Of a stretch of DNA of 64,000 nt, positions 1 to 64,000 are shown one piece after another. Below the pieces are notes generated by a model. That model worked only from the letters and a program-made list of their open reading frames with translations, ran no database searches and was not told the origin of the DNA. Source of the DNA: Desulfovibrio sp. Fe33 (GTDB taxonomy: Bacteria; Desulfobacterota; Desulfovibrionia; Desulfovibrionales; Desulfovibrionaceae); NCBI RefSeq assembly GCF_028532725.1, contig NZ_JAQKGU010000002.1, positions 62,001-126,000 of the forward strand, in the 5' to 3' direction. The position numbers were made by a program, and so were the translations under genes. Every line of letters begins with the position of its first letter. The stretch's first letter is position 1.

Positions 1-165
1 CGTTCGGCAGCGAATATCTTCAATCAAATGGCGACGTTCGCTTCCGCAGGAGTATCGGAAAGCCGGTAGGAGAATCTGAGTCGGCGCGGGGAGGGGGAGA
101 GGTTTTGCCCGGAACGGGCTTCGGAGAGGCTAACGACACCAAAATTTAACTCCCTGATAGGGAAA

Positions 166-305
166 ATCAGGTGTTGGAAGCCGCTTTGCGGCGATAGTCG
201 GGTGATTTCGCCTCCGGCGGGCAAGGGCTCGCACCCTTGCATCCCATGTATGCGCCTTCGGCGCGGGTTTTTTTCTTCTCTGCGGCGTTCTGTCCCGATA
301 GCGGG
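166..305 (-). repeat. Dispersed three-hairpin repeat, copy A
   Basis: One of five related intergenic elements in this window. Read on the minus strand it has GCGCC-GAA-GGCGC (252-264), then GCAAGGG-TGCGAG-CCCTTGC (221-240), then GCCGC-AAA-GCGGC (180-192), separated by near-identical linkers that include GCCCGCCGGAGGCGAAATCA. It lies beyond the terminator of the minus-strand gene at 388-585. Its role is unknown. The apparent small peptide it encodes (beginning MQGCEPLPAGGE) is read in different frames or lengths in the other copies and is probably not translated. Confidence 0.75.
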
Positions 306-324
306 GAGTTGAATATATAGGTCC

Positions 325-373
325 CTAAAAAAGAATAGGGCCGGTCAGGATTTCCTGACCGGCCCTATTCTTT
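325..373 (-). terminator. Rho-independent terminator of the 65-residue gene
   Basis: A 17-bp perfect stem (GAATAGGGCCGGTCAGG and its complement, 333-370) with a 4-base loop is followed on the minus strand by a run of Ts. It sits 15 bases beyond the stop codon of the gene at 388-585. Confidence 0.9.
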
Positions 374-387
374 GGACAAGCGGCGCA

Positions 388-585
388 CTATGCGTCCCCC
401 AAGTCGGTTGAAACGGCTTGGACGATGTCGCCACGAGTGTTGTAGGTACCCGTGGATTCGACCTTGACGAGTTCGCGGGCCTTTTCGGGATTCTCCAGCA
501 CTTCGCGCTGGAGGCGAACCTTGCGGATGGACTTCATCTGTTCGGCCAGGTTGGGGCCTTGGGCTTCAAAACCGGCGATTTCCAT
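388..585 (-). CDS. Small protein, possibly flagellar regulon (65 aa)
   Basis: I do not recognise this protein. It is a 65-residue, soluble, charged sequence starting MEIAGFEAQGP, with no signal peptide, membrane segment or cysteines. The frame is open back to 723, but the ATG at 585 is chosen because AAGGAGGT lies 7 bases before it and because a sigma-28 type promoter (633-659) predicts a transcript start near 625, inside the longer frame. The strong terminator at 325-373 makes it a one-gene transcript. A sigma-28 promoter suggests expression with late flagellar or chemotaxis genes; small motility-associated proteins of unknown function with a similar M-[DE]-I-A start exist (YjfB type), but the similarity is too slight for a family call. 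Confidence 0.7.
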   Translation of the reverse strand: MEIAGFEAQGPNLAEQMKSIRKVRLQREVLENPEKARELVKVESTGTYNTRGDIVQAVSTDLGDA

Positions 586-632
586 GATTCGTACCTCCTT
601 CCATGGAGTGTTGAACATATTCCTTGCCGATT

Positions 633-659
633 TTATCGGAGAATATTTGGAAACCTTTA
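633..659 (-). promoter_or_regulatory. Sigma-28 (FliA) type promoter
   Basis: On the minus strand TAAA (659-656), a 15-base spacer and TCCGATAA (640-633) match the flagellar sigma-28 consensus TAAA-N15-GCCGATAA at all but one base, with the exact spacing. The predicted start lies near 625, leaving a leader of about 40 bases with a strong ribosome binding site before the ATG at 585. The match is direct; that sigma-28 uses it is inferred. Confidence 0.6.
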
Positions 660-763
660 GGGCCTTGAGCGGGCCGCGGGGCTGGCGTTCCCCCAACAAC
701 TTGATACCTTTTATCTTCTTCATATAAAGAAACGTATACGCGCGGCTTGGGCCGCGTCGTCGA

Positions 764-1696
764 TTACTTTGTTTCCCGCGCGTAGACTTCGTCGAGGATG
801 GCTTTGCCGCCCGCTTCGAGGACTTGGCCTGCCAGGATCATGCCCAGGTCCCAGGCGTGATTCACATTCCCTTCGACCATGCGGCGGATGGGTGTGGAGC
901 CGTCGACTTCGGCCACGTACCCGGTCAGGCGCAGCGTGTCGCCTTCGATCACGGACCAGGCCGCGATGGGGACCTGGCAGCCGCCGTCCAGCCCGGTCAG
1001 GAAGCCGCGTTCGGCCAGGACCTGATGGCGGGTGGGGGCGTGATCCAGGAAGGCGAGCATCGAGCGGACTTCGGCGTCGTCGGAGCGGAACTCGATGCCG
1101 AGCGCGCCCTGGGCCACGGCGGGCAGAAACTCGGGCGGGCTCAGAATCTCCTGCTTGGGCGCGGACATGTTCAGCCGCTTGAGCCCGGCGGTGGCCAGGA
1201 CGATGGCGTCATAGTCGCCGTTCAGGAGCTTGTTCAGCCGGGTGTCCAGGTTGCCGCGCAGGGTCTCGATCTTCAGGTCGGGGCGCAGGGCGCAGAGCTG
1301 GGACTGGCGGCGCAGGCTGGAGGTGCCGACTTTGGCTCCCTCGGGCAAACCCTTGAGGCCGTCGTATTTGACCGAAAGCAGGGAATCGGTGGCTTCTTCT
1401 CGTTCGGGAATGATGCCGACCTCCAGGCCGTCGGGCAGCTCGGTGGGCACGTCCTTCATGGAATGAACGGCCAACTGCGCGCGTCCGTCCAGCAGCGCCT
1501 CTTCGATTTCCTTGACGAACAGTCCCTTGCCGCCGACCTTGGCCAGCGGCACGTCCAGAATCTTGTCGCCCTTGGTCTTGATCTTGAGCAGGTCGACGGA
1601 CAGGCCGGGATGTTCGGCTTCGAGCAGGTCCTTGATATGATTAGCCTGCCACAGGGCCAGGGCTGAGCCGCGCGTGGCGATGGTGAGCTTTTTCAT
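764..1696 (-). CDS. hemC: Hydroxymethylbilane synthase (porphobilinogen deaminase)
   Basis: This cytoplasmic enzyme condenses four porphobilinogen molecules into hydroxymethylbilane in tetrapyrrole (haem, sirohaem, cobalamin) synthesis. The 310-residue length is normal. It begins with the family sequence [13 protein letters not shown], has the substrate-binding [11 protein letters not shown] near residue 125, and [11 protein letters not shown] with the cysteine (about residue 240) that carries the dipyrromethane cofactor. The ATG at 1696 follows AGAGGA at a good distance. It is 49 bases downstream of the FmdB gene on the same strand, so the two may be co-transcribed. Sulfate reducers need large amounts of sirohaem and haem for sulfite reductase and cytochromes. 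The assignment is secure. Confidence 0.97.
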
Positions 1697-1745
1697 GCAG
1701 ATTCCTCTGGTATGACTTCCGCCGTGTGAAAATGGCGTTCGGAGA

Positions 1746-1994
1746 TTAGCCGCAACTGGAGCAGTTGCCGCCGGAACAGCCCGCGCAACCGGAAGAAGGC
1801 GCGCTGGGTTTGGCGGGGGCGCTGTCGCCGCCGGCGTCGGGCCTGAAGCCGCCGACCTTGGACCGGACGGCGCTCATGAGCTTGCCGGTGTCGGTGGACT
1901 TGCATTTGGGGCATGTGGGGCATTCGTCGCGGTCGAAAACGAGTTCCTCGAATTCGTTGCCGCACGCGTTGCATTTGTATTCGAATATGGGCAT
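1746..1994 (-). CDS. FmdB-family zinc ribbon protein
   Basis: An 82-residue protein starting [19 protein letters not shown], with a second CPKC pair about 20 residues on, giving the four-cysteine zinc ribbon of the FmdB/CxxC regulatory-protein family. The ATG at 1994 is chosen because MPI-[FY]-EY is the invariant family start; the frame continues to 2126 without family similarity. After a proline/alanine linker the tail is rich in Cys, Gly and Ser and ends [10 protein letters not shown], so it could bind more metal. The cellular role of the family is not established; the FmdB name comes from a link with formamidase genes. It precedes hemC on the same strand. A shorter paralogue lies at 21288-21491. 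Confidence 0.85.
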
Positions 1995-2231
1995 GGCGTG
2001 CTCCGAAACGGTGTTGTGATGGGCCGGGAACTCCCGGCAGAGGGTTTCCATAGCTGAAAAGGACCGGGCTGGCAACGTTGCCGCCCGGCCGGGACATAAG
2101 GTAAGTCCGTTGTGCGCCGTGTCCACCCTTTTCTTGCCTGAATCGGGGCTTTACACCGCGCTTTCCCCCCGGCTAACATGACAACGAGAGGCCGGTGGGA
2201 ACGTCCGTTCAGCCCAAGCCGCGGAGGGATC

Positions 2232-3179
2232 ATGAAAGACGAGTTTTACGCGCTGCATCTCGATACCGGAAACGGCGAGGCCTGGGCTTCCCGACCGTCC
2301 GGCCAGGCGTATCTGGCGGACGGCGCGGTCCATTGCGTCTTTTCCGCCCGCACGGCCGTCAAGATGGGCATGGGCGCCAACAGCCGTTCCCATGAAAGCC
2401 TGACTTTTCGTTTCGTGGAGCAGACCGGCGAGGACGAATTCGCCACCCGGCTGCTCAGCAACCGCCGCCTGCCCATGGGCGAGGCCGAGCTGATTTCCCT
2501 GGATGAGCTCGTGGAAAGCCATTCTCCCGAGCTGGCTTTTTACGAGGAGCGGGTCGTCCCGGCCATGCTTGAGCGCGGCGCGCCCGAGGATGCGCGATCG
2601 GCGTCCATCGACAGGCGGGTCTTCAACGGCCTTTTCGGCCTGGGGCTGCTCTACCTGGAACGGGACGAGCCGGGGCGCGCCTCGGCGCTGTTCGCCGACC
2701 TGGCCGGGATCAAAGCCGACTTCGTGGGCAAGAACCAGTTCCTGTTCAACGACTGCGGCATCGGACTGCGCAAGTGCGGCCTGTTCGGCGAGGCCATCGC
2801 CTTCTTCCTTCGCGCATTGGATTATGCGCCGGATGACGAGAATCTCCTCTACAATTTGGGCCGCGCCCATTACGAGAACGGCGACTGGACCCGTTCGCTG
2901 GACTACCTTATCCAGTCCAACAAGTTCAATCCCGGCCTTGGTCCGACCAACAGCTTGCTCGGGTTGATGGTCCGTCTGGAAACGGACGACCGGCTGGCCG
3001 ACCGCTACGGCAAACCGCCGGTGCCGCCCGCCGTGGCCGCCCGCGCCCGCCAGATTCTGGCCGCCGGTTCCGGCAGGCTCAAGCTCGACGATACGCTGGT
3101 GGCCAGTCCCGTGGAACCCGGGCGCGCCCGGTCCGGCGGCGTGGGCCATGTCGAGTTCAAACGCCGGGGCGAAAAATAG
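2232..3179 (+). CDS. Tetratricopeptide repeat protein (first of a tandem pair)
   Basis: A 315-residue soluble protein with no signal peptide. The N-terminal half has no named domain. Residues about 165-245 contain two or three TPR-like helical pairs (LFNDCGIGLRKCGLFGEAI and the following repeat), which usually mediate protein contacts. A sequence RYGKPPVPPAVAAR follows. The start at 2232 is preceded by GGAGG at 7 bases; the open frame reaches 2178 but without a site. It is paralogous over its whole length to the next gene, sharing GED-(E/G), LP-GE, DELI-like, LFN-(D/E)-GI-LRK and RYGKPPVP. Such TPR proteins are frequent in Desulfovibrio genomes; no function is known to me. Confidence 0.85.
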   Translation: MKDEFYALHLDTGNGEAWASRPSGQAYLADGAVHCVFSARTAVKMGMGANSRSHESLTFRFVEQTGEDEFATRLLSNRRLPMGEAELISLDELVESHSPELAFYEERVVPAMLERGAPEDARSASIDRRVFNGLFGLGLLYLERDEPGRASALFADLAGIKADFVGKNQFLFNDCGIGLRKCGLFGEAIAFFLRALDYAPDDENLLYNLGRAHYENGDWTRSLDYLIQSNKFNPGLGPTNSLLGLMVRLETDDRLADRYGKPPVPPAVAARARQILAAGSGRLKLDDTLVASPVEPGRARSGGVGHVEFKRRGEK

Positions 3180-3258
3180 CCTCCGAACTCCGGCGCATTC
3201 CTTTTTTCACTAAAGTCCCTTCCCCCGTGGACCGATAAGATTCGGGAATACGGGGTGG

Positions 3259-3288
3259 AAAGGCCGTTCGGCGTTGCCGGACCTTTTT
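3259..3288 (+). terminator. Possible terminator between the TPR paralogues
   Basis: AAAGG and CCTTT flank an inner CGGC-GTT-GCCG stem, followed by TTTTT. The stem is interrupted by unequal bulges, so it is weak. It lies about 80 bases after the first TPR gene and would separate the two paralogues into different transcripts. Confidence 0.35.
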
Positions 3289-3436
3289 CACGCAATGCGC
3301 CTGGTGACTGCGGGAGCCCACCGGATGGCGCAGGGGAAATGCCATGCCCAAGACCGGCGGCGGTTCGCGTTAGGGGAAAACGCGGATCGGACCGGTTCGA
3401 ACAGGGCATGGCCGTCCCCCTGCGAAAGGGTGACCC

Positions 3437-4417
3437 ATGATGAAGGATGCGTCAGTTTCTCTCGACGGCAGGAGCCTTGCCAATCGTGCCCCGCAACGGG
3501 GCATCGGGCCTGTTCGCTGTATTTTCTCGACCGGCGATTCCCATGACATTGAAAAGGAAACCGCCTCCGGAACTCGGGGACGAATCCGCTATTGGTTCGT
3601 TTGCCAGATCGGGGAGGACGGCTATGCCGTGCGCGGGTTGGGCAACGATTTTCTGCCTTCGGGCGGGGAATCGGCCATCACCGCCGACGAACTGATCGCC
3701 CGGTACACCCCGGAGGTGGCCGTTTTCGAGAACCGGATGCTTCCGTCGGTGCGTCGCAACGGCTACAGTTCCGCCGAGACCGGCCTGGGCTCGGATGGCC
3801 GGGGCATTCCGCCCGCCCTGGACGAGGCCAATGTGCGTGGCCTGTTCGAGCTGGCCCGGGAATATCTCCTCGCGCGGCGTACAGCCAAGGGACGGACGTT
3901 TCTCGGCGAGCTGCTGCGGGTCAAGGCCCCGTTCCCCGGCAAGGACCAGCACCTATTCAACGAGTTCGGCATCGCCCTGCGCAAGATCGGCTTCCTCGAC
4001 GGCGCGGTAATCTGTTACCGCCGGGCTCTCAAGTATGCGGAAAAGGACGACCATCTTTTCTACAATCTGGCCCGCGTTTACTACGAGCAGGGCCAGTGGT
4101 GGGATTGCATGACCACTCTTGCCCGCTGCTTCGAGTTCAATCCGGACCTCCCCCTTGCCCGCGACCTCGCGGCCCTCATACATGCCCTGGCGGACAATCC
4201 CGGCCTGCGGCGGCGTTACGGCAAGCCTCCGGTGCCGGAAGGCGTGGCCCGCCGCGTCGCATTGCTCTGCGACATCCTTCCCGGCGCCGACGCCCTTGGC
4301 CGAGTTCGCAACGGGGCCTTTCAGCCGGAAACGGCGCCCGAGGCGAAACCGCCCTCCCTCGACCAGCGGCGCGACAGGGGGCTGTCCCTGCCGGGCCGCG
4401 ACGCGGTGGGGATGTGA
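3437..4417 (+). CDS. Tetratricopeptide repeat protein (second of a tandem pair)
   Basis: A 326-residue soluble protein and the diverged duplicate of the preceding gene. Shared landmarks in order are GEDGYAVR, LPSGGESAITADELI, EVAVFENRMLPSV, LFNEFGIALRKIGF, the TPR pair with LFYNLARVYYEQGQW, and RYGKPPVPEGVARR. The first 50 residues and the last 45 differ most from the partner. Either of two consecutive ATG codons (3437, 3440) could be used; GAAAGGG lies just upstream. The 257 bases between the genes hold no other gene. The pair probably encodes related binding or scaffold proteins, but no function can be given. Confidence 0.82.
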   Translation: MMKDASVSLDGRSLANRAPQRGIGPVRCIFSTGDSHDIEKETASGTRGRIRYWFVCQIGEDGYAVRGLGNDFLPSGGESAITADELIARYTPEVAVFENRMLPSVRRNGYSSAETGLGSDGRGIPPALDEANVRGLFELAREYLLARRTAKGRTFLGELLRVKAPFPGKDQHLFNEFGIALRKIGFLDGAVICYRRALKYAEKDDHLFYNLARVYYEQGQWWDCMTTLARCFEFNPDLPLARDLAALIHALADNPGLRRRYGKPPVPEGVARRVALLCDILPGADALGRVRNGAFQPETAPEAKPPSLDQRRDRGLSLPGRDAVGM

Positions 4418-4439
4418 TTTCAGCGGAAGTTCGGCCGCA

Positions 4440-4600
4440 CGGCAGAACCCTACAGAACGGAAAAATCCGCGCCGAAGGCGCATACTGGGGATGCAAGGGT
4501 TCGCACCCTTGCCCGCCGGAGGCGAAATCACCCGACTATCGCCGCGAAGCGGCCTTCATCACCCGACTTAACTCTTCAAGAAGTTAAGGGGCGTTCCCCG
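4440..4600 (+). repeat. Dispersed three-hairpin repeat, copy B
   Basis: Same element as copy A, here on the plus strand in the convergent gap between the second TPR gene and lon. Hairpins are GCGCC-GAA-GGCGC (4469-4481), GCAAGGGT-TCGC-ACCCTTGC (4493-4512) and GCCGC-GAA-GCGGC (4541-4553). The middle hairpin differs from the other copies on both arms and stays paired, gaining one base pair. A further TTAACTTCTTGAAGAGTTAA-like inverted repeat follows. Confidence 0.75.
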
Positions 4601-4616
4601 CCAGAGGGTAACTCCC

Positions 4617-4653
4617 ACAAAAAAGGGGACCGCAGCACGCTGCGGTCCCCTTT
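4617..4653 (-). terminator. Terminator of lon (possibly bidirectional)
   Basis: A 14-bp perfect stem (AAAGGGGACCGCAG, 4622-4635, with its complement 4640-4653) and a CACG loop is followed on the minus strand by six Ts. It lies 24 bases past the lon stop codon. On the plus strand only TTTGATTT follows, so it may also work weakly for the TPR gene. Confidence 0.88.
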
Positions 4654-4676
4654 GATTTCGATGTGATCGGGATGGC

Positions 4677-7193
4677 TTATTTGGCCTTGGCGAGGGGCCA
4701 GATTTCGTCCACCTTTTCGATGGTTTTGATGGTGATTTTTTTGCGCAGTTCGTCCGGAATCTCGGCCAGATCCTTTTTGTTCTGGGCCGGGATGAGGACC
4801 TTTTTCATGCCGCGGGACACGGCGGCGAGGATTTTCTCCTTGATGCCGCCCACGGGCAGGACGCGGCCGCGCAGGGATATTTCGCCGGTCATGGCCAGGT
4901 CCGGGCAGATCGGGGTATCGGTCAGGGCGGAGATGAGCGCCGTGACCAGGGTGACGCCTGCGGACGGGCCGTCCTTGGGAGTGGCTCCGGCCGGGACGTG
5001 CACGTGGATGTCCCGTTTCTCGGCGAAGGCCGGGTCGATGCCGTAGAGGTCGGCCCTGGCCCGGGCGATGGACAGGGCGGCCTGAGCCGATTCCTTCATG
5101 ACGTCGCCGAGCTTGCCGGTCAGGATCAGTTTGCCCTTGCCCGGCATGGTGGTCACCTCGATGTGCAGTATCTCGCCGCCCACCGGAGTCCAGGCGAGGC
5201 CGACGGCCACGCCCGGGGGCAGGGTGGGTTCCTTCTCGTCGTCGAGGAAACGCGGCGGCCCGAGGAGCTTGTAGAGGTTGTTCGTCGTGATCTTGAACGG
5301 CCCCTTTTCGCCTTCGGCCTTTTTCCTGGCCATCTTTCGGCTCAGGGTGCCGATCTCGCGTTCCACGTTGCGCAGCCCGGCCTCGCGGGTGTACTCGCGG
5401 ACGACCTTGGCCACGAGCTTGTCGGAGATGATGAGCTCACCCTCGTCGAGGCCGTTTTCCCTGATCTGGCGGGGAATGATGTAGCGTCGGGTGATGACGG
5501 TCTTTTCCTGCTCGGTGTAGCCGGGAATGCGGATGACCTCCATGCGGTCCATGAGCGGGCCGGGGATGGAGTCGAGCATGTTGGCCGTGCACACGAACAT
5601 GACCTTGGACAGATCGAAGGGCACGTTCAGGTAATGGTCGGTGAACGAGTTGTTCTGTTCCGGGTCCAGGACCTCGAGCAGGGCCGACGACGGGTCGCCC
5701 CGGAAGTCGGAGCCGAGCTTGTCGATCTCGTCGAGCATGATTACCGGGTTGCGCGTGCCGCACTGCTTGATGGCCTGGATGATGCGGCCGGGCATGGCCC
5801 CGATGTAGGTCCGCCGGTGGCCGCGAATTTCGGCCTCGTCGCGCATTCCGCCCAGGGACATGCGGTGGAACTTGCGCCCCAGCGACCTGGCGATGGAGCG
5901 GCCGAGGGAAGTCTTGCCCACGCCCGGAGGCCCCACGAAGCAGAGGATCGGGCCTTTCATCTTGGGGTTGAGCTTGCGCACGCTCAGGTATTCGAGGATG
6001 CGCTCCTTGACCTTTTCCAGGTCGTAGTGGTCGGCGTTGAGAATTTCTTCGGCCTTCTTGATGTCCAACCGATCGCGGGAGAGCTTCTTCCACGGCAGGT
6101 CGATCATCCAGTCGAGGTAGGTGCGGATGACCGTCGCCTCGCTTGATTCGGCGTGCATGGTTTCCAGCCGCCTGAGCTGTTTGAAGGCCTCCTTCATGAC
6201 GTCCTTGGGCATTCCCGAGGCCACCAGTCCCTTGCGCAGTTCCTCCATCTCTTCGGACTCGTCGCCGTCGTCGCCGAGTTCGCGCTTGATGGCCTTGATC
6301 TGTTCGCGCAGGTAGAAGTCGCGCTGGGCCTTGTCCATGCCCTCTTTGGCCATGGTCTGGATCTTGTTCTGCATGGAGGCCACCTCGACCTCCTTGAGCA
6401 GTTGCTCGTTGACCAGCTCCAGCCGCTTGATGGGGTCGACGCATTCCAGAATCTTCTGGGCCGCCTCCACCTTCATGCGCAGGTTGGAGGCGATGAGGTC
6501 GGCCAGCCTGCCCGGATCGGACACGCTGTTGAGCACGGACATGATGTCGGCGCTGGAAATGCCGCGCAGGGAAAGAATGCGTTCGGACTGCTCACGCGAG
6601 GAGCGGACAAGGGCTTCCTGCTCGGCGTTCAGAGCGCCCGCTTCGGGCTCCACGATGGGGGTCAGCTCGGCGATGTGGTACGGGTCGTTGGAGGTGAACC
6701 GTTTCAGCTTGGCGCGGGCCAGCCCCTGGACCAGGACCTTGAGGCGGCCGTCGGGCATCTTGAGCATACGCATTATCATGCCCACGGTGCCCGTGGCGTA
6801 CAGGTCGTCCGGGCCGGGGTCCTCCACGCTCTCGTCCTTCTGGGTCAGAATGAGGATGTAGCGGTCACCGGCCAGGGCCGCGTCCACGGCCTGGACGGAT
6901 TTCTCGCGGCCCACGAAGAGCGGCAGGATCATGTAGTTGAAGACCACGATGTCGCGCACGGCGAGCACGGGCAGGACCTGGGGGATATCGGCCGGATTGT
7001 GGCCCGGCATGTCCTCGCCGTCGCTGAACATGGACGCGCCGGGGGTGTTGGTCAGCGCCTCGATGATCTCCGGGATGTCCTCGACGGGTTTTTGGGGCTT
7101 GTCGGGCTTCGGCGTCTTATCGATGTCGACATCCGGCTTTTTGCGTTTGATGCGCGACGGACGGATGGGGGATTTCTTTTTTTTCTGGCTCAA
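4677..7193 (-). CDS. lon: ATP-dependent Lon protease
   Basis: An 838-residue cytoplasmic AAA+ serine protease that degrades misfolded and regulatory proteins. Domains in order: a Lys/Pro-rich N-terminal tail (residues 1-45), the LON substrate-binding domain (from about 75, starting [13 protein letters not shown]), the AAA+ module with Walker [10 protein letters not shown] near residue 420 and Walker [10 protein letters not shown], and the protease domain with the catalytic serine in DGPSAG (about 744) and lysine in GGIKEK (about 785). The start codon is TTG at 7193, with AGAGGA 9 bases upstream; no ATG fits. The tail of alternating basic and acidic residues is longer than usual for Lon. A possible sigma-70 promoter lies at 7236-7263. 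Desulfovibrio species often carry more than one lon gene. Confidence 0.97.
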
Positions 7194-7235
7194 ATGCGTA
7201 TCCTCTGATTTGTGTGCAAACAGATGGTGTTAGAC

Positions 7236-7263
7236 TACATATATCGTCAGATCGGGTTGGCAA
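7236..7263 (-). promoter_or_regulatory. Possible sigma-70 promoter of lon
   Basis: On the minus strand TTGCCA (7263-7258), a 16-base spacer and TATGTA (7241-7236) give a moderate promoter about 45 bases ahead of the TTG start. No convincing heat-shock (sigma-32) -35/-10 pair is visible. Confidence 0.35.
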
Positions 7264-7395
7264 GTCCATTATTATGGTAAATTCGCGATTCTTGCCTCGT
7301 TTGTCCGCTGAGGGGAGATATTGCCGTGGCTGTCCGCCAGACTGTGAAAAAGTCCGGAAAGGGGAACGGGATGTGGGGGACGGGGAACGGAAGAT

Positions 7396-7668
7396 TCAAC
7401 GGCGTACGGAAAAGGTAGGCAGGGGCGTTCCCAGCGGGGAACGCCGGGATTCGACGGCGGAGACACGGGCAAGCGGCGGGCCGAGCCTGAGGCGCTCCTC
7501 GAATCGGTCGAGTTGTTCGGCCGAGCCCTGGGCGAGGACTTCCACGGCTCCGTCGGGCAGGTTGCGCACCCATCCGGTGACGCCCAGATCGCGCGCCGTC
7601 TCGCGTGTCCAGCCCCGGAACCATACCCCTTGGACCTTCCCGCGGACGATGGCGGCCATTTCCTGCAT
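7396..7668 (-). CDS. acyP: Acylphosphatase
   Basis: A 90-residue cytoplasmic enzyme that hydrolyses acyl phosphates. The family signature is clear: VRGKVQGVWFRGWTR near the N-terminus contains the phosphate-binding loop and catalytic arginine, and GWVRNLPDGAVEVLAQG contains the catalytic asparagine. The ATG at 7668 directly abuts the radC stop codon and is preceded by GGGAGG inside radC, so it is translated from the same message. The C-terminal 15 residues are poorly conserved. The substrate in the cell is not known. Confidence 0.93.
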   Translation of the reverse strand: MQEMAAIVRGKVQGVWFRGWTRETARDLGVTGWVRNLPDGAVEVLAQGSAEQLDRFEERLRLGPPLARVSAVESRRSPLGTPLPTFSVRR

Positions 7669-8349
7669 CTAGAGCCTCCCGAATTCGTTGAAGCTGTAGT
7701 AGTCGTGGTCGGTGACGATGATATGGTCGCGCACGGCTATGTCGAGGCTGGCGCAGGCCTCGGCCACCTTGGCGGTGAGGATGATGTCCTCGGCGGACGG
7801 GTCGCTGCCGCCGCCCGGATGGTTGTGGACGAGGATGATGTTGGTGGCTTCGACGCGCAGGGCGGCCGCCGCGATTTCACGCGGGAAGACCGCAGTGGCG
7901 TTGGTGGTGCCCTTGCTCATGGGCTCCCAGGCGATAATCCGGTTTTTGGTGTCCATGAAGATCGCCCAGAATTCTTCGATCTCCTTGTGCCCGAGACGGG
8001 CCATGGCGGCTTTGGCCAGGGCGGCGGGGTCGGTTACGGACCGGCCGCGCCGGGCGTCCGCCTCGCCCAGCCGGGCGTGCAGCTCCTGGAAAAGCGCCCA
8101 CTGCGTCTGGGCGGCGGGGCCGAGTCCCTTGATGCCGTCCAGTTGGTCGGGGCGCACCATGACCGCTTCCTTCAGGGAGCCGAAGCGCTCGATGAGCTCT
8201 TTGGCTATGGGCTTGGTGTCGCGCCTGGGCAGGCTCAAGGCGAGGAACAGTTCAAGGACCTCGTAGTCGGCCAAACCGCGCGGATTGTCCGCCAGCCTGG
8301 TTTTGAGCCGCTGACGGTGGCCGGTGTAGTGGGGGGCGTCCTTGGTCAT
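7669..8349 (-). CDS. radC: RadC-family JAB-domain protein
   Basis: A 226-residue protein with an N-terminal helix-hairpin-helix region (DGIKGLGPAAQTQW, around residues 65-80) and a C-terminal JAB/MPN metalloprotease-like domain carrying HNHPGGGSDPSAED (around residue 175), the expected HxH and D zinc ligands. RadC was once named as a DNA repair protein, but that role is not supported; the biochemical function is unknown. It starts one base after the holA stop codon region and abuts acyP, so holA-radC-acyP is a tight unit. The DNA-binding HhH motif fits its neighbourhood with a polymerase subunit only loosely. Confidence 0.93.
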   Translation of the reverse strand: MTKDAPHYTGHRQRLKTRLADNPRGLADYEVLELFLALSLPRRDTKPIAKELIERFGSLKEAVMVRPDQLDGIKGLGPAAQTQWALFQELHARLGEADARRGRSVTDPAALAKAAMARLGHKEIEEFWAIFMDTKNRIIAWEPMSKGTTNATAVFPREIAAAALRVEATNIILVHNHPGGGSDPSAEDIILTAKVAEACASLDIAVRDHIIVTDHDYYSFNEFGRL

Positions 8350-8350
8350 C

Positions 8351-9346
8351 TCAGTAGCGTCGGGCCCGGCTCTTGGGTTGGAACAGGTCGATCAGCCCGG
8401 CCATGAGCATGTCCAGGGCCTCTTCGTATTTGCGCTCGCCGGTCTTGAGCGAGAGTTCCGCTTCCATGGCCAGGTCGATCATGCGGGCCACTCCGGCCGC
8501 GCCGAGACGCTTGGCCAGGGGGGCCTTCTTCTTGAGCATGAACGGGCTGCCCGCGGCCTTTCCCCCATGGGCGAGGAGCCAGTACATGCGCGCCTGGCTG
8601 GCCAGAAAACCGATGAGGTTGAAAAGCATCTGGTCCTTTGCGGACTTGGAGTGGTCGTCGATGACTCTTTGCCAGATCGAGGCTTCGGCTCCGGGCTGGC
8701 CGAGGGCGTCCATGAGGTCGAAGAAGGGCATTTCGCCGGTGCGGGCCACCAGGGAAACGTGATCTTTGCGCACGATTCTTTCATCGCCCGCGGCCAGTTC
8801 GATCTTGTCCAGCTCCAGGCGCGCGGCCACGGCGTCCGTGGGCAGGGCCATGGCGAGAGCTTGTCCCGCGCCCGGCTCGAAGGTCAGCCCGTTCTTGGTG
8901 GCCCAGGCCTTGACGAAGTCGGTCAGGGAGCGTTGGTCCAGTCCGGGGGATTCCCAGACCCAACCCGCGTCCCGCGCCTTTTTGTAGAGCGATCGCCGGG
9001 AAAGCGCCGGGGGGATGGACGGCTTCTTGCCCTTCCATTCTCCTTCGAGGCAGAAAAACGGGTAGATGTCCTGTCCGAGTCCCCTGACGGAGGCGTCGAG
9101 CTTGTCCCATTGGTCGGCCTTGAGGGCGTGGGCGCGGCGGACAAGCAGGGCCTTGGGCTGGGGGAAGAGCGACTTGATGGTCAGGTCGGTCCAGAAAGCC
9201 TGGGGCAGGGGGTCTTCGTCGTCGCCCCAGAACGGCTTGATCTGCCAGCCGTCCTGGCCGGACGCCTTGAGACGTTCGTCCACCTGGGCCTTGATGAGCT
9301 GGGGGTCGGGGCAGATGAGAAAAATATATCTGGGCCGGTTCGCCAT
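8351..9346 (-). CDS. holA: DNA polymerase III delta subunit
   Basis: A 331-residue clamp-loader subunit that opens the sliding clamp during replication. The N-terminal part (IFLICPDPQLIKAQVDERL) is the degenerate AAA+ nucleotide-binding fold of the delta family, the middle is diverged, and the C-terminal helical collar (LIGFLASQARMYWLL onward) is the most conserved part. Length is typical. It lies 20 bases downstream of lptE, the classic lptE-holA order seen also in E. coli, and is followed at once by radC. Sequence is diverged from enterobacterial HolA, but context and collar make the call firm. Confidence 0.9.
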   Translation of the reverse strand: MANRPRYIFLICPDPQLIKAQVDERLKASGQDGWQIKPFWGDDEDPLPQAFWTDLTIKSLFPQPKALLVRRAHALKADQWDKLDASVRGLGQDIYPFFCLEGEWKGKKPSIPPALSRRSLYKKARDAGWVWESPGLDQRSLTDFVKAWATKNGLTFEPGAGQALAMALPTDAVAARLELDKIELAAGDERIVRKDHVSLVARTGEMPFFDLMDALGQPGAEASIWQRVIDDHSKSAKDQMLFNLIGFLASQARMYWLLAHGGKAAGSPFMLKKKAPLAKRLGAAGVARMIDLAMEAELSLKTGERKYEEALDMLMAGLIDLFQPKSRARRY

Positions 9347-9366
9347 GGTCCGTTCCGATGGGGTTG

Positions 9367-9864
9367 CTAATAGTCCTGGGTCATTTTGTCGGCCAGCCGC
9401 TGGATGCCGCGCCTGGTGACTTCCATGTCGGCTTCTTCGCCGCTGCCGTAGTCGTAGGGCCAGTTTTCGGAGATCGTCCCGGAACGCCAGAGCTCGGATT
9501 GGTCCGTGGTGGAGCGGATGATCGCGTTGAACCGGAAAATGGCCTTGGAGAGGAGGGTCCGGTCGTCGTCGCCTTCCACCGCGGTGGGCCGGTAGTACCG
9601 CTCGATGTCGATGGTGATGACCGCGTCGGCGTCGTCGCGTTGGTCCGTCCAGGTGAAGGTCCCCCGATTGTTCAGCTCGTCGCGCAGCAGTTTGCGCAGG
9701 CGCGGCTCAAGCCACGGCAAAGTGGTCGGGTTGACGATTTCGTCAATGGCGAGGACGCGGTATTTCGGGGGCAGCACGGAAGCTTCGCCCGGGCCGAAGG
9801 AATACCCGGCGCATCCGGCCAGGACGAGGAGCATGACTAGCGTCGCATATCGAAGCAGGGGCAT
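9367..9864 (-). CDS. lptE: LPS-assembly lipoprotein LptE
   Basis: A 165-residue outer-membrane lipoprotein that plugs LptD during lipopolysaccharide export. It begins MPLLRYATLVMLLVLAGCAG: a basic start, hydrophobic stretch and the lipobox LAGC, cleaved before Cys16. The ATG at 9864 is chosen because it gives a proper lipoprotein signal and has TGGAG upstream; the frame is open 51 bases further. The mature part (YSFGPGEASVLPPKYRVLAI and onward) has the alternating strand pattern of the LptE/RlpB fold. It is the first gene of lptE-holA-radC-acyP. In E. coli lptE follows leuS; here leuS is 4.5 kb away in the opposite orientation. Confidence 0.9.
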   Translation of the reverse strand: MPLLRYATLVMLLVLAGCAGYSFGPGEASVLPPKYRVLAIDEIVNPTTLPWLEPRLRKLLRDELNNRGTFTWTDQRDDADAVITIDIERYYRPTAVEGDDDRTLLSKAIFRFNAIIRSTTDQSELWRSGTISENWPYDYGSGEEADMEVTRRGIQRLADKMTQDY

Positions 9865-10229
9865 TTGATTCTCCAGAGGTCGATGATTGGGGAAGGATAA
9901 AGGGATTCGCGGCAAAGGTCCAGCCGTCCCCCAAGGGAGTGGCTTTGGGAACGGCTTTTTTATTTATGGATAAGATGGGCGGCGCGGGCGGCGCGCGAAG
10001 AAATCTCCGCTTCGCCCCATTATTTTACGTACAGGCTCGTGGGGGAATGGTTCCGACACCCATAAGTCGCCTGCAAGGCAAAGAAAAACCGCTGCGCAAC
10101 CCTAAACAATAACCCGATCCCACCGATACATAAAATGAAACGCCGGGTTTTCCCGGCCGTTAGCAAAGATCATCACCGGGGCGCAACCGCCTCGCCAACC
10201 CCGCATGGAAGCGGGAGGGAGACAACGAT
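9865..10229. other. Divergent intergenic region between lptE and the glycosyltransferase
   Basis: About 365 bases without a gene. It should hold the promoter of lptE-holA-radC-acyP (minus) and that of the glycosyltransferase (plus), but no confident -35/-10 pair was found. A plus-strand terminator-like hairpin lies at 9927-9967. The rest is a GC-rich block (9980-10000) followed by an A/C-rich stretch. I tested it by eye for cyclic-di-GMP riboswitch features because a diguanylate cyclase lies downstream, and found none that hold up. Confidence 0.55.
9927..9967 (+). terminator. Orphan plus-strand terminator
   Basis: GCCGT-C-CCC-C-AA pairs with TTTGGG-A-ACGGC (two mismatches, about 10 pairs) and is followed by TTTTTTATTT on the plus strand. 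No plus-strand gene lies upstream, only the start of lptE on the other strand. It could end a small RNA or antisense transcript, or be left over from the inversion proposed for this region. Confidence 0.5.
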
Positions 10230-10961
10230 ATGGCCATGGACGGCGATATTCTGTTTTCAATCATCACGCCCACGACCGGGAAGCGGCCCAATGCCCTGAG
10301 GAACGCGGTGCAATCCGTCGAAAGGGCGGCCCGGTTCGCCGGACTGGAGCGGAACCAGGTGGAAATACTCGTCGGCTTCGACGGCGTGCGCGGAGCGGCT
10401 CCCCGCTGCGCCTATCCCGTCCGGGCCTACAGCCTGCCCGGGGACCGCAACCGGGGCCACGGTGTCCGCGACACCCTCATCAAACTGGCCGACGGCGGGA
10501 AGCTCGTTTTTCTCGACGACGACAACGTGCTCAAGCCGTGCGCGCTGAGCCGCTATCTCAGGCATCTGGACGCCGAAATGGTCGTGGCCCGGGTCGACGC
10601 CCAGCTCACCATGGACCAGCCATGGCTGCCCGTTTTCGACGACGCCCCCCTGATGCGGCCGGGCAACGTGAACCTTCTGAGCCTGTGCCTGTCGCGCGGG
10701 CTGGTGGCGGACCGATGCGGCGGATGGCGGCATCACGACGAGCCGGACGCCTGTCGCCGGAATATTGCGGACTGGTACCGGATGGCGCGCAGCGTGACCG
10801 TGATCGAAGAGGTGGTCGGCATCCTGGACGCCGGGCGGAGCCTGGACAGGGCGGCCCTGTCCTCCCGTCAGGAGGCCCTGCTCGACGGGCTCGTGGCCCG
10901 GCGCGGCGCGCTCGCCGTCGCAACCCCGCTTCCGTCCCGCCCCGGCCTCATGCGGGCCTGA
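10230..10961 (+). CDS. Family 2 glycosyltransferase-like protein
   Basis: A 243-residue soluble protein with a GT-A fold. The N-terminus FSIITPTTGKRPNALRNAV is the nucleotide-binding first strand and helix, and KLVFLDDDNVLKP (about residues 90-102) holds the Asp-rich motif that binds the metal and nucleotide-sugar. The protein ends soon after the acceptor-domain region, so it is shorter than most GT2 enzymes. No membrane segment is seen. The ATG at 10230 has GGGAGGGAG upstream. It stands alone between the lptE and ribBA blocks with a diguanylate cyclase; no polysaccharide cluster is nearby, so donor and acceptor cannot be guessed. Confidence 0.8.
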   Translation: MAMDGDILFSIITPTTGKRPNALRNAVQSVERAARFAGLERNQVEILVGFDGVRGAAPRCAYPVRAYSLPGDRNRGHGVRDTLIKLADGGKLVFLDDDNVLKPCALSRYLRHLDAEMVVARVDAQLTMDQPWLPVFDDAPLMRPGNVNLLSLCLSRGLVADRCGGWRHHDEPDACRRNIADWYRMARSVTVIEEVVGILDAGRSLDRAALSSRQEALLDGLVARRGALAVATPLPSRPGLMRA

Positions 10962-11091
10962 TTCCTTCGCACGCGCAGGCCGCCCGACCTTTCGGCCCGG
11001 CGGCCGAGCTGCGTGCGGCAGCCCTCTTTTCTTTTTTGCCGATACGGGTACAATGCGCGCAAGTCCCACCGCGAACACAAGGAAGAGCAGC

Positions 11092-11865
11092 ATGTCCCAG
11101 CCCTCCAACGGACGCCTCACCCAACAGGCCCGGCGAATATTTCTCCTCCAATGCGGCCTGTCCTTCACCGTGATCGTCTTCGCCTTGCTTCCCGTCACCA
11201 TCCTGGACGACAGGGAATACGCCCTGACGGCTCCATTCCTGGCCGCCGTCCTGCTCCTGGCCGTGGCCATGCTTTGCGCCGCCCGGTTCATGCGGCTGGT
11301 GCGCGGGGCCAACGAGAGAATCGCCGCCCTGACCACGCATGACGAACTGACAGGTCTGCCCAACCGTCCCTGGTTTTTCGCCAGACTGGACGAGGAGATC
11401 GACCGCGCCCGCCGCTACGGTGCGGAATTGGCCCTTGTGATGATCGACCTCGACGACTTCAGGCGGATCAACGATACCTTCGGCCACCCGCAGGGCGATC
11501 TGGCCCTGGCCGAAGTGGCCAGGCTGCTGACGGCCAACATACGCGCCTCGGACCTCGCGGTCCGGTACGGCGGGGAAGAGTTCATGCTCATCCTGCCGGA
11601 GGCGAACGCGCGCCAGGCCGCCCGCGCGGCCGAGAAGCTGCGCATGGTCGTGGAGGTCAATGATATCAGCCTGGAAGGACCGGAGATCAAGGTGACAATA
11701 TCCTGCGGCGTGGCCGATCTCGCCTCGGTGCGCCCGGGCAGATGCTCGCAGCGGGACGCCCTGATAACGGCCGCCGACCGGGCCATGCACCAGGCCAAGC
11801 GCAACGGCCGCAACCAGGTGTTCATGCACGAGCCGGAGCACGAGCGCCAGCTCTCCCTGGTCTGA
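11092..11865 (+). CDS. Membrane-anchored diguanylate cyclase (GGDEF)
   Basis: A 257-residue protein with two N-terminal membrane helices (about residues 15-37 and 45-65), separated by a very short periplasmic loop, and a GGDEF domain beginning DELTGLPNR. The catalytic motif is RYGGEEF (about 158-164), an active variant, and RASD five residues earlier is an intact RxxD inhibitory site. It should make cyclic di-GMP from two GTP and be product-inhibited. There is no separate sensor domain, so input must come through the membrane helices or dimerisation. ATG 11092 is used because AGGAAG precedes it; an in-frame ATG at 11053 lacks a site. No cyclic-di-GMP receptor is adjacent. Confidence 0.92.
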   Translation: MSQPSNGRLTQQARRIFLLQCGLSFTVIVFALLPVTILDDREYALTAPFLAAVLLLAVAMLCAARFMRLVRGANERIAALTTHDELTGLPNRPWFFARLDEEIDRARRYGAELALVMIDLDDFRRINDTFGHPQGDLALAEVARLLTANIRASDLAVRYGGEEFMLILPEANARQAARAAEKLRMVVEVNDISLEGPEIKVTISCGVADLASVRPGRCSQRDALITAADRAMHQAKRNGRNQVFMHEPEHERQLSLV

Positions 11866-12051
11866 CGCTACGGATCGCCGCTCGCGGCCCCGCGCCGTCC
11901 TTGAGGATTGGCCGTCAGGCCGAATGACTGGAGCCGTTTCGGAACCGTCTTTAACAACTATCTGATATTCAAAGCCTTTCGCCGGGGAATTTTCCCCTTC
12001 CCCAGCGGGGCCATTTGCGCTAAGTACATTGGTTCCCCGCCGTTTGGCGAG

Positions 12052-12073
12052 GGGCGCGGTTTTTCACGCGCCC
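12052..12073 (+). promoter_or_regulatory. Hairpin in the ribBA leader
   Basis: GGGCGCG and CGCGCCC flank an 8-base loop (GTTTTTCA) about 30 bases before the ribBA start. A GGGGAA-TT-TTCCCC inverted repeat lies further up near 11984-11997. The conserved blocks of the FMN (RFN) riboswitch are absent, so this leader is not a recognised riboswitch. Confidence 0.4.
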
Positions 12074-12103
12074 GTCAGGGTAAACCATCATAGAGGTAGA
12101 AGC

Positions 12104-13315
<1,212 letters not shown>

Positions 13316-13316
13316 C

Positions 13317-13337
13317 CCCCAAAGTTGACTTTTGGGG
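13317..13337 (+). promoter_or_regulatory. Intercistronic hairpin between ribBA and ribH
   Basis: CCCCAAA and TTTGGGG flank a 7-base loop directly after the ribBA stop codon. No T-run follows, so it is not a terminator; it may protect the 3' end of the ribBA message or tune expression within the operon. Confidence 0.4.
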
Positions 13338-13390
13338 AACCGATAACATATTACACCGCTATATATTTCATACAGTAGGGAGAAGACATC

Positions 13391-13858
13391 ATGTCCGTGA
13401 AGACCATCGAAGGACTGCTGGACGCCAAGGGACTCAAGATCGCCATCGTGGCCGCCCGGTTCAACGACTTCATCGTTGACCGCCTCATCTCCGGTGCCGT
13501 GGACTACCTTGTCCGCCACGGCGCGGCCGAGGCCGACCTGACCCTGGTCCGCCTGCCCGGCGCCTTCGAGCTGCCCATCGCCGCCCAGAAGCTGGCCCGG
13601 TCCGGCAACTACGACGGCATCGTCGTGCTCGGCGCGGTCATCCGCGGCGCCACTCCGCACTTCGACTACGTGTGCAGCGAGTGCGCCAAGGGCGTCGCCC
13701 ACTCCACCATGGAGACCGGCGTGCCCATGGGCTTCGGCCTGCTCACCTGCGACTCCCTGGATCAGGCCATCGAACGCGCCGGTTCCAAGGGCGGCAACAA
13801 GGGTGTGGAGGCCGCGTCCGCCATGCTCGAAACGATCCGCGTGCTGGAGCAGCTTTAA
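13391..13858 (+). CDS. ribH: 6,7-dimethyl-8-ribityllumazine synthase
   Basis: A 155-residue enzyme that joins the RibBA and RibD products to make lumazine, the substrate of riboflavin synthase. Family motifs are [18 protein letters not shown] at the N-terminus, [15 protein letters not shown], and [15 protein letters not shown] with the active-site region. Length is that of the icosahedral type. It begins 75 bases after ribBA and ends three bases before nusB, in the common ribH-nusB pairing. Confidence 0.97.
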
Positions 13859-13861
13859 CTT

Positions 13862-14311
13862 ATGAGCTCGAAATCAAAGGGCAATCGGCCCGGTATCCGC
13901 AGGGTGGGGCGCACCCTGGCCTTTCAGGTGCTCTACTCCACGCACTTCCTTGACAAGGAAAACCCCTTGGACATGGACACCTTGTTCGACATCAACCCCC
14001 TGGTCATCGAACAGGAATCCGAGACTGCGCGCGCCTTCGCTCGCAATCTGGTCATGGGCGTGAACGTGAACCTGCACGACATCGACAAGACCATCGAAGA
14101 ACACTCGCAGCACTGGAAGATCGAAAGGATCGCCATGGTCGAGCTGTCCATCCTGCGCCTGTCCCTGTACGAAATGATGTTCACCGACATCCCGGTCAAG
14201 GCGGCCATCAACGAGGCCATCGAGCTGTCCAAGACCTTCGGTGACGAGAAGTCCCGTTCCTTCGTGAACGGCATTCTGGACGGCGTGGCCAAAACCCTGA
14301 AGCGAAACTGA
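13862..14311 (+). CDS. nusB: Transcription antitermination factor NusB
   Basis: A 149-residue all-helical RNA-binding protein of the rRNA antitermination complex, acting with NusE (ribosomal protein S10). The family start RRVGRTLAFQVLYSTHF is followed by LVMGVNVNLHDIDKTIE and the conserved C-terminal block ERIAMVELSILRLSLYEM-like sequence with KAAINEAIELSKTFG. It starts three bases after the ribH stop, so it is translationally linked to it, and is followed by leuS after 77 bases. Confidence 0.96.
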   Translation: MSSKSKGNRPGIRRVGRTLAFQVLYSTHFLDKENPLDMDTLFDINPLVIEQESETARAFARNLVMGVNVNLHDIDKTIEEHSQHWKIERIAMVELSILRLSLYEMMFTDIPVKAAINEAIELSKTFGDEKSRSFVNGILDGVAKTLKRN

Positions 14312-14388
14312 TCGCCCCCGAGGCACGAATCCGCCGCGTCTCCCGGCCGGCAGGCGGGAACGAAACGACCACATAGGAATCATCTACC

Positions 14389-16890
14389 ATGGCATTAGGC
14401 AAATACTCCCCCGAGGAAATTGAGAAAAAATGGCAGGCGATCTGGCAGGAATCCGGCTGCTTCCAGGTTGAGACGGACCCCTCCAAGCCCAAATACTACG
14501 TGCTGGAGATGTTCCCCTATCCGTCCGGCAAAATTCATATGGGCCACGTGCGCAACTACTCCATCGGCGACGTGGTGGCGCGATTCAAGTCCATGCAGGG
14601 CTTCAACGTCCTGCATCCCATGGGCTGGGACGCCTTCGGACTGCCCGCCGAGAACGCCGCCATCAAGCATGAGACCCACCCCGCCACCTGGACCTACCAG
14701 AACATTTCCGAGATGCGCGAGCAGCTCAAGCGGCTGGGATACTCCTACGATTGGAGGCGCGAAATCGCCACCTGCCGTCCGGAGTACTACAAGTGGGAGC
14801 AGAAGTTCTTCCTCAAGTTCCTGGAAAAGGGATTGGCCTACCGCAAGGATTCTCCGCAGAACTGGTGCCCGACCTGCAACACCGTGCTCGCCAACGAGCA
14901 GGTTGAGGAAGGGCTGTGCTGGCGTTGCGACTCCGAGGTGGAGCAGAAGGACATGGAACAGTGGTTCCTGCGCATCACCGACTACGCCGACGAACTGCTC
15001 AAGGACCTCGAATCCCTGGAAGGGGGCTGGCCCGAGCGCGTGCTGACCATGCAGCGCAACTGGATCGGCAAGTCCTACGGCGCGGAGCTGACCTTCCAGG
15101 TCAAGGACATGGATGAGACCATCGACGTCTTCACCACCCGCCCGGACACCCTGTACGGTTCAACCTTCATGTCCGTGGCCGCCGAGCATCCCATCGTGGA
15201 GCGGCTTATCGCCGACGTCCCGAACAAGGGCGAGATCGAGGCCTTCGTGACCAACATCCGGAACATGGACCGCATCAAGCGCGGAGCCGACGATCTGGAG
15301 AAGGAAGGCATCTTCACCGGCAAGTATTGCGTCAACCCGGTGACCGGCAAGGACATCCCCATTTTCGTGGCCAACTTCGTACTCATGGGTTACGGCACCG
15401 GCGCGGTTATGGCCGTTCCGGCCCACGACCAGCGCGACTTCGAATTCGCCGCCAAGTACGGCCTCGCCATGCAGGCGGTCATCAACCCGCCCGAACTGCA
15501 TGAAAAGGGCGAAAAGCTGGACGCCGCCGACCTGACCGAGGCCTACACCGCCCCCGGTTTCCTGATCCATTCCGGTGAGTTCGACGGAATGCCCAACGAG
15601 GATGCCAAGAAGGCCATCGTCGAGCATCTGGACAAGTCCGGCAAAGGCAAGATGGCCGTCAACTATCGTCTGCGCGATTGGAACGTGTCCCGCCAGAGGT
15701 TCTGGGGCGCGCCCATTCCGGTCATCTACTGCGACGAGTGCGGCGTGGTTCCGGTCCCCGAAGAGGACCTGCCGGTGCTGCTGCCCGAGAACGCCCAGGT
15801 GCGCAAGGACGGCAAGTCGCCGCTTCCCGAAATGGAGGATTTCGTCAACTGCGTCTGCCCCAAATGCGGCAAGCCCGCGCGGCGCGAGACCGACACCTTC
15901 GATACTTTCTTCGAGTCCTCCTGGTACTACATGCGCTATTGCGACCCGCGCAACGAGGCCGAGGCCCTGGGCGCGGAGCACCTGGATTACTGGATGAACG
16001 TCGACCAGTACATCGGCGGCATCGAGCACGCCATCCTGCACCTGCTCTACTCCCGGTTCTTCACCAAGGCGCTGCGCGACTGCGGCTTCGTCAAGCACGG
16101 CGAACCGTTCGCCAATCTGCTGACCCAGGGCATGGTGCTCAAGGACGGCGGCAAGATGTCCAAGTCCAAGGGCAACGTCGTCGACCCCAACGCCATGATA
16201 AATCAGTACGGCGCGGACGCGACCAGGTTGTTCATCCTTTTCGCTTCCCCGCCGGTCAAGGAGCTGGAATGGTCCGATCAGGGCATCGACGGTGCGTACC
16301 GCTTCCTGTCCCGCCTGTGGAGGCTGGTCGAGGATTTGGAAGACGTGCTCATGCCCATGACCCCGGCCTCCCACACCCAGCCCGCGTGCGAGGCGGCCAA
16401 GGGACTGCGCTTCAAGGAGCACGACACCATCCGCCGCGCCACCCGCGACATCGAGAACGAATTCCAGTTCAATACGGTCATCGCGGCCATCATGGAGCTG
16501 GTCAACGAGCTCTACCAGGTCAAGGACGAGCTCAAGGAATCCGATCCCGCGGCACTGTCCTCGGCCATCGCCACGGCCGTGACCCTGCTCTCCCCGGTGG
16601 CTCCGCACATCTGCGAGGAGCTGTGGTCCGTCCTCGGCCACAAGACGCACTTGACCTCACAGTCGTGGCCCGCATACGACGAAAAGGCGCTCGTCCTCGA
16701 CGAAGTGACCATGGTCGTCCAGGTCAACGGCAAGGTGCGCGGCAAGTTCGAAGCCCCGAACAACGCCCCGCAAGCCGACGTCGAGAAGCTGGCCATGGAG
16801 CTGGAAAACGTCCAGAAGTTCATTGAGGACAAGACTGTCCGCAAGGTCATCGTCATCCCCAACAAGCTGGTCAACATCGTCGTGGGCTAG
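14389..16890 (+). CDS. leuS: Leucyl-tRNA synthetase
   Basis: An 833-residue class I synthetase that charges tRNA-Leu. It has the HIGH-type motif in [15 protein letters not shown] (residues about 50-53), the editing CP1 domain (about 220-420, with [13 protein letters not shown]), [14 protein letters not shown], a CPKC zinc pair, and KMSKS at about 589-593, then the anticodon-binding and C-terminal domains. The length is normal for a bacterial LeuRS and no key motif is missing. It closes ribBA-ribH-nusB-leuS and is followed by a strong terminator. In many proteobacteria leuS is directly followed by lptE-holA; here that pair is elsewhere in the window. Confidence 0.98.
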
Positions 16891-16911
16891 CGCGGCAAAC
16901 TCTTGATTTGC

Positions 16912-16947
16912 AAAGGCCGGGAGGAAGTTCCTCCCGGCCTTTTTTTG
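16912..16947 (+). terminator. Terminator after leuS
   Basis: GGCCGGGAGGA and TCCTCCCGGCC form an 11-bp stem followed by seven Ts on the plus strand, 22 bases past the leuS stop codon. Confidence 0.93.
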
Positions 16948-17037
16948 CGTTTGCGCCAGGCGTGAATGATGCGCGATCGTCTGACGTTTTATTGAAGCGC
17001 GCACCGCGCAGAGCTTGCCGCGCACCGCGGAGCGCAA

Positions 17038-17069
17038 ATAAAAAAAGGCGCGCTTGCGGGCGCGCCTTT
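17038..17069 (-). terminator. Terminator after ribE
   Basis: On the minus strand GGCGCGC-CCGCAA-GCGCGCC is followed by seven Ts. It lies 27 bases past the ribE stop and faces the leuS terminator, closing two convergent operons. Confidence 0.9.
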
Positions 17070-17095
17070 CCTTTGGCCGGTTCGATTCGGGAAGG

Positions 17096-17755
17096 CTAAA
17101 AGCCGTTTTTCCGCAAAAAGTCCATGGTGATGCCGGTGGCTCCCTTGTCGGCTGCGGGCGAGGCGGTCCAGGGCTGGACCATGCGTTCCACATACTTGCC
17201 GATGACGTCGGTCTCCATGTTGACCCTGGTGCCTGGGGTCCAGCCGGAAATGGTCGTCACCCTCTGTGTTTCGGGGATGATGTTCACTTCGAGCCAGGTA
17301 GGGGCGCAGGCGTTGACCGTCAGGCTGATGCCGTCCAGGGCCACGGACCCTTTGGGGATGACGTACCGCCCGTGGGCCGCGTCGAAGGACAGCCGGTAGA
17401 TTTTGGATTCGCCCGCCGGGCGCACTTCGGCCACCTCGGCCAGGCAGTCGACGTGTCCGGCCACGATGTGCCCGCCGAAGCGGTCGCCCATGGCCATGGC
17501 CCGCTCCAGGTTGACCGTGCTCCCCGGGCGCAGTCCGCCCAGGCTGGTCACGGACAGTGTCTCGCGGCTGGCGTAGCAGGTGTACCAGCCGTCGCCGAAA
17601 GTCTCCACGGTCAGGCATACGCCGTTCACGGCGATGGATTCGCCAAGCTCGATGTCGGGCAGATCGAAAAGGGCCCGGATGCGGAACCGCGTTTCAGAGC
17701 CTCTGGCTTCGGCGGTCTCGATGCGGCCCATGCCCATTATCAGTCCGGTAAACAT
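17096..17755 (-). CDS. ribE: Riboflavin synthase alpha subunit
   Basis: A 219-residue enzyme that dismutates two lumazine molecules into riboflavin. It starts with the invariant MFTGLI-GMG and has two tandem lumazine-binding barrels: the first with GESIAVNGVCLTV and GGHIVAGHVDCLA, the second with GSVALDGISLTVN. The C-terminal helix region is slightly shortened. The start at 17755 is fixed by the MFTG motif. It is the last gene of the minus-strand run comEB-ribD-two solute-binding proteins-ribE. No FMN riboswitch is seen in the 70 bases upstream. Confidence 0.97.
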   Translation of the reverse strand: MFTGLIMGMGRIETAEARGSETRFRIRALFDLPDIELGESIAVNGVCLTVETFGDGWYTCYASRETLSVTSLGGLRPGSTVNLERAMAMGDRFGGHIVAGHVDCLAEVAEVRPAGESKIYRLSFDAAHGRYVIPKGSVALDGISLTVNACAPTWLEVNIIPETQRVTTISGWTPGTRVNMETDVIGKYVERMVQPWTASPAADKGATGITMDFLRKNGF

Positions 17756-17825
17756 GGATGATACCTCGTTTCTGGGTTATGCGGCCTCGTTGTAGCAGGC
17801 CGGGGAGCGGGTGTAAATCGGCGCG

Positions 17826-18641
17826 TCAGCGCAGGTAGGCGTCGAGAAGCGCGGGGTATTCCGGTCGGGCCTTGACCCGATCCAGCGCAGCCTGGAAGAC
17901 GTTCACCAGCTTGGCCGGGGTGCTGGGGTGGAAGGCATAGAAGACCGGCGTCTCCCGCAGAAGGTACACGGTTTCGAAATCGCCTGGATCAAACCCGTAA
18001 AGGGCCGCGATCTTGCGCCAGGAGCTTTCCTCGTAGGCTACCAAATCCAACCGGTTCGTCATGAGCTTGTTGATGTTCTGGTCCATGTTTACCACGGGCT
18101 GGATGCGGGCGATGTCCCGGTACTTCGCGAGCAGGGCGTCCGAGACGTCCTTTCGCAGGGTGCCCACGGCCAGGCCTTTAAGATCGTCGAGTGTGTTCAG
18201 GCGGATGTGGCGGTCCTTGCGGGCTATCAGGACGAATCGGACCGAGGCGATGGGCCCTGCCCACTGAAAGAGCTTCTCGCGTTCCGGTGTGCGCGCCATG
18301 CTGAACAGGACGGTTCGCGGCTCGTGTTGCACCCGTTCGTAGGCCCTGGCCCAAGGCATGGATTCAATGTGTGGCGGGGCGATGTCCAGCTCCGTCCAGA
18401 CCATCCGCAGCAGGTCCGCGGAGATTCCCCGGACCCGGCCGTTTTCCGTGTAGTTGAAGGGGTAGTACTCCTCGGTCAGCCACGTGTACTCCTTCAGCTC
18501 CATGGGAGCGCTCAGGCCGCTTTGGGCAGTCGCCGGGAAAAGAAGCAGGGCGCACCAGACCAAGAGCGGAATCGTGATGGTTCCGATCAGGGGACCTCCC
18601 GTTGCCGGGCGGTCGCTGTATGGCGGCTGGCGGAGTGGCAT
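17826..18641 (-). CDS. Periplasmic solute-binding family 3 protein
   Basis: A 271-residue exported protein. A basic start, hydrophobic segment (about residues 19-38) and ATAQSG form a signal peptide. The mature part is the SBP_bac_3 fold: YTWLTEEYYPFNYTENGRV, MPWARAYERV, RTPEREKLFQWAGPI and later DDLKGLAVGTLRKDV. These match a subfamily of stand-alone binding proteins in sulfate reducers and vibrios, which usually have no adjacent permease, as here. The ligand is unknown; the fold normally binds amino acids. It is 45 bases downstream of a paralogue (18687-19439) and 70 bases upstream of ribE, so it lies inside the riboflavin gene run. Confidence 0.88.
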   Translation of the reverse strand: MPLRQPPYSDRPATGGPLIGTITIPLLVWCALLLFPATAQSGLSAPMELKEYTWLTEEYYPFNYTENGRVRGISADLLRMVWTELDIAPPHIESMPWARAYERVQHEPRTVLFSMARTPEREKLFQWAGPIASVRFVLIARKDRHIRLNTLDDLKGLAVGTLRKDVSDALLAKYRDIARIQPVVNMDQNINKLMTNRLDLVAYEESSWRKIAALYGFDPGDFETVYLLRETPVFYAFHPSTPAKLVNVFQAALDRVKARPEYPALLDAYLR

Positions 18642-18686
18642 AGTGCTCTCTCTAGCAATTGGCCGCGAGGTTGTAAATTGACGCGA

Positions 18687-19439
18687 TCAGTTCAGGAATT
18701 GGGCACGAAGTTTGCGGTAGTCCGGTTTTTTCACGACCGCGTCCAGGGCCTTCTGGAATCGAGCCACAAGGGTGTCCGAAGTGTCGGGGCTGAAGGCGTA
18801 GCAAAGAGACTCTTCGCTCAGGACGAAGACGATTTCGAAGGCGTCGGGTGGCATGTTCATGGTCGCGAGCGCGGTGCTGAACCTGAGTTCGTCCAGGGCG
18901 AGAGCGTCAACGCGGTCGGACAGGAGCAGTTGTACGGCATGTGAGGGGTTGGATGCATAGGTGGGGGCGAATCCGGCGCGGATCATCTTGCTGGCCGCCG
19001 CAATGTCGCGGAGGGAGGCGATCCGCAATCCCCGGAGGTCCTTGAGGGCATTCGGCCGCAGGTGTCGGGAGCGCAGAGAGAAGACGGCGAGCCGGCCTTG
19101 GACTATCGGTCCCACCCATTTGAAGGCTTTCTCCCGCTCCGCCGTGCGATACATGGAGAAGATCATGATGTGCGGGTCCAGTTGGGCTGTGTCGTAGACG
19201 CGAGGCCAGGGCATGACCTGGATGGGCTGCTCGGATACACCCATTTCCTTCCAGAGCAGCTTGAGCAGGCCCACGGCCAATCCTGCGGGCTTGCCGTTGA
19301 CGGTAAAGCTCATGGGCCTGAACTCATCGGTCAGGTAAGTGAGATTTTCGACGGCGTCGTCGGTTTCCTGGGCAAAACCGGGAGCCGCGAAAAGCAGCCC
19401 CGCAAGAAGCGGGACCACTAAAAATCTGGTGGTGAGCAT
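18687..19439 (-). CDS. Periplasmic solute-binding family 3 protein
   Basis: A 250-residue exported protein starting MLTTRFLVVPLLAGLLFAA with cleavage likely after GFAQ. Shared SBP_bac_3 subfamily motifs are LTYLTDEFRPMSFTVNGKP, MPWPRVYDTA and RTAEREKAFKWVGPI, aligning with the genes at 17826 and 42511. The frame is open to 19820, but that part runs into ribD; ATG 19439 gives the signal peptide. No permease or ATPase gene is near, so a role in signalling or in feeding a distant transporter is possible. It is 106 bases downstream of ribD. Confidence 0.88.
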   Translation of the reverse strand: MLTTRFLVVPLLAGLLFAAPGFAQETDDAVENLTYLTDEFRPMSFTVNGKPAGLAVGLLKLLWKEMGVSEQPIQVMPWPRVYDTAQLDPHIMIFSMYRTAEREKAFKWVGPIVQGRLAVFSLRSRHLRPNALKDLRGLRIASLRDIAAASKMIRAGFAPTYASNPSHAVQLLLSDRVDALALDELRFSTALATMNMPPDAFEIVFVLSEESLCYAFSPDTSDTLVARFQKALDAVVKKPDYRKLRAQFLN

Positions 19440-19545
19440 AAGACAATGTAACCGTTTGGTGAAGCGAAGGCAAGCCGCCCGGACGGAAGCGGCGCAGGTC
19501 TCGCGGACCGGGAAAAGGGGCGGCAGCCGCCCGCGCGGGCGCGCG

Positions 19546-20679
19546 TCAGCGGTTGCGCAGGGTGAGCATGAGATCGGTTCCCACGGGCTCGCATTCGGCG
19601 ATGCGAAAATCGAGGGCCTGGCCCATGGTCGGTGCCTCGCGGCCGGAGTAGGCCGCCGGCGCGCAATCATCGCCGAGAATGCGCGGGGCCACGAAATGGA
19701 TGACCTCGTCGGCCAGCCCCTGCTCGATGATGGCCAGGGCCAGCCTGCCGCCGCCTTCGCACAGGGTGTAGTGGCAGCCGCAGTCGTAGCGCAGCCGTTC
19801 GAAGCCGCAGGCGAGGGCAAGGGAACCGGCCCGGCCGGGCAAGGGCCAGACCGAGGTGCCGCGCCGCCGCAGGACGTCGGCCTGGGGGCTGCGGGCGGCG
19901 GTCTGGGAAGTCATGAAGATGGCCCGCTCCGGCCGATCGCGCAGCAGGGTGAACCTGCTCGGGTCTTCGGGCAGGCGGGAGGAGATGACCACCCCGAAGG
20001 GCTGGACGAAGTCTTCGGGCAGGCCGTCCATCCGGCAGGTCAGGCTCGGGTCGTCCGCGTAGAAGGTGTTCCCGCCGACGATGACCGCGCCTACCAGTGC
20101 CCGTAGGGCGTGCACCCTGGCAAAGGATTCGGGGCAGGAAACCGGTTCGGGCTTGCGGGAGGCGGCCGCGATCTTGCCGTCCAGCGTGGCGGCCATCTTG
20201 AGGATGTTGTAGGACGAGTGGGTCTGTTGCCAGAGCAGGAAGTCGGCGATCAGGTCCCGGCACTCCCGTTCAAGCACGCCCACCGTGACTTTGATGCCGT
20301 GGGCCTGGAGTTTTTCCACTCCTCCCGCGGCAATGGGGTTGGGGTCGCGGGTACCGACCACCACCTCGGCCACGCCCGCCTCGATGAGGGCTTCGGTGCA
20401 CGGCGGGGTCTTGCCGTGGTGGTTGCACGGCTCAAGGGTGACGTACATGGTCGCCCCGCGCGGGTCCACGCCCGAGGCGCGGGCCGCGGCCAGGCATTCC
20501 CGTTCGGCGTGCGGTTTGCCGAAACGGGTGTGCCACCCCTCGGCGGCCACCTGGCCGTCGCGGACCAGCACGGCTCCGACGCACGGGTTCGGTGCGGTGG
20601 CTCCGCGTCCTCGCCGGGCCAGTTCAACGGCCCGGGCCATGAAGCGTTCGCTAGCTGAAGTCGCCTTCCATGAAAACAT
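19546..20679 (-). CDS. ribD: Bifunctional riboflavin deaminase/reductase RibD
   Basis: A 377-residue two-domain enzyme for the second and third steps of riboflavin synthesis. The N-terminal deaminase (to about residue 150) has the zinc ligands in PHAERECL and [12 protein letters not shown]. The C-terminal reductase (from about 160) begins [10 protein letters not shown] and has [18 protein letters not shown] for NADPH binding. The ATG at 20679 lies within the last codons of comEB (29-base overlap), so the two are translationally coupled. The reductase C-terminus is moderately diverged but has no missing core motif. Confidence 0.96.
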
Positions 20680-21109
20680 GGTTCACTCCGGCTTCGGTGA
20701 GCATGTCCTCGGACAGCTCGTCGGGATAGTTCTCGGCATAATAGATGTTTTCCACGCCGCAGTTGATGAGCATCTTGGTGCACAGGATGCACGGCTTGGT
20801 GGTGCAGTAGATGTCGCACCCCTTGAGATCCAGTCCGTTGGTGGCGGCCTGGATGATGACGTTCTGCTCGGCGTGCAGGCCACGGCACAGCTCGTGGCGT
20901 TCGCCCGAAGGGATGCCGAGGCGGTCGCGCAGGCAGCCCACTTCTTCGCAATGGGCGATGTTGGTGGGTACGCCGTTGTATCCGGTGGCCAGGATGCGCT
21001 TGTCGCGCACGGCGATGGCGCCCACGGCGCGGCGGGTGCAGGTGGAGCGCTGGGCCACAAGGTGGGCGATGCGCATGAAATATTCCGGCCAGGGCAATCT
21101 GTTGGGCAT
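20651..21109 (-). CDS. comEB: Deoxycytidylate deaminase family protein
   Basis: A 152-residue zinc-dependent deaminase that makes dUMP from dCMP for thymidylate synthesis. Zinc-binding motifs are [10 protein letters not shown] (His and catalytic Glu) and [14 protein letters not shown] (two Cys). The ATG at 21109 is chosen because GAGGA precedes it and the protein aligns from [11 protein letters not shown]; the frame is open to 21160. The 3' end overlaps ribD by 29 bases. The same neighbour pair dCMP deaminase-RibD is common in Desulfovibrionaceae. A role in competence, from which the name comeb derives, is not implied. Confidence 0.93.
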
Positions 21110-21205
21110 TTGCGGTCCTCGTTCGTTGCGAAGTGGAGCTTGGTTCGGTCCACCTATCATTTCTCGTGCCGAAAGGGAACGGCCGAAGTCGGCGTGGGCC
21201 GGGGG

Positions 21206-21242
21206 AAAAGCAGACCCCGGCCGCCGGGATGTGGCCGGGGCC
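21206..21242 (-). terminator. Likely terminator after the second FmdB gene
   Basis: On the minus strand GGCCCCGGCC and GGCCGGGGTC form a 10-bp stem with a 10-base loop, followed by TGCTTTT. The T-run is interrupted, so it is moderate. It lies 46 bases past the stop at 21288. Confidence 0.5.
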
Positions 21243-21287
21243 GGGGGGAAAACGTATGCGCCCGAACCGGGCGCGGCGCTAGATGCC

Positions 21288-21491
21288 TCAGCCGCCGCCG
21301 GAGCCGCAGCCCGATCCCTGGAGGGCGTCCAGGTTCGGGCCGCCTCCGTCGACTTTGGCGCGGCAGGCGCTCATGAGTTTTTCCGTGTCCTTGGAGCCGC
21401 ATTCGGGGCAGGTCACAACCGTGTCCGCACCAAGGACAAGCTCCTCGAATTCGTTTCCGCATTTTTTGCAGGTATATTCATAGATGGGCAT
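21288..21491 (-). CDS. FmdB-family zinc ribbon protein (short form)
   Basis: A 67-residue paralogue of the protein at 1746-1994. It starts [19 protein letters not shown] and has a second CPEC pair, giving the four zinc ligands, then [11 protein letters not shown], which also occurs ([10 protein letters not shown]) in the longer copy. The C-terminus is Gly-rich with one more cysteine (GSGCGSGGG) and lacks the multi-Cys tail. The ATG at 21491 has TGGAGAG upstream. Its start region lies 190 bases from the sigma-54 promoter of the divergent Zra-like operon. The function of the family is not established. Confidence 0.85.
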
Positions 21492-21570
21492 GATTGACTC
21501 TCCAGGTCCCATATGGTTCGTCGATGCCTCTTAGGTCATGCCGCGAAGGCCCTTTGTCAAGGGATGCCAC

Positions 21571-21629
21571 TTGCACATTGCACACATTCTGTGCAACAAG
21601 TGTGAAAATAACTGCACAAACAAAGTGCA
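21571..21629 (+). promoter_or_regulatory. Upstream activator sites of the Zra-like operon
   Basis: Two palindromes of identical form TGCAC-N7-GTGCA lie at 21579-21595 (extended to TTGCACA-CATTC-TGTGCAA, 21578-21596) and 21613-21629, their centres 34 bases apart. An extra TTGCACA half-site abuts the first at 21571. The centres are about 121 and 87 bases upstream of the predicted sigma-54 start, the usual range for enhancer-binding activators. The likely binder is the activator encoded at 25231, by inference. Confidence 0.7.
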
Positions 21630-21681
21630 TCGTGGACGGATTTGTTTCGGGTAAGAATAGTAATTTCGGATGATTGTGTCT

Positions 21682-21698
21682 TTGGCACGCCCCGTGCT
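21682..21698 (+). promoter_or_regulatory. Sigma-54 promoter of the Zra-like operon
   Basis: TTGGCACGCCCCGTGCT carries the -24 GG and -12 GC with exactly 10 bases between, and matches the consensus TTGGCACG-N4-TTGC at all but one position. Transcription should start near 21708, giving a leader of about 60 bases with TAGGAGG before the ATG at 21770. Confidence 0.85.
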
Positions 21699-21769
21699 TT
21701 ATGCCAGGCAGAATGTCACACACTCATTTACCTGTTCGCATGAAAGCATAACCTTTAGGAGGCAGACAC

Positions 21770-22297
21770 ATGTCCAAGAAAAACATCACCATCTCCGCAT
21801 TGGCTGCGGCTCTTGTCCTGAGCATGGCGGCTTTCGCGTTGGCCGGTCCCGGCCAAGGCCGCGGATTCTCCGGCTCGTGCGGCGGTCCCGGCTACGGCCC
21901 CGGCGCCATGTACAATCAACTGACCCCCGAGAAGCAGGCCGAGGCCGACGCCATCGTGGACAAATACGAGCCGCAGTTCGAAGCCGTGCGCAACGCTCTC
22001 TGGGCCAAGCGCTCCGTGCTCCAGGCCATGGTCAACGGCGGCAACGCGGATGAAGCGGCCATCACCAAGCTGGTCAACGAGATCTCCGCTCAGCGCGGCA
22101 AGATGTGGGAACTGCGCAAGGCCATGGGCGATGAACTGGTCAAGGCCACCGGCATCGCCGCCTTCGGCGATTGCCCCCGCCGTGGTCCCGGCGAAGGTCG
22201 CGGCCCCTGCTCCGGTAACGATTGCGGTCCCGGTCGCGGCATGGGTCCCGGCCAGGGCATGGGCTCCGGTCAGGGCATGAACCGGGGAATGTTCTAG
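21770..22297 (+). CDS. Periplasmic CpxP/ZraP-like metal-stress protein
   Basis: A 175-residue exported protein. The signal peptide (KKNITISALAAALVLSMAA, cleaved after ALA) is followed by a Gly/Cys-rich start, then a charged helical hairpin (about residues 50-125, LTPEKQAEADAIVDKYEPQF) typical of the LTxxQ/heavy-metal-resistance family to which CpxP and ZraP belong. The C-terminal 45 residues are a Cys-, Gly- and Met-rich tail (DCPRRGPGEGRGPC, then GMGPGQGMGSGQGM). E. coli ZraP is a zinc-binding periplasmic chaperone that also restrains its sensor kinase ZraS. The Cys/Met content here suggests a softer metal such as copper, which is inference. It is first in a four-gene operon behind a sigma-54 promoter. 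Confidence 0.85.
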   Translation: MSKKNITISALAAALVLSMAAFALAGPGQGRGFSGSCGGPGYGPGAMYNQLTPEKQAEADAIVDKYEPQFEAVRNALWAKRSVLQAMVNGGNADEAAITKLVNEISAQRGKMWELRKAMGDELVKATGIAAFGDCPRRGPGEGRGPCSGNDCGPGRGMGPGQGMGSGQGMNRGMF

Positions 22298-22345
22298 TTC
22301 ATTGAATTGAAGCGATATTTCCGATAACTCGGAAAACAGGATATT

Positions 22346-22378
22346 GCGGGGCAGGAGGCGTGGGGCTTCCTGTCCCGC
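22346..22378 (+). promoter_or_regulatory. Intercistronic hairpin after the ZraP-like gene
   Basis: GCGGGGCAGGAGG and CTTCCTGTCCCGC form a 13-bp stem (two G-T wobbles) with a 7-base loop. No T-run follows. Placed between a probably abundant periplasmic protein and a membrane protein and kinase, it could stabilise the upstream message and lower expression of the rest. Confidence 0.5.
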
Positions 22379-22449
22379 ATATGATCGTCGGCTGACGTTG
22401 GCGGGATGCCGGAACTTTCCGGCAACGCATTTTTTCGAGGAGGCCCAGA

Positions 22450-23268
22450 ATGTTTAGAAAAATCACGTCCCTTACCGCACTTCTTTCTTTTCTCGTCACG
22501 CTGGTCACCAGCGTGATCCTGTATATCGTGCCTGAGGGCCGGGTAGCCTACTGGGCCGATTGGCATCTGCTGGGCATGACAAAAACTCAGTGGGGCGACG
22601 TGCACACCACCGTGGGGACCCTGTTCCTCATCGCTCTGCTCCTGCATGTTTGGCTCAACTGGAAGCCCCTCATTAATTACATGAAGAACCGGGCTCGGGA
22701 ACTGGTGGTCATGACAACGCCCATGATCGTCAGTTTCGTTCTGGTGTTCGTGGTCTTCGCTGGCACGCTCGCCGGACTTCCCCCCATGAGCACGCTGCTC
22801 GATTTCGGCGCGCAGATAAAGGAGGACGCCACCGCGACATACGGCAATCCTCCCTACGGCCACGCCGAGACCAGCCCGCTGAAGAAATTCTGCGGTTTCC
22901 TTGGACTGAACGTGGATTTGGCCTTGAGCGCGTTGCGCGAGGCCGGGTTTGACGAGTCCGTGAACGAGGATTCGCTGATAAAGGACATCGCGCGGTCGCG
23001 CGGAGTGAGCCCTCAGTATATTTACGACATCATCAGGGCCAAGCAGGGCGGCGACCCGTTTTCCCTGATGCCCGTCCAGCCGCCCGAAGGCACCGGCAAG
23101 ATGACGGTCGCCGTGATCTGCACCTCCTACGGCCTGGAGCTGGAGGAAGTCCTGGCGCGGCTTAAGAACGCGGGCATCGACGCCGCGCCGGAAAGTTCCT
23201 TCAAGACCCTGGCCGCGGAGCACGACATGTCTCCCATCGATATCTACAGGATAGTCAAGGGCGAGTAG
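22450..23268 (+). CDS. DUF4405 membrane protein with two helical repeat modules
   Basis: A 272-residue inner-membrane protein. Residues 1-115 carry three membrane helices (about 5-25, 58-75, 92-112) of the DUF4405 fold, related to cytochrome b561-type membrane domains; His residues at WADWHLLG, DVHTTVG and LLHVWLNW would suit haem ligation, which is inference. The cytoplasmic or periplasmic remainder has two copies of a 55-residue helical module (about 143-197 and 214-270), each ending in a motif like LA-EH-D-MSP-D-IYRIV. Similar modules occur in other DUF4405 proteins of sulfate reducers. It sits between the ZraP-like gene and the kinase (7 bases before it), so it probably joins the same response. 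Confidence 0.8.
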   Translation: MFRKITSLTALLSFLVTLVTSVILYIVPEGRVAYWADWHLLGMTKTQWGDVHTTVGTLFLIALLLHVWLNWKPLINYMKNRARELVVMTTPMIVSFVLVFVVFAGTLAGLPPMSTLLDFGAQIKEDATATYGNPPYGHAETSPLKKFCGFLGLNVDLALSALREAGFDESVNEDSLIKDIARSRGVSPQYIYDIIRAKQGGDPFSLMPVQPPEGTGKMTVAVICTSYGLELEEVLARLKNAGIDAAPESSFKTLAAEHDMSPIDIYRIVKGE

Positions 23269-23275
23269 TCGGCAT

Positions 23276-25228
23276 ATGGAAGTCGTTCATCCGGAAGAAA
23301 GGGAGAAGGGACCTCTCGTCGCCCTTGTCCTGGCCCTGATCGTGTTGGGCCTCGGCAGTCTGTACCTGACCTGGCAGTCCATCGCCCAGCAGCGCAAGAT
23401 CGTCGAGGACCACATGATAATGACCGGTAACTCGATTTTGCGCGGCGTGGACAACAACATCTTCCGCATTGCCCGCACCCTGCGAATGGGCGGCCAGTCC
23501 TCGGCTCTTTTCCGGACCATGACGGAAGAGCTTTTCACCGAACTCGCTAAATCCGAGGACATCGAGTTCGTCACCCTGTTCGACCGCGCCGGGCGGCCCA
23601 TCGTGACCTCCGTGAAAAAGGACAATCATCCCATCTTCCAACTGCCCGACGCCGTGGCCGAGGATATAGAGCCCGGCCGGGCCTGGCACGTCATGGCCGA
23701 GGTGGACAAGACCAATGTGCTGCTGTCCGGGCTTCAGGTCCGTTCCGGTATCGCGGTTCTGCTCGGCGTTGACCCCGTCGATGGGGATTCGACGCCGGGA
23801 AGGGGCGGAGCAGGCCGGGGCATGGGGCAGAACATGGGCCCCGGTATGGGACAGGGCATGGGCCCGGGGATGATGTTCGACGAATCGCAATCCCAGGTTT
23901 ACCTGGTGGTGGGGCTCAATGCCGAAAAGCATATGCGCCAGTTCCGCCAGTACCGGCAGGCGGCCACCTATCAGACCGGATACGTCTTTCTCGCCGCCGT
24001 GGTCCTCTGGTCCCTGGCGTTCGCCTACCTGCGCCGCCGGGGCGCGAGCCGCAAGCTCGTCCGCCTGGAGCGGTTCCAGAACAAGCTGCTGGACAACATG
24101 CCTGACGGTCTTGTCACTCTGGCCGAGACCGGCGAGATCCTGGCCGCCAACCGTTCGGCCAGACAGTTGCTTGCGCCGGGCCAGGACGAGGATTCCGGAG
24201 CCGGGGGCGAAAACAAGTCCGATGGGAAAAATGGGAAGTCGGACGGGAAAAAGGGCGGAAAAGCCTCGGGAAAGAAGAGCGGGGAAGTTCCCGCGCCGCC
24301 GCCCGAGATTGTCGGAGGCTACTGGCAGGATTTCGACTTCGGCCTCCAGACCAACGAGAACCAGCCGTCCGGTCCCGTGGAATGGGAGCAGTTCGACTAC
24401 CAGGGCCGACAGTTGGAGATTCTGTTCCTGCCTTTTCAGGAGCAGGACGAGGACGCCGCTCCCGAGCTGGGACAGCGGCTCGTGCTCATCCGCGACCGTA
24501 CCCAGATTCGTTCCCTCGAGGAAGACCTGAACGAGGCAAAGCGGCTGGCGGCCATCGGCTCCCTGGCCGCGGGCGTGGCGCACGAGGTGCGCAATCCGCT
24601 TTCTTCCCTGCGAGGTTTCGCCCAGCTCTTCGCCACCAAGCTCAAGGGACAGGCTCCGCTCGACCAGTACGCCGCAGCCATGGTCCAGGAGGCGGACCGC
24701 CTCAACCGCGTGGTCACGGACCTGTTGTATCTGGCCCGGCCGCGTCAGTTGGACCCGTCCTTCATCGATCTTTTCAAGGTGGGCGATTCCCTCAGGCAGC
24801 TCATGCGTTTCGATTTCGAAGACAAGCAGATCGAGCCCGAGTTCGACTTCGGCCCCGAGCCGGTCTGGGCCGATCCCGATGCGCTCAGGCAGGTCCTGCT
24901 CAATCTCATTTCCAATAGCCTGGATGCCATTCAGGGGTGCGCCGATTGCGACAGGCCCGGCCATGTCAGGCTGGTCTCCATGCGCGGACACAAGGGCGTC
25001 TGGATCATTGTGGCCGACGACGGCCCGGGCATGGACCCCGAAATCCGCGACGACGTCTTCAAGCCGTTCGTCACGGGCAAGAAGACCGGCACCGGTCTGG
25101 GCCTGGCCATCGTTCACAACATCATGCGCGCCCACAAGGGCCGGGTAATCATAGAATCCGAACCCGGGGCGGGAACCGAAATGAAGCTGTTCTTCCCCGA
25201 TCCGCAGCCCCGGGAAGACAAGGAATAG
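23276..25228 (+). CDS. Sensor histidine kinase, ZraS-like
   Basis: A 650-residue membrane kinase. Order: membrane helix 1 (about 13-33), periplasmic sensor (34-230), membrane helix 2 (231-252), PAS domain (about 275-415), dimerisation domain with the phospho-accepting His436 in GVAHEVRNPLSSLRGF, and ATPase domain with N-box NLISNSLDAI, G1 ADDGPGM and G2 TGTGLGLAIV. The sensor has a Gly/Met-rich insert near residues 175-200 (GMGPGMGQGMGPGM) resembling the tail of the ZraP-like protein. The PAS domain is split by a Lys/Ser/Gly low-complexity stretch (about 303-335). It is two bases upstream of its activator gene. The architecture is that of NtrB/ZraS-type kinases paired with sigma-54 activators. 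Confidence 0.93.
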   Translation: MEVVHPEEREKGPLVALVLALIVLGLGSLYLTWQSIAQQRKIVEDHMIMTGNSILRGVDNNIFRIARTLRMGGQSSALFRTMTEELFTELAKSEDIEFVTLFDRAGRPIVTSVKKDNHPIFQLPDAVAEDIEPGRAWHVMAEVDKTNVLLSGLQVRSGIAVLLGVDPVDGDSTPGRGGAGRGMGQNMGPGMGQGMGPGMMFDESQSQVYLVVGLNAEKHMRQFRQYRQAATYQTGYVFLAAVVLWSLAFAYLRRRGASRKLVRLERFQNKLLDNMPDGLVTLAETGEILAANRSARQLLAPGQDEDSGAGGENKSDGKNGKSDGKKGGKASGKKSGEVPAPPPEIVGGYWQDFDFGLQTNENQPSGPVEWEQFDYQGRQLEILFLPFQEQDEDAAPELGQRLVLIRDRTQIRSLEEDLNEAKRLAAIGSLAAGVAHEVRNPLSSLRGFAQLFATKLKGQAPLDQYAAAMVQEADRLNRVVTDLLYLARPRQLDPSFIDLFKVGDSLRQLMRFDFEDKQIEPEFDFGPEPVWADPDALRQVLLNLISNSLDAIQGCADCDRPGHVRLVSMRGHKGVWIIVADDGPGMDPEIRDDVFKPFVTGKKTGTGLGLAIVHNIMRAHKGRVIIESEPGAGTEMKLFFPDPQPREDKE

Positions 25229-25230
25229 CC

Positions 25231-26619
<1,389 letters not shown>

Positions 26620-26620
26620 C

Positions 26621-26658
26621 AAAAAAAGCGTGGGGGATTCACCCCCACGCTTTTTTTT
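26621..26658 (+). terminator. Terminator of the Zra-like operon
   Basis: GCGTGGGGG-ATTCA-CCCCCACGC is flanked by seven As and followed by eight Ts, directly after the stop at 26619. The flanking A and T runs make it symmetrical, so it can also stop transcripts arriving on the minus strand. Confidence 0.95.
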
Positions 26659-26689
26659 GCCTCACTTCCCCTTTTCGCGCAGCACGCCG

Positions 26690-26850
26690 CGAAGCGAAAA
26701 AATCCCGCGCCGAAGGCGCTACCAGGGGATGCAAGGGTGCGAGCCCTTGCCCGCCGGAGGCGAAATCACCCGACTATTGCCGCGAAGCGGCTTTCACAAC
26801 CTGATTCCCATAAAAGGGCAGCAATCTGCCCGCCGGAGGCCTTTCCTCCC
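26690..26850 (+). repeat. Dispersed three-hairpin repeat, copy C
   Basis: Plus-strand copy in the convergent gap between the activator gene and the GNCQ protein. Hairpins: GCGCC-GAA-GGCGC (26707-26719), GCAAGGG-TGCGAG-CCCTTGC (26731-26750), GCCGC-GAA-GCGGC (26779-26791). The central 70 bases are almost identical to copies A and B. Confidence 0.78.
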
Positions 26851-26852
26851 CT

Positions 26853-28019
26853 CTACGCCAACGCGCGCTCCCTGATTTTGTCGAGACGGGCCAGGTAGTC
26901 GGCGCGGTAGAACGGGCCGTTGGAGGTGAAGGCTTCGGCTGCCGGGCGGTGGGTGTCGCAGAAGGTAGCCATGAGCGGATTCCTGAAAATGCGTCCGTAG
27001 GCGCGGATCATGTGCAGGGTGTTGTGGCAGACGGGCATGAACTCGCCGGACGCGGCGAGCAGGGGCGTCCGGTCGCGGCCGAGGTCCATGAAGAAACTGG
27101 CCACGGCCTCGGCCCAGGGATAGTTGCTTTCGGTGGCGAACCTGTCGATGACGGCCTCATCGTCCAGAAGGGCGGGTTTCCATGGCCGGCTCCATTCCGT
27201 GGGCACGGTTTCGTCCGCTTCATACCGAATCTCCCCGTCTTCCATGAAATCGGCGACCTTGCGGGCCAGCGCGGCCCACATGGGGCCGATGTGCTCCACG
27301 TCGCGGGAGGCGATCAGTCCGACCACGGTGTTGTCGCGTTCCTCCAGTTCCAATTTGAGGAAGGGGCAATGGGCCTCTATGCCCTCGTCCGTTTCCCGCC
27401 AGATACCGCCGAAAACGCGGTTCACGTCGAGAATGCGCACGTCCAGTTCGCGTTCCCATACCGCGTAATGGGCCGGGGCCTCGCGGCTCAGCCGGTTCCA
27501 GTTCTCCAGGTAGGAGTGCGGGACGGGCCCGAAGGCGGGGTAGTGGTTGAGGCGGGCGGTGACCAGTATGGGCGTTTCCGGGAACTGTTGTCGGACCAGG
27601 GCCAGGAACCGGCCGAATCGTTGGAGGTACGAAGCCGGGTTGGGGCCAATGGGGCGGCATTGCTCGCTGATCCAGGCGGCCAGGTCCGGCCTGCCCGCGA
27701 AGGCCGCCGGGTTCATGTGGAAGATGAAGCCCTCGTTGTGCAGGAAGAGCGGGGCGGTTTCGTGGAACAGGTTCAGGACCAGAAGTTCGGGCGTGTCGTG
27801 GCTGCCGGGCAGTTCGAACTGGTATTCCGGCAGCCGTCCGTTGAAGATGTCCACCGCGCCATGCGGACTGGCCTGCCGCGTAAGCTCGGGCGGAATCCCG
27901 CCGGGGTGGCTGGCATGGGTCATGGGCGAAGCGAGGGGCCGGTGGGCGGCGGGCAGGCCGAGAGCGGCCACGGCCTTGCCGAGGAATTCCATTTGACAGT
28001 TGCCCAGAAAGTGCAGCAT
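26853..28019 (-). CDS. GNCQ-motif (WcbI/SGNH-like) protein of unknown function
   Basis: A 388-residue soluble protein that starts MLHFLGNCQMEFLGKAV. The GNCQ motif directly at the N-terminus is the nucleophile-loop signature of the WcbI-type polysaccharide-modifying family, related to SGNH hydrolases. Further candidate elements are the strand ETPILVTARLNHYP and a late SRDVEHIGPMW with Asp and His. No signal peptide or membrane helix is seen. Most of the protein matches nothing I recognise, so the family call is tentative. It is divergent from the metallo-hydrolase gene (64 bases apart) and convergent with the Zra-like operon. A hydrolase or acyltransferase on a sugar or peptide would be the best guess. 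Confidence 0.65.
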   Translation of the reverse strand: MLHFLGNCQMEFLGKAVAALGLPAAHRPLASPMTHASHPGGIPPELTRQASPHGAVDIFNGRLPEYQFELPGSHDTPELLVLNLFHETAPLFLHNEGFIFHMNPAAFAGRPDLAAWISEQCRPIGPNPASYLQRFGRFLALVRQQFPETPILVTARLNHYPAFGPVPHSYLENWNRLSREAPAHYAVWERELDVRILDVNRVFGGIWRETDEGIEAHCPFLKLELEERDNTVVGLIASRDVEHIGPMWAALARKVADFMEDGEIRYEADETVPTEWSRPWKPALLDDEAVIDRFATESNYPWAEAVASFFMDLGRDRTPLLAASGEFMPVCHNTLHMIRAYGRIFRNPLMATFCDTHRPAAEAFTSNGPFYRADYLARLDKIRERALA

Positions 28020-28083
28020 TCTTATCCTCGCGAAATCGTTAACGTCATCGTTTCATACGCAGCAAAAAGCCGCAGGGCAAGCC

Positions 28084-28713
28084 ATGGCCAAACTGACCAT
28101 TGAAACCTTCATTCTCGGCCCGGACGAGACCAACTGCCACCTGGTGAGCCTGGGCGGCAACGCCGTGGTCTTCGACGTTGGCCTGGAGCCCGGCCGTCTT
28201 ATAGAGCGCATCACGGCTCTCGGCTTGAATCTGGAAGCCGTGTTCCTGACCCATTTCCATATTGACCATATCGGCGGGGTCAAGGAACTGCTTGAGGCCC
28301 ATCCCGCGCCCGTCTACGCCAGCCCTGAGGACGAGTTCCTGAAGGAGCTTTCCTTCGAGGCTGGCGGCAACCGGGAATTTGTTCCCTACATCGACTTCGC
28401 CTATACCCCCATCGGGCCCGGCAGACGCACCGCGCTGGCCCAGCCGCTGTTCGTGCTGGACACCCCCGGCCATACGCCGGGCGGCCTGTCCTATTTCTTT
28501 CCTTCCGCCGGGTGCGTTTTCGTGGGCGACCTGCTGTTCATGATAGCGGTGGGACGGACCGACCTGCCGCGCGGCAGCTCCTCGGCTCTGCTTGGCTCCA
28601 TCCGTTCCCGCATCTTCACCCTGCCCGGGGACACCCGCGTCTATTCGGGCCACGGCCCCATGACCACGGTGCGCCACGAGAGGGAAAACAACCCGCATTT
28701 CATATTCAGTTGA
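28084..28713 (+). CDS. MBL-fold metallo-hydrolase (glyoxalase II-like)
   Basis: A 209-residue cytoplasmic protein with the metallo-beta-lactamase fold. The binuclear metal motif is THFHIDHIGG (about residues 55-64), followed by the third ligand His in DTPGHTPGG, Asp in FVGDLLF and His in VYSGHGP. This arrangement matches the small YcbL-type branch of the hydroxyacylglutathione hydrolase family. The ATG at 28084 fits the family N-terminus; the frame is open to 28000 without similarity. The substrate is not defined. It is divergently transcribed from the GNCQ gene. Confidence 0.9.
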   Translation: MAKLTIETFILGPDETNCHLVSLGGNAVVFDVGLEPGRLIERITALGLNLEAVFLTHFHIDHIGGVKELLEAHPAPVYASPEDEFLKELSFEAGGNREFVPYIDFAYTPIGPGRRTALAQPLFVLDTPGHTPGGLSYFFPSAGCVFVGDLLFMIAVGRTDLPRGSSSALLGSIRSRIFTLPGDTRVYSGHGPMTTVRHERENNPHFIFS

Positions 28714-28774
28714 TCGCGAAGGGTGATTTTCCCGCCCGAGGAGCCTTTCGCGTCGCCTTTGTTCGCGTGAGGAC

Positions 28775-28803
28775 TTGATTCAACGGAAGATCGAAGGCAT
28801 AGA
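28775..28803 (+). promoter_or_regulatory. Possible sigma-70 promoter of the porin gene
   Basis: TTGATT, a 17-base spacer and CATAGA lie about 60 bases before the porin start. The -35 is fair and the -10 weak. Confidence 0.3.
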
Positions 28804-28865
28804 GGCGGTAAGGGCCGTTGATCCGGCTCGCTTCGTTTCGAGGTCCGGAACAAAGGAGATTCGCC

Positions 28866-30107
28866 GTGCCTGCTAAAATCATGTCCGTCGTGTTGGTTTG
28901 TCTTCTGGCTTTGGCTATGGTCCCGCCATGTGCGGCCGAGGAGGGGGAAGACGTTTCCAAGTGGGGCGTCGTCACCGGGCAGACCCGGCTGTATTATTTC
29001 ACCCAGCGGAACAAGACCACAGGCGATGATTACGACAACATCAAGGAATCATTTGCGATAGGCGGTTATCTCAAATACGAGACCCCGTGGCTGGGCGACC
29101 ACTTCGGCGCGGCCGCCGCTCTGTACGGCACCGCGCCCGTGACCGCCGAGCTCAACCAGGAGAACCAGGGCGGAACCGGGCTCCTCACCCCGGATAACGA
29201 AGGGTTCGCGGTCCTGGCCGAGGCGTATTTCAAGGTCCGTTTCGAGCAGTCCGAAGCGCGGTTCTGGCGGCAGCGCATCGAGACCCCGTTCATCAACGGC
29301 AACGACAGCCGTATGCTTCCCCAGACCTTTGAGGCCTATGGGTTGAAATCCTCGGACATCGAGACCCTGGAGTGGTCGCTTTTCTGGGTGGACAAGGAGA
29401 AGGGCCGCGACACGGACCTGTTCAAGTCCATGACCGAGATGGCCGGGCTGGACAATCGGGGCGGCGTGCTGATGGCCGGGGCCGACTGGACGCCGGAAAA
29501 GGCGCTGCCCATGCGGTTCTGGAATTATTACGCCCCCGACTTGGACAACACCTTTTTCACGCAGATCAAGTACGCCTTCGGCGATCCCGAGGGGGTGCGC
29601 TACAGCCTGCTCTTCCAGGGGGTGGATCAGCGCAGCGTGGGCGATCAGTTGGGCGGGGACTACACCACGGGCGAACTCGGCCTCATGGGTTCCGTCACGT
29701 TCGCCGGAATCACCTTCGAGCTCGGCGGGACCGCGGTGGACGGCTCCAAGGGAATCCGCAATTCCTGGGGCACTTATCCGTTCTTCAACAACCTGATGGC
29801 CTACGCCTTCGACAGGGCCGGGGAAAAGACGCTATATCTGGGGCTGGCCTATGACTTCGCGCGTATCGGCGCCAAGGGTTTTTCCGCCAACATCAAGACC
29901 GGTTTTGGCGACACGCCGGACTCCGGCCGCAACGCCTCCTTCGACCGCAACGAGTACACCCTGAACCTGAATTACGCCTTTGATGGCGATCTCAAGGGGT
30001 TGTCCATTCTCAACCGCTGGTCCTATCAGGACGCGGACGAGGATCTGGGCGGCAAGGACGGCTTCCAGGTACGGCTCCGCCTGCAATACGATTTCCAACT
30101 GCTCTAG
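28866..30107 (+). CDS. Outer-membrane porin (OprD-like)
   Basis: A 413-residue exported beta-barrel protein. A signal peptide (SVVLVCLLALAMVPPCAA) precedes a mature part of alternating short strands with aromatic girdles. Landmarks are TRLYYFTQRN, GGYLKYETPWLGDHFGAAAA and RFWRQRIETPFINGNDSRM, the last resembling the OprD/OprM-like substrate-specific porin family. The chain ends with a strand LRLQYDFQLL. The start is GTG at 28866, chosen because AAGGAG lies 7 bases upstream; the open frame begins at 28818. Sulfate reducers commonly carry such porins in high number. The solute is unknown. It is monocistronic by spacing. Confidence 0.88.
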   Translation: MPAKIMSVVLVCLLALAMVPPCAAEEGEDVSKWGVVTGQTRLYYFTQRNKTTGDDYDNIKESFAIGGYLKYETPWLGDHFGAAAALYGTAPVTAELNQENQGGTGLLTPDNEGFAVLAEAYFKVRFEQSEARFWRQRIETPFINGNDSRMLPQTFEAYGLKSSDIETLEWSLFWVDKEKGRDTDLFKSMTEMAGLDNRGGVLMAGADWTPEKALPMRFWNYYAPDLDNTFFTQIKYAFGDPEGVRYSLLFQGVDQRSVGDQLGGDYTTGELGLMGSVTFAGITFELGGTAVDGSKGIRNSWGTYPFFNNLMAYAFDRAGEKTLYLGLAYDFARIGAKGFSANIKTGFGDTPDSGRNASFDRNEYTLNLNYAFDGDLKGLSILNRWSYQDADEDLGGKDGFQVRLRLQYDFQLL

Positions 30108-30209
30108 CGGGCGCAAGCGGCGCGCATGACGCAAAAAGCGCTTCATGTTCATTGCTTTATTTATTATGTTGAAGACGGCTGGCTTCCATAACCCCCCGAG
30201 GTTCGACAG

Positions 30210-31277
30210 ATGGCAGAAGAAAGCGTTCCGGTGAAGGAAGAGACGGCGGTTGCGCCCGAAGTGCATGAAGCGGCGAAAAAGTTGCTGACCCGGCGGTTCA
30301 GGTTCATCCGGAAGCCGGACGAATCCCTGAAGCGGCTGGCGCGGCTCGGGGTCAAGCGTGTGGCGGCGGACATGGCCGCCCATCCGCAACGCTATCGTGA
30401 GCCTGAGCCGGAAGAGCCCCTGCCCGAGGTCAAGCCGCTGGACCCCTTGGACATCCTGCGCAAGGATCACCAGCTTCCGGCCCTGCCCCAAGTCTTTCTG
30501 GAATTGCAACAGGCCATCGGCTCCCGCTCCACCTCGGCCGACGACCTGGCCGAGATCATCAGCCAGGACCCCGGCCTGACCGCCTTTCTTCTGCGCATGG
30601 TCAATTCCGCCTTCTACTCCCTGCCCATGCAGATCGACACCATTTCGCGCGCCGTCACCGTGGTCGGCGTGAACCAGCTTTCCACCCTGGCCGTGGGCAC
30701 TTCGGTCATGTCCCTGTTCAAGGATGTGCCTGCCGACGTCATCGACATGGAGCAGTTCTGGAAACATTCCATCTGCTGCGGCCTCATCGCCCGGCGGCTG
30801 TGCCGCATGTCGGGCAAGGGCGACCCGGAGCGGGCTTTCGTTTCCGGCTTGCTGCACGATATCGGCCAGCTCATCCTCCTACAGGTCGAGCCGGAGCGGG
30901 CCACGGCCGTCCACGCCCACGCGCGGGCCAAGGACGCGGTGCTGTTCGCCGAGGAAAAGACCCTGCTCGGGTTCGATCATGCCACCTTGGGGGGAATGCT
31001 GCTGCGCAAGTGGAACTTCCCCTACGTCCTGGTTTCCGCCGTGCTCGAACATCATCATCCCAAACTCGGGCACAAGGAGGCGGAACCCCTTCTGGTGCAC
31101 TGCGCCGAGACCCTCGCCACCGGCCTGGGCGTCGGTTCCAGCGGTGAGTTCTTTGTCCAGCCGCCGTCGCCGGAGGCGTGGGCGTCCATGAACTTCACCC
31201 CGGAACAGATGGACGAGATGGTCGAGGACTTGGACGAGGAATTGGAGGAGGCGTTCTCCATTCTCCTGGACCGGTAG
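30210..31277 (+). CDS. HDOD-domain protein
   Basis: A 355-residue soluble protein. After an N-terminal 85-residue charged region comes an HDOD domain (about 90-290), with LPALPQVFLELQQAIG, the IISQDPGLTAFLLRMVNSAFYS block and an HD-like LLHDIGQLILLQ and EHHHPK. HDOD proteins are regulatory domains related to HD phosphohydrolases but usually lack activity; in several bacteria they act in cyclic-di-GMP, motility or stress signalling. The C-terminus is acidic. No partner gene is adjacent. The ATG at 30210 follows a weak site (CGAGG). Confidence 0.9.
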   Translation: MAEESVPVKEETAVAPEVHEAAKKLLTRRFRFIRKPDESLKRLARLGVKRVAADMAAHPQRYREPEPEEPLPEVKPLDPLDILRKDHQLPALPQVFLELQQAIGSRSTSADDLAEIISQDPGLTAFLLRMVNSAFYSLPMQIDTISRAVTVVGVNQLSTLAVGTSVMSLFKDVPADVIDMEQFWKHSICCGLIARRLCRMSGKGDPERAFVSGLLHDIGQLILLQVEPERATAVHAHARAKDAVLFAEEKTLLGFDHATLGGMLLRKWNFPYVLVSAVLEHHHPKLGHKEAEPLLVHCAETLATGLGVGSSGEFFVQPPSPEAWASMNFTPEQMDEMVEDLDEELEEAFSILLDR

Positions 31278-31398
31278 CTACCCTTCGGAAACGGGCTGTC
31301 CCCGCTTCGGACGTCGGTCTCCCGCGCGTCGTGTTTGACAACTTTCGCGCCAGGCCGTAGATGTTCCGACCGAACCCGAATCAACGGAGGTTTTGCCA

Positions 31399-31620
31399 TT
31401 GCGTGAAAAAGTGGAAGCCGTGCTGGACAAGGTCCGGCCCATGCTGCAGGGCGACGGCGGCGATGTGGAATTGGTGGAAATCACCGATTCCGGTATCGTC
31501 AAGGTTCGCCTGACCGGAGCCTGCAAGGGATGTCCCATGTCCCAGATGACTCTCAAGAACGGCATAGAACGGATTATCCTCAAGGAAATCCCCGAAGTGA
31601 AAGGCGTCGAAGCCGTATAG
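31399..31620 (+). CDS. NifU C-terminal domain (Nfu-type) iron-sulfur scaffold
   Basis: A 73-residue stand-alone Nfu domain. It has VRPMLQGDGGDVELVEI and GACKGCPMSQMTLKNGIE, with the CxxC (about Cys42 and Cys45) that holds a bridging Fe-S cluster between two monomers. It delivers clusters to apoproteins. The start is TTG at 31399 with GGAGG 8 bases before it; a TTG at 31393 is in frame but only two bases from that site. In a sulfate reducer many Fe-S enzymes would be clients. It is not linked to an isc or suf operon here. Confidence 0.92.
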   Translation: MREKVEAVLDKVRPMLQGDGGDVELVEITDSGIVKVRLTGACKGCPMSQMTLKNGIERIILKEIPEVKGVEAV

Positions 31621-31781
31621 CGGCGCAGATGCCTCCAGCCGCCCCATCCCCTTTTCCTTACTAAGCTTTTTGGGTCGCTTCGCGAGGGGAGGCGGAGAGC
31701 ATCGGATAGACATATTGCCTAAATTAGAAACCCTGCCGCATTCGCACCATCCGCGAGGCGGCGATAAAAGTTTTGGAGATT

Positions 31782-31811
31782 CTTAAGAACCTTTTTCAAA
31801 AGGGTCTTAAG
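31782..31811 (+). promoter_or_regulatory. Long hairpin just upstream of gltX
   Basis: CTTAAGA-A-CCTTT and AAAGG-G-TCTTAAG form a stem of about 12-13 pairs with one mismatch and a 4-base loop. It ends 3 bases before the ribosome binding site (CCGGAGG, 31814-31820) and 17 bases before the gltX ATG. No T-run follows, so it is not a simple terminator. It could act on translation or be a processing site. Confidence 0.5.
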
Positions 31812-31828
31812 CCGCCGGAGGCATTCTC

Positions 31829-33226
31829 ATGACCAAGATCGTTTCCCGTTTCGCGCCGAGCCCGACCGGGTTCCTGCATATCGGCGGTGCCCGCACCGCA
31901 CTGTTTTCCTGGCTCCTTGCCCGGTCCATGGGCGGGGAATTTCGTTTGCGCATCGAAGACACGGACCGCGAGCGGTCCACCCAGGAGGCCACGGACGCCA
32001 TCATCGACTCCATGCGCTGGCTCGGCCTTGAACACGACGGTGAGATCGTCTTCCAGTCCGACCGTTCCGATCGGCACAACGAGGTCATCGACCAGCTCAT
32101 CGCCTCGGGCCACGCCTACTACTGTCAGTGCAGCAAGGAGGACGTGGACGCCATGCGTGAAAAGGCCATGCAGGAAGGCCGCAAGCCCAAGTACGACGGC
32201 ACCTGCCGCGAAAAGGGGCTGACTTCGGGCGTGGTCCGGCTCAAGGCTCCGCTGGAAGGAGCCACCGGATACAAGGACATGGTCAAGGGCTTCATCTCGG
32301 TGGAGAACTCCGAGATGGACGACATGATCCTGCGCCGCACGGACGGAACGCCCACCTACAACCTGGCCGTGGTGGTGGACGATCACGACATGGGAGTGAC
32401 CCATGTGTTGCGCGGCGACGACCACGTGAACAATACCCCCAGGCAGATTCTCATCTATCGCGCCATGGGTTGGGACGTGCCCGAGTTCGGCCACGTGCCC
32501 ATGATCCTCGGCCCGGACAAGAAGAAGCTTTCCAAGCGCCACGGCGCGCTGTCGGTCATGGAATATGAAAAGATGGGCTACCTGCCCGAGGCCGTGACCA
32601 ACTATCTGGCCCGCTTGGGATGGTCCCACGGCGATCAGGAACTGTTCACCATGGACGAGATGGTCGAATTCTTCACCACCGACGGCCTGGGCAATTCCCC
32701 GTCGGTCTTCGACCTGACCAAGTTCGAATGGGTCAACGGCCAGTACATGCAGAAGGCGGACCCGGACCGTCTGGCCGGGATGCTCTGCGATTTCCTGGCC
32801 CGAGAGGTGGGCGAGGAAGAGGCCAAGTCCGTGACCCGCGAGCAGTTCGCCCGCATCGCGCCCCTGTTGCAGCCTCGGGCCAAGTCCGTGCTCGATATGC
32901 TGGAGCAGGCCCGCCCGTTCATCGTGGACGCCACGTTCCTGCCCTACGACGAAAGCGCCGTGAAGAAATTCCTGACCGACGAGACCAAGCCTCTGCTTGC
33001 GGAGATCGCTGAGCGCATGGAAGGTCTCGACGAGTTCACCGAAGCGTCCCTGGAGGAATTGCACCGGCAGTTCATCGAGGAGAAGGACATCAAGTTCAAG
33101 GTCGTCGCGCAGCCCCTTCGGGTGGCCATCACCGGCAAGACCCAGTCGCCCGGCCTGTTCGAGACCATGATCGTGCTCGGCAAGGAGCAGACGCTGTCCC
33201 GCATCAGAAGGGCGGTGGAGCTGTAG
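31829..33226 (+). CDS. gltX: Glutamyl-tRNA synthetase
   Basis: A 465-residue class I synthetase; it charges tRNA-Glu and so also feeds haem synthesis through glutamyl-tRNA. HIGH-type motif in APSPTGFLHIGGARTAL (residues about 8-24), the GluRS-specific FRLRIEDTDRERS, and KLSKRHG near residue 232. The C-terminal anticodon-binding domain is complete, ending LSRIRRAVEL. Length is normal. In organisms lacking GlnRS the enzyme also charges tRNA-Gln; whether that holds here cannot be told from this window. It is preceded by a hairpin at its ribosome binding site and followed by a terminator. Confidence 0.98.
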   Translation: MTKIVSRFAPSPTGFLHIGGARTALFSWLLARSMGGEFRLRIEDTDRERSTQEATDAIIDSMRWLGLEHDGEIVFQSDRSDRHNEVIDQLIASGHAYYCQCSKEDVDAMREKAMQEGRKPKYDGTCREKGLTSGVVRLKAPLEGATGYKDMVKGFISVENSEMDDMILRRTDGTPTYNLAVVVDDHDMGVTHVLRGDDHVNNTPRQILIYRAMGWDVPEFGHVPMILGPDKKKLSKRHGALSVMEYEKMGYLPEAVTNYLARLGWSHGDQELFTMDEMVEFFTTDGLGNSPSVFDLTKFEWVNGQYMQKADPDRLAGMLCDFLAREVGEEEAKSVTREQFARIAPLLQPRAKSVLDMLEQARPFIVDATFLPYDESAVKKFLTDETKPLLAEIAERMEGLDEFTEASLEELHRQFIEEKDIKFKVVAQPLRVAITGKTQSPGLFETMIVLGKEQTLSRIRRAVEL

Positions 33227-33252
33227 CCCGCCGCACCCGGTTGAAATATCGT

Positions 33253-33288
33253 GAAGGCCCCCGTCGGATATATCCGGCGGGGGCCTTC
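33253..33288 (+). terminator. Terminator between gltX and the SHOCT gene
   Basis: GAAGGCCCCCG and CGGGGGCCTTC with an inner CGGATATATCCG form a long near-perfect stem 27 bases after gltX. The T-run is short (GTTT), and the stem is symmetrical, so it may serve the convergent SHOCT gene as well. Confidence 0.75.
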
Positions 33289-33306
33289 GTTTGGGGTGCT
33301 GCTCCA

Positions 33307-33588
33307 TTAACCGTCGCGCAGTTCGTCCTTCATGGCGAGGAACGTGCTCTTATCGATCTCGCCGGACGCGTAGCGGCGTTTGAGGATTTCCTCCGGCGTT
33401 GCGGATTCCGGAGGTGTGGCTGGTTTGTGGAATAATCGCACCGAGATATATATTATCAGCCCCAGCACCAGGAATTGGATAACTCCCCCGTGGAGGAAGC
33501 TCATTGAGCCGAACCAACCGCCGGACCCTTCGCCGAATCGGAATCCCGGGCCGGAACACCAGGTTCCGAGTGAAGTCAAAAATTCCAT
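33307..33588 (-). CDS. Small membrane protein with C-terminal SHOCT domain
   Basis: A 93-residue protein. Residues 1-35 are Gly/aromatic-rich (WCSGPGFRFGEGSGGWFGS), one membrane helix follows (about 40-58, VIQFLVLGLIIYISVRLF), and the C-terminus is a SHOCT module (TPEEILKRRYASGEIDKSTF), a short oligomerisation helix pair. Such small SHOCT membrane proteins are often found next to metal-resistance and envelope-stress genes, though their function is not known. The ATG at 33588 follows GGAGAG. A sigma-54 promoter lies at 33620-33636, giving a leader of about 22 bases, and half-sites like those upstream of the Zra-like operon lie beyond it, so it may belong to that regulon. Confidence 0.85.
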   Translation of the reverse strand: MEFLTSLGTWCSGPGFRFGEGSGGWFGSMSFLHGGVIQFLVLGLIIYISVRLFHKPATPPESATPEEILKRRYASGEIDKSTFLAMKDELRDG

Positions 33589-33619
33589 GATCTCTCCAGA
33601 GCTTGTTTGCCTGGAAGAT

Positions 33620-33636
33620 AGCACGGACTATGCCAA
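33620..33636 (-). promoter_or_regulatory. Sigma-54 promoter of the SHOCT gene
   Basis: On the minus strand TTGGCATAGTCCGTGCT has -24 GG and -12 GC with exactly 10 bases between, and shares TTGGCA and GTGCT with the promoter at 21682. The predicted start near 33610 is 22 bases ahead of the ATG. Confidence 0.7.
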
Positions 33637-33687
33637 ACGAGTTGTGGAGCTATTTCAGCGTGTTGAGACTAAGACGGGAGAGAAATA

Positions 33688-33737
33688 TTGTGCAGTTGTG
33701 CAATGCTTTGCGTGCGGACTTGACGAAAAATTGCACT
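33688..33737 (-). promoter_or_regulatory. Probable activator half-sites upstream of the SHOCT gene
   Basis: On the plus strand TTGTGCA occurs twice in direct repeat (33688-33694, 33696-33702, the second extended to TTGTGCAA), and TTGCACT lies at 33731-33737. These match the TTGCACA/TGTGCAA half-sites at 21571-21629. The cluster is centred about 85 bases upstream of the predicted start, the same distance as the proximal palindrome at 21613-21629. The arrangement is not a perfect palindrome here. Confidence 0.5.
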
Positions 33738-33773
33738 ATGGGGGGCGGGGAGGGATGGCAGGTCAATAGACGC

Positions 33774-33814
33774 AAAAAAGTTGCCGCCGAAATGTTTTCG
33801 GCGGCAACTTTCGG
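33774..33814 (-). terminator. Terminator after rpmB
   Basis: On the minus strand AAGTTGCCGCCGAAA and TTTCGGCGGCAACTT form a 15-bp stem followed by TTTTTT, 21 bases past the rpmB stop. Confidence 0.93.
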
Positions 33815-33834
33815 CCATCGAAATGTGCAGCACG

Positions 33835-34050
33835 TTATGCTTCGGGCTTCTTGTTGGCCACGGGCTTGACCACTGCGCCGTTGCGGATGCAGCGGGTGCA
33901 GGCCTTGATGCTGACGACCTGGCCGGACTCCAACTGATGACGAACCTTCTGCAGGTTGGGCATGAAGCGGCGTTTGGTCTTGATGTGGGAGTGGCTGACG
34001 TTGTTGCCAGTCTGGGGACCCTTTCCACAAATATCGCAAACCTGGGACAT
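33835..34050 (-). CDS. rpmB: Ribosomal protein L28
   Basis: A 71-residue protein of the large ribosomal subunit. It starts [20 protein letters not shown], the L28 signature, followed by [13 protein letters not shown]. It keeps both cysteine pairs (CDIC near the start and CTRC near residue 53), the zinc-binding form of L28, which has zinc-free paralogues in some bacteria. The ATG at 34050 has AGGAGGT upstream; the much longer frame beyond it is an artefact of the opposite-strand genes. It is monocistronic, divergent from yceD-rpmF-plsX. Confidence 0.97.
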
Positions 34051-34182
34051 TGCGACCTCCTGATGTATTCTAAGGAAATAAATCGTTTTCGTACTTGCGA
34101 ACCCGCCTGGTTCTGGTAGCTTCTCCGGTCGGCGGGAGAGAATCCTTACCGAGCCCTGAAGCAAATGGCAAGGGTTTTTTTC

Positions 34183-34210
34183 TTGACATGGGATTTTATT
34201 ACCATATAGG
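34183..34210 (+). promoter_or_regulatory. Sigma-70 promoter of yceD-rpmF-plsX
   Basis: A consensus TTGACA (34183-34188), 16-base spacer and TATAGG (34205-34210) lie 49 bases before the yceD start. Confidence 0.72.
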
Positions 34211-34258
34211 AAGCACCGGTTGTCCGGCCGTGGAGCCGGACCGAAGACGGAGTACGAC

Positions 34259-34780
34259 ATGGTTGAATATTGGCTGACGATCAGCGACATTGCCGCGGAG
34301 GGCGGGAACTTCACCTTCGATGACCAGGATTTCTGGCGCGAGGCGTGGCGTACGTTCAAACTGGACATCCGTCCGGGCCGCGATCTCGTGGCCGAGTATT
34401 CCGTTTTGCCCCAGTCTGACGACGGGGCGCTGGTGCGCGGCACCCTCAAGGGAGCCGTCAAGCTGGCCTGCGACCGCTGCGCCGAATTTTTTGAATACGG
34501 GATCGAAGTGGACTTCGACGCCTTCGAGCAGTTGCCCAATGGCGACGAGGACGACGGCGACCCGCGGGTGCGCGTGGAAAACGGCCAGCTCCAGCTCGAC
34601 ATGGGCACCATCCTCTGGGAGGAGTTCGCCCTGGCCCTGCCGTTCAAGCCCTTGTGCGGCGAATCCTGCAAGGGCGTGTGTCCCGGATGCGGGGCCAACC
34701 TCAATTCCGGCGAGTGTTCCTGCGAGCTGGATGATGGTGACGAAAGGCTTGCGGTTTTCCGCGACTTGAAGATAAAGTAA
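34259..34780 (+). CDS. yceD: DUF177 (YceD-type) 23S rRNA accumulation protein
   Basis: A 173-residue cytoplasmic protein. The DUF177 core includes [20 protein letters not shown] with a CxxC, and the C-terminus has [17 protein letters not shown] and CSC, giving a Cys-rich zinc-type end. In E. coli and plants the family is needed for normal 23S rRNA accumulation; it is nearly always directly upstream of rpmF and plsX, as here. The ATG at 34259 follows ACGGAG and lies 49 bases after a good promoter. The middle part is acidic and weakly conserved. Confidence 0.92.
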
Positions 34781-34845
34781 CGCCCTTGCCCGGAGCTTCG
34801 GCTTCGTGCATTCGGTTGAGAACAAATCAATACGAGGTATATATC

Positions 34846-35025
34846 ATGGCTGTCCCCAAGAAGAAAACGTCCAAGTCCCGCAAGGGTATGCGCCGCGCTC
34901 ACGATAAGGTTGCCGCTCCCAACGTCATTTACTGCGAATGCGGTGAACCCACCCTGCCCCATCGCGCCTGCTCTGTCTGCGGCTCCTACAAGGGGCGTCA
35001 GGTCATTGACGGCGAAGATGCCTAG
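34846..35025 (+). CDS. rpmF: Ribosomal protein L32
   Basis: A 59-residue protein of the large subunit starting [20 protein letters not shown], the L32 signature, with a zinc ribbon formed by CECG and CSVCG. It is preceded by CGAGGT. The last 8 bases overlap the plsX start, a conserved coupling of ribosome and phospholipid synthesis genes. Confidence 0.98.
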
Positions 35026-36067
35026 CAGCGAGGGAATCCTGGCTCCGCGCATCGCCGTGGACGCCATGGGGGGAGATTTCGGGCCCGGCATTGTCGTGCC
35101 CGCTGCGGTGGCCGCTGCGCGCGAGGGTATATCCGTCGTGCTTGTCGGAGACGCTGAGCGCGTCCGAGCCGAGCTCGGCAAGTTCGACACCAAGGGGCTG
35201 GACATAGAAATAGTCCATGCCTCTCAGGTGGTCGAGATGGACGATAAGCCCGCCGACGCGCTGAGGCGTAAAAAGGATTCTTCCATTCAGGTGGCCTGCC
35301 GCCTGGTCAAGGAAGGCAAGGCTCACGGCGTGGTTTCTGCCGGACATTCCGGCGCCACCGTGGCCTGCGGCATGTTCGTCCTGGGGCGTATCCCGGGCGT
35401 GCAGCGTCCTGCCCTGGCCGGCATCCTGCCCACCGAGAAGAACCCCGTGGTGCTCATTGACGTCGGCGCCAACGTCGACTCCAAGCCGCAGCATCTTCTC
35501 CAGTTCGGCCTTATGGCCGACGTCCTGGCCCGGCACGTCCTGGGCGTCAAGGACCCGTCCGTGGGCATTCTGTCCATCGGCGAGGAGGAGGGCAAGGGCA
35601 ACGCCGCCGTTCGCGAAGCCTTCGACCTGCTCAAACGTTCGCAGATGCGGTTCATCGGCAACGTCGAGGGGCGCGATATCTTCACCGGTGAGGTGGATGT
35701 CGTGGTCTGCGACGGCTTCGTCGGCAATGTCGCCCTGAAGCTTTCCGAAGGACTGGCCCGCTCCCTGAGCCGTCTGCTCAAGGATGAGTTGAAGTCGAGC
35801 TGGCTGTCCATGCTCGGCACGCTGCTCTCCTTTGGGGCGTTCAAGCGGTTCAAGAAGCTCGTGGACTACGCCGAATATGGCGGAGCGCCCCTGCTCGGCC
35901 TTCGCGACATCGTCATCGTCGCGCACGGCAAGTCCAATGAGTTGGCTATGACCAACTGCATCCGCATGGCCGCCACCAGCGTGCGCAACAATGTGCATGG
36001 CCATCTGGCGGACGGCCTGGCCGCCCACAAGGATCTGGCGGTCAAGCCTGACAGAAACGCTGCCTGA
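35018..36067 (+). CDS. plsX: Phosphate acyltransferase PlsX
   Basis: A 349-residue peripheral membrane enzyme that makes acyl-phosphate from acyl-ACP for phospholipid synthesis. Motifs: [13 protein letters not shown] at the start, [34 protein letters not shown] and [12 protein letters not shown]. The length is normal. The ATG at 35018 overlaps rpmF by 8 bases. fabH follows after 78 bases that contain a perfect 10-bp hairpin. Confidence 0.97.
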
Positions 36068-36092
36068 CACATCCCGCTTCCTGCGGGATGTG
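36068..36092 (+). promoter_or_regulatory. Hairpin between plsX and fabH
   Basis: CACATCCCGC-TTCCT-GCGGGATGTG starts at the plsX stop codon. It is followed by AAAAA, not Ts, so it is not a plus-strand terminator. It may be a stability or processing element within the operon. Confidence 0.45.
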
Positions 36093-36145
36093 AAAAATCT
36101 TGCGCAGCTTGACCGCGCCATACCGTTGGCATAAACACCGATTCC

Positions 36146-37132
36146 ATGATCAATTCCATCCTTCGCGGCTTTGGCCTGTACGCCCCTGAAAAGGTTTTGA
36201 CCAACGCCGATCTTGAAAAAATCGTCGACACCACGGACGAGTGGATCACCTCTCGTACGGGGATCAAGGAAAGGCACATCGCCGCAGAGGGCGAGGCCTC
36301 GTCCGACATGGCCTACGAAGCCTCCAAGCAGGCGTTGGCCGAAGCGGGCATTGAGCCTTCCGAACTGACGCACATCGTCTGCGCCACCTTCACCCCGGAT
36401 TCCATGATCCCGTCCGCCGCCTGCCGCCTGCAGGAGAAGTTCGGCATCACCGGACAGATGTGCCTGGACGTCCAGGCGGCCTGCTCCGGCTTCCTGTACG
36501 CACTCCAGACCGCTCGCGGCTACCTGTGCCTGGAACCTGACGCCAAGATTCTGGTTGTCGCCAGCGAGGTGCTCTCCCGGCGCATGAACTGGGAGGACAG
36601 GTCCACCTGCGTCCTGTTCGGCGACGCTTCCGGCGCGGCCGTGATGACCGCAGGGGAGCCCGGCGACGGTCCCGAAGTGCTGGACATCAAGCTCGCCGCC
36701 GACGGATCGCTTGGCGATCTGCTCACGGTCAACGGCGGCGGATCGGCCTATTCCTACAAACTGGGCGACGCTGTCGGTCCCGAATATTTCGTCGAGTTCC
36801 AGGGACGCGAGGTCTTCAAGCACGCCGTGCGCAGCATGACCGAGATTTCCGAGGCCATCCTGGAGCGCAACGGCCTGAGCAAGGCGGACGTGGACGTGCT
36901 CCTGCCGCACCAGGCCAACTACCGCATCATCGACGCGGTGGGGCGTCGTTTCGATATCCCCGAGGAACGCGTCTTTTCCAATATTCACAAGTACGGGAAC
37001 ACCTCCGCCGCGGCCATTCCCGTGGCCCTGGCCGAGGCCGTGCACACCGGGTTCATCAAGCCCGGGAATCTGGTGCTCATCCCCGCTTTCGGCGGCGGGT
37101 TCACCTGGGGCGCCGCCCTGATTCGGTTCTAG
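36146..37132 (+). CDS. fabH: Beta-ketoacyl-ACP synthase III
   Basis: A 328-residue condensing enzyme that starts fatty acid synthesis from acetyl-CoA and malonyl-ACP. Catalytic residues are Cys113 in QAACSGFLY, His in LLPHQANYR and Asn in KYGNTSAAA; FGDASGAAVM is the usual loop. The N-terminus GFGLYAPEKVLTN is typical. It is the second gene of plsX-fabH-fabG-acpP-fabF. Confidence 0.97.
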   Translation: MINSILRGFGLYAPEKVLTNADLEKIVDTTDEWITSRTGIKERHIAAEGEASSDMAYEASKQALAEAGIEPSELTHIVCATFTPDSMIPSAACRLQEKFGITGQMCLDVQAACSGFLYALQTARGYLCLEPDAKILVVASEVLSRRMNWEDRSTCVLFGDASGAAVMTAGEPGDGPEVLDIKLAADGSLGDLLTVNGGGSAYSYKLGDAVGPEYFVEFQGREVFKHAVRSMTEISEAILERNGLSKADVDVLLPHQANYRIIDAVGRRFDIPEERVFSNIHKYGNTSAAAIPVALAEAVHTGFIKPGNLVLIPAFGGGFTWGAALIRF

Positions 37133-37272
37133 TTTTTAAACACCTGTTTGTTTGCATTTTGCGGACAAATGGGGAATAAACTTTCAGGTTACGATTCCGG
37201 GGACCGGTTTGCAGTCCTTGACCAATTGGTATATGGGGTCCTGACCACAAGAGAACGACAAGAGGGTATTAG

Positions 37273-38016
37273 ATGAGCGATCTTCCCAAAGTAGCCCTGG
37301 TTACGGGCGGCTCCCGAGGTATCGGGCGCACCGTTTCCGAACGGCTTGCCGCAGACGGATTCGAGGTCTACCTCACCTACGTCAGCCGCCCCGAGGCTGC
37401 CGACGAGGTGGTCAAGTCCATCGAAGCCGCGGGCGGAAAGGCTCGCGCCTTTCAGCTCGACTCCGGCGACCGCGATGCCGTCGCCGCGTTCTTCAAGGAC
37501 GAAATCAAGGGCAAGGTCGAACTCCAGGCCCTGGTCAACAACGCGGGCATCACCCGCGACGGCCTGATGATGCGCATGAAGGACGAGGACTGGGACAAGG
37601 TCCTCCAGATCAACCTCACCGGCTGCTTTGTCTTCCTGCGGGAAGCTTCCAAAATCATGGGCAAGCAGCGTTCGGGCCGTATCGTCAACATCACCTCCGT
37701 GGTAGGCCAGATGGGCAATGCCGGTCAGGCCAACTACTCGGCCGCCAAGGCGGGCCTCATCGGGCTCACCAAGTCCGCCGCCCGTGAGCTGGCGGGCCGC
37801 AACATCACGGTCAATGCCGTGGCTCCCGGTTTCATCCAGACCGACATGACCGCGGCCCTGCCCGAAAAGGTGGTTGAGGCCATGCTCGAACAAATTCCAT
37901 TAAAAACCCTCGGGCAGTCCGAGGATATCGCGGCCGCCGTCTCCTTTCTGGCCGGTCCCGGAGCCGGGTACATCACCGGCCAGGTGCTGGGCGTGAACGG
38001 CGGCATGTACATGTAA
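37273..38016 (+). CDS. fabG: 3-oxoacyl-ACP reductase
   Basis: A 247-residue short-chain dehydrogenase that reduces 3-oxoacyl-ACP with NADPH. NADP-binding [11 protein letters not shown] is followed by [10 protein letters not shown], then the catalytic Ser, Tyr and Lys in NITSVVGQ and YSAAKAG, and the C-terminal NGGMYM. The start at 37273 lies 140 bases after fabH, so an extra promoter is possible, though none is clear. It is followed by acpP after 35 bases. Confidence 0.97.
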
Positions 38017-38051
38017 TCAAGCAAAAAACTCATTTGGTAGTGGAGGAAATT

Positions 38052-38285
38052 ATGTCCGACGTAGCAGCGAAAGTGAAAGAGATCATCGTGGATCAGCTTG
38101 GCGTGTCCGAAGACGAAGTCGTCGAGAGCGCCGCTTTTGTCGAAGACCTGGGTGCCGATTCCCTGGACCTGACCGAGCTGATCATGGCCATGGAAGAAGA
38201 ATTCGACCTGGAGATCGATGACGAAGTCGCTCAGAAGATCCTCAAGGTCGGCGACGCCATTTCTCATATCGAGAAGGCCCTCTAA
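38052..38285 (+). CDS. acpP: Acyl carrier protein
   Basis: A 77-residue acidic carrier of growing acyl chains. The phosphopantetheine attachment site is Ser37 in [18 protein letters not shown] lies 7 bases ahead of ATG 38052; an in-frame ATG at 38034 is less likely. A terminator-like hairpin follows, which would raise acpP message over fabF. Confidence 0.98.
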
Positions 38286-38317
38286 GGTTTGACCGCCCAG
38301 GAAAAGACATATATTGT

Positions 38318-38357
38318 GAGCGTCTTACGCACCTCGTAGGTGTAAGACGCTCCTTTT
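38318..38357 (+). terminator. Terminator or attenuator between acpP and fabF
   Basis: GAGCGTCTTA and TAAGACGCTC, with inner CACCT-CGT-AGGTG and a two-base bulge, form a 15-bp hairpin followed by CTTTTATT. It lies between two genes of one operon, so partial termination is likely. Confidence 0.6.
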
Positions 38358-38390
38358 ATTGCACCAACCCAGACATCACGGACAGGTATT

Positions 38391-39629
38391 ATGAACAGGG
38401 TAGTTGTCACCAGTATTGCTGCCGTCACGCCGCTTGGCAACGACGTCGAGACAAGCTGGCAGAACCTCCTGGCCGGGAAATCCGGCATTGGACAGATCAC
38501 CAAGTTCGACACTTCGGACTACGCGACGACCATCGCGGGTGAGGTCAAGGATTTCGATCCCACCGAGTTTATCGGCAAGAAAGACACTCGCCGCATGGAA
38601 ACGTTCACCCAGTACGCGGTGGCCGCAGCCGCAATGCTCCTCAAGAACGCAGGCTGGACCATTCCCGAGTCCGAGCGTGATCGTGTGGGCACCATCATCG
38701 GCGTTGGCCTGGGCGGCCTCGAAACTATCGAGAACTCTCACGAGAGGCTGCTCAAGCGCGGCCCCAAGAAGATTTCGCCGTTTTTCATTCCCATTCTCAT
38801 CGCCAACATGGCCGCCGGCCAGGTCTCCATCGAGACCGGCGCCATGGGACCGAACATCTGTACCACCACGGCTTGCGCCTCCGGCACGCACGGCATCGGG
38901 ACGGCCTACACCGATATCGCCATGGGCCGCGTCGACGCCATGATCTGCGGTGGAGCAGAATCGACCATCTCGCCTTTGGCCGTGGCAGGGTTCAACGCCA
39001 TGAAGGCCCTGTCCGTGCGCAACGATGAGCCCGAGTTGGCTTCCCGTCCCTTCGACAAGGACCGTTCCGGCTTTGTCATGGGCGAAGGCTGCGGCCTGCT
39101 GCTCCTGGAGTCCCTTGAGCACGCCACGGCGCGCGGTGCGAACATCCTCGCCGAAGTCGTCGGCTACGGAGCGTCGGGCGACGCCTTCCACATGACCGCA
39201 CCGCCCGAGGACGGAGCCGGTATGGCTTACGCCATGGCCGCCGCCCTGCGCGAGGCCAAGGTCGATCCTTCCAAGATCGACCACATCAACGCCCACGGCA
39301 CTTCCACCTATCTGAACGACCTTTGCGAAACGCGGGCCATCAAGAAGGTGTTCGGCGACCACGCCTACGACATCAACATCTGCGCCAACAAGTCCCAGAT
39401 CGGGCATTTGCTCGGCGCGGCGGGCGGCGTGGAGGCGGTTTTCTCGGTCAAGACTCTGTCCGAGGGAGTCATCCCCGGCACCCTGAACCGCGAGACCCCT
39501 GATCCTGAATGCGACCTCGACGTCTGCGCCGACGGCCCCCGGGAGATACAGGTCGAATACGCCCTGTCCAACTCCTTCGGCTTCGGCGGGACCAACGCCT
39601 GCGTTCTGTTCAAGCGGTTCGCAGGGTAA
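38391..39629 (+). CDS. fabF: Beta-ketoacyl-ACP synthase II
   Basis: A 412-residue elongating condensing enzyme. The catalytic Cys162 lies in TTACASGTHGIG; the two histidines are in INAHGTSTYLND and ANKSQIGHLLGAAGG, and the Gly-rich end NSFGFGGTNAC is complete. It follows acpP after a hairpin and ends the fatty-acid run with a terminator. Confidence 0.98.
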   Translation: MNRVVVTSIAAVTPLGNDVETSWQNLLAGKSGIGQITKFDTSDYATTIAGEVKDFDPTEFIGKKDTRRMETFTQYAVAAAAMLLKNAGWTIPESERDRVGTIIGVGLGGLETIENSHERLLKRGPKKISPFFIPILIANMAAGQVSIETGAMGPNICTTTACASGTHGIGTAYTDIAMGRVDAMICGGAESTISPLAVAGFNAMKALSVRNDEPELASRPFDKDRSGFVMGEGCGLLLLESLEHATARGANILAEVVGYGASGDAFHMTAPPEDGAGMAYAMAAALREAKVDPSKIDHINAHGTSTYLNDLCETRAIKKVFGDHAYDINICANKSQIGHLLGAAGGVEAVFSVKTLSEGVIPGTLNRETPDPECDLDVCADGPREIQVEYALSNSFGFGGTNACVLFKRFAG

Positions 39630-39645
39630 CGACGAAAACAAACGG

Positions 39646-39670
39646 AAGGGCCGCTCAAGCGGCCCTTTTC
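39646..39670 (+). terminator. Terminator after fabF
   Basis: AAGGGCCGCT-CA-AGCGGCCCTT followed by TTC and ATTT, 16 bases past the stop codon. Confidence 0.85.
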
Positions 39671-39916
39671 ATTTGATTCGGACTCTGCCTTCATTCCTTG
39701 GTACGCCTTCGGGCACGGACCATGGGGTGGGGCAAATGGTTTTTTCATCCAAACGTTCTTGCCTTATCGACTGTATGCCGGATACAAGGGGCGGGCGTAA
39801 GGCGGCCTCCGCGAATCGCGGAGCAGCGCCGAAAAATGGAGATTCCAGGGGATAATGTCCAACGATCTCCGAGCCGCCGTAGGCTTTTCGTATTCTTTTC
39901 GGCACAACCGGGTCGC

Positions 39917-39944
39917 TTGAACGAGCGGGCCGTATTGATATAAG
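39917..39944 (+). promoter_or_regulatory. Sigma-70 promoter of glyA
   Basis: TTGAAC (39917-39922), a 16-base spacer and TATAAG (39939-39944) give a good promoter. The start near 39951 leaves a leader of about 143 bases. Confidence 0.7.
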
Positions 39945-39950
39945 GACGGA

Positions 39951-40093
39951 TCTCCAGTGCACGGGGCACGGCGGGAGCGCCTGCCGGGAGCGGTGAAAAA
40001 GCCGTGACCGTTGAGAGTGGCGCGAGGATCGCCGGTACCCGATTGGGCTGGGAAGCCATTCGCATCCACATTTTACCCCTAGAGGATATCACC
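39951..40093 (+). promoter_or_regulatory. Structured leader of glyA, family not recognised
   Basis: The leader contains several small hairpins in series: GTGC-ACGG-GGCAC-like near 39957, GGCG-GGAG-CGCC near 39970, GGCG-CGAGGAT-CGCC near 40019, CCC-GATT-GGG near 40038 and GGCT-GGGA-AGCC near 40047. glyA leaders in other bacteria can carry glycine, THF, SAH or ZTP riboswitches; I could not fit the conserved cores of any of these. Confidence 0.4.
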
Positions 40094-41332
40094 ATGGAAG
40101 AGCTGTTTATCCAAGACCCGGCGGTTGCCTCCGCCATTGCCGACGAGATTGACCGCGAGGTCTCCAAGCTGGAGCTCATCGCCAGCGAAAACTTTGTTTC
40201 CACCGCCGTCCGCCAGGCCCAGGGGTCTGTCATGACCCACAAATACGCCGAAGGCTATCCGGGCAAGCGTTGGTATGGTGGATGCGAGTTCGTGGACGAG
40301 GTCGAGGATCTGGCCCGCGAGCGCGCCAAGGAGCTGTTCGGCGCGACCTACGCCAACGTCCAGCCGCACTCCGGCTCCCAGGCCAACATGGCCGTCTATT
40401 TCGCGGCCTGCAAGCCCGGCGACACCGTCCTCGGCATGGACCTGTCCCACGGCGGCCATCTGACCCACGGCTCCCCGGTCAACTTCTCGGGCAAGCTCTT
40501 CAACATGGTTCATTACGGCGTGGACAGGGAAACCCAGACCATCGACTACGACGCGGTGGAGGCCCTGGCCAAGGAACACCGGCCGACCATGATTATCGCC
40601 GGTGCGTCCGCCTACCCGCGCATCATCGATTTCGCCCGCTTCCGCGCCATCGCCGATGAAGTCGGCGCCAAGCTGATGGTCGACATGGCCCACATCGCGG
40701 GCCTCATCGCCGCTGGCGAGCATCCGTCCTGCATCGAATACGCTCACTACACCACCACCACGACCCACAAGACCCTGCGTGGACCGCGCGGCGGCATGAT
40801 CCTCAGCTCCGACGATCTGGAGCAGGAGCTCAACTCCAACATCTTCCCCGGCATCCAGGGCGGCCCGCTGATGCACGTCATCGCAGCCAAGGCCGTTGCC
40901 TTCGGCGAGGCCCTGTCCCCCGGATTCGTCGAGTACCAGCAGCAGGTCGTCCGCAACGCCAAGCAGTTGGCCGCTGCTCTGACCGAGGCCGGTTACAAGC
41001 TCGTCTCCGGCGGCACCGACAACCACATGATGCTCCTTGACCTGTCCGACAAGGACTACACCGGCAAGGACGCTCAGATCGCCCTGGACAAGGCTGGCAT
41101 CACCGCCAACAAGAACACCATCCCGTTCGAGACCAAGTCTCCCTTCCAGACCTCCGGTATCCGTCTGGGCACTCCGGCCCTGACCACCCGCGGCATGATC
41201 GAAGAAGACATGATCGTGGTCGGCGAAGCCATTGTGGCTGCCCTCGAAAACATGAACGACGACAAGACCCTTGCCGAGATCGCCAAGGAAGTCGAGGAGT
41301 TCGCCCGCGAGTTCCCCCTCTTTGCCTGGTAG
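40094..41332 (+). CDS. glyA: Serine hydroxymethyltransferase
   Basis: A 412-residue PLP enzyme converting serine and tetrahydrofolate to glycine and methylene-THF. The PLP lysine is Lys226 in [15 protein letters not shown]; other family blocks are [34 protein letters not shown] and [13 protein letters not shown]. The ATG at 40094 fits the family N-terminus; the TAGAGGATATCACC before it provides the site. It is a single-gene transcript with its own promoter, long leader and terminator. Confidence 0.98.
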
Positions 41333-41352
41333 ACCGGCTTACATTCGATTTG

Positions 41353-41388
41353 AAGGCCCCGGCCCGCGTTTGCGGACCGGGGCTTTTC
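41353..41388 (+). terminator. Terminator after glyA
   Basis: GGCCCCGG and CCGGGGCT with an inner CCGC-GTTT-GCGG form a long stem followed by TTTTC, 21 bases past the stop codon. Confidence 0.85.
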
Positions 41389-41415
41389 ATTGGGATTTAT
41401 ATTCCCCCGTTTTAG

Positions 41416-41580
41416 AGCAGAACGCCGGGGAGCGAAAAGTCAGCGCCCAAGGCCCTTGCATGGGATGCAAGGGGGCGAGCCCTTGCCCGCCGGAGGCAAA
41501 ATCATCCGACTATCGCCGCAAAGCGGCTTTCAACTTCTGATTCCCCTCTTCAAAAAACTAAGGAGGAGTTCCCTTTCTAT
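41416..41580 (+). repeat. Dispersed three-hairpin repeat, copy D
   Basis: Plus-strand copy in the convergent gap between glyA and the dienelactone-hydrolase gene. The first hairpin is degenerate (GCGCCCAAGGCCC), while GCAAGGG-GGCGAG-CCCTTGC (41467-41486) and GCCGC-AAA-GCGGC (41515-41527) are intact. A TTCAAAAAACTAAGGAGG tract follows, resembling the end of copy B. Confidence 0.72.
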
Positions 41581-41625
41581 TCGCCTCGGTGGACAGAATT
41601 TGTTGCCCAGCGCTTCGCGGGTCGT

Positions 41626-42366
41626 TTACTTGAGGGTCTGGTTCAGGAATCCGGTGAACCGCGCCCAGGACTTCTCGTCCGCGCTTTTGCGGTAGCGGTC
41701 CGTGCCGAACACGCTGAAGGCGTGGGGCGCGCCGCTATAGGTGGTCATTTCGTGGGGGACGCCCGCGGATTCGAGTTCTTCGGCCAGGCTCGCGAACTGG
41801 CTCATGGGCACGGACTGGTCCGCCGTGCCGTGGAAGACCAGGATGAAGCCTTTGGCGGCAGTGTAGTCCTGCCCCTCCGGCGTGGCCAGGCCGCCGTGGA
41901 AGGGCACGAACGCCTTGAGTTCAGCCCCGGACCTCGCCAGCTCCAAGACCGCTGTGCCGCCGAAGCAGTACCCCATGGCCACGGCGTTGGACAGATCGGC
42001 GCCCAGGGAGGCCGCCTTGTTCAATCCGGCCGTGAGCCGCTCGCGCATGGCCTGGCGGTCAGCGTACAGCTCTCCGGTCAGCCTCCGGCGTTCGTCGGTG
42101 CTTTCCGGGCGCACGCCCTTGCCGAACAGGTCCACGGCGAACACGGCGTAGCCCCGGTCGGCGAGCATTCCGGCCCGTTTTACCTCATAGTCCGTAAGGC
42201 CGTCCCAATCGTGGACCAGAAGGACCAGCGGAGCCTTGTCCGCCGGGGTGATGTAGTATCCTTCGAACGTCCGGCCGCCGACCTCGTACTCCGCAGGTTG
42301 CCCGTCCAAGGCCTGCGCGATTTGGGGGATCAGCAGCAGCGACAGTATAATGAGCAGCTTTTTCAT
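41626..42366 (-). CDS. Exported dienelactone hydrolase family protein
   Basis: A 246-residue alpha/beta hydrolase with a signal peptide (MKKLLIILSLLLIPQIAQA). The catalytic triad of the dienelactone hydrolase family is visible: Cys134 in GYCFGG, Asp183 in HGTADQSVP and His215 in GAPHAF. A periplasmic location is predicted, unlike the classic cytoplasmic enzyme. The ATG at 42366 has AAAGGAG upstream. The substrate is unknown; periplasmic members are common in proteobacteria and are not tied to chlorocatechol degradation. The neighbouring solute-binding gene is on the same strand 144 bases upstream. Confidence 0.9.
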   Translation of the reverse strand: MKKLLIILSLLLIPQIAQALDGQPAEYEVGGRTFEGYYITPADKAPLVLLVHDWDGLTDYEVKRAGMLADRGYAVFAVDLFGKGVRPESTDERRRLTGELYADRQAMRERLTAGLNKAASLGADLSNAVAMGYCFGGTAVLELARSGAELKAFVPFHGGLATPEGQDYTAAKGFILVFHGTADQSVPMSQFASLAEELESAGVPHEMTTYSGAPHAFSVFGTDRYRKSADEKSWARFTGFLNQTLK

Positions 42367-42510
42367 GGGGGGCTCCTTTTTTGTATGGGTATACTGCCGG
42401 GAGCATATCACGGTATGGCGGCCGCGGGCGAGATAAATGAGCGTCGCGCCTTCGGCGTTTGGCTTGACTGGAAGGACTGCGCTCTCCGCGTGATAAAACG
42501 GAGGCCCGGC

Positions 42511-43257
42511 TCAATACCGGGCTTCTATCCTGGCGGTGGTGCCGTCGCGGCGCATGTCGCGCAGGGCGGCGTTGATTTTTTGCAGGGTTTCGGTTTGGCG
42601 CATGAATCTGGTGAAGCCGATGTAGTTGTCGTCGCGGATGAATGGCGGGTCGAGGATGACGAATTGCTCGCGGTTTTCCATGAGCGTCTTGTCGCGAGCC
42701 TCGGCGAATCGAACGGATGCCGGTCCTGGTCCCATCAGGGCCGCGTCGATGCGGCCGGCCAGGAGCATACGCAGCCGTTTGACCGCCCCGGAATCTTCGC
42801 TGGGAATGAATATCCCGCCCTTGGCCCGGTCGAACTCGTCCCCGTAGGAGGCTCCGCGCGTGACGCCCAGGACTTTGCCCCGCAGGTCCTCCACGGAGCG
42901 GTAGGGAAACTCGTTTCCCTTGAGGACCACCAGCAGCATTTCGTCCACATACATGACCTCGGAGAAGTCGAACAACGTCTGCCGTTCACGGTTTTTGGAC
43001 AGGCCGACTATTCCTCCCCGGTCCTCCAAGGCGTTCATGTAGGCGCGTTTCCACGGCATGAGCCGGATGTCGAAGGTGAGGCCGGTGCGCGCTTCGATCT
43101 CGTGCAGCAGGTCCACCAGGATGCCTCTGGGGCGGCCTTCCTCGATCCAGGATTTGGGCGGCTTGGCATCGTTGCCGAAGACAATGATGGGATCGCCCGC
43201 CTGCACTTGTGCTGCAATGAGGACAGCGAGAGCCGTCAGGAGGACGAAGATGCGCAT
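42511..43257 (-). CDS. Periplasmic solute-binding family 3 protein
   Basis: A 248-residue exported protein (signal MRIFVLLTALAVLIAAQVQA). It has FGNDAKPPKSWIEEGRPRG, MPWKRAYMNA and NRERQTLFDFSEV, the same three landmarks as the proteins at 17826 and 18687, and DLRGKVLGVTRGASYGDEF typical of SBP_bac_3. It is more distant from those two than they are from each other. No transporter gene is adjacent, and the ligand is unknown. ATG 43257 gives a proper signal peptide and follows AAGGAT. Confidence 0.88.
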   Translation of the reverse strand: MRIFVLLTALAVLIAAQVQAGDPIIVFGNDAKPPKSWIEEGRPRGILVDLLHEIEARTGLTFDIRLMPWKRAYMNALEDRGGIVGLSKNRERQTLFDFSEVMYVDEMLLVVLKGNEFPYRSVEDLRGKVLGVTRGASYGDEFDRAKGGIFIPSEDSGAVKRLRMLLAGRIDAALMGPGPASVRFAEARDKTLMENREQFVILDPPFIRDDNYIGFTRFMRQTETLQKINAALRDMRRDGTTARIEARY

Positions 43258-43299
43258 ATGCCGATCCTTGTACGAGCGTATTGGGGGAACCCATAAATT

Positions 43300-43385
43300 C
43301 AACTCCCCGGTTTCGCCGCAGAACGTCGCGGAGCGAAAAAGCCCGCGCCAAAGGCGCGTACAGGGGGTTGAAGGGGGAGTTCCCT
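43300..43385 (+). repeat. Dispersed three-hairpin repeat, partial copy E
   Basis: A truncated copy between the solute-binding gene and the radical SAM gene. It has the leader TTCGCCGCAGAACGTCGCGG, the first hairpin GCGCC-AAA-GGCGC (43345-43357) and a closing GGGGGAGTTCCC, but lacks the second and third hairpins. Confidence 0.55.
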
Positions 43386-45025
43386 TATTCTTCGGGCGGC
43401 GTCTCCATCCCGCACCCGGAACACTGCCCGCATCCCTTGCGGGAACAGCCGGGGCTGACTTTGGCGGCCTTGGCGCGTTCCCATTCCTTCCACATGTGTT
43501 CGCGCTTCACGCCGATATCAACGACTTCCCAGGGGAAGGGCTCGTCCCGATCCCGCTCGCGGTCAAGTATATTCGCGGCGTCGCCGTCCCACAACTTGAG
43601 CGCCTTTTTCCAGCCGCCGTGGTCCGCGGCGAGCAGGATGAATTCGGCCAGCTCCTCGCCGCCGCGCGCCAGCAGCCCCTGGAGGCGCGCCTGGAACGGG
43701 TCGTCGTGCTGGAGGGTCACTCCCTTGTAGGGCTTGACCATCTTGACCAGCCCCTTCATGCGTTCATTCAGGGCGTCTTCGCTCGCCATGGGCGCCCATT
43801 GGAACGGCGTGAACGGCTTGGGTACCAGGGAGCTGACCCCGATGGTGATGCGCATGAATTGTTTTTTTCTTCCGCCCGGCTCTTCACTCCTGATACGCAC
43901 TATCTCTTGGAGGAATTCGGCCAGTTCGGCATAGTCCTCCTCGGTCTCGCCGGGCCAGCCCGCGATCATGTAGATTTTGAGGTGGTTCACGCCGTAGCGG
44001 GCGCAAAGCCGGACCGCGTTGAGAAAATCCTGTGGGTCGAGTTTTTTGCTCATCATCCGCCGCAGCCGTTCGCTGGCCCCCTCGAGCGCCAGGGTCACGG
44101 TGCGGATGCCGCGTTCCCGCAAATAGACGAGCAGCTCCTCGGTTATGCCGTCCGCGCGCATGGACGACAGGGAGAATTTCTTTTTGCGCTCATGGAGCCA
44201 TTTGAGGAACGGGAGAAGATCGGGCCAGTCGGTCAGGGCGGTGCCCACCAGTCCGACCTTGGGCGGGTCGGACAGCTCCACGATGCGCTTCAGCTCGTCG
44301 AGTTCGGCGTGGCGGGGCGGACGGTAAATGTAGCCCGCCGCGCAGAAACGGCACCCGTATGGGCATCCCCGGTTGACTTCGAGCAGGAGGGTGTCCCGGA
44401 AGGCCGCCTTGTTGGAGATGAAGCAGGAGAACGCCGGGTCGGTCAAATGACCGGGACCGCCGGAGACGATGCGCCGTACCGGGGTTTTGGAACGGCCGGG
44501 CACGTACACGCCCTCCATGTCCTTGACCGCTTCGAGGATGGCCTCCTTGTCCGCGCCGTCAAAGACCAGCCGCCTGAGGGTGTCGAAAAACGTAAGAAAC
44601 CGGTCTTCGGCCTCGCCCGCCCAGAAACAGTCCACGAACGGGGCGATGGGAGCCGGGTTGAGGAAGGCCACCGGACCTCCCGCAATGACCAGGGGAAGAG
44701 ATGGGCGTTCCGCCGCCAGCGGCGGAACGCCCGCTGCCCGGAGCGTTCGAGGCAGGCTGAGGAAATCCTCCTCGAACGTGATGCTCCAGGCTATTACAGG
44801 GAATGAGGATAGTGGGCTCTTTGATTCGCGCGTTTTGGGTTCCGCGCCGTCGGTCCCTCCAAGCTTGTCGGGGAAGACCCGTTCAACGGCCAGACCTGAG
44901 GCTTCGGACAGCGTCCGGTAAACGGCTTGCCAGCCGAGCGCCGACAGGGCGGCCTTGTCGCCTCCGGGGACGGCCAGCGCCACGGGCAGCCGTCCACCGA
45001 GGTCGGGAGCCTTGGGCTCCGACAC
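43385..45025 (-). CDS. B12-binding-like radical SAM protein
   Basis: A protein of at least 546 residues. The N-terminal 200 residues resemble the cobalamin-binding-like domain of the TIGR03960/YgiQ-related group (LPVALAVPGGDKAALSALGW, VIAWSITFEEDF). The radical SAM core has the 4Fe-4S motif CPYGCRFC (Cys221, 225, 228) and LALEGASERLR and IYMIAGWPGETEEDY. The last 20 residues are Cys-rich (CSRKGCGQCSGCG), possibly a second cluster site. The listed start is GTG 45025 but it has no ribosome binding site, and coding-like sequence (TRTLYLG) continues upstream to about 45070, where AAGGGGGTG is found; the true start may be there at a non-standard codon. It follows ftsZ in the same direction. The reaction is unknown. 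Confidence 0.82.
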   Translation of the reverse strand: MSEPKAPDLGGRLPVALAVPGGDKAALSALGWQAVYRTLSEASGLAVERVFPDKLGGTDGAEPKTRESKSPLSSFPVIAWSITFEEDFLSLPRTLRAAGVPPLAAERPSLPLVIAGGPVAFLNPAPIAPFVDCFWAGEAEDRFLTFFDTLRRLVFDGADKEAILEAVKDMEGVYVPGRSKTPVRRIVSGGPGHLTDPAFSCFISNKAAFRDTLLLEVNRGCPYGCRFCAAGYIYRPPRHAELDELKRIVELSDPPKVGLVGTALTDWPDLLPFLKWLHERKKKFSLSSMRADGITEELLVYLRERGIRTVTLALEGASERLRRMMSKKLDPQDFLNAVRLCARYGVNHLKIYMIAGWPGETEEDYAELAEFLQEIVRIRSEEPGGRKKQFMRITIGVSSLVPKPFTPFQWAPMASEDALNERMKGLVKMVKPYKGVTLQHDDPFQARLQGLLARGGEELAEFILLAADHGGWKKALKLWDGDAANILDRERDRDEPFPWEVVDIGVKREHMWKEWERAKAAKVSPGCSRKGCGQCSGCGMETPPEE

Positions 45026-45085
45026 GCCGAGATACAGGGTGCGGGTACCGATGGTGCACCCCCTTAAACACGCATCATAACGCGT

Positions 45086-46339
45086 CTAGTCCACGTTCTT
45101 GCGAATGAACGCGGGGACGTCGAGGTTGTCTTCCTCGAAGATGAACTCCTCTTCGCCGGGACCGGCCACGGCGCGCTGAGTCACCTGCCGGTTGGGCAGC
45201 TCCGTGGTGTTCAGTTCGCCACCGGCCTTGCGCAGGTACGCGGGAATGTTGCGGTCCGTGTTCAGGACACGCTGGTGCCCGGCGCGGCGCGGCTGTTCCG
45301 CGCTCTTGGTCACGCCCCGGGGTCCGAGGAGCAGAAGTTTCTGCTGTTCCGCCTTGGACAGGACCGGTTCCGGCTCCTCCATGGCGGGCTCGATGCCCGT
45401 GGCGATGACGGTGATGCGCATTTCGTCGCCCGCGTCGGGATCGAAGACCGTGCCGAAGAAGATTTCGGCGTCGTCGTGGGCTTCCTTGTAGATGATGTCG
45501 GCGGCTTCGGAGACTTCGTCGATGAGCATGTCCGGGCCACAGGTGATGTTGATGAGCACGCCCTTGGCACCTTCGATGGAGACGTCCTCCAGCAGGGGGC
45601 TGGTGATGGCCTTCATGGCGGCTTCCTTGGCGCGGGATTCGCCCGAAGCGATGCCGGTGCCCATGAGCGCCATGCCGGAGTTGGACATGGCGGCCTTGAC
45701 GTCGGCGAAGTCCAGGTTGATGAGACCGTGCACGGTAATCAGGTCGGCGATGCCCTTGACCGCGTAGTACAGGACTTCATCGGCCTTCTTGAGCATGTCG
45801 GAGAAGGAGGCCTTCTTGGCGGCGAGCTGAAGGAGCCGGTCGTTGGGGATGGTGATGATGGAATCCACCACATCCGCCAGGGCGCGGGTGCCTTCCTCGG
45901 CCTGCTGGAGCCTGCGTTTGCCCTCGAAGTAGAAGGGCTTGGTGACGACGCCTACGGTCAGCGCGCCCAGCTCCTTGGCCACCTGGGCCACCACCGGGGC
46001 GGAGCCGGTGCCCGTGCCGCCGCCCATGCCGGCGGTGATGAAGACCATGTCGGAGCCGTCGAGCGCCTCGCGGATCTGGTCCATGGACTCTTCGGCCGCG
46101 GACCTGCCGATCTCGGGGTTGGCTCCTGCGCCGAGTCCCTTGGTCAGCTTTTCGCCGATCTGGATCTTGTGTTCGGCCAGGGACTTGTGGATGTCCTGCG
46201 CGTCGGTGTTGGCAACGATGAACTTCACGCCCTTGAGCGCGGACTGGATCATGTTGTTGACCGCGTTTCCGCCGCCGCCGCCGCAACCAACGACTTTGAT
46301 CTTGGCGTTGGTTTCATGTTCGATTTCGAAATATTCCAT
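45086..46339 (-). CDS. ftsZ: Cell division protein FtsZ
   Basis: A 417-residue tubulin-like GTPase that forms the division ring. N-terminal [18 protein letters not shown], tubulin signature [11 protein letters not shown] near residue 100, and T7-loop NLDFADVKA are all present. A variable linker of about 60 residues leads to the conserved C-terminal peptide [12 protein letters not shown], which binds FtsA. ATG 46339 follows GAGGAGG at 8 bases; the frame is open to 46390. It is the last gene of the dcw cluster, 63 bases after ftsA. Confidence 0.98.
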
Positions 46340-46402
46340 TCCAATGTCCTCCTCAGTTTTTCCCTGTTGAGAGTTTCCCTGTATCCTCAAAGTCGTTCCG
46401 GT

Positions 46403-47641
46403 CTATGCGATGTCCGAGAACCACTTCTTCATCCTTCCGACGATGCGGTCGAAGCCGGAATCGTCGCGTATTTTGAAGGGCCGGACCCTGTTGTGGAGGC
46501 CTTCCTCCTCGGCCCCGTGGAGCAGCAGTCCGACGGCCGTGGCGTACTTGGGGCTCCTGACTTCCTCGGCCAGGCCGCCGATTCGCTCGGCGGGCACGCC
46601 CATGCGCACCGGCAGGTCGAAGATCTGTTCGGCCAGTTCCTGCATACCGTCGATGAGCACCGTGCCGCCGGTCAGGACAACGCCCGCGGCGATCATGTTC
46701 TTGAACCCGGATTTGATCAACTCCTGGTCCACCAGGGCGAGTATTTCCTCGCAGCGCGGCTCGCAGATTTCGGCCAGCACGCGTTTGCTCATGCGGCGCG
46801 ACTCGCGTCCGCCCACGCTGGGGACCTCGATGATCTCCTCGCTGGTGACCAGGTCGGCCATGGCGCAGCCGTATTCCATCTTGATCTTTTCAGCCGACAT
46901 CATGGGCGTGCGCAGCCCGTAGGCGATGTCGTTGGTCAGGTTGTGGCCGCCCAGCGCGAGCACGCTCGTGTGTTTGATGGAGTCCTTGGAGAAGACCGCG
47001 ATGTCCGTGGTCCCGCCGCCGATGTCCACCAGCGCGACGCCGATTTCGCGTTCTTCGGCGGAGAGCACTGCCTTGCTGGAGGCCAGCGACTCCAGAACGA
47101 TGTTCGACACGTCGAGCCCGGACCTGTTGCAGGAGCGGATGATGTTCTGGGCCGACGTCACCGCGCCGGTGACGATGTGGACCTTGACCTCGAGGCGTAC
47201 GCCCGCCATGCCGAGCGGGTCGGCGATGCCGCGCTGGTCGTCCACGATGAATTCCTGGGGCAGGGTATGCAGCACTTCGCGGTCCATGGGGATGGCGATG
47301 GCCTTGGCGGCTTCGATGACCCGGTCTACGTCGCGCTGGGTGACTTCGCCGCCCTTGACCGCGATGACGCCGTGGGAGTTGAAGCCCTGAATGTGGCTGC
47401 CCGCAATCCCCGCGTACACGGTGCGGATGTCGCAGCCCGCCATGAGTTCGGCGTCCTCCAGGGACTTCTTGATGCACTGGACCGTCTTTTCGATGTTGAC
47501 CACCACGCCGCGGCGCAACCCGGTCGAAGGGGCCGTGCCGATGCCGATGATGTCGACGCCGTTGTCCGTGGCTTCGCCGACTACGGTGCATATCTTGGTG
47601 GTGCCTACGTCCAGGCCCACTATGAGATCGTTTCTAGCCAT
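46403..47641 (-). CDS. ftsA: Cell division protein FtsA
   Basis: A 412-residue actin-like ATPase that tethers FtsZ to the membrane. IVGLDVGTTKICTVV, VDIGGGTTDIAVF and GVVLTGGTVLIDGM are the actin-fold phosphate motifs; the 1C domain lies between. The C-terminal RIVGRMKKWFSDIA is the amphipathic membrane-targeting helix. GAGGAG precedes the ATG at 47641. It lies between ftsQ (41 bases) and ftsZ. Confidence 0.97.
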   Translation of the reverse strand: MARNDLIVGLDVGTTKICTVVGEATDNGVDIIGIGTAPSTGLRRGVVVNIEKTVQCIKKSLEDAELMAGCDIRTVYAGIAGSHIQGFNSHGVIAVKGGEVTQRDVDRVIEAAKAIAIPMDREVLHTLPQEFIVDDQRGIADPLGMAGVRLEVKVHIVTGAVTSAQNIIRSCNRSGLDVSNIVLESLASSKAVLSAEEREIGVALVDIGGGTTDIAVFSKDSIKHTSVLALGGHNLTNDIAYGLRTPMMSAEKIKMEYGCAMADLVTSEEIIEVPSVGGRESRRMSKRVLAEICEPRCEEILALVDQELIKSGFKNMIAAGVVLTGGTVLIDGMQELAEQIFDLPVRMGVPAERIGGLAEEVRSPKYATAVGLLLHGAEEEGLHNRVRPFKIRDDSGFDRIVGRMKKWFSDIA

Positions 47642-47682
47642 ACTGACTCCTCTGTTGTTCCCTGTGAGATATCTATGCGCGT

Positions 47683-48576
47683 TCAGCCCGCTGCCTGGGC
47701 GGACCGCTTCTTTATCCAGATCTTGTCGCCGCTGGCCGCGATAATGGCCGCGTCGTCGAATTCATTTCGCCGCAGGAGGTCTCTCCAGACCACTTTGAGC
47801 CGTTCGAGTTGGACCTCCCACCGGTCCATGGAAAGTTTCACCGTCAATCCCTGGCCGCCTCCCGCGCCGTCGAGGTAGATTTCCAGTTCGTGGGCGCTGG
47901 TCAGTTTGATCCATGCGGCCTGGGCCTGCGTGAACGGGGTCTCGCGGTCGGCCATTTTCTTGAGGACGCCGGACAGGACCTCGGGGGCGTCGGACAGGTC
48001 TTCCGCAATGCTCAGGACCGGCAGGGAAGCCTGTTCGCCGGGATGCATGGGCGCAATGACGCGGCCGCGCGCGTCGGCGAAATACAAACCGTCGCCCTGG
48101 CGCGTCCAGAAGGCCGGGACCTTTTCGCGCACGGTGATGAGGAGCCGGTTGGGCAGCTCCCTGCGGACCGTCACGGAATCGATCCACGGATTTGCGTCCA
48201 GCCGGTTTTTGACCTCGCCCACGTTCATGGCCAGGCAATTGAGGCCAAGCCCCACCTTGGAGATTTCGAGGATGTTCTCGTAGCTCAGCCGGTCGTTGCC
48301 CGCAACGCGGATCACCTTGAGGTCGAAATAGGGGTGCGTGGTGATGTAGCGGTAGCCGAAGAGCAGCCCCACGCCGAGCACGGCGACGAGGGACAGGGCC
48401 AGGCTGGCCATGACCAGGCGGACGATGAACTTGCCCGCTCCCGCCAGCCTGCGCGGAGAACCGCTCCCCGCCAGCAGGGTGTTGGCGGATTTCGGGCGCT
48501 TGCGGGTCTTGTTGCGCCCGGCGCCTTTTCCGCTGAGATTCAGTCGGCTCTGTTTGCCCATGGTCAGGGTGCTCAC
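47683..48576 (-). CDS. ftsQ: Cell division protein FtsQ
   Basis: A 297-residue divisome protein. A basic cytoplasmic N-terminus (1-55) with RNKTRKRPKS precedes one membrane helix (about 56-75), a POTRA domain (FDLKVIRVAGNDRLSYENIL) and the FtsQ beta domain ending near residue 280. The start is GTG 48576, whose GTGA overlaps the murB stop; an in-frame ATG lies five codons later. FtsQ links early and late divisome parts through FtsL and FtsB. Confidence 0.93.
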   Translation of the reverse strand: MSTLTMGKQSRLNLSGKGAGRNKTRKRPKSANTLLAGSGSPRRLAGAGKFIVRLVMASLALSLVAVLGVGLLFGYRYITTHPYFDLKVIRVAGNDRLSYENILEISKVGLGLNCLAMNVGEVKNRLDANPWIDSVTVRRELPNRLLITVREKVPAFWTRQGDGLYFADARGRVIAPMHPGEQASLPVLSIAEDLSDAPEVLSGVLKKMADRETPFTQAQAAWIKLTSAHELEIYLDGAGGGQGLTVKLSMDRWEVQLERLKVVWRDLLRRNEFDDAAIIAASGDKIWIKKRSAQAAG

Positions 48577-49454
48577 AGTACGATGACCTCCGGTTCGAGA
48601 GTTGTGCCGAATAGTTCTTCGACCCGCTTGCGGCCCATTTCCATGAGCTCAAGGGCGTCGGCGGCAGTGCCGCTTCCGAGATTGACGAGAAAATTCGCGT
48701 GTATTTCCGAGAAGGCCATGCCGCCGAGCCGCGCACCCTTCATGCCCGCCTTGTCCAGAAGTCTGCCCGCGCTCTGTTCCGGCGGATTCTTGAAGACGCA
48801 GCCCGCGCTTCGGGCCGTAACCGGCTGGGTGGCTTTCTTCTTCCGGTAGACGTCGCGCATGGCCGAGCGCACGGCCTTGGGCTCGGAATCTCCCAGGGCC
48901 AGCTCCACTTCCCAGACCAGGAATTTGCCCGGCAGGTCCGTGAGGGAAAAGCTGCGGTAGCCGAAAGCGCATTGACTGCGGTTCAGCCAGACCAGGCCGC
49001 CGGACGGGGTCCACACCCGCACCCGGGTTATCAGCTCGCCTATCTCCACGCCGTAGGAACCCGCGTTCATTGCCATGGCCCCGCCAACGGTGCCGGGAAT
49101 GCCGGTCATGCCCTCCATTCCGGAGAAGCCCGCCTTCTGCGCCCAGCCGAGCAGGCCGGGCAGGCGGAGGCCCGCGCCGCAGCGGACGATGATGGTCGAG
49201 CCGTCCCGCTCCACGCGCTCCGGTCCCGGGCAGTCCGCCACGCGGACCAGGGCCAGCTCCAGCGGGCCGTCTCCGGCCAGCAGGTTGCTGCCCGCGCCGA
49301 TGACGAACGGCGGCAGCGCCTCCCGGCTCAGGAATGCGGACAGCTCGTCCAGGTCCGGCTCCTCGCGCACGACGGCCTCCACGGCGGCGGGGCCGCCGAG
49401 CCGCAGGGTGGTGCGCTCCGAGAGCAGTGGGTTGGGGATCAGTTCCAGAGGCAT
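48573..49454 (-). CDS. murB: UDP-N-acetylenolpyruvoylglucosamine reductase
   Basis: A 293-residue FAD enzyme making UDP-N-acetylmuramic acid. FAD-binding sequences VIGAGSNLL and GIPGTVGGAMAMNAG are present, with the catalytic Ser region RSAGCVFKNP. It is of the short, type II form lacking the extra loop of E. coli MurB. It overlaps ftsQ by four bases and lies 10 bases after murC. Confidence 0.96.
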   Translation of the reverse strand: MPLELIPNPLLSERTTLRLGGPAAVEAVVREEPDLDELSAFLSREALPPFVIGAGSNLLAGDGPLELALVRVADCPGPERVERDGSTIIVRCGAGLRLPGLLGWAQKAGFSGMEGMTGIPGTVGGAMAMNAGSYGVEIGELITRVRVWTPSGGLVWLNRSQCAFGYRSFSLTDLPGKFLVWEVELALGDSEPKAVRSAMRDVYRKKKATQPVTARSAGCVFKNPPEQSAGRLLDKAGMKGARLGGMAFSEIHANFLVNLGSGTAADALELMEMGRKRVEELFGTTLEPEVIVL

Positions 49455-49464
49455 GGGGAAACTC

Positions 49465-50904
49465 CTATTCTCCGCCTTGTCCGGGGTCGTTTTCCTGTTC
49501 GAGCCAGTTCTCGCCGATGCGCCACACGGAACCCGCGCCCTGAGTCATGAACAGGTCGCCGGGCCGCAGGATGTCCTTGAGCCGTTTTTCCAGGGAATCG
49601 AAATCCGGGAAGAATTGCACCTTGGTCTCGGAGACCTGCTTGATGCCCTGCGCCAGCGACAGGCCGGACACGCCGGGAATGGGCGATTCCGAAGCCGGGT
49701 AAATTTCCGTCAGCAGCAGCACGTCCGCGTCGTCGAAGGCCTTGCAGAATTCGCCGAACAGGGCCTTGGTGCGCGAGAACCGGTGGGGCTGGAAGGCGAC
49801 CACCAGCCGACGGTCGGGATAGCATTCCTTGGCGGTGCGCAGGTTGGCCATGATCTCGGCCGGATGGTGGCCGTAGTCGTCCACCACGATGACGCCCTTG
49901 CTTTCGCCCTTGCGCTCGAAACGGCGTCCCACGCCGCCGAAGTTGCCCAGGCCGCTGATGATTTCTTCCTTGTCCAGGCCGACCTCCAGGGCCACGCCGA
50001 TGCAGGCCAGGGCGTTGAGCACGTTGTGGGTGCCGGGCTGGGCCACAGTGACCTCGCCCCACTCCTCGCCGTCGAGGTAGACCTTGAACAGGGAGCGGAG
50101 GTGGGAGCTGACGATCTCGCCCCTGAGCTTGTTGTTCTTGCCCAGGCCGTAGGTCAGGCAGGGACGCTTGATGAGCGGAAGGAGCCGCTGCACGCCGGGG
50201 TCGTCGCCGCAGACGACGTTCATGCCGTAGAAGGGCGTGGAGTTCATGAAACGCATGAACGACAGGTCGATGGCGTCCTGATTGTCGTAGAAATCCAGGT
50301 GGTCCTTGTCGATGTTCGTGACCACGGTGAGGATCGGGGCCAGACGCAGGAAGGAGCCGTCGGACTCGTCCGCCTCGGCGATGAGGTAGTCGCCCTCGCC
50401 GAGCCGCGCGTTGGAGCCGTAGGTATTCAGCTTGCCGCCGATGATGACCGTCGGGTCCAGCCCCGCCTCGGTGAAGACGGTCGCCAGCAGCGATGTGGTG
50501 GTCGTCTTGCCGTGGGTTCCGGCCACGGCGATGCCGGTGCGCAGCCGCATGAGTTCGGCCAGCATCTCGGCGCGCGGGATGATCGGAATGCCTCGTTCAC
50601 GGGCCGTCGCCAGCTCCGGGTTGCTGTCCGGGATGGCCGTGGACTTGATGAGCACGTCGGCTTCGCCCACGTTCTCCGCGCCGTGGCCGATGAAGACCGT
50701 GGCGCCCAGCTTTTCCAGCCGACGCACGGCCGCCGACGCGGACAGGTCCGAGCCGGTCACGGTGAAGCCCATGTTGATGAGCACTTCGGCGATGCCGTTC
50801 ATGCCCGAACCGCCGATGCCGACCATGTGGATGTTGCTCACCCTGGCCCGCATGGCCGGACACGCTTCGCCGCCTACGGTAAGATAAGGTCCCTGTGCTG
50901 CCAT
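49465..50904 (-). CDS. murC: UDP-N-acetylmuramate-L-alanine ligase
   Basis: A 479-residue Mur ligase that adds the first L-Ala of the stem peptide. Nucleotide-sugar domain starts [21 protein letters not shown]-binding P-loop is [16 protein letters not shown] (near 120), and [10 protein letters not shown] and [10 protein letters not shown] are conserved. The ATG at 50904 has AGGAGT upstream at 9-10 bases; an in-frame ATG 17 codons later would remove a poorly conserved lead. It follows murG after 6 bases. Confidence 0.96.
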
Positions 50905-50910
50905 AATGTA

Positions 50911-51996
50911 TTACTCCTGCCCGGCCATGGCGGTCAGCCCGGCCACGATGTCGCGCGCCGCGAATCGTCTGGCCATGCCTTTGGCCGCCGTTTCCATGGA
51001 TTCCAGCCGCTCGCGGTTGTCGAGCAGCTCGAACACCCGGTCGGCCAGCGTCGCGCCGCTCAACCCGGATTGGGGGAGCAGCTCGGCTGCGCCGATGTCG
51101 GTCATGGCCCTGGCGTTCATTGTCTGATGGTCGTGGGTGGCCTGGGGGAAGGGCACGAAGATGGCCGGAGCCCCCGCCGCCGCGATTTCAAAGACCGTGC
51201 TCGCCCCCGACCGGCATATCACCAGGTCGCAGGCGGAGTATTCGGTCCCCATGTCCTCGATAAATTCCCGGACCTGAGCCGGGTCCGCACCGGCGGCCTC
51301 ATAGGCCGACCGCACGCGTGAAAAGTCGATCCGGCCCGTCTGGTGGACCAGGGTGACGCCAGCTTCCATGAACCGGGGCAGGGCCTCGATGACGGCGTCG
51401 TTGAGAGGCCTTGCGCCCTGGCTGCCGCCGAAGACGAAGACCCGTTTGCCCGGGACGCGGCCCCGCCGCCGTTCGCCCGCCTTGAAAATTTCTGGGCGCA
51501 CCGGATTGCCGGTGAGGAAGGTCCGGTCCGCCGGGAACAGGCCCATGGCGTCCGGGAAGCTCAGGAAAATCCGGTTGACCATCTTCCCCAGAATCTTGTT
51601 GGTCACGCCGGGCACCGAGTTCTGCTCGTGCACGGCGGTGGGGATGCCCAGGATGCGGGCGGCCAGAACCGGGCAGAAGCCCGCGTAGCCGCCGAAGCCG
51701 ATGACCGCGTCGGGACGGAAGCGCCACACTTCGAAGAGGGCCTTGGGGATGCCCGTGCCGAGCCAGCCCAGGCCGGAGAGCGCGCCGGGGATGCCCTTGC
51801 CCATGATGCCGCCTGCGGGCAGCTCCAGAAATTCCAGGCCGTGCTTGCGGGCCAGCTCGCCCTCGGGGCCGGGACCGCCCATGAACAGGATGCGCACGCC
51901 CTTGTTGTATTCGGTCAGGGCCGTGGCCACGGAAAGTGCCGGGAAGATGTGGCCGCCGGTGCCGCCGGTGGTCAGGACAACGCGGTTCAGGGTCAT
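50911..51996 (-). CDS. murG: UDP-N-acetylglucosamine transferase MurG
   Basis: A 361-residue peripheral membrane GT-B enzyme that makes lipid II from lipid I. The N-terminal TTGGTGGHIFPALSVA, GGYAGFCPVLAAR, HEQNSVPGVTNK and the C-terminal FGGSQGARPLND and CRSGASTVFEI match the family. The ATG at 51996 overlaps the ftsW stop (ATGA). The longer open frame upstream is ftsW in another frame. Confidence 0.97.
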   Translation of the reverse strand: MTLNRVVLTTGGTGGHIFPALSVATALTEYNKGVRILFMGGPGPEGELARKHGLEFLELPAGGIMGKGIPGALSGLGWLGTGIPKALFEVWRFRPDAVIGFGGYAGFCPVLAARILGIPTAVHEQNSVPGVTNKILGKMVNRIFLSFPDAMGLFPADRTFLTGNPVRPEIFKAGERRRGRVPGKRVFVFGGSQGARPLNDAVIEALPRFMEAGVTLVHQTGRIDFSRVRSAYEAAGADPAQVREFIEDMGTEYSACDLVICRSGASTVFEIAAAGAPAIFVPFPQATHDHQTMNARAMTDIGAAELLPQSGLSGATLADRVFELLDNRERLESMETAAKGMARRFAARDIVAGLTAMAGQE

Positions 51997-53114
51997 GCCT
52001 TGACCCTCCTGGAGAGATTGAGCAGGAGACCTGCGCAGATGAAGGAAACCGTCAGGCTCGATCCGCCGTAGGAAATGAACGGCATGGCCACGCCCTTGGG
52101 CGGCACCGTGCCCAGCACGACGGCCAGGTTCAGGATCATGCCGAGCGCCAGGATGCAGGTCACGCCGAAGGCCGTGAAGCGGTCCTGGAGGTCTTCGAGC
52201 CGCATGGCGATGCGGAAGGCCCGGTAAAGGAAGAAGCCGACCAGCAGGAAGAACAGGGACATGCCCACGAAACCGAGCTCCTCGCCGACCACGGCCATGA
52301 TGAAGTCGTTGTGCGCCTCGGGCAGGAAGAAGAGCTTGCGCTGGCCCGCGCCGATGCCGGTGCCGAAAAGTTTGCCCGAGCCGAAGGCGTACAGGGATTG
52401 GACCAACTGATAGCCCTCGTTCTGGGCCGAGGCGAAGGGGTCGAGGAAGGCGGTCCATCGCTTGAAGCGGTAGGGCGAGGACGAGATGAGCAGCCAGCCC
52501 GCGCCGCCCGCGAAGATCAGCGAGATGAACAGGTAGCTGAACCGGGTGCCGCCCACCAGGCACATGAAGAAGAGCAGGCCGCACATGACCACCGCTCCGC
52601 CGAAATCGGGCTGGAGCAGGAGCAGGCCGCAGAGGAAGCCCGTCACCAGGAAGGGCGGCAGGAAGCCCACGGAGAAGGTCTGGACCAGGTCCTGCTTGCG
52701 GGCGAAGAAGTAGGCCAGATAGAGGACCAGGGCCACCTTGGCGTATTCCAAGGGCTGGATGTTGAAGGAGCCGATGCGCACCCAGCGGCTTGCGCCGTTG
52801 ACGCTGGCTCCGAGCGGACTGGCGCACAGGGCCAGCAGCACGATGGCCAGGCCCACCCACAGATAGGTGAGGGAGAAGATGGCTTTGCGGGGAATCTGGA
52901 TGCAGGCGATCATGGCCAGGATTCCCGCGCCTGTGAACATGAGCTGGCGCTTGAAGAAATAATAGGTGTCGCCATAGATGCGCTCGGCCATGATGCCCGA
53001 AGACGACAGGACCATGATGAGGCCGAACCCGGCCAGAAACAGGGTCGCCGTCAGGAGCCAGGGGTCCACGCGGCCCCCTGCGCCGTCTTTGCGGGCATTC
53101 AGGGTGCTAGTCAT
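51993..53114 (-). CDS. ftsW: Peptidoglycan glycosyltransferase FtsW
   Basis: A 373-residue polytopic SEDS protein that polymerises septal lipid II with its partner FtsI. About ten membrane helices are visible, with NGASRWVRIGSFNIQPLEYAK-type sequence shortened here to the conserved ASRWVRIG and QPLEYAK, the PSF loop with LPEAHNDFI, and PPKGVAMPFISYGGSS near the end. The ATG at 53114 overlaps murD by 8 bases and follows GGAGGG. Confidence 0.96.
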   Translation of the reverse strand: MTSTLNARKDGAGGRVDPWLLTATLFLAGFGLIMVLSSSGIMAERIYGDTYYFFKRQLMFTGAGILAMIACIQIPRKAIFSLTYLWVGLAIVLLALCASPLGASVNGASRWVRIGSFNIQPLEYAKVALVLYLAYFFARKQDLVQTFSVGFLPPFLVTGFLCGLLLLQPDFGGAVVMCGLLFFMCLVGGTRFSYLFISLIFAGGAGWLLISSSPYRFKRWTAFLDPFASAQNEGYQLVQSLYAFGSGKLFGTGIGAGQRKLFFLPEAHNDFIMAVVGEELGFVGMSLFFLLVGFFLYRAFRIAMRLEDLQDRFTAFGVTCILALGMILNLAVVLGTVPPKGVAMPFISYGGSSLTVSFICAGLLLNLSRRVKA

Positions 53115-54411
53115 CAAGTCCCTCCACCGCGCGTTTGAAGTCCGCGCCGCGTTCCGCCATGTTGGCGTACTGGTCGAAGGAGGATGTGGCGGGAGAGAGC
53201 AGGATCACGTCGCCGGGCGCGGCCAGTCCGGCCTGCCGTCTGACAGCCTGCCCAAGGGTTTCGTCCCAGCTCACGGGGAACCGCTTCTTCAGCTCCGGCT
53301 CCAAGATTTCGCGCGATCCGCCGAACAGGCCCACGGCCGCCACGCGGCCTTCGATGGCCTCGGCGAAAGCCTTCACGTCGCCGCCTTTCCAGACGCCGCC
53401 CATGAGGACGCGCACCGGACGTTCAAAGGCGTGCACCGCCGCCTGGACCGCATCCAAGGTGGTGGCCTTGGAGTCGTTGACGTAAAGCACGCCGTTCTTC
53501 TCGGCCACGGGCTCAATGCGGTGGGCCAGGGGCCGGAAGTCCCGGATGGCCTCGGCCGCTTCTTCTTCGGTGACGCCGAACAGGCTTACCGCCCGCCAGG
53601 CGGCTTCCACGTTGGAGCGGTTGTGCTCGCCCATGAGGTGCGGGGCCTCGAAACGTTCGGTCGGCCCGAACCACTCCACGCGCGCATCGGTGAAGGCGCG
53701 CCCGTCGAGCAGGGGATGCAGGGAATCGTGGAGCAGCGCCGTGTCGTCGGCCGTCATCCGGCTGAACATGTGGAGCTTGGCGTCCAGGTATTCGTCCATG
53801 TCCGCATGATAGTCCAGGTGGTTGGCGGAGAAATTCAGGAACAGGCCCACGTGGGGCTTGAACTTGCGGCAGTTCTGCAACTGGAAGCTGGAGACCTCAA
53901 GAATAATGATGTCGGCCGGTTCCATGTCCAGCAGGTATTCGCACAGGGGCACGCCGATGTTGCCGCCGGTGAAGACCTTGCGTCCCGCCTTTTTCAGGAT
54001 GGCGGAGATGAGCGTGGTGGTCGTGGTCTTGCCGTTGGAGCCGGTCACGGCGAGTATCGGGGCCTCAATGAACCAGGAGGCGAACTCCAGCTCGGAGAGC
54101 AGATTCTCGGGGGGCAGCCCTTCCAGGACCGGGGCCAGCTTGCGCACGGGCACGCCCGGGGAGAAGACCACGAGGTCCGCATCCGCGAAATGGGCCTTTT
54201 CGTGGGGGCCGGTGACGAGCTCCACCCTGTCCGCGAGCTTGCCGAGCTTGTCCGCGCCGATCTTTTCGTCGCGGTCGACCACCCGGACTTTAGCGCCGAG
54301 CGCGTCGAGCAGGCGTGCGGCGGCCAGACCGGACTTGCCGGTGCCGACAACAACGGCCTGTTTGTCTTTGAAGGCGGCGTCGCTGATGTGTTTTTGAACG
54401 ATGCGGTTCAT
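53107..54411 (-). CDS. murD: UDP-N-acetylmuramoylalanine-D-glutamate ligase
   Basis: A 434-residue Mur ligase adding D-Glu. N-terminal VVGTGKSGLAAARLL binds the nucleotide sugar, AVTGSNGKTTTTTLIS is the P-loop near residue 118, NFSANHLDYHADM and VNDSKATTLDA are the family blocks. It lies four bases after mraY and overlaps ftsW. Confidence 0.97.
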   Translation of the reverse strand: MNRIVQKHISDAAFKDKQAVVVGTGKSGLAAARLLDALGAKVRVVDRDEKIGADKLGKLADRVELVTGPHEKAHFADADLVVFSPGVPVRKLAPVLEGLPPENLLSELEFASWFIEAPILAVTGSNGKTTTTTLISAILKKAGRKVFTGGNIGVPLCEYLLDMEPADIIILEVSSFQLQNCRKFKPHVGLFLNFSANHLDYHADMDEYLDAKLHMFSRMTADDTALLHDSLHPLLDGRAFTDARVEWFGPTERFEAPHLMGEHNRSNVEAAWRAVSLFGVTEEEAAEAIRDFRPLAHRIEPVAEKNGVLYVNDSKATTLDAVQAAVHAFERPVRVLMGGVWKGGDVKAFAEAIEGRVAAVGLFGGSREILEPELKKRFPVSWDETLGQAVRRQAGLAAPGDVILLSPATSSFDQYANMAERGADFKRAVEGLDD

Positions 54412-54415
54412 GACG

Positions 54416-55492
54416 CTACCTCAGCTTCAGGGTGGACAGGGCCATGAGGGCCATGAGTATGGACAAGATCCAGAACCGCACGATGATCTTGGATTCGGGG
54501 ATGCCCTTGAGTTCGAAATGGTGGTGCAGGGGAGCCATCTTGAAGATGCGTTTGCCCCCGGTGAGCTTGAAATAGCCCACTTGAAGGATGACCGACAGGG
54601 TTTCGAAGACGAACACGCCGCCCACGATGGCCAGCAGCAGTTCCTGTTTGGCCAGCACGGCCACGAAGCCCAGCGCGCCGCCCAGGCCGAGGGACCCGAC
54701 GTCGCCCATGAAGACCTGCGCCGGATGGGCGTTGAACCACAGGAAGCCGAGCCCCGCGCCGACCATCGCGCCGCAGAAAACCGTGACCTCGCCGATGCCC
54801 TGGATGTTCTGGACCTGGAGGTATTCGGCCATGGTGGCGTGGCCCGAAACGTAGATGAATATGGCGAAGCAGGCCATGGCCACGACCATGGGGCCGATGG
54901 CCAGCCCGTCCAGGCCGTCGGTCAGGTTGACCGCGTTGCTCGCTCCGACCATCACCACCAGGGCGAACGGCAGGTAAAACCAGCCGAGGTCCGGGTTGAA
55001 GTTCTTGAAGAACGGCACGGACAGCCGGGTGGAGTAGGCCGGTTCGTTGATGAGCAGGGCGATGGCCGCCGAGGCGACCAGGCATTGCAGGGTGAACTTC
55101 GCTCCGGCGGAAAGCCCCTTGTTGCGCCGTTTGACGACCTTGATGTAGTCGTCCGTGAAGCCTATGGCGCTGAATCCGGCAAAGGCCAGCAGGGTCAGCC
55201 AGACGTAGATGTTGGTCAGGTCGGCCCAGAGCAGGGTGGACATCCCCACGGAGAAGAGGATCATGATTCCGCCCATGGTCGGGGTTCCCTGCTTGGCCTG
55301 GTGCTTGGGACCGTCCTCGCGGATGTACTGGCCGCATTTTATCCTGGTCAGCCAACGAATCATGGCCGGACCCAACAGGATGGACAGGATCAGGGCCGTC
55401 AGGAGCGCCCACACCGAGCGGAAGGTGATGTAGCGGAAGACGTTGAGGACGCCGACATCCGAGCTGAGCGGAACGAGCAGGTTGTAAATCAC
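54416..55492 (-). CDS. mraY: Phospho-MurNAc-pentapeptide transferase MraY
   Basis: A 358-residue inner-membrane enzyme making lipid I on undecaprenyl phosphate. About ten membrane helices; catalytic and substrate motifs [53 protein letters not shown] and APLHHHFEL. The start is GTG 55492, overlapping the murF stop (GTGA); the longer frame to 55615 is murF in another frame. Confidence 0.97.
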
Positions 55493-56877
55493 TTTGCGCC
55501 TCCCTGGACTTCCGCGTTCAATTCCCGGCACAGGGCGTTGGCGAAGAGTTCCATCTTCAAGGATCGGGACCCTTTGACCAGGACCACGGCGCGGTCCAGT
55601 CCCAGGTCGCGCCAAGCCTCCAGAAATTCGTCGACATCGGCGATTTCGTGCGCCTTGCCGCCCAGGCCGCGTTCCACGTCGGCCCTGTGCTCGCCCTTGT
55701 AGAAGACCGCCGCCGGGGCTGCTTCGCCCGCGACGCGGCCGAGCTCTTCATGGCGCATGACGGTTTCGCCGCCGAGCTCGCGCATGTCGCCGAGGACCAG
55801 CACGAGGGGAAGCCCGCAGGCCATGCCCGCCGCGGTGCGGATGGCTTTGGCCGTGGAAAGGGGATTGGCGTTGTAGGTGTCGTCGATGACCGTGACGCCG
55901 CTGCCTATCTTGCAGCAGAACCGCTGGGGGTCGGCGGCCAGGGATTGCACGCCGTTGACGACGTCGTCGCGGGTCATGCCCAGGCAGTGGGCCGCAGCGG
56001 CCACGCAGGCCAGGTTCTCGGCGTAGTGCGTGCCGCAGAACGGAGCGGTCAGCTCGCCGTCGCCGTCGGGGGTGCGCAGCAGGTAGCGGCCCCGCCCGTC
56101 GGAGGTGGAGCCGAGGAAAACGGCGGAGAAATCGGTGTCCGCATCCTCCCTGCCGGAAAAGCCCACCGGGGCGTCCGTCAGTTCGAGGGCCGCGTTCCAC
56201 AGCAGGGGATAGTCCCTGCCGATGACCGCGCTGCCGCCCTGGCGCAGGTAGCGGAGCAGGGAGGTCTTGGCCTGGGCCACACCCGCTTCGTTGCCGAGTC
56301 CTTCCAGGTGGCCGGGGCCGACATTGGTGATGATGGCCAGGTCCGGGCTGGCAACCGGAGCCAGCTCTTCCATGTCTCCGCGTCGGGAGATGCCCAATTC
56401 CATGATCCACAGCTCCTGGTCCGCGGATGCCTTGAGCATGGACATGGGCAGGCCGATCTGGTTGTTGAAATTCCGGTAGTTTTTGGCCGTTGCGAAACGT
56501 TGCGAGGCCACGGCGTGGAGCATTTCCTTGACCGTGGTCTTGCCCGCCGTGCCGGTCACGGCCACGAGTTTGGCGCCGCAGGTGTCGCGCCAGCAGGCGG
56601 CGAGCCTGCCCAGGGCGGACACGGTGTCGCGGACCATGATGACCGGCGCGCCGATGTCGCCGATCATGCGCGAAGCCACCACGGCGCAGGCGCCCTTTGC
56701 GGCGGCCTTGGCGGCGAATTCATGCCCGTCGAAATTTTCGCCCGCGATGCAAAAGAAGAGGTCGCCGGATTCCACTGTGCGGGAGTCCGTCTTCACTTCG
56801 GTGACGACGGTCTCCTCAAAGCCCTCGTCGGCGGGTGCGCCGAGGCAGCGTGCGACTTCAGCCAGGGTCAGATTCAC
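55489..56877 (-). CDS. murF: UDP-MurNAc-tripeptide-D-alanyl-D-alanine ligase
   Basis: A 462-residue Mur ligase completing the pentapeptide with D-Ala-D-Ala. [17 protein letters not shown] is the N-terminal UDP-binding block, [14 protein letters not shown] is the P-loop near residue 110 with Ala replacing the usual Asn, and [11 protein letters not shown] is conserved. The start is GTG 56877, overlapping the murE stop in GTGA. No ddl gene is present in the cluster. Confidence 0.96.
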
Positions 56878-58334
56878 GAATATACTTCCTCGATGGCTTT
56901 GAGCGCGGCTTCCTTGTCCGAGAAGTGGCGCTTTGTGGTGCCGATGATCTGGTAATCTTCATGGCCCTTGCCCGCGATGAGCAGGGCGTCGCCCGGTTCC
57001 ATTTCAGCCACCGCCATCTTGATGGCCTCGGCCCGGTCGGGATTTTCCATTACGTGTTTGGCCTCGGCCAGGCCGGGGCGTGCGTCGTCCATGATGGCCG
57101 TCGGGTCCTCGGTGCGGGGGTTGTCCGAGGTGAGCACGGCCACGTTGGCGTAGCGTGCGGCGGATTGCGCCATGAGCGGGCGCTTGGTCCTGTCGCGGTC
57201 GCCGCCGCAGCCGAACACGGTGATGAGCCGCGTGAAATCCAGTTCCTTGAGGGTCCGCTGCACGTTTTCGAGGGCGTCCGGGGTGTGGGCGTAGTCCACG
57301 AAGATGTCCAGGTTCCTGTCGTTCATGACCCGCTCCAGGCGGCCGGGCACTCCGGGGAACGTGGCGAGCTTGCGCATGTCCTTGCCGCTCAGGCCGAGCT
57401 GAAGGCCGACGGCCTGCGCGGCCAGCAGGTTCAGGGCATTGAAGGAGCCGACCAGCGGGGACTTGACCACCCAGGTCTTGTTCTTCCAGGAAGTTTCGAT
57501 CTCCATGCCCTGGCCGGTCATGGACAGGATGCGGCCTCTGAGCAGGGGCTTGTCGCCGACCTCGGAGGGCTCGCCGATGCCGTAGCCGACGCCGTTGTCG
57601 CAGTCGGCCAGGAGCCTTCGGCCGTAGGGGTCGTCGAAGTTGATGACCGCGGCCTTGTTCAGGCGCGGATATTCTGCGAAAAGCTTGGCCTTGGCCCGGA
57701 AATACGTCTCCATGTCGCCGTGGTAGTCCAGGTGGTCCTGGGTCAGGTTGGTGAACACGGCGGCGTCGAAGTCCAGCCCCGCGACGCGGTACTGGTCCAG
57801 GGCGTGGGAGGAGACTTCCATGACTGCCACGTCCACGTCCGCCTTCTTCATGTTGAAGAGCAGCTCGTGGATCATCCAGCAGTCCGGCGTGGTCAGGGGC
57901 GCGTCCATGGTGAAGCCGGGCCAGCGGTAGTTGACCGTGCCGAGCACGCCCACCTTGAGGCCGCTCGACGCCAGCAGGTGCTCGATGATGTAGGAGGTGG
58001 TAGTTTTGCCGTTCGTTCCGGTGACGGCCACCAGCTTGAGGTCGCGGTCGAGGAGGTGGAAGTAGGCGCGGGCCAGTTCGCCCAAGGCGATGGCGGGATT
58101 TTCCACATACACGGCCACGGCCCTATCTTCCACCACGGGCGCGACCAGGTCGCGGGCCGCTTCGGGGGCCACCACGTAACGCGCGCCGTTGTTCAGCGCG
58201 TCGGGAATGTAGTCCACGCCGCGCACCTTCGCGCCGGGCATGGCCACGAAGCATTCGCCGTCCTGGAGCTTGCGCGAATCGGTGCGCACCACCAGTCCTT
58301 TTTTCACCTTGTCCAACAGGGATTCGAAATCCAT
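56874..58334 (-). CDS. murE: UDP-MurNAc-tripeptide synthetase MurE, meso-DAP type
   Basis: A 486-residue Mur ligase adding the third residue. TDSRKLQDGECFVAMPGA starts the UDP domain, VTGTNGKTTTSYII is the P-loop, DYAHTPDALEN is conserved, and SDNPRTEDPT holds DNPR, the signature of meso-diaminopimelate specificity. Two starts are possible: ATG 58334 matches the family N-terminus (MDFESLLDKV) but has a weak site; ATG 58388 has AAGGAGG 6 bases ahead, inside ftsI, and would add 18 residues and overlap ftsI by 29 bases. I list the former. Confidence 0.95.
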   Translation of the reverse strand: MDFESLLDKVKKGLVVRTDSRKLQDGECFVAMPGAKVRGVDYIPDALNNGARYVVAPEAARDLVAPVVEDRAVAVYVENPAIALGELARAYFHLLDRDLKLVAVTGTNGKTTTSYIIEHLLASSGLKVGVLGTVNYRWPGFTMDAPLTTPDCWMIHELLFNMKKADVDVAVMEVSSHALDQYRVAGLDFDAAVFTNLTQDHLDYHGDMETYFRAKAKLFAEYPRLNKAAVINFDDPYGRRLLADCDNGVGYGIGEPSEVGDKPLLRGRILSMTGQGMEIETSWKNKTWVVKSPLVGSFNALNLLAAQAVGLQLGLSGKDMRKLATFPGVPGRLERVMNDRNLDIFVDYAHTPDALENVQRTLKELDFTRLITVFGCGGDRDRTKRPLMAQSAARYANVAVLTSDNPRTEDPTAIMDDARPGLAEAKHVMENPDRAEAIKMAVAEMEPGDALLIAGKGHEDYQIIGTTKRHFSDKEAALKAIEEVYS

Positions 58335-58359
58335 GACGCCCCGTACCTTTTCCTTTTCG

Positions 58360-60321
58360 CTATGAGAGCCAGAGAACAAAAACATCATCCGCCCCCTCCT
58401 TGGTTCGGTTGCCGGGCCAGGGCTGCCCCGCGGGCGGCTCCTGACGCGTGACCGTCATCCCATGTCCCTTGAGCACGGGAACGATTCCCATTCCCGCCAG
58501 GGTCTCCAACGCCCTGCGCACGGGAAGCCCCCTCATGTCGGGGACCCGGTCCTTGACGGCCGTGGCCACGGGCATGGGCACGGCCTTATCCAGCGGCGCG
58601 CCGGACAGGTCGGATGCGGGTTCGCTCACCGTTGCTTCGGCGTGCAGGGTCTCGGACAACTGGCCGTGGTAGGCCAGGGTGCGCACCGTCACCTCGCGGC
58701 AGACCGGAGCGGCGACCATGGAGCCGTATGGGGACTTCTGCGGTTCGTCGATCATGGTGATGACCAGCAACTCGGGTTTCTCGGCGGGAACCAGAGCCAC
58801 GAAGGAAGAAAGATATTGGTCGCCGTAGCCGCCATTTTTGGAGGCCTTCTGCGCGGTGCCGGTCTTGCCCGCCATGGTGATGCCCTCGATGCGCGCGCTG
58901 CGGCCGGTGCCGTCTTCCTGGACCACTTCCTCCATCATCTTCAGGACGGCGGCGGCGGTCTCGGGGCTGAACACCTGGATGGAGGCGTTCCGGCGCATGT
59001 GCTCGGGAACCAGGATGAGATTCAGGTCCTTGGTGGCGCCCTGGTTGGCCAGGCAGAGGAAGCCCTTGGCCAACTGCACGGCGGTCACGCCGATGGACTG
59101 GCCGAAGCTGATGGCGGCGAGGTCCACGGAGGTCCAGGACCCCGGAGAACGAAGGATGCCCACGGCCTCGCCGGGCATTCCGAGATCGGTTTTTTCGCCG
59201 AAGCCCAGCTTGGTAAGGTAGTCGTAGTAAACGCCGGAGCCCAGCTCCATGCCGATCTTGGCCGAGCCGATGTTGGACGAGTAGCGCAGCACCTTGTGGG
59301 CGGGGAGCCATTTGGCGGGGTGGGTGTCCCGGATGACCTTGTTGGCCACCCGCCAGCGGCCGTTTTCGCAGTCGATGAGCGTGTCGGAGGAGATCAGGCC
59401 TTCCTGGATGGCGGCGGCGAAGAGCAGCGGCTTCATGGTCGAGCCGGGCTCGTAGATATCGGTCAGGGGGCGCAGCCTGCGCTGGGCAGGGTTGGACGAG
59501 CGCACCGTGTTCGGGTTGAAGAACGGGTCGCTGGCCATGGCCAGGATGTCGCCGGACGCGACGTCCACCACCAGGACGATGCCGGCGCGGGCGTCGTATT
59601 TGGCGATGGAGTTGGCGAGGGCCTGTTCGGCCGCGTGCTGGATGTGGGTGTCGATGGTCAGACGGACGTCCTTGCCGTTGACGTCGATCTCCCGGCCGTG
59701 GGCGTCGAGATAGAGCCTTCTGCCCGTGGCGTCGCGCTGGACCACGAACTCGGCCTTGCTCGGAGAGAGCAGCTTGTCGAAGAGATGTTCGACGCCTTCG
59801 CGGCCGCGGCCGTCGATATCTGTGAAGCCGAGCAGTTGCCCGGCCAGATGCCCGTTGGGGTAGATGCGGGAATGCTCCGTGGTCAGACGGACGCCCCGGA
59901 GGTCCGCCCTGTTCAGGGCGGCGGCTTCGCGGTCCGTGACCTGCCGCTTAATCCAGACGAATTTCTTGCGGGACTTGAGCTTGCGGTAGACGTCGCGGCG
60001 GGGAAGCTTGAGGTCGCGGGAAAGGACGTCGCAGGCCACGTCGAGATTGTCGATCTCGTGGGGACGAGCGAATACGGACTGGGCTTCCACGGAAGTAGCC
60101 AGCATCTCGCCGTTGCGGTCGAGAATGCGGCCCCGCTCGCCGTATTCGTATTCGGCGGCCAGGCTCTGCCTGGAGGCCTGCTCGGCCAGAGCGTCGCCCT
60201 CATGGAGCTGCACCCAGCCTGTGCGGACCCACAGAGCAGCGAGCGCAATCGAGAAGAGGGCCATGACGAACCCCATCTTGATCCCGCTGTGATCCGTGCG
60301 CCTTGTATTGTCCTTTGCCAT
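58360..60321 (-). CDS. ftsI: Penicillin-binding protein, FtsI type with PASTA domain
   Basis: A 653-residue class B PBP (septal transpeptidase). Short cytoplasmic start, membrane helix (about 16-34), dimerisation domain with RGRILDRNGEMLA, transpeptidase domain with Ser294 in GSTMKP (SxxK), YSSN (SxN) and KTGTAQ near residue 486, and a single C-terminal PASTA domain (about 588-650, VPDMRGLPVRRALETLAG). PASTA domains are usual in Gram-positive PBPs and occur in deltaproteobacterial FtsI; they bind muropeptide or assist divisome contacts. It lies 52 bases after ftsL. Confidence 0.95.
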   Translation of the reverse strand: MAKDNTRRTDHSGIKMGFVMALFSIALAALWVRTGWVQLHEGDALAEQASRQSLAAEYEYGERGRILDRNGEMLATSVEAQSVFARPHEIDNLDVACDVLSRDLKLPRRDVYRKLKSRKKFVWIKRQVTDREAAALNRADLRGVRLTTEHSRIYPNGHLAGQLLGFTDIDGRGREGVEHLFDKLLSPSKAEFVVQRDATGRRLYLDAHGREIDVNGKDVRLTIDTHIQHAAEQALANSIAKYDARAGIVLVVDVASGDILAMASDPFFNPNTVRSSNPAQRRLRPLTDIYEPGSTMKPLLFAAAIQEGLISSDTLIDCENGRWRVANKVIRDTHPAKWLPAHKVLRYSSNIGSAKIGMELGSGVYYDYLTKLGFGEKTDLGMPGEAVGILRSPGSWTSVDLAAISFGQSIGVTAVQLAKGFLCLANQGATKDLNLILVPEHMRRNASIQVFSPETAAAVLKMMEEVVQEDGTGRSARIEGITMAGKTGTAQKASKNGGYGDQYLSSFVALVPAEKPELLVITMIDEPQKSPYGSMVAAPVCREVTVRTLAYHGQLSETLHAEATVSEPASDLSGAPLDKAVPMPVATAVKDRVPDMRGLPVRRALETLAGMGIVPVLKGHGMTVTRQEPPAGQPWPGNRTKEGADDVFVLWLS

Positions 60322-60373
60322 CGTATTCCCTGTTTCCCACTATGGCGGCGCGTTGTATGGCTCAAGCGCGCCG

Positions 60374-60655
60374 CTATTGCGAGGCGATGCGCCGTATCTG
60401 GCCCGGCGCCGCAACTTCCAGGCCAAGCTGGCCCGCGAGCTTTTTGAGCCTGTAAGGCGAAACCAGGTTGTTCCTCTCAACCGTCAGCTTCGCGGCCAGA
60501 TCCTCTTTCCGGCCCAGGCTTTGCTCCATCCGGCGCAGGTCGTACGCCAGATCCATGCGCTCAATGTTCAACCAAACCGCTCCCAGACCGAGGAACAACG
60601 CCATGCCCAACAGGCCCAGCACCATCCAAAGCAGTGTCTTGTCGGTCTTGCTCAT
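60374..60655 (-). CDS. ftsL: Cell division protein FtsL
   Basis: A 93-residue bitopic protein: short cytoplasmic start, membrane helix (about 8-29), then a coiled coil (IERMDLAYDLRRMEQSLGRKE onward, in heptads) and a conserved leucine-rich end. It bridges FtsQ/FtsB and FtsI/FtsW. Sequence alone is weak as always for FtsL; size, topology and position between rsmH and ftsI decide. ATG 60655 overlaps the rsmH stop (ATGA). Confidence 0.88.
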   Translation of the reverse strand: MSKTDKTLLWMVLGLLGMALFLGLGAVWLNIERMDLAYDLRRMEQSLGRKEDLAAKLTVERNNLVSPYRLKKLAGQLGLEVAAPGQIRRIASQ

Positions 60656-61632
60656 GCTTGCTCTCCGTCGGGTCCGAGTTTCTCCGCCACCCGGAGCTTG
60701 GCGCTCCTGGCCCGGGGATTCGCGTCCCGTTCAGCCTGCGAGGCGATCATCGGCTTCTTCGTCAACACTTTCATCTCGGGCACGCCTCCGCAGGTGCAGT
60801 GGAGCTGATGCGGGGGACATTTGCACCCCTTGGCGGCATCCCGGAATGCGTATTTCACCGCCCTGTCCTCAAGGGAGTGAAACGAAATTATGGCCAGCCT
60901 CGCCCCCGGTTTCAGACGTCCGATTATGGTCGAAAGATATTGTTCAAGTTCCTCAAGTTCCCTGTTGACCGCTATACGCAGTCCCTGGAAGGTCCGGGTC
61001 GCCGGATGATTGCGCGCCGTATGCCGCATCTTGGGCGGGTAGGCGAGCCGCACGATCTCGGCCAGTTGGAGCGTCCTCGTGATCGCCTTTTCTTCCCGCG
61101 CCTTCAGTATTGCCGACGCGATCTTTCCGGCCAGGGGGTCTTCCCCGTACACCCGTATGATCCGCGCCAACTCCCCGTGTTTCAGCGTGTTCACGAGATC
61201 CTCGGCCGACGGGCCGGAATCCGGGTCCATGCGCATGTCCAGCGGGCCGTCGTGGATGAAGCTGAATCCTCTTTCAGCCTCGTCCAACTGCATGGATGAA
61301 ACGCCGAGGTCCAAAACAGCGCCGTCCACCGTGTCCCACCCGGCCTCGTCCAAGGCTTCCTCAAACCTGGAAAAGGGCAGGTGGAAAAGGTGCGTCCGGC
61401 CGTCGAACGCCTTCAGGCGTTCGGTCGCGAGGGCAAGCGCCTCCGCGTCCCGGTCGAGCCCGACGAGTTCGGCTCCTTCGCCCGCCGCCTCCATGAGCGC
61501 CAGGCTGTGGCCGCCCATGCCCAGCGTGCCGTCCATGTAGCGGCCGCCCGGGCGGGGGTTGATCCACCGAACCACTTCCTGCAAAAGAACAGTCGTGTGG
61601 AGCGAGGCGGGGCTGACTTCTCCCGGTTTCAT
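60652..61632 (-). CDS. rsmH: 16S rRNA (cytosine-1402-N4)-methyltransferase
   Basis: A 326-residue SAM-dependent methyltransferase modifying C1402 in the 16S rRNA decoding centre. HTTVLLQEVVRWI opens the protein, DGTLGMGGHSLALM is the SAM loop, GAVLDLGVSSMQLDEAERGFS and ISFHSLEDRAVK are family blocks. It begins directly after mraZ (start 61632, mraZ stop ends at 61633) and overlaps ftsL. Confidence 0.97.
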   Translation of the reverse strand: MKPGEVSPASLHTTVLLQEVVRWINPRPGGRYMDGTLGMGGHSLALMEAAGEGAELVGLDRDAEALALATERLKAFDGRTHLFHLPFSRFEEALDEAGWDTVDGAVLDLGVSSMQLDEAERGFSFIHDGPLDMRMDPDSGPSAEDLVNTLKHGELARIIRVYGEDPLAGKIASAILKAREEKAITRTLQLAEIVRLAYPPKMRHTARNHPATRTFQGLRIAVNRELEELEQYLSTIIGRLKPGARLAIISFHSLEDRAVKYAFRDAAKGCKCPPHQLHCTCGGVPEMKVLTKKPMIASQAERDANPRARSAKLRVAEKLGPDGEQA

Positions 61633-62079
61633 CTAGAACGGCAGGGAGACGTTGTTTTCCGCCAGCTCGGAGGACACGTCGTTATCCTCTTCGAGCAGGG
61701 CTTCGAAAGCTTCTGCGGACCAGATCTCGAATCGTCTGCCCGCGCCCATCACCACGACATCCTTGTCCAGCTTGCCGGACTTGCGCAGATGCGCGGGAAT
61801 GGCGATGCGCCCTTGCTTGCCAACCGGGGTCACGGTGTATCCCAAGTTCAGCAGCCGGATGGTGTTCTGCATCGCGCGGCTGGGGACGCGAATGCTTTCC
61901 AGTTCGCTTATGAGTTCATCCCACTGTTTTGGAGTAATGCCGATGACATGCTTATCGTAGATGGTCAGCACCATGACCCCGTCCGGCAATTCGGCGTGGA
62001 TCTCGTCCCGGAACTCGGGCGGCAGGATAAGCCGACCTTTGTCGTCCAGGCTTCTATGTGCGTGACCTCTGAATCTCAT
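61633..62079 (-). CDS. mraZ: Transcriptional regulator MraZ
   Basis: A 148-residue DNA-binding protein with two SpoVT-AbrB half-domains, each with a DxxxR-type motif: DDKGRLILPPEFR and VGKQGRIAIPAHLR. It forms a ring that binds tandem repeats in its own promoter and represses or tunes the dcw cluster; a fitting repeat array lies at 62101-62150. Two consecutive ATG codons (62082, 62079) are possible; an upstream in-frame GTG at 62109 lies inside the repeat array and is unlikely. It is first in a 15-gene run that ends with ftsZ. Confidence 0.95.
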   Translation of the reverse strand: MRFRGHAHRSLDDKGRLILPPEFRDEIHAELPDGVMVLTIYDKHVIGITPKQWDELISELESIRVPSRAMQNTIRLLNLGYTVTPVGKQGRIAIPAHLRKSGKLDKDVVVMGAGRRFEIWSAEAFEALLEEDNDVSSELAENNVSLPF

Positions 62080-62100
62080 CATATCCCCCGGAAAACCATC

Positions 62101-62150
62101 TTGCTCCACATCTTTACACTATGTCTACACTAATTTCCACTTATTCCCAC
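62101..62150 (-). promoter_or_regulatory. MraZ-box array upstream of mraZ
   Basis: On the minus strand GTG[GT] recurs at 62150, 62140, 62130, 62119 and 62109, that is with spacings of 10, 10, 11 and 10 bases: GTGGGAATAA, GTGGAAATTA, GTGTAGACAT, GTGTAAAGA, GTGGAGCAA. The first repeat has the GTGGGAA seen in known MraZ sites, which also recur with a 10-base period in some bacteria. Five repeats on one face of the helix fit the MraZ ring. A TTGACT (62178-62173) lies upstream as a possible -35, with only a weak -10. Confidence 0.7.
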
Positions 62151-62358
62151 CTCTGCGCGAAAATCCCGGGAAAGTCAACCGCCACAACGGGAATTGATCG
62201 CCAAAATTCACCGAGTTTAATTGATTTTTTCGAGTGCTGAGCCTAGACTTTCACCAATCTGGAACGAGGGCCTGCGGCAATTGTTCTGTAAATTCAAAAT
62301 ACAAGATGAGCTTCGGCTAAAGCGCCCGGCTGGCGCGGAGCGGAGCTGGGAGGCTGTC

Positions 62359-63801
62359 ATGGACAGGCATATAAAGATCATCGCCACCCTCGGCCCGGCC
62401 ACCGGGACCTATGAATCGGTCAAGGAGCTGGTCACGTCCGGGGCCAAGATTTTCCGGCTCAACTTTTCCCATGGCGGCAAGGAATTCTTCGCCAAGATGG
62501 TGGAGATCATCCGAAAGCTGGAGGAAGAGACCGGGCTGACCCTGACCATTCTCCAGGACCTGTCCGGCCCTAAGATCCGCACCTGCGACGTGGGGCTGGG
62601 AGCCATCGAGGTCAGCAAGGGCACCGAGGTCCTGCTGGGCACCCCCGACAAGGTCAAGGGAGCGACGGAGCCGTTCATCTGCCTGGACATCCCCGAGATG
62701 TTCCACGGCGTCAAGGTCGGCGACCCCGTGGCCTTGTCCGACGGCATGATCCGCTTCAACGTGGTCAAGATCGAGGGCGAGAACCTTATCCGCCTGAAGG
62801 CCGTCAACTCGGGCATGTGTCCGCCGCGCAAGGGGATAACCTTCCCCGGCACGACCACTCCGCTGGCCCCGCTGACCGACAAGGACAAGAAGGACCTGGC
62901 CTTCGGCATGGAGCTGGGCGTGGATGTGGTGGCCATGAGTTTCGTCCAGAAGCCCGAGGACATCCGAAACCTGCGCAACGAGATGGCCAAGCACGGCAAG
63001 CCGCTGCCCATTGTGGCCAAGCTTGAACGCACCGCCGCCCTGGCCTGCCTGGACGAGATCGTGGACGAGGCCGACGGCATCATGGTCGCCCGCGGCGATC
63101 TCGGCCTGGAACTCGACCTGGCCGAGCTGCCCGTGGCCCAGAAAAGAATCATCAAGCAGTGCAATAAGGCCGGGAAGCCGGTTATCGTGGCGACCCAGAT
63201 GCTTCTGTCCATGGTCAATTCGCCCATGGCCACCCGGGCCGAGACCACGGACGTGGCCAACGCCATCCTGGACGGCGCGGACTGCGTCATGCTCTCCGAG
63301 GAAACGGCCATCGGCAACTATACCGGGGAAACCGTCCGGTTCATGCGCAAGATCGCCTACGAGATAGAGGCGTTCATGTTCGAGTCCGGCCGGCCGGAGC
63401 TTGACCGGGGAGGGGCGAGGGAGCTTCCCTCCACGTTCCTGGCCTATGCCGCCGCCATGCTGGCGGGCAAGACCAACGCCAGGGCCATAGTCTGCCATTC
63501 CACCTCCGGGGCCACCTCGCGGCTGCTCTCCTCCTGCCGCCCCAAGCAATCCATCTACGCGCTCTCCTCCGACCATACGGTCAGGCACTTCACCAACCTG
63601 TCCTGGGGCGTGATCCCCGCGGAACCCCTGGACGTCATCCACGACCACCAGGAGCGCGCCGAGGTTTTCGTCCGGCAATGCACCGACTTCGTGCCGGGAG
63701 ACATCGTCATCATCACGGCGGGGCAGCCGGAACGGGGCAAGGCCACCACCCAGACCAACGTGGTCAAGCTGTACGAGAAACTGAGCAAGGAAGAGGATTA
63801 G
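62359..63801 (+). CDS. pyk: Pyruvate kinase
   Basis: A 480-residue glycolytic enzyme making pyruvate and ATP from phosphoenolpyruvate and ADP. KIIATLGPATGTYESV opens the barrel, RLNFSHG binds phosphate, the active-site lysine region is VAKLERTAAL and MVARGDLGLEL, and MLSEETAIGNY follows. The C-terminal allosteric domain is complete. ATG 62359 has GGGAGG upstream; the open frame begins at 62221 but the extra 46 codons are not conserved. It is divergent from mraZ, with about 280 bases between, and followed within 7 bases by another gene. Confidence 0.97.
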   Translation: MDRHIKIIATLGPATGTYESVKELVTSGAKIFRLNFSHGGKEFFAKMVEIIRKLEEETGLTLTILQDLSGPKIRTCDVGLGAIEVSKGTEVLLGTPDKVKGATEPFICLDIPEMFHGVKVGDPVALSDGMIRFNVVKIEGENLIRLKAVNSGMCPPRKGITFPGTTTPLAPLTDKDKKDLAFGMELGVDVVAMSFVQKPEDIRNLRNEMAKHGKPLPIVAKLERTAALACLDEIVDEADGIMVARGDLGLELDLAELPVAQKRIIKQCNKAGKPVIVATQMLLSMVNSPMATRAETTDVANAILDGADCVMLSEETAIGNYTGETVRFMRKIAYEIEAFMFESGRPELDRGGARELPSTFLAYAAAMLAGKTNARAIVCHSTSGATSRLLSSCRPKQSIYALSSDHTVRHFTNLSWGVIPAEPLDVIHDHQERAEVFVRQCTDFVPGDIVIITAGQPERGKATTQTNVVKLYEKLSKEED

Positions 63802-63808
63802 CCAGCCC

Positions 63809-64000
63809 ATGCGAGCCGACCAGAAGCACGACATCCCGGACGGGCTCAACGAGGAGTACTATCAGGTCAGCGCCGATATCCTCAGCAGCTTCAACAAGTA
63901 TCGTCCTCCGTTGAACATCTTCATCTTTAAGGAAGATGTGGCCCGGGTGATCCTGTACTACAAGGTCGGCGGCAGGCTTTCCAACGAACAGGTGGAGGAA
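63809..64000 (+). CDS. Unidentified gene, 5' part only
   Basis: An open frame of 64 codons starts at ATG 63809, seven bases after the pyk stop codon, and runs off the right edge. The visible part begins MRADQKHDIPDGLNEEYYQV and has LNIFIFKEDVARVILYYKVG. It is soluble and mixed in charge, with no recognisable domain yet. The tight spacing suggests co-transcription with pyk. No function can be given from this fragment. Confidence 0.7.
   Translation, partial: MRADQKHDIPDGLNEEYYQVSADILSSFNKYRPPLNIFIFKEDVARVILYYKVGGRLSNEQVEE

Follow-up and report, generated by a model that had tools for sequence, protein, structure and literature searches.

The window, a 64,000-nucleotide stretch of the Desulfovibrio sp. 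Fe33 genome, harbors a gene for a 93-residue SHOCT membrane protein, which is the sole SHOCT match detected by a search of the genome. The protein begins with a periplasmic-type, Gly/Trp-rich segment, continues with one membrane helix, and ends with the two-helix SHOCT domain (PF09851, residues 65-90 of 93), which scores 30.3 bits against a gathering score of 27. In an alignment of 26 sequences, the positions that are invariant or nearly so include W10 and C11 (the near-invariant Trp-Cys of the N-terminus), G34, G43, R51, and residues of the SHOCT motif.

The gene and the features that surround it are as follows.

33307 to 33588, minus strand: SHOCT membrane protein gene, 93 aa, with its ATG at 33588 (PF09851, alignment, and AlphaFold)
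33254 to 33285, strand not given: GC-rich hairpin in the gap between SHOCT and gltX, which converge (sequence reading)
33778 to 33810, minus strand: GC-rich hairpin followed by T-rich sequence, located between SHOCT and its upstream neighbor, rpmB (sequence reading)
33620 to 33636, minus strand: sigma54 -24/-12 element TTGGCATAGTCCGTGCT with GG-N10-GC spacing; the core is present in 29/29 orthologous promoters
33688 to 33703, minus strand: proximal putative activator half-sites TTGCACAACTGCACAA, TGCAC-N3-TGCAC, an arrangement kept in 21/29 orthologous promoters
33698 to 33713, minus strand: degenerate palindrome ACGCA-N6-TGCAC, resembling the GTGCA-N6-TGCAC of zraP promoters (sequence reading)
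33726 to 33737, minus strand: distal half-site GTGCA, lying some 101 bp upstream of -24; most orthologues have one at roughly -98 to -104

The AlphaFold model of the SHOCT protein (mean pLDDT 64.7, pTM 0.28) contains helices at residues 34-54, 65-75, and 80-92. The first is the membrane helix and the other two form the SHOCT domain, while the N-terminal segment is unreliable. The single membrane helix of the original prediction thus agrees with both the sequence and this low-confidence model. A Foldseek search of the model against the PDB returned zero matches at E below 0.001; on account of this empty search and the low model scores, no fold-based function is claimed. The charges that follow the helix point to an N-out, C-in topology. 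Because hairpins flank the gene on both sides, it is read as monocistronic; a terminator scan called neither of the two.

Promoters of the SHOCT gene and the Zra-like operon

The GG-N10-GC spacing that had been proposed upstream of the SHOCT start is indeed seen at 33620-33636, in an element that agrees with the consensus at 9 of 12 positions (9-11 across 29 orthologues). The predicted transcription start leaves a leader of about 21 nt, rather than the 22 bases given earlier, with a GGAG ribosome-binding site. A sigma70-type match on the coding strand was not found in 33200-33860.

Upstream of this element, TGCAC/GTGCA half-sites span 33688-33737, about 51-101 bp from -24. The repeated TTGTGCA of the original prediction is the proximal pair at 33688-33703 read on the other strand, and its TTGCACT is the distal GTGCA element. 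Both motifs are real, and the distance of about 85 bases assigned to them was loose.

The operon of the proposed activator lies 7 kb away on the other strand.

21579 to 21595, plus strand: distal zraP operator TGCACACATTCTGTGCA, an exact TGCAC-N7-GTGCA, of which the genome has two
21613 to 21629, plus strand: proximal zraP operator TGCACAAACAAAGTGCA, the other exact TGCAC-N7-GTGCA site
21682 to 21698, plus strand: sigma54 element of the Zra-like operon TTGGCACGCCCCGTGCT, a strong -24/-12
21770 to 22297, plus strand: ZraP-like periplasmic protein (PF13801, Metal_resist, 57.3 bits against a cut-off of 29.2)
22450 to 23268, plus strand: membrane protein with a DUF4405 domain (domain search)
23276 to 25228, plus strand: sensor histidine kinase (domain and NCBIfam searches)
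25225 to 26619, plus strand: sigma54-dependent response regulator, the proposed activator, with receiver, sigma54-activator, and Fis-type HTH domains

The operon shares with the E. coli ZraPSR system (ZraR is also named HydG) a periplasmic ZraP-like protein, a kinase, a sigma54 response regulator, and a sigma54 promoter at zraP. However, there are salient differences. In E. coli, zraP is divergent from zraSR, whereas all four genes of the window are encoded on the plus strand, with the DUF4405 gene between zraP and the kinase gene. The NCBIfam equivalog cut-offs are missed by ZraP (35.3 vs 200 bits), ZraS (221.4 vs 479), and ZraR (416.5 vs 760); for this reason the system is referred to as Zra-like and not as ZraPSR. 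AtoC and ZraR are the NCBIfam models closest to the response regulator, and it scores well below the equivalog cut-off of each. A small minus-strand gene at 21288-21490, divergent from zraP, encodes what reads by eye as a zinc-ribbon-like protein, and in many relatives a sequence resembling the beginning of this protein is again present upstream of zraP.

Between the nearest half-site and the TTGG there are 51 bp in the SHOCT promoter and 52 bp in that of zraP. The equal distances that had been proposed for the two promoters are therefore borne out, although the figure of 87 bases measures how far the zraP sigma54 site lies from the start of zraP. The exact TGCAC-N7-GTGCA arrangement occurs at two sites in the genome, both at zraP, and is absent from the SHOCT promoter.

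Across the 3.46-Mb genome, the sigma54 pattern TTGGCAYRN5TGCW has 14 sites compared with 4 for the reversed control, and the SHOCT promoter is one of the 14. Three of these carry at least four half-sites within 200 bp upstream, namely, zraP (5), SHOCT (4), and a third site on contig 9 (5); the remaining 11 have 0 to 2. Taken by itself, the SHOCT promoter is moderately unusual against shuffled sequences (p 0.027 for the half-sites and p 0.020 for the sigma54 score), which is suggestive, not decisive. The strength of the case comes from conservation.

Conservation of the promoter elements

The search of the genus covered 36 genomes, with a SHOCT match in 31 and a zraP match in 35. Orthologues of the SHOCT protein, defined by a match reaching query residues 1-4, are present in 29 of the 36; G025 and G028, whose matches start at residues 19 and 10, respectively, are excluded. 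Seven genomes are thus without a SHOCT orthologue, and zraP is present in six of them. Because zraP is found in 35/36 genomes, co-occurrence of the two genes at the genus level is uninformative. The genes lie within 17 kb of each other in 24/29 genomes, usually convergent across the same HDOD-NifU-gltX block. In seven genomes (G031, G013, G015, G022, G020, G035, and G026), a different kinase-like gene is found directly upstream of SHOCT. G007 carries a second, stop-containing SHOCT copy with its own promoter (G007:C1:4036526-4036811).

The SHOCT and zraP promoter sets were picked by protein similarity alone. For zraP, 30 loci were returned from the 35 genomes with the gene, and 29 were used. 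Dropped from the comparison were the G025 match, a paralogue, and the G015 zraP match, which is the second of two tandem copies and has its promoter further upstream. In each of the 29 SHOCT promoters, a sigma54 core is preceded by an 80-bp window with three or more half-sites (mean 4.0). In contrast, none of 496 control windows has three half-sites, and five have two (mean 0.08); these windows were cut from 124 regions lying upstream of nine other genes of these loci. GTGCA among 5-mers and TGCACA among 6-mers rank first in the SHOCT and zraP sets separately, confirming the claim that the two promoters have a half-site in common.

The positions of the half-sites are nearly fixed, at about -101, -78, -67, and -59 for SHOCT and at about -110/-103, -91, -80, and -69 for zraP. 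The composite arrangements differ in frequency: the exact GTGCA-N6-TGCAC is found in 8/29 SHOCT and 19/29 zraP promoters, and TGCAC-N7-GTGCA occurs in 15/29 zraP promoters. The SHOCT promoters prefer TGCAC-N3-TGCAC (21/29), and this difference in arrangement is the chief finding that counts against co-regulation by the Zra-like regulator. A fixed-register matrix trained on zraP separates the SHOCT promoters from controls weakly (AUC 0.70, with 5/29 above the 95% control level), while one trained on SHOCT gives an AUC of 0.92 on zraP, with 17/29 above that level. Such a matrix is a poor test because the operator spacing shifts by 1-2 bp from one zraP promoter to another, and its place was taken by the 5/6-mer ranking and the half-site counts.

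The two genes are also found unlinked. In G016, the SHOCT promoter is kept 1.4 Mb from zraP, though the SHOCT frame is broken. In a second genus of the family, g7, six genomes have a full-length SHOCT orthologue that is separated from zraP by over 0.6 Mb or lies on a different contig. The sigma54 core is present in five of these six promoters, with G081 lacking the -12 GC, and the exact half-sites per 80-bp window number 3 (G195), 2 (G157), 2 (G146), 1 (G175), 5 (G081), and 2 (G207). As read from the sequences, these operators are thinner than those of the first genus. All six contain GTGCA-N6-TGCAC with 0-2 mismatches of 10, each at a chance of less than about 3% by our own calculation. Retention of the promoter elements at these unlinked loci indicates that linkage is not their cause, and confidence is retained despite the thin g7 operators since the main support is the 29-promoter footprint.

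Among more distant SHOCT genes of the family, 13 of the 14 examined have no such promoter, and the link is therefore confined to this SHOCT subfamily. The remaining one, in G061 (genus g27), has a sigma54 site and seven half-sites. The same operator word recurs at the zraP promoters of g7, g13, g20, g28, and g29; it is absent at the ZraP-like genes of g25 and g9 and at the second such gene in g29 (G162). In genus g25, SHOCT-family genes directly adjoin ZraP-like genes, and the sigma54 promoters read at two of these loci are without TGCAC arrays; this pair may be under a different activator.

A looser operator-sigma54 pattern finds a match in 14/15 genomes of other genera, G081 being the one without, and includes false positives, as one match recurring in five g7 genomes reads like coding sequence. 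Genes for secreted-looking, Gly-rich proteins likewise lie downstream of the operator-sigma54 pattern in G063 and G114 and are candidate further members of the regulon.

Probable regulator and possible role of the SHOCT protein

The best overall explanation is that the SHOCT gene likely depends on sigma54 and belongs to the regulon that the Zra-like two-component system controls. The promoter elements, their conservation, and their co-conservation with the regulator are computational observations, from which we infer the signal, phosphorylation, binding, topology, and SHOCT function of the following scheme. An envelope or metal signal would cause the kinase to phosphorylate the response regulator, which would then bind the TGCAC/GTGCA half-site arrays about 55-110 bp upstream of -24. 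The bound regulator would drive sigma54 RNA polymerase at three places: the zraP operon, the monocistronic SHOCT gene, and the third locus, which most likely encodes a small regulatory RNA. The SHOCT protein would be situated in the inner membrane with its Gly/Trp-rich N-terminus outside and its SHOCT domain in the cytoplasm.

The SHOCT protein may have a role in an envelope response, and it is tentatively proposed to act alongside ZraP as a membrane accessory of that response. SHOCT proteins are widespread and their function is not established; the regulator, promoter, and partner genes described here make a role testable. The founding paper on the domain offers hypotheses only, and its test of oligomerisation was negative (PMC3581485). 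A PSP study ties SHOCT-like domains to membrane-stress systems and proposes membrane anchoring (PMC11237479). The protein of the window shares with other PF09851 members the C-terminal two-helix domain, to which the present case adds a specific proposed regulon.

Family-wide, at least 22 of 82 other SHOCT-family entries are located within 2 kb of a ZraP-like gene, compared with roughly 0.15% per match expected by chance (our own estimate). The 82 are entries whose match reaches the SHOCT domain; 19 orthologue entries were counted apart, and matches to larger other proteins and to the second piece of the interrupted G016 gene were left out. This proximity supports a functional pairing of SHOCT with ZraP-like proteins. 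It would also suit an inner-membrane feedback subunit that acts on a kinase and is not an effector, a role compatible with co-regulation and in keeping with the kinase-like gene directly upstream of SHOCT in seven genomes and with a reference title that calls ZraP a repressor of ZraSR. However, the adjoining kinase is not the Zra-like one, and the Zra-like system is present without a SHOCT orthologue in some genomes; feedback is thus considered unlikely.

Irrespective of what the protein does, co-regulation of its gene by the Zra-like regulator is very probable. The regulator is found in 15/15 genomes searched, including G017, which has neither a zraP nor a SHOCT match and carries a promoter of this type elsewhere in the genome. 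The displayed regulator orthologues of g1, g7, g13, g28, and g29 have the sequence ALG[IV]SRRTLQYKLK in common; the G061 match stops short of the HTH. Identity in the HTH region is 59-100% among orthologues and 33-47% for paralogous regulators. Operator and recognition helix thereby appear to be conserved together.

The enteric NtrC site is TGCACC-N5-GGTGCA, and a sigma54-dependent SHOCT promoter could instead be served by a different TGCAC-recognising enhancer-binding protein, e.g., an NtrC-type nitrogen regulator. Related regulators, at least three more of them, are encoded in the genome, and the half-sites are arranged differently in the SHOCT and zraP promoters. Yet the recognition helix differs in the paralogous regulators, the exact TGCAC-N7-GTGCA is confined to zraP in this genome, which would not suit a nitrogen regulon built on that site, and the 14 strong sigma54 promoters include only zraP, SHOCT, and the third site with four or more half-sites, making such an activator improbable. 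That the half-sites are leftovers or chance occurrences upstream of a constitutive gene is highly improbable: the modest single-promoter p value and the 9 of 12 match would allow it, but both elements are present in all 29 orthologous promoters and the region has no sigma70-type match.

With the Zra-like regulator as the preferred activator, the original prediction that the SHOCT gene is its second target gains support from the 29 promoters, the shared word, the unlinked loci, and the recognition helix. The term “second target” is probably an undercount of the regulon.

A third locus and the probable extent of the regulon

The combined pattern TGCACN{48,76}TTGGCAYRN5TGCW matches in 36/36 genomes of the genus, with none for the reversed control. 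In this genome it identifies a third locus with the same promoter type.

G000:C9:77887, outside the window, strand not given: third locus, found as a combined-pattern match

Here, the locus is flanked on one side by a membrane-protein gene downstream of panB and on the other by a histidine kinase gene. The set used for comparison comprises 20 relatives and this genome, picked from the combined-pattern matches. GTGCA and TGCACA are also top-ranked in this set; since the pattern that was used for picking requires one TGCAC and the sigma54 core, the enrichment is partly selection.

A frame of 62-68 aa is found in 18/21 genomes, starting almost at the predicted transcription start such that it looks leaderless, while G017, G010, and G028 have a different transcript at this locus. 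In this genome the frame has 65 aa, and the transcript is predicted to be about 300 nt long, compared with about 150 nt in the second genus. The third-position excess of the frame is 1.14 (15 genomes), compared with 1.71 for SHOCT (15) and 1.74 for zraP (14). This low excess, together with little synonymous change, suggests that the constraint acts at the RNA level. The alignment of the 18 contains an invariant CCTCCT block, a near-invariant second ACCTC block, and a terminator hairpin. Five loci of this RNA type searched against Rfam gave nothing above the gathering score.

Outside the genus, G189 and G195 (g7) and G129 (g29) have the same promoter type followed by CCTCC motifs and, as read by eye, a terminator-like hairpin, with no frame of at least 40 codons before the hairpin. 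The third locus is most likely a sigma54-dependent small RNA, as judged from these sequence features, and the sequences in g7 and g29 are candidate equivalents.

Unlike those of E. coli ZraPSR, the predicted targets of the window's regulator extend to a SHOCT gene and a locus for a likely small RNA. According to PMC8249747 and PMC7657598, the main binding region of ZraR in E. coli is the spacer between zraP and zraSR, to which ChIP-exo adds mgtA; one of the two cites Rome 2018 for 25 further ChIP-seq targets. In Desulfovibrio vulgaris Hildenborough, DVU3381 is listed under “Envelope stress response” with the targets DVU3382-DVU3381 and DVU3384 in a table of PMC4641369, and PMC3333781 mentions it in the legend of an EMSA figure that deals with motif validation. 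DVU3381 resembles the regulator of the window in being a sigma54 two-component regulator with its own kinase operon. Another D. vulgaris regulator, DVU1419, is listed with an ncRNA. SHOCT is absent from the main text of both D. vulgaris papers, and among the literature matches listed, none combines SHOCT with ZraP or presents a SHOCT gene as the target of a Zra regulator.

A parallel, though only in how they work, is provided by the sigmaE- and QseF/GlrR-type regulons, in which an envelope-stress activator drives small RNAs as well as protein targets. The regulator of the window differs from these, and its RNA is a predicted one, with no Rfam match above the gathering score in the five loci searched. 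If the proposal is true, the Zra-like sigma54 regulon would be an analogue of the sigmaE response operating through another sigma factor, and a two-component Zra-like operon would be widened into a regulon that includes a membrane effector and, likely, a small RNA. Envelope-stress control is little studied in sulfate reducers. For the Desulfovibrionaceae, the chances are about even that a sigma54 envelope-stress regulon under a Zra-like regulator combines a periplasmic chaperone operon, a single-pass SHOCT membrane protein, and a CCUCC small RNA able to mask ribosome-binding sites.

In this genus, the third-locus RNA possibly also encodes a peptide. In G002, the promoter and frame of the third locus are present twice, in tandem.
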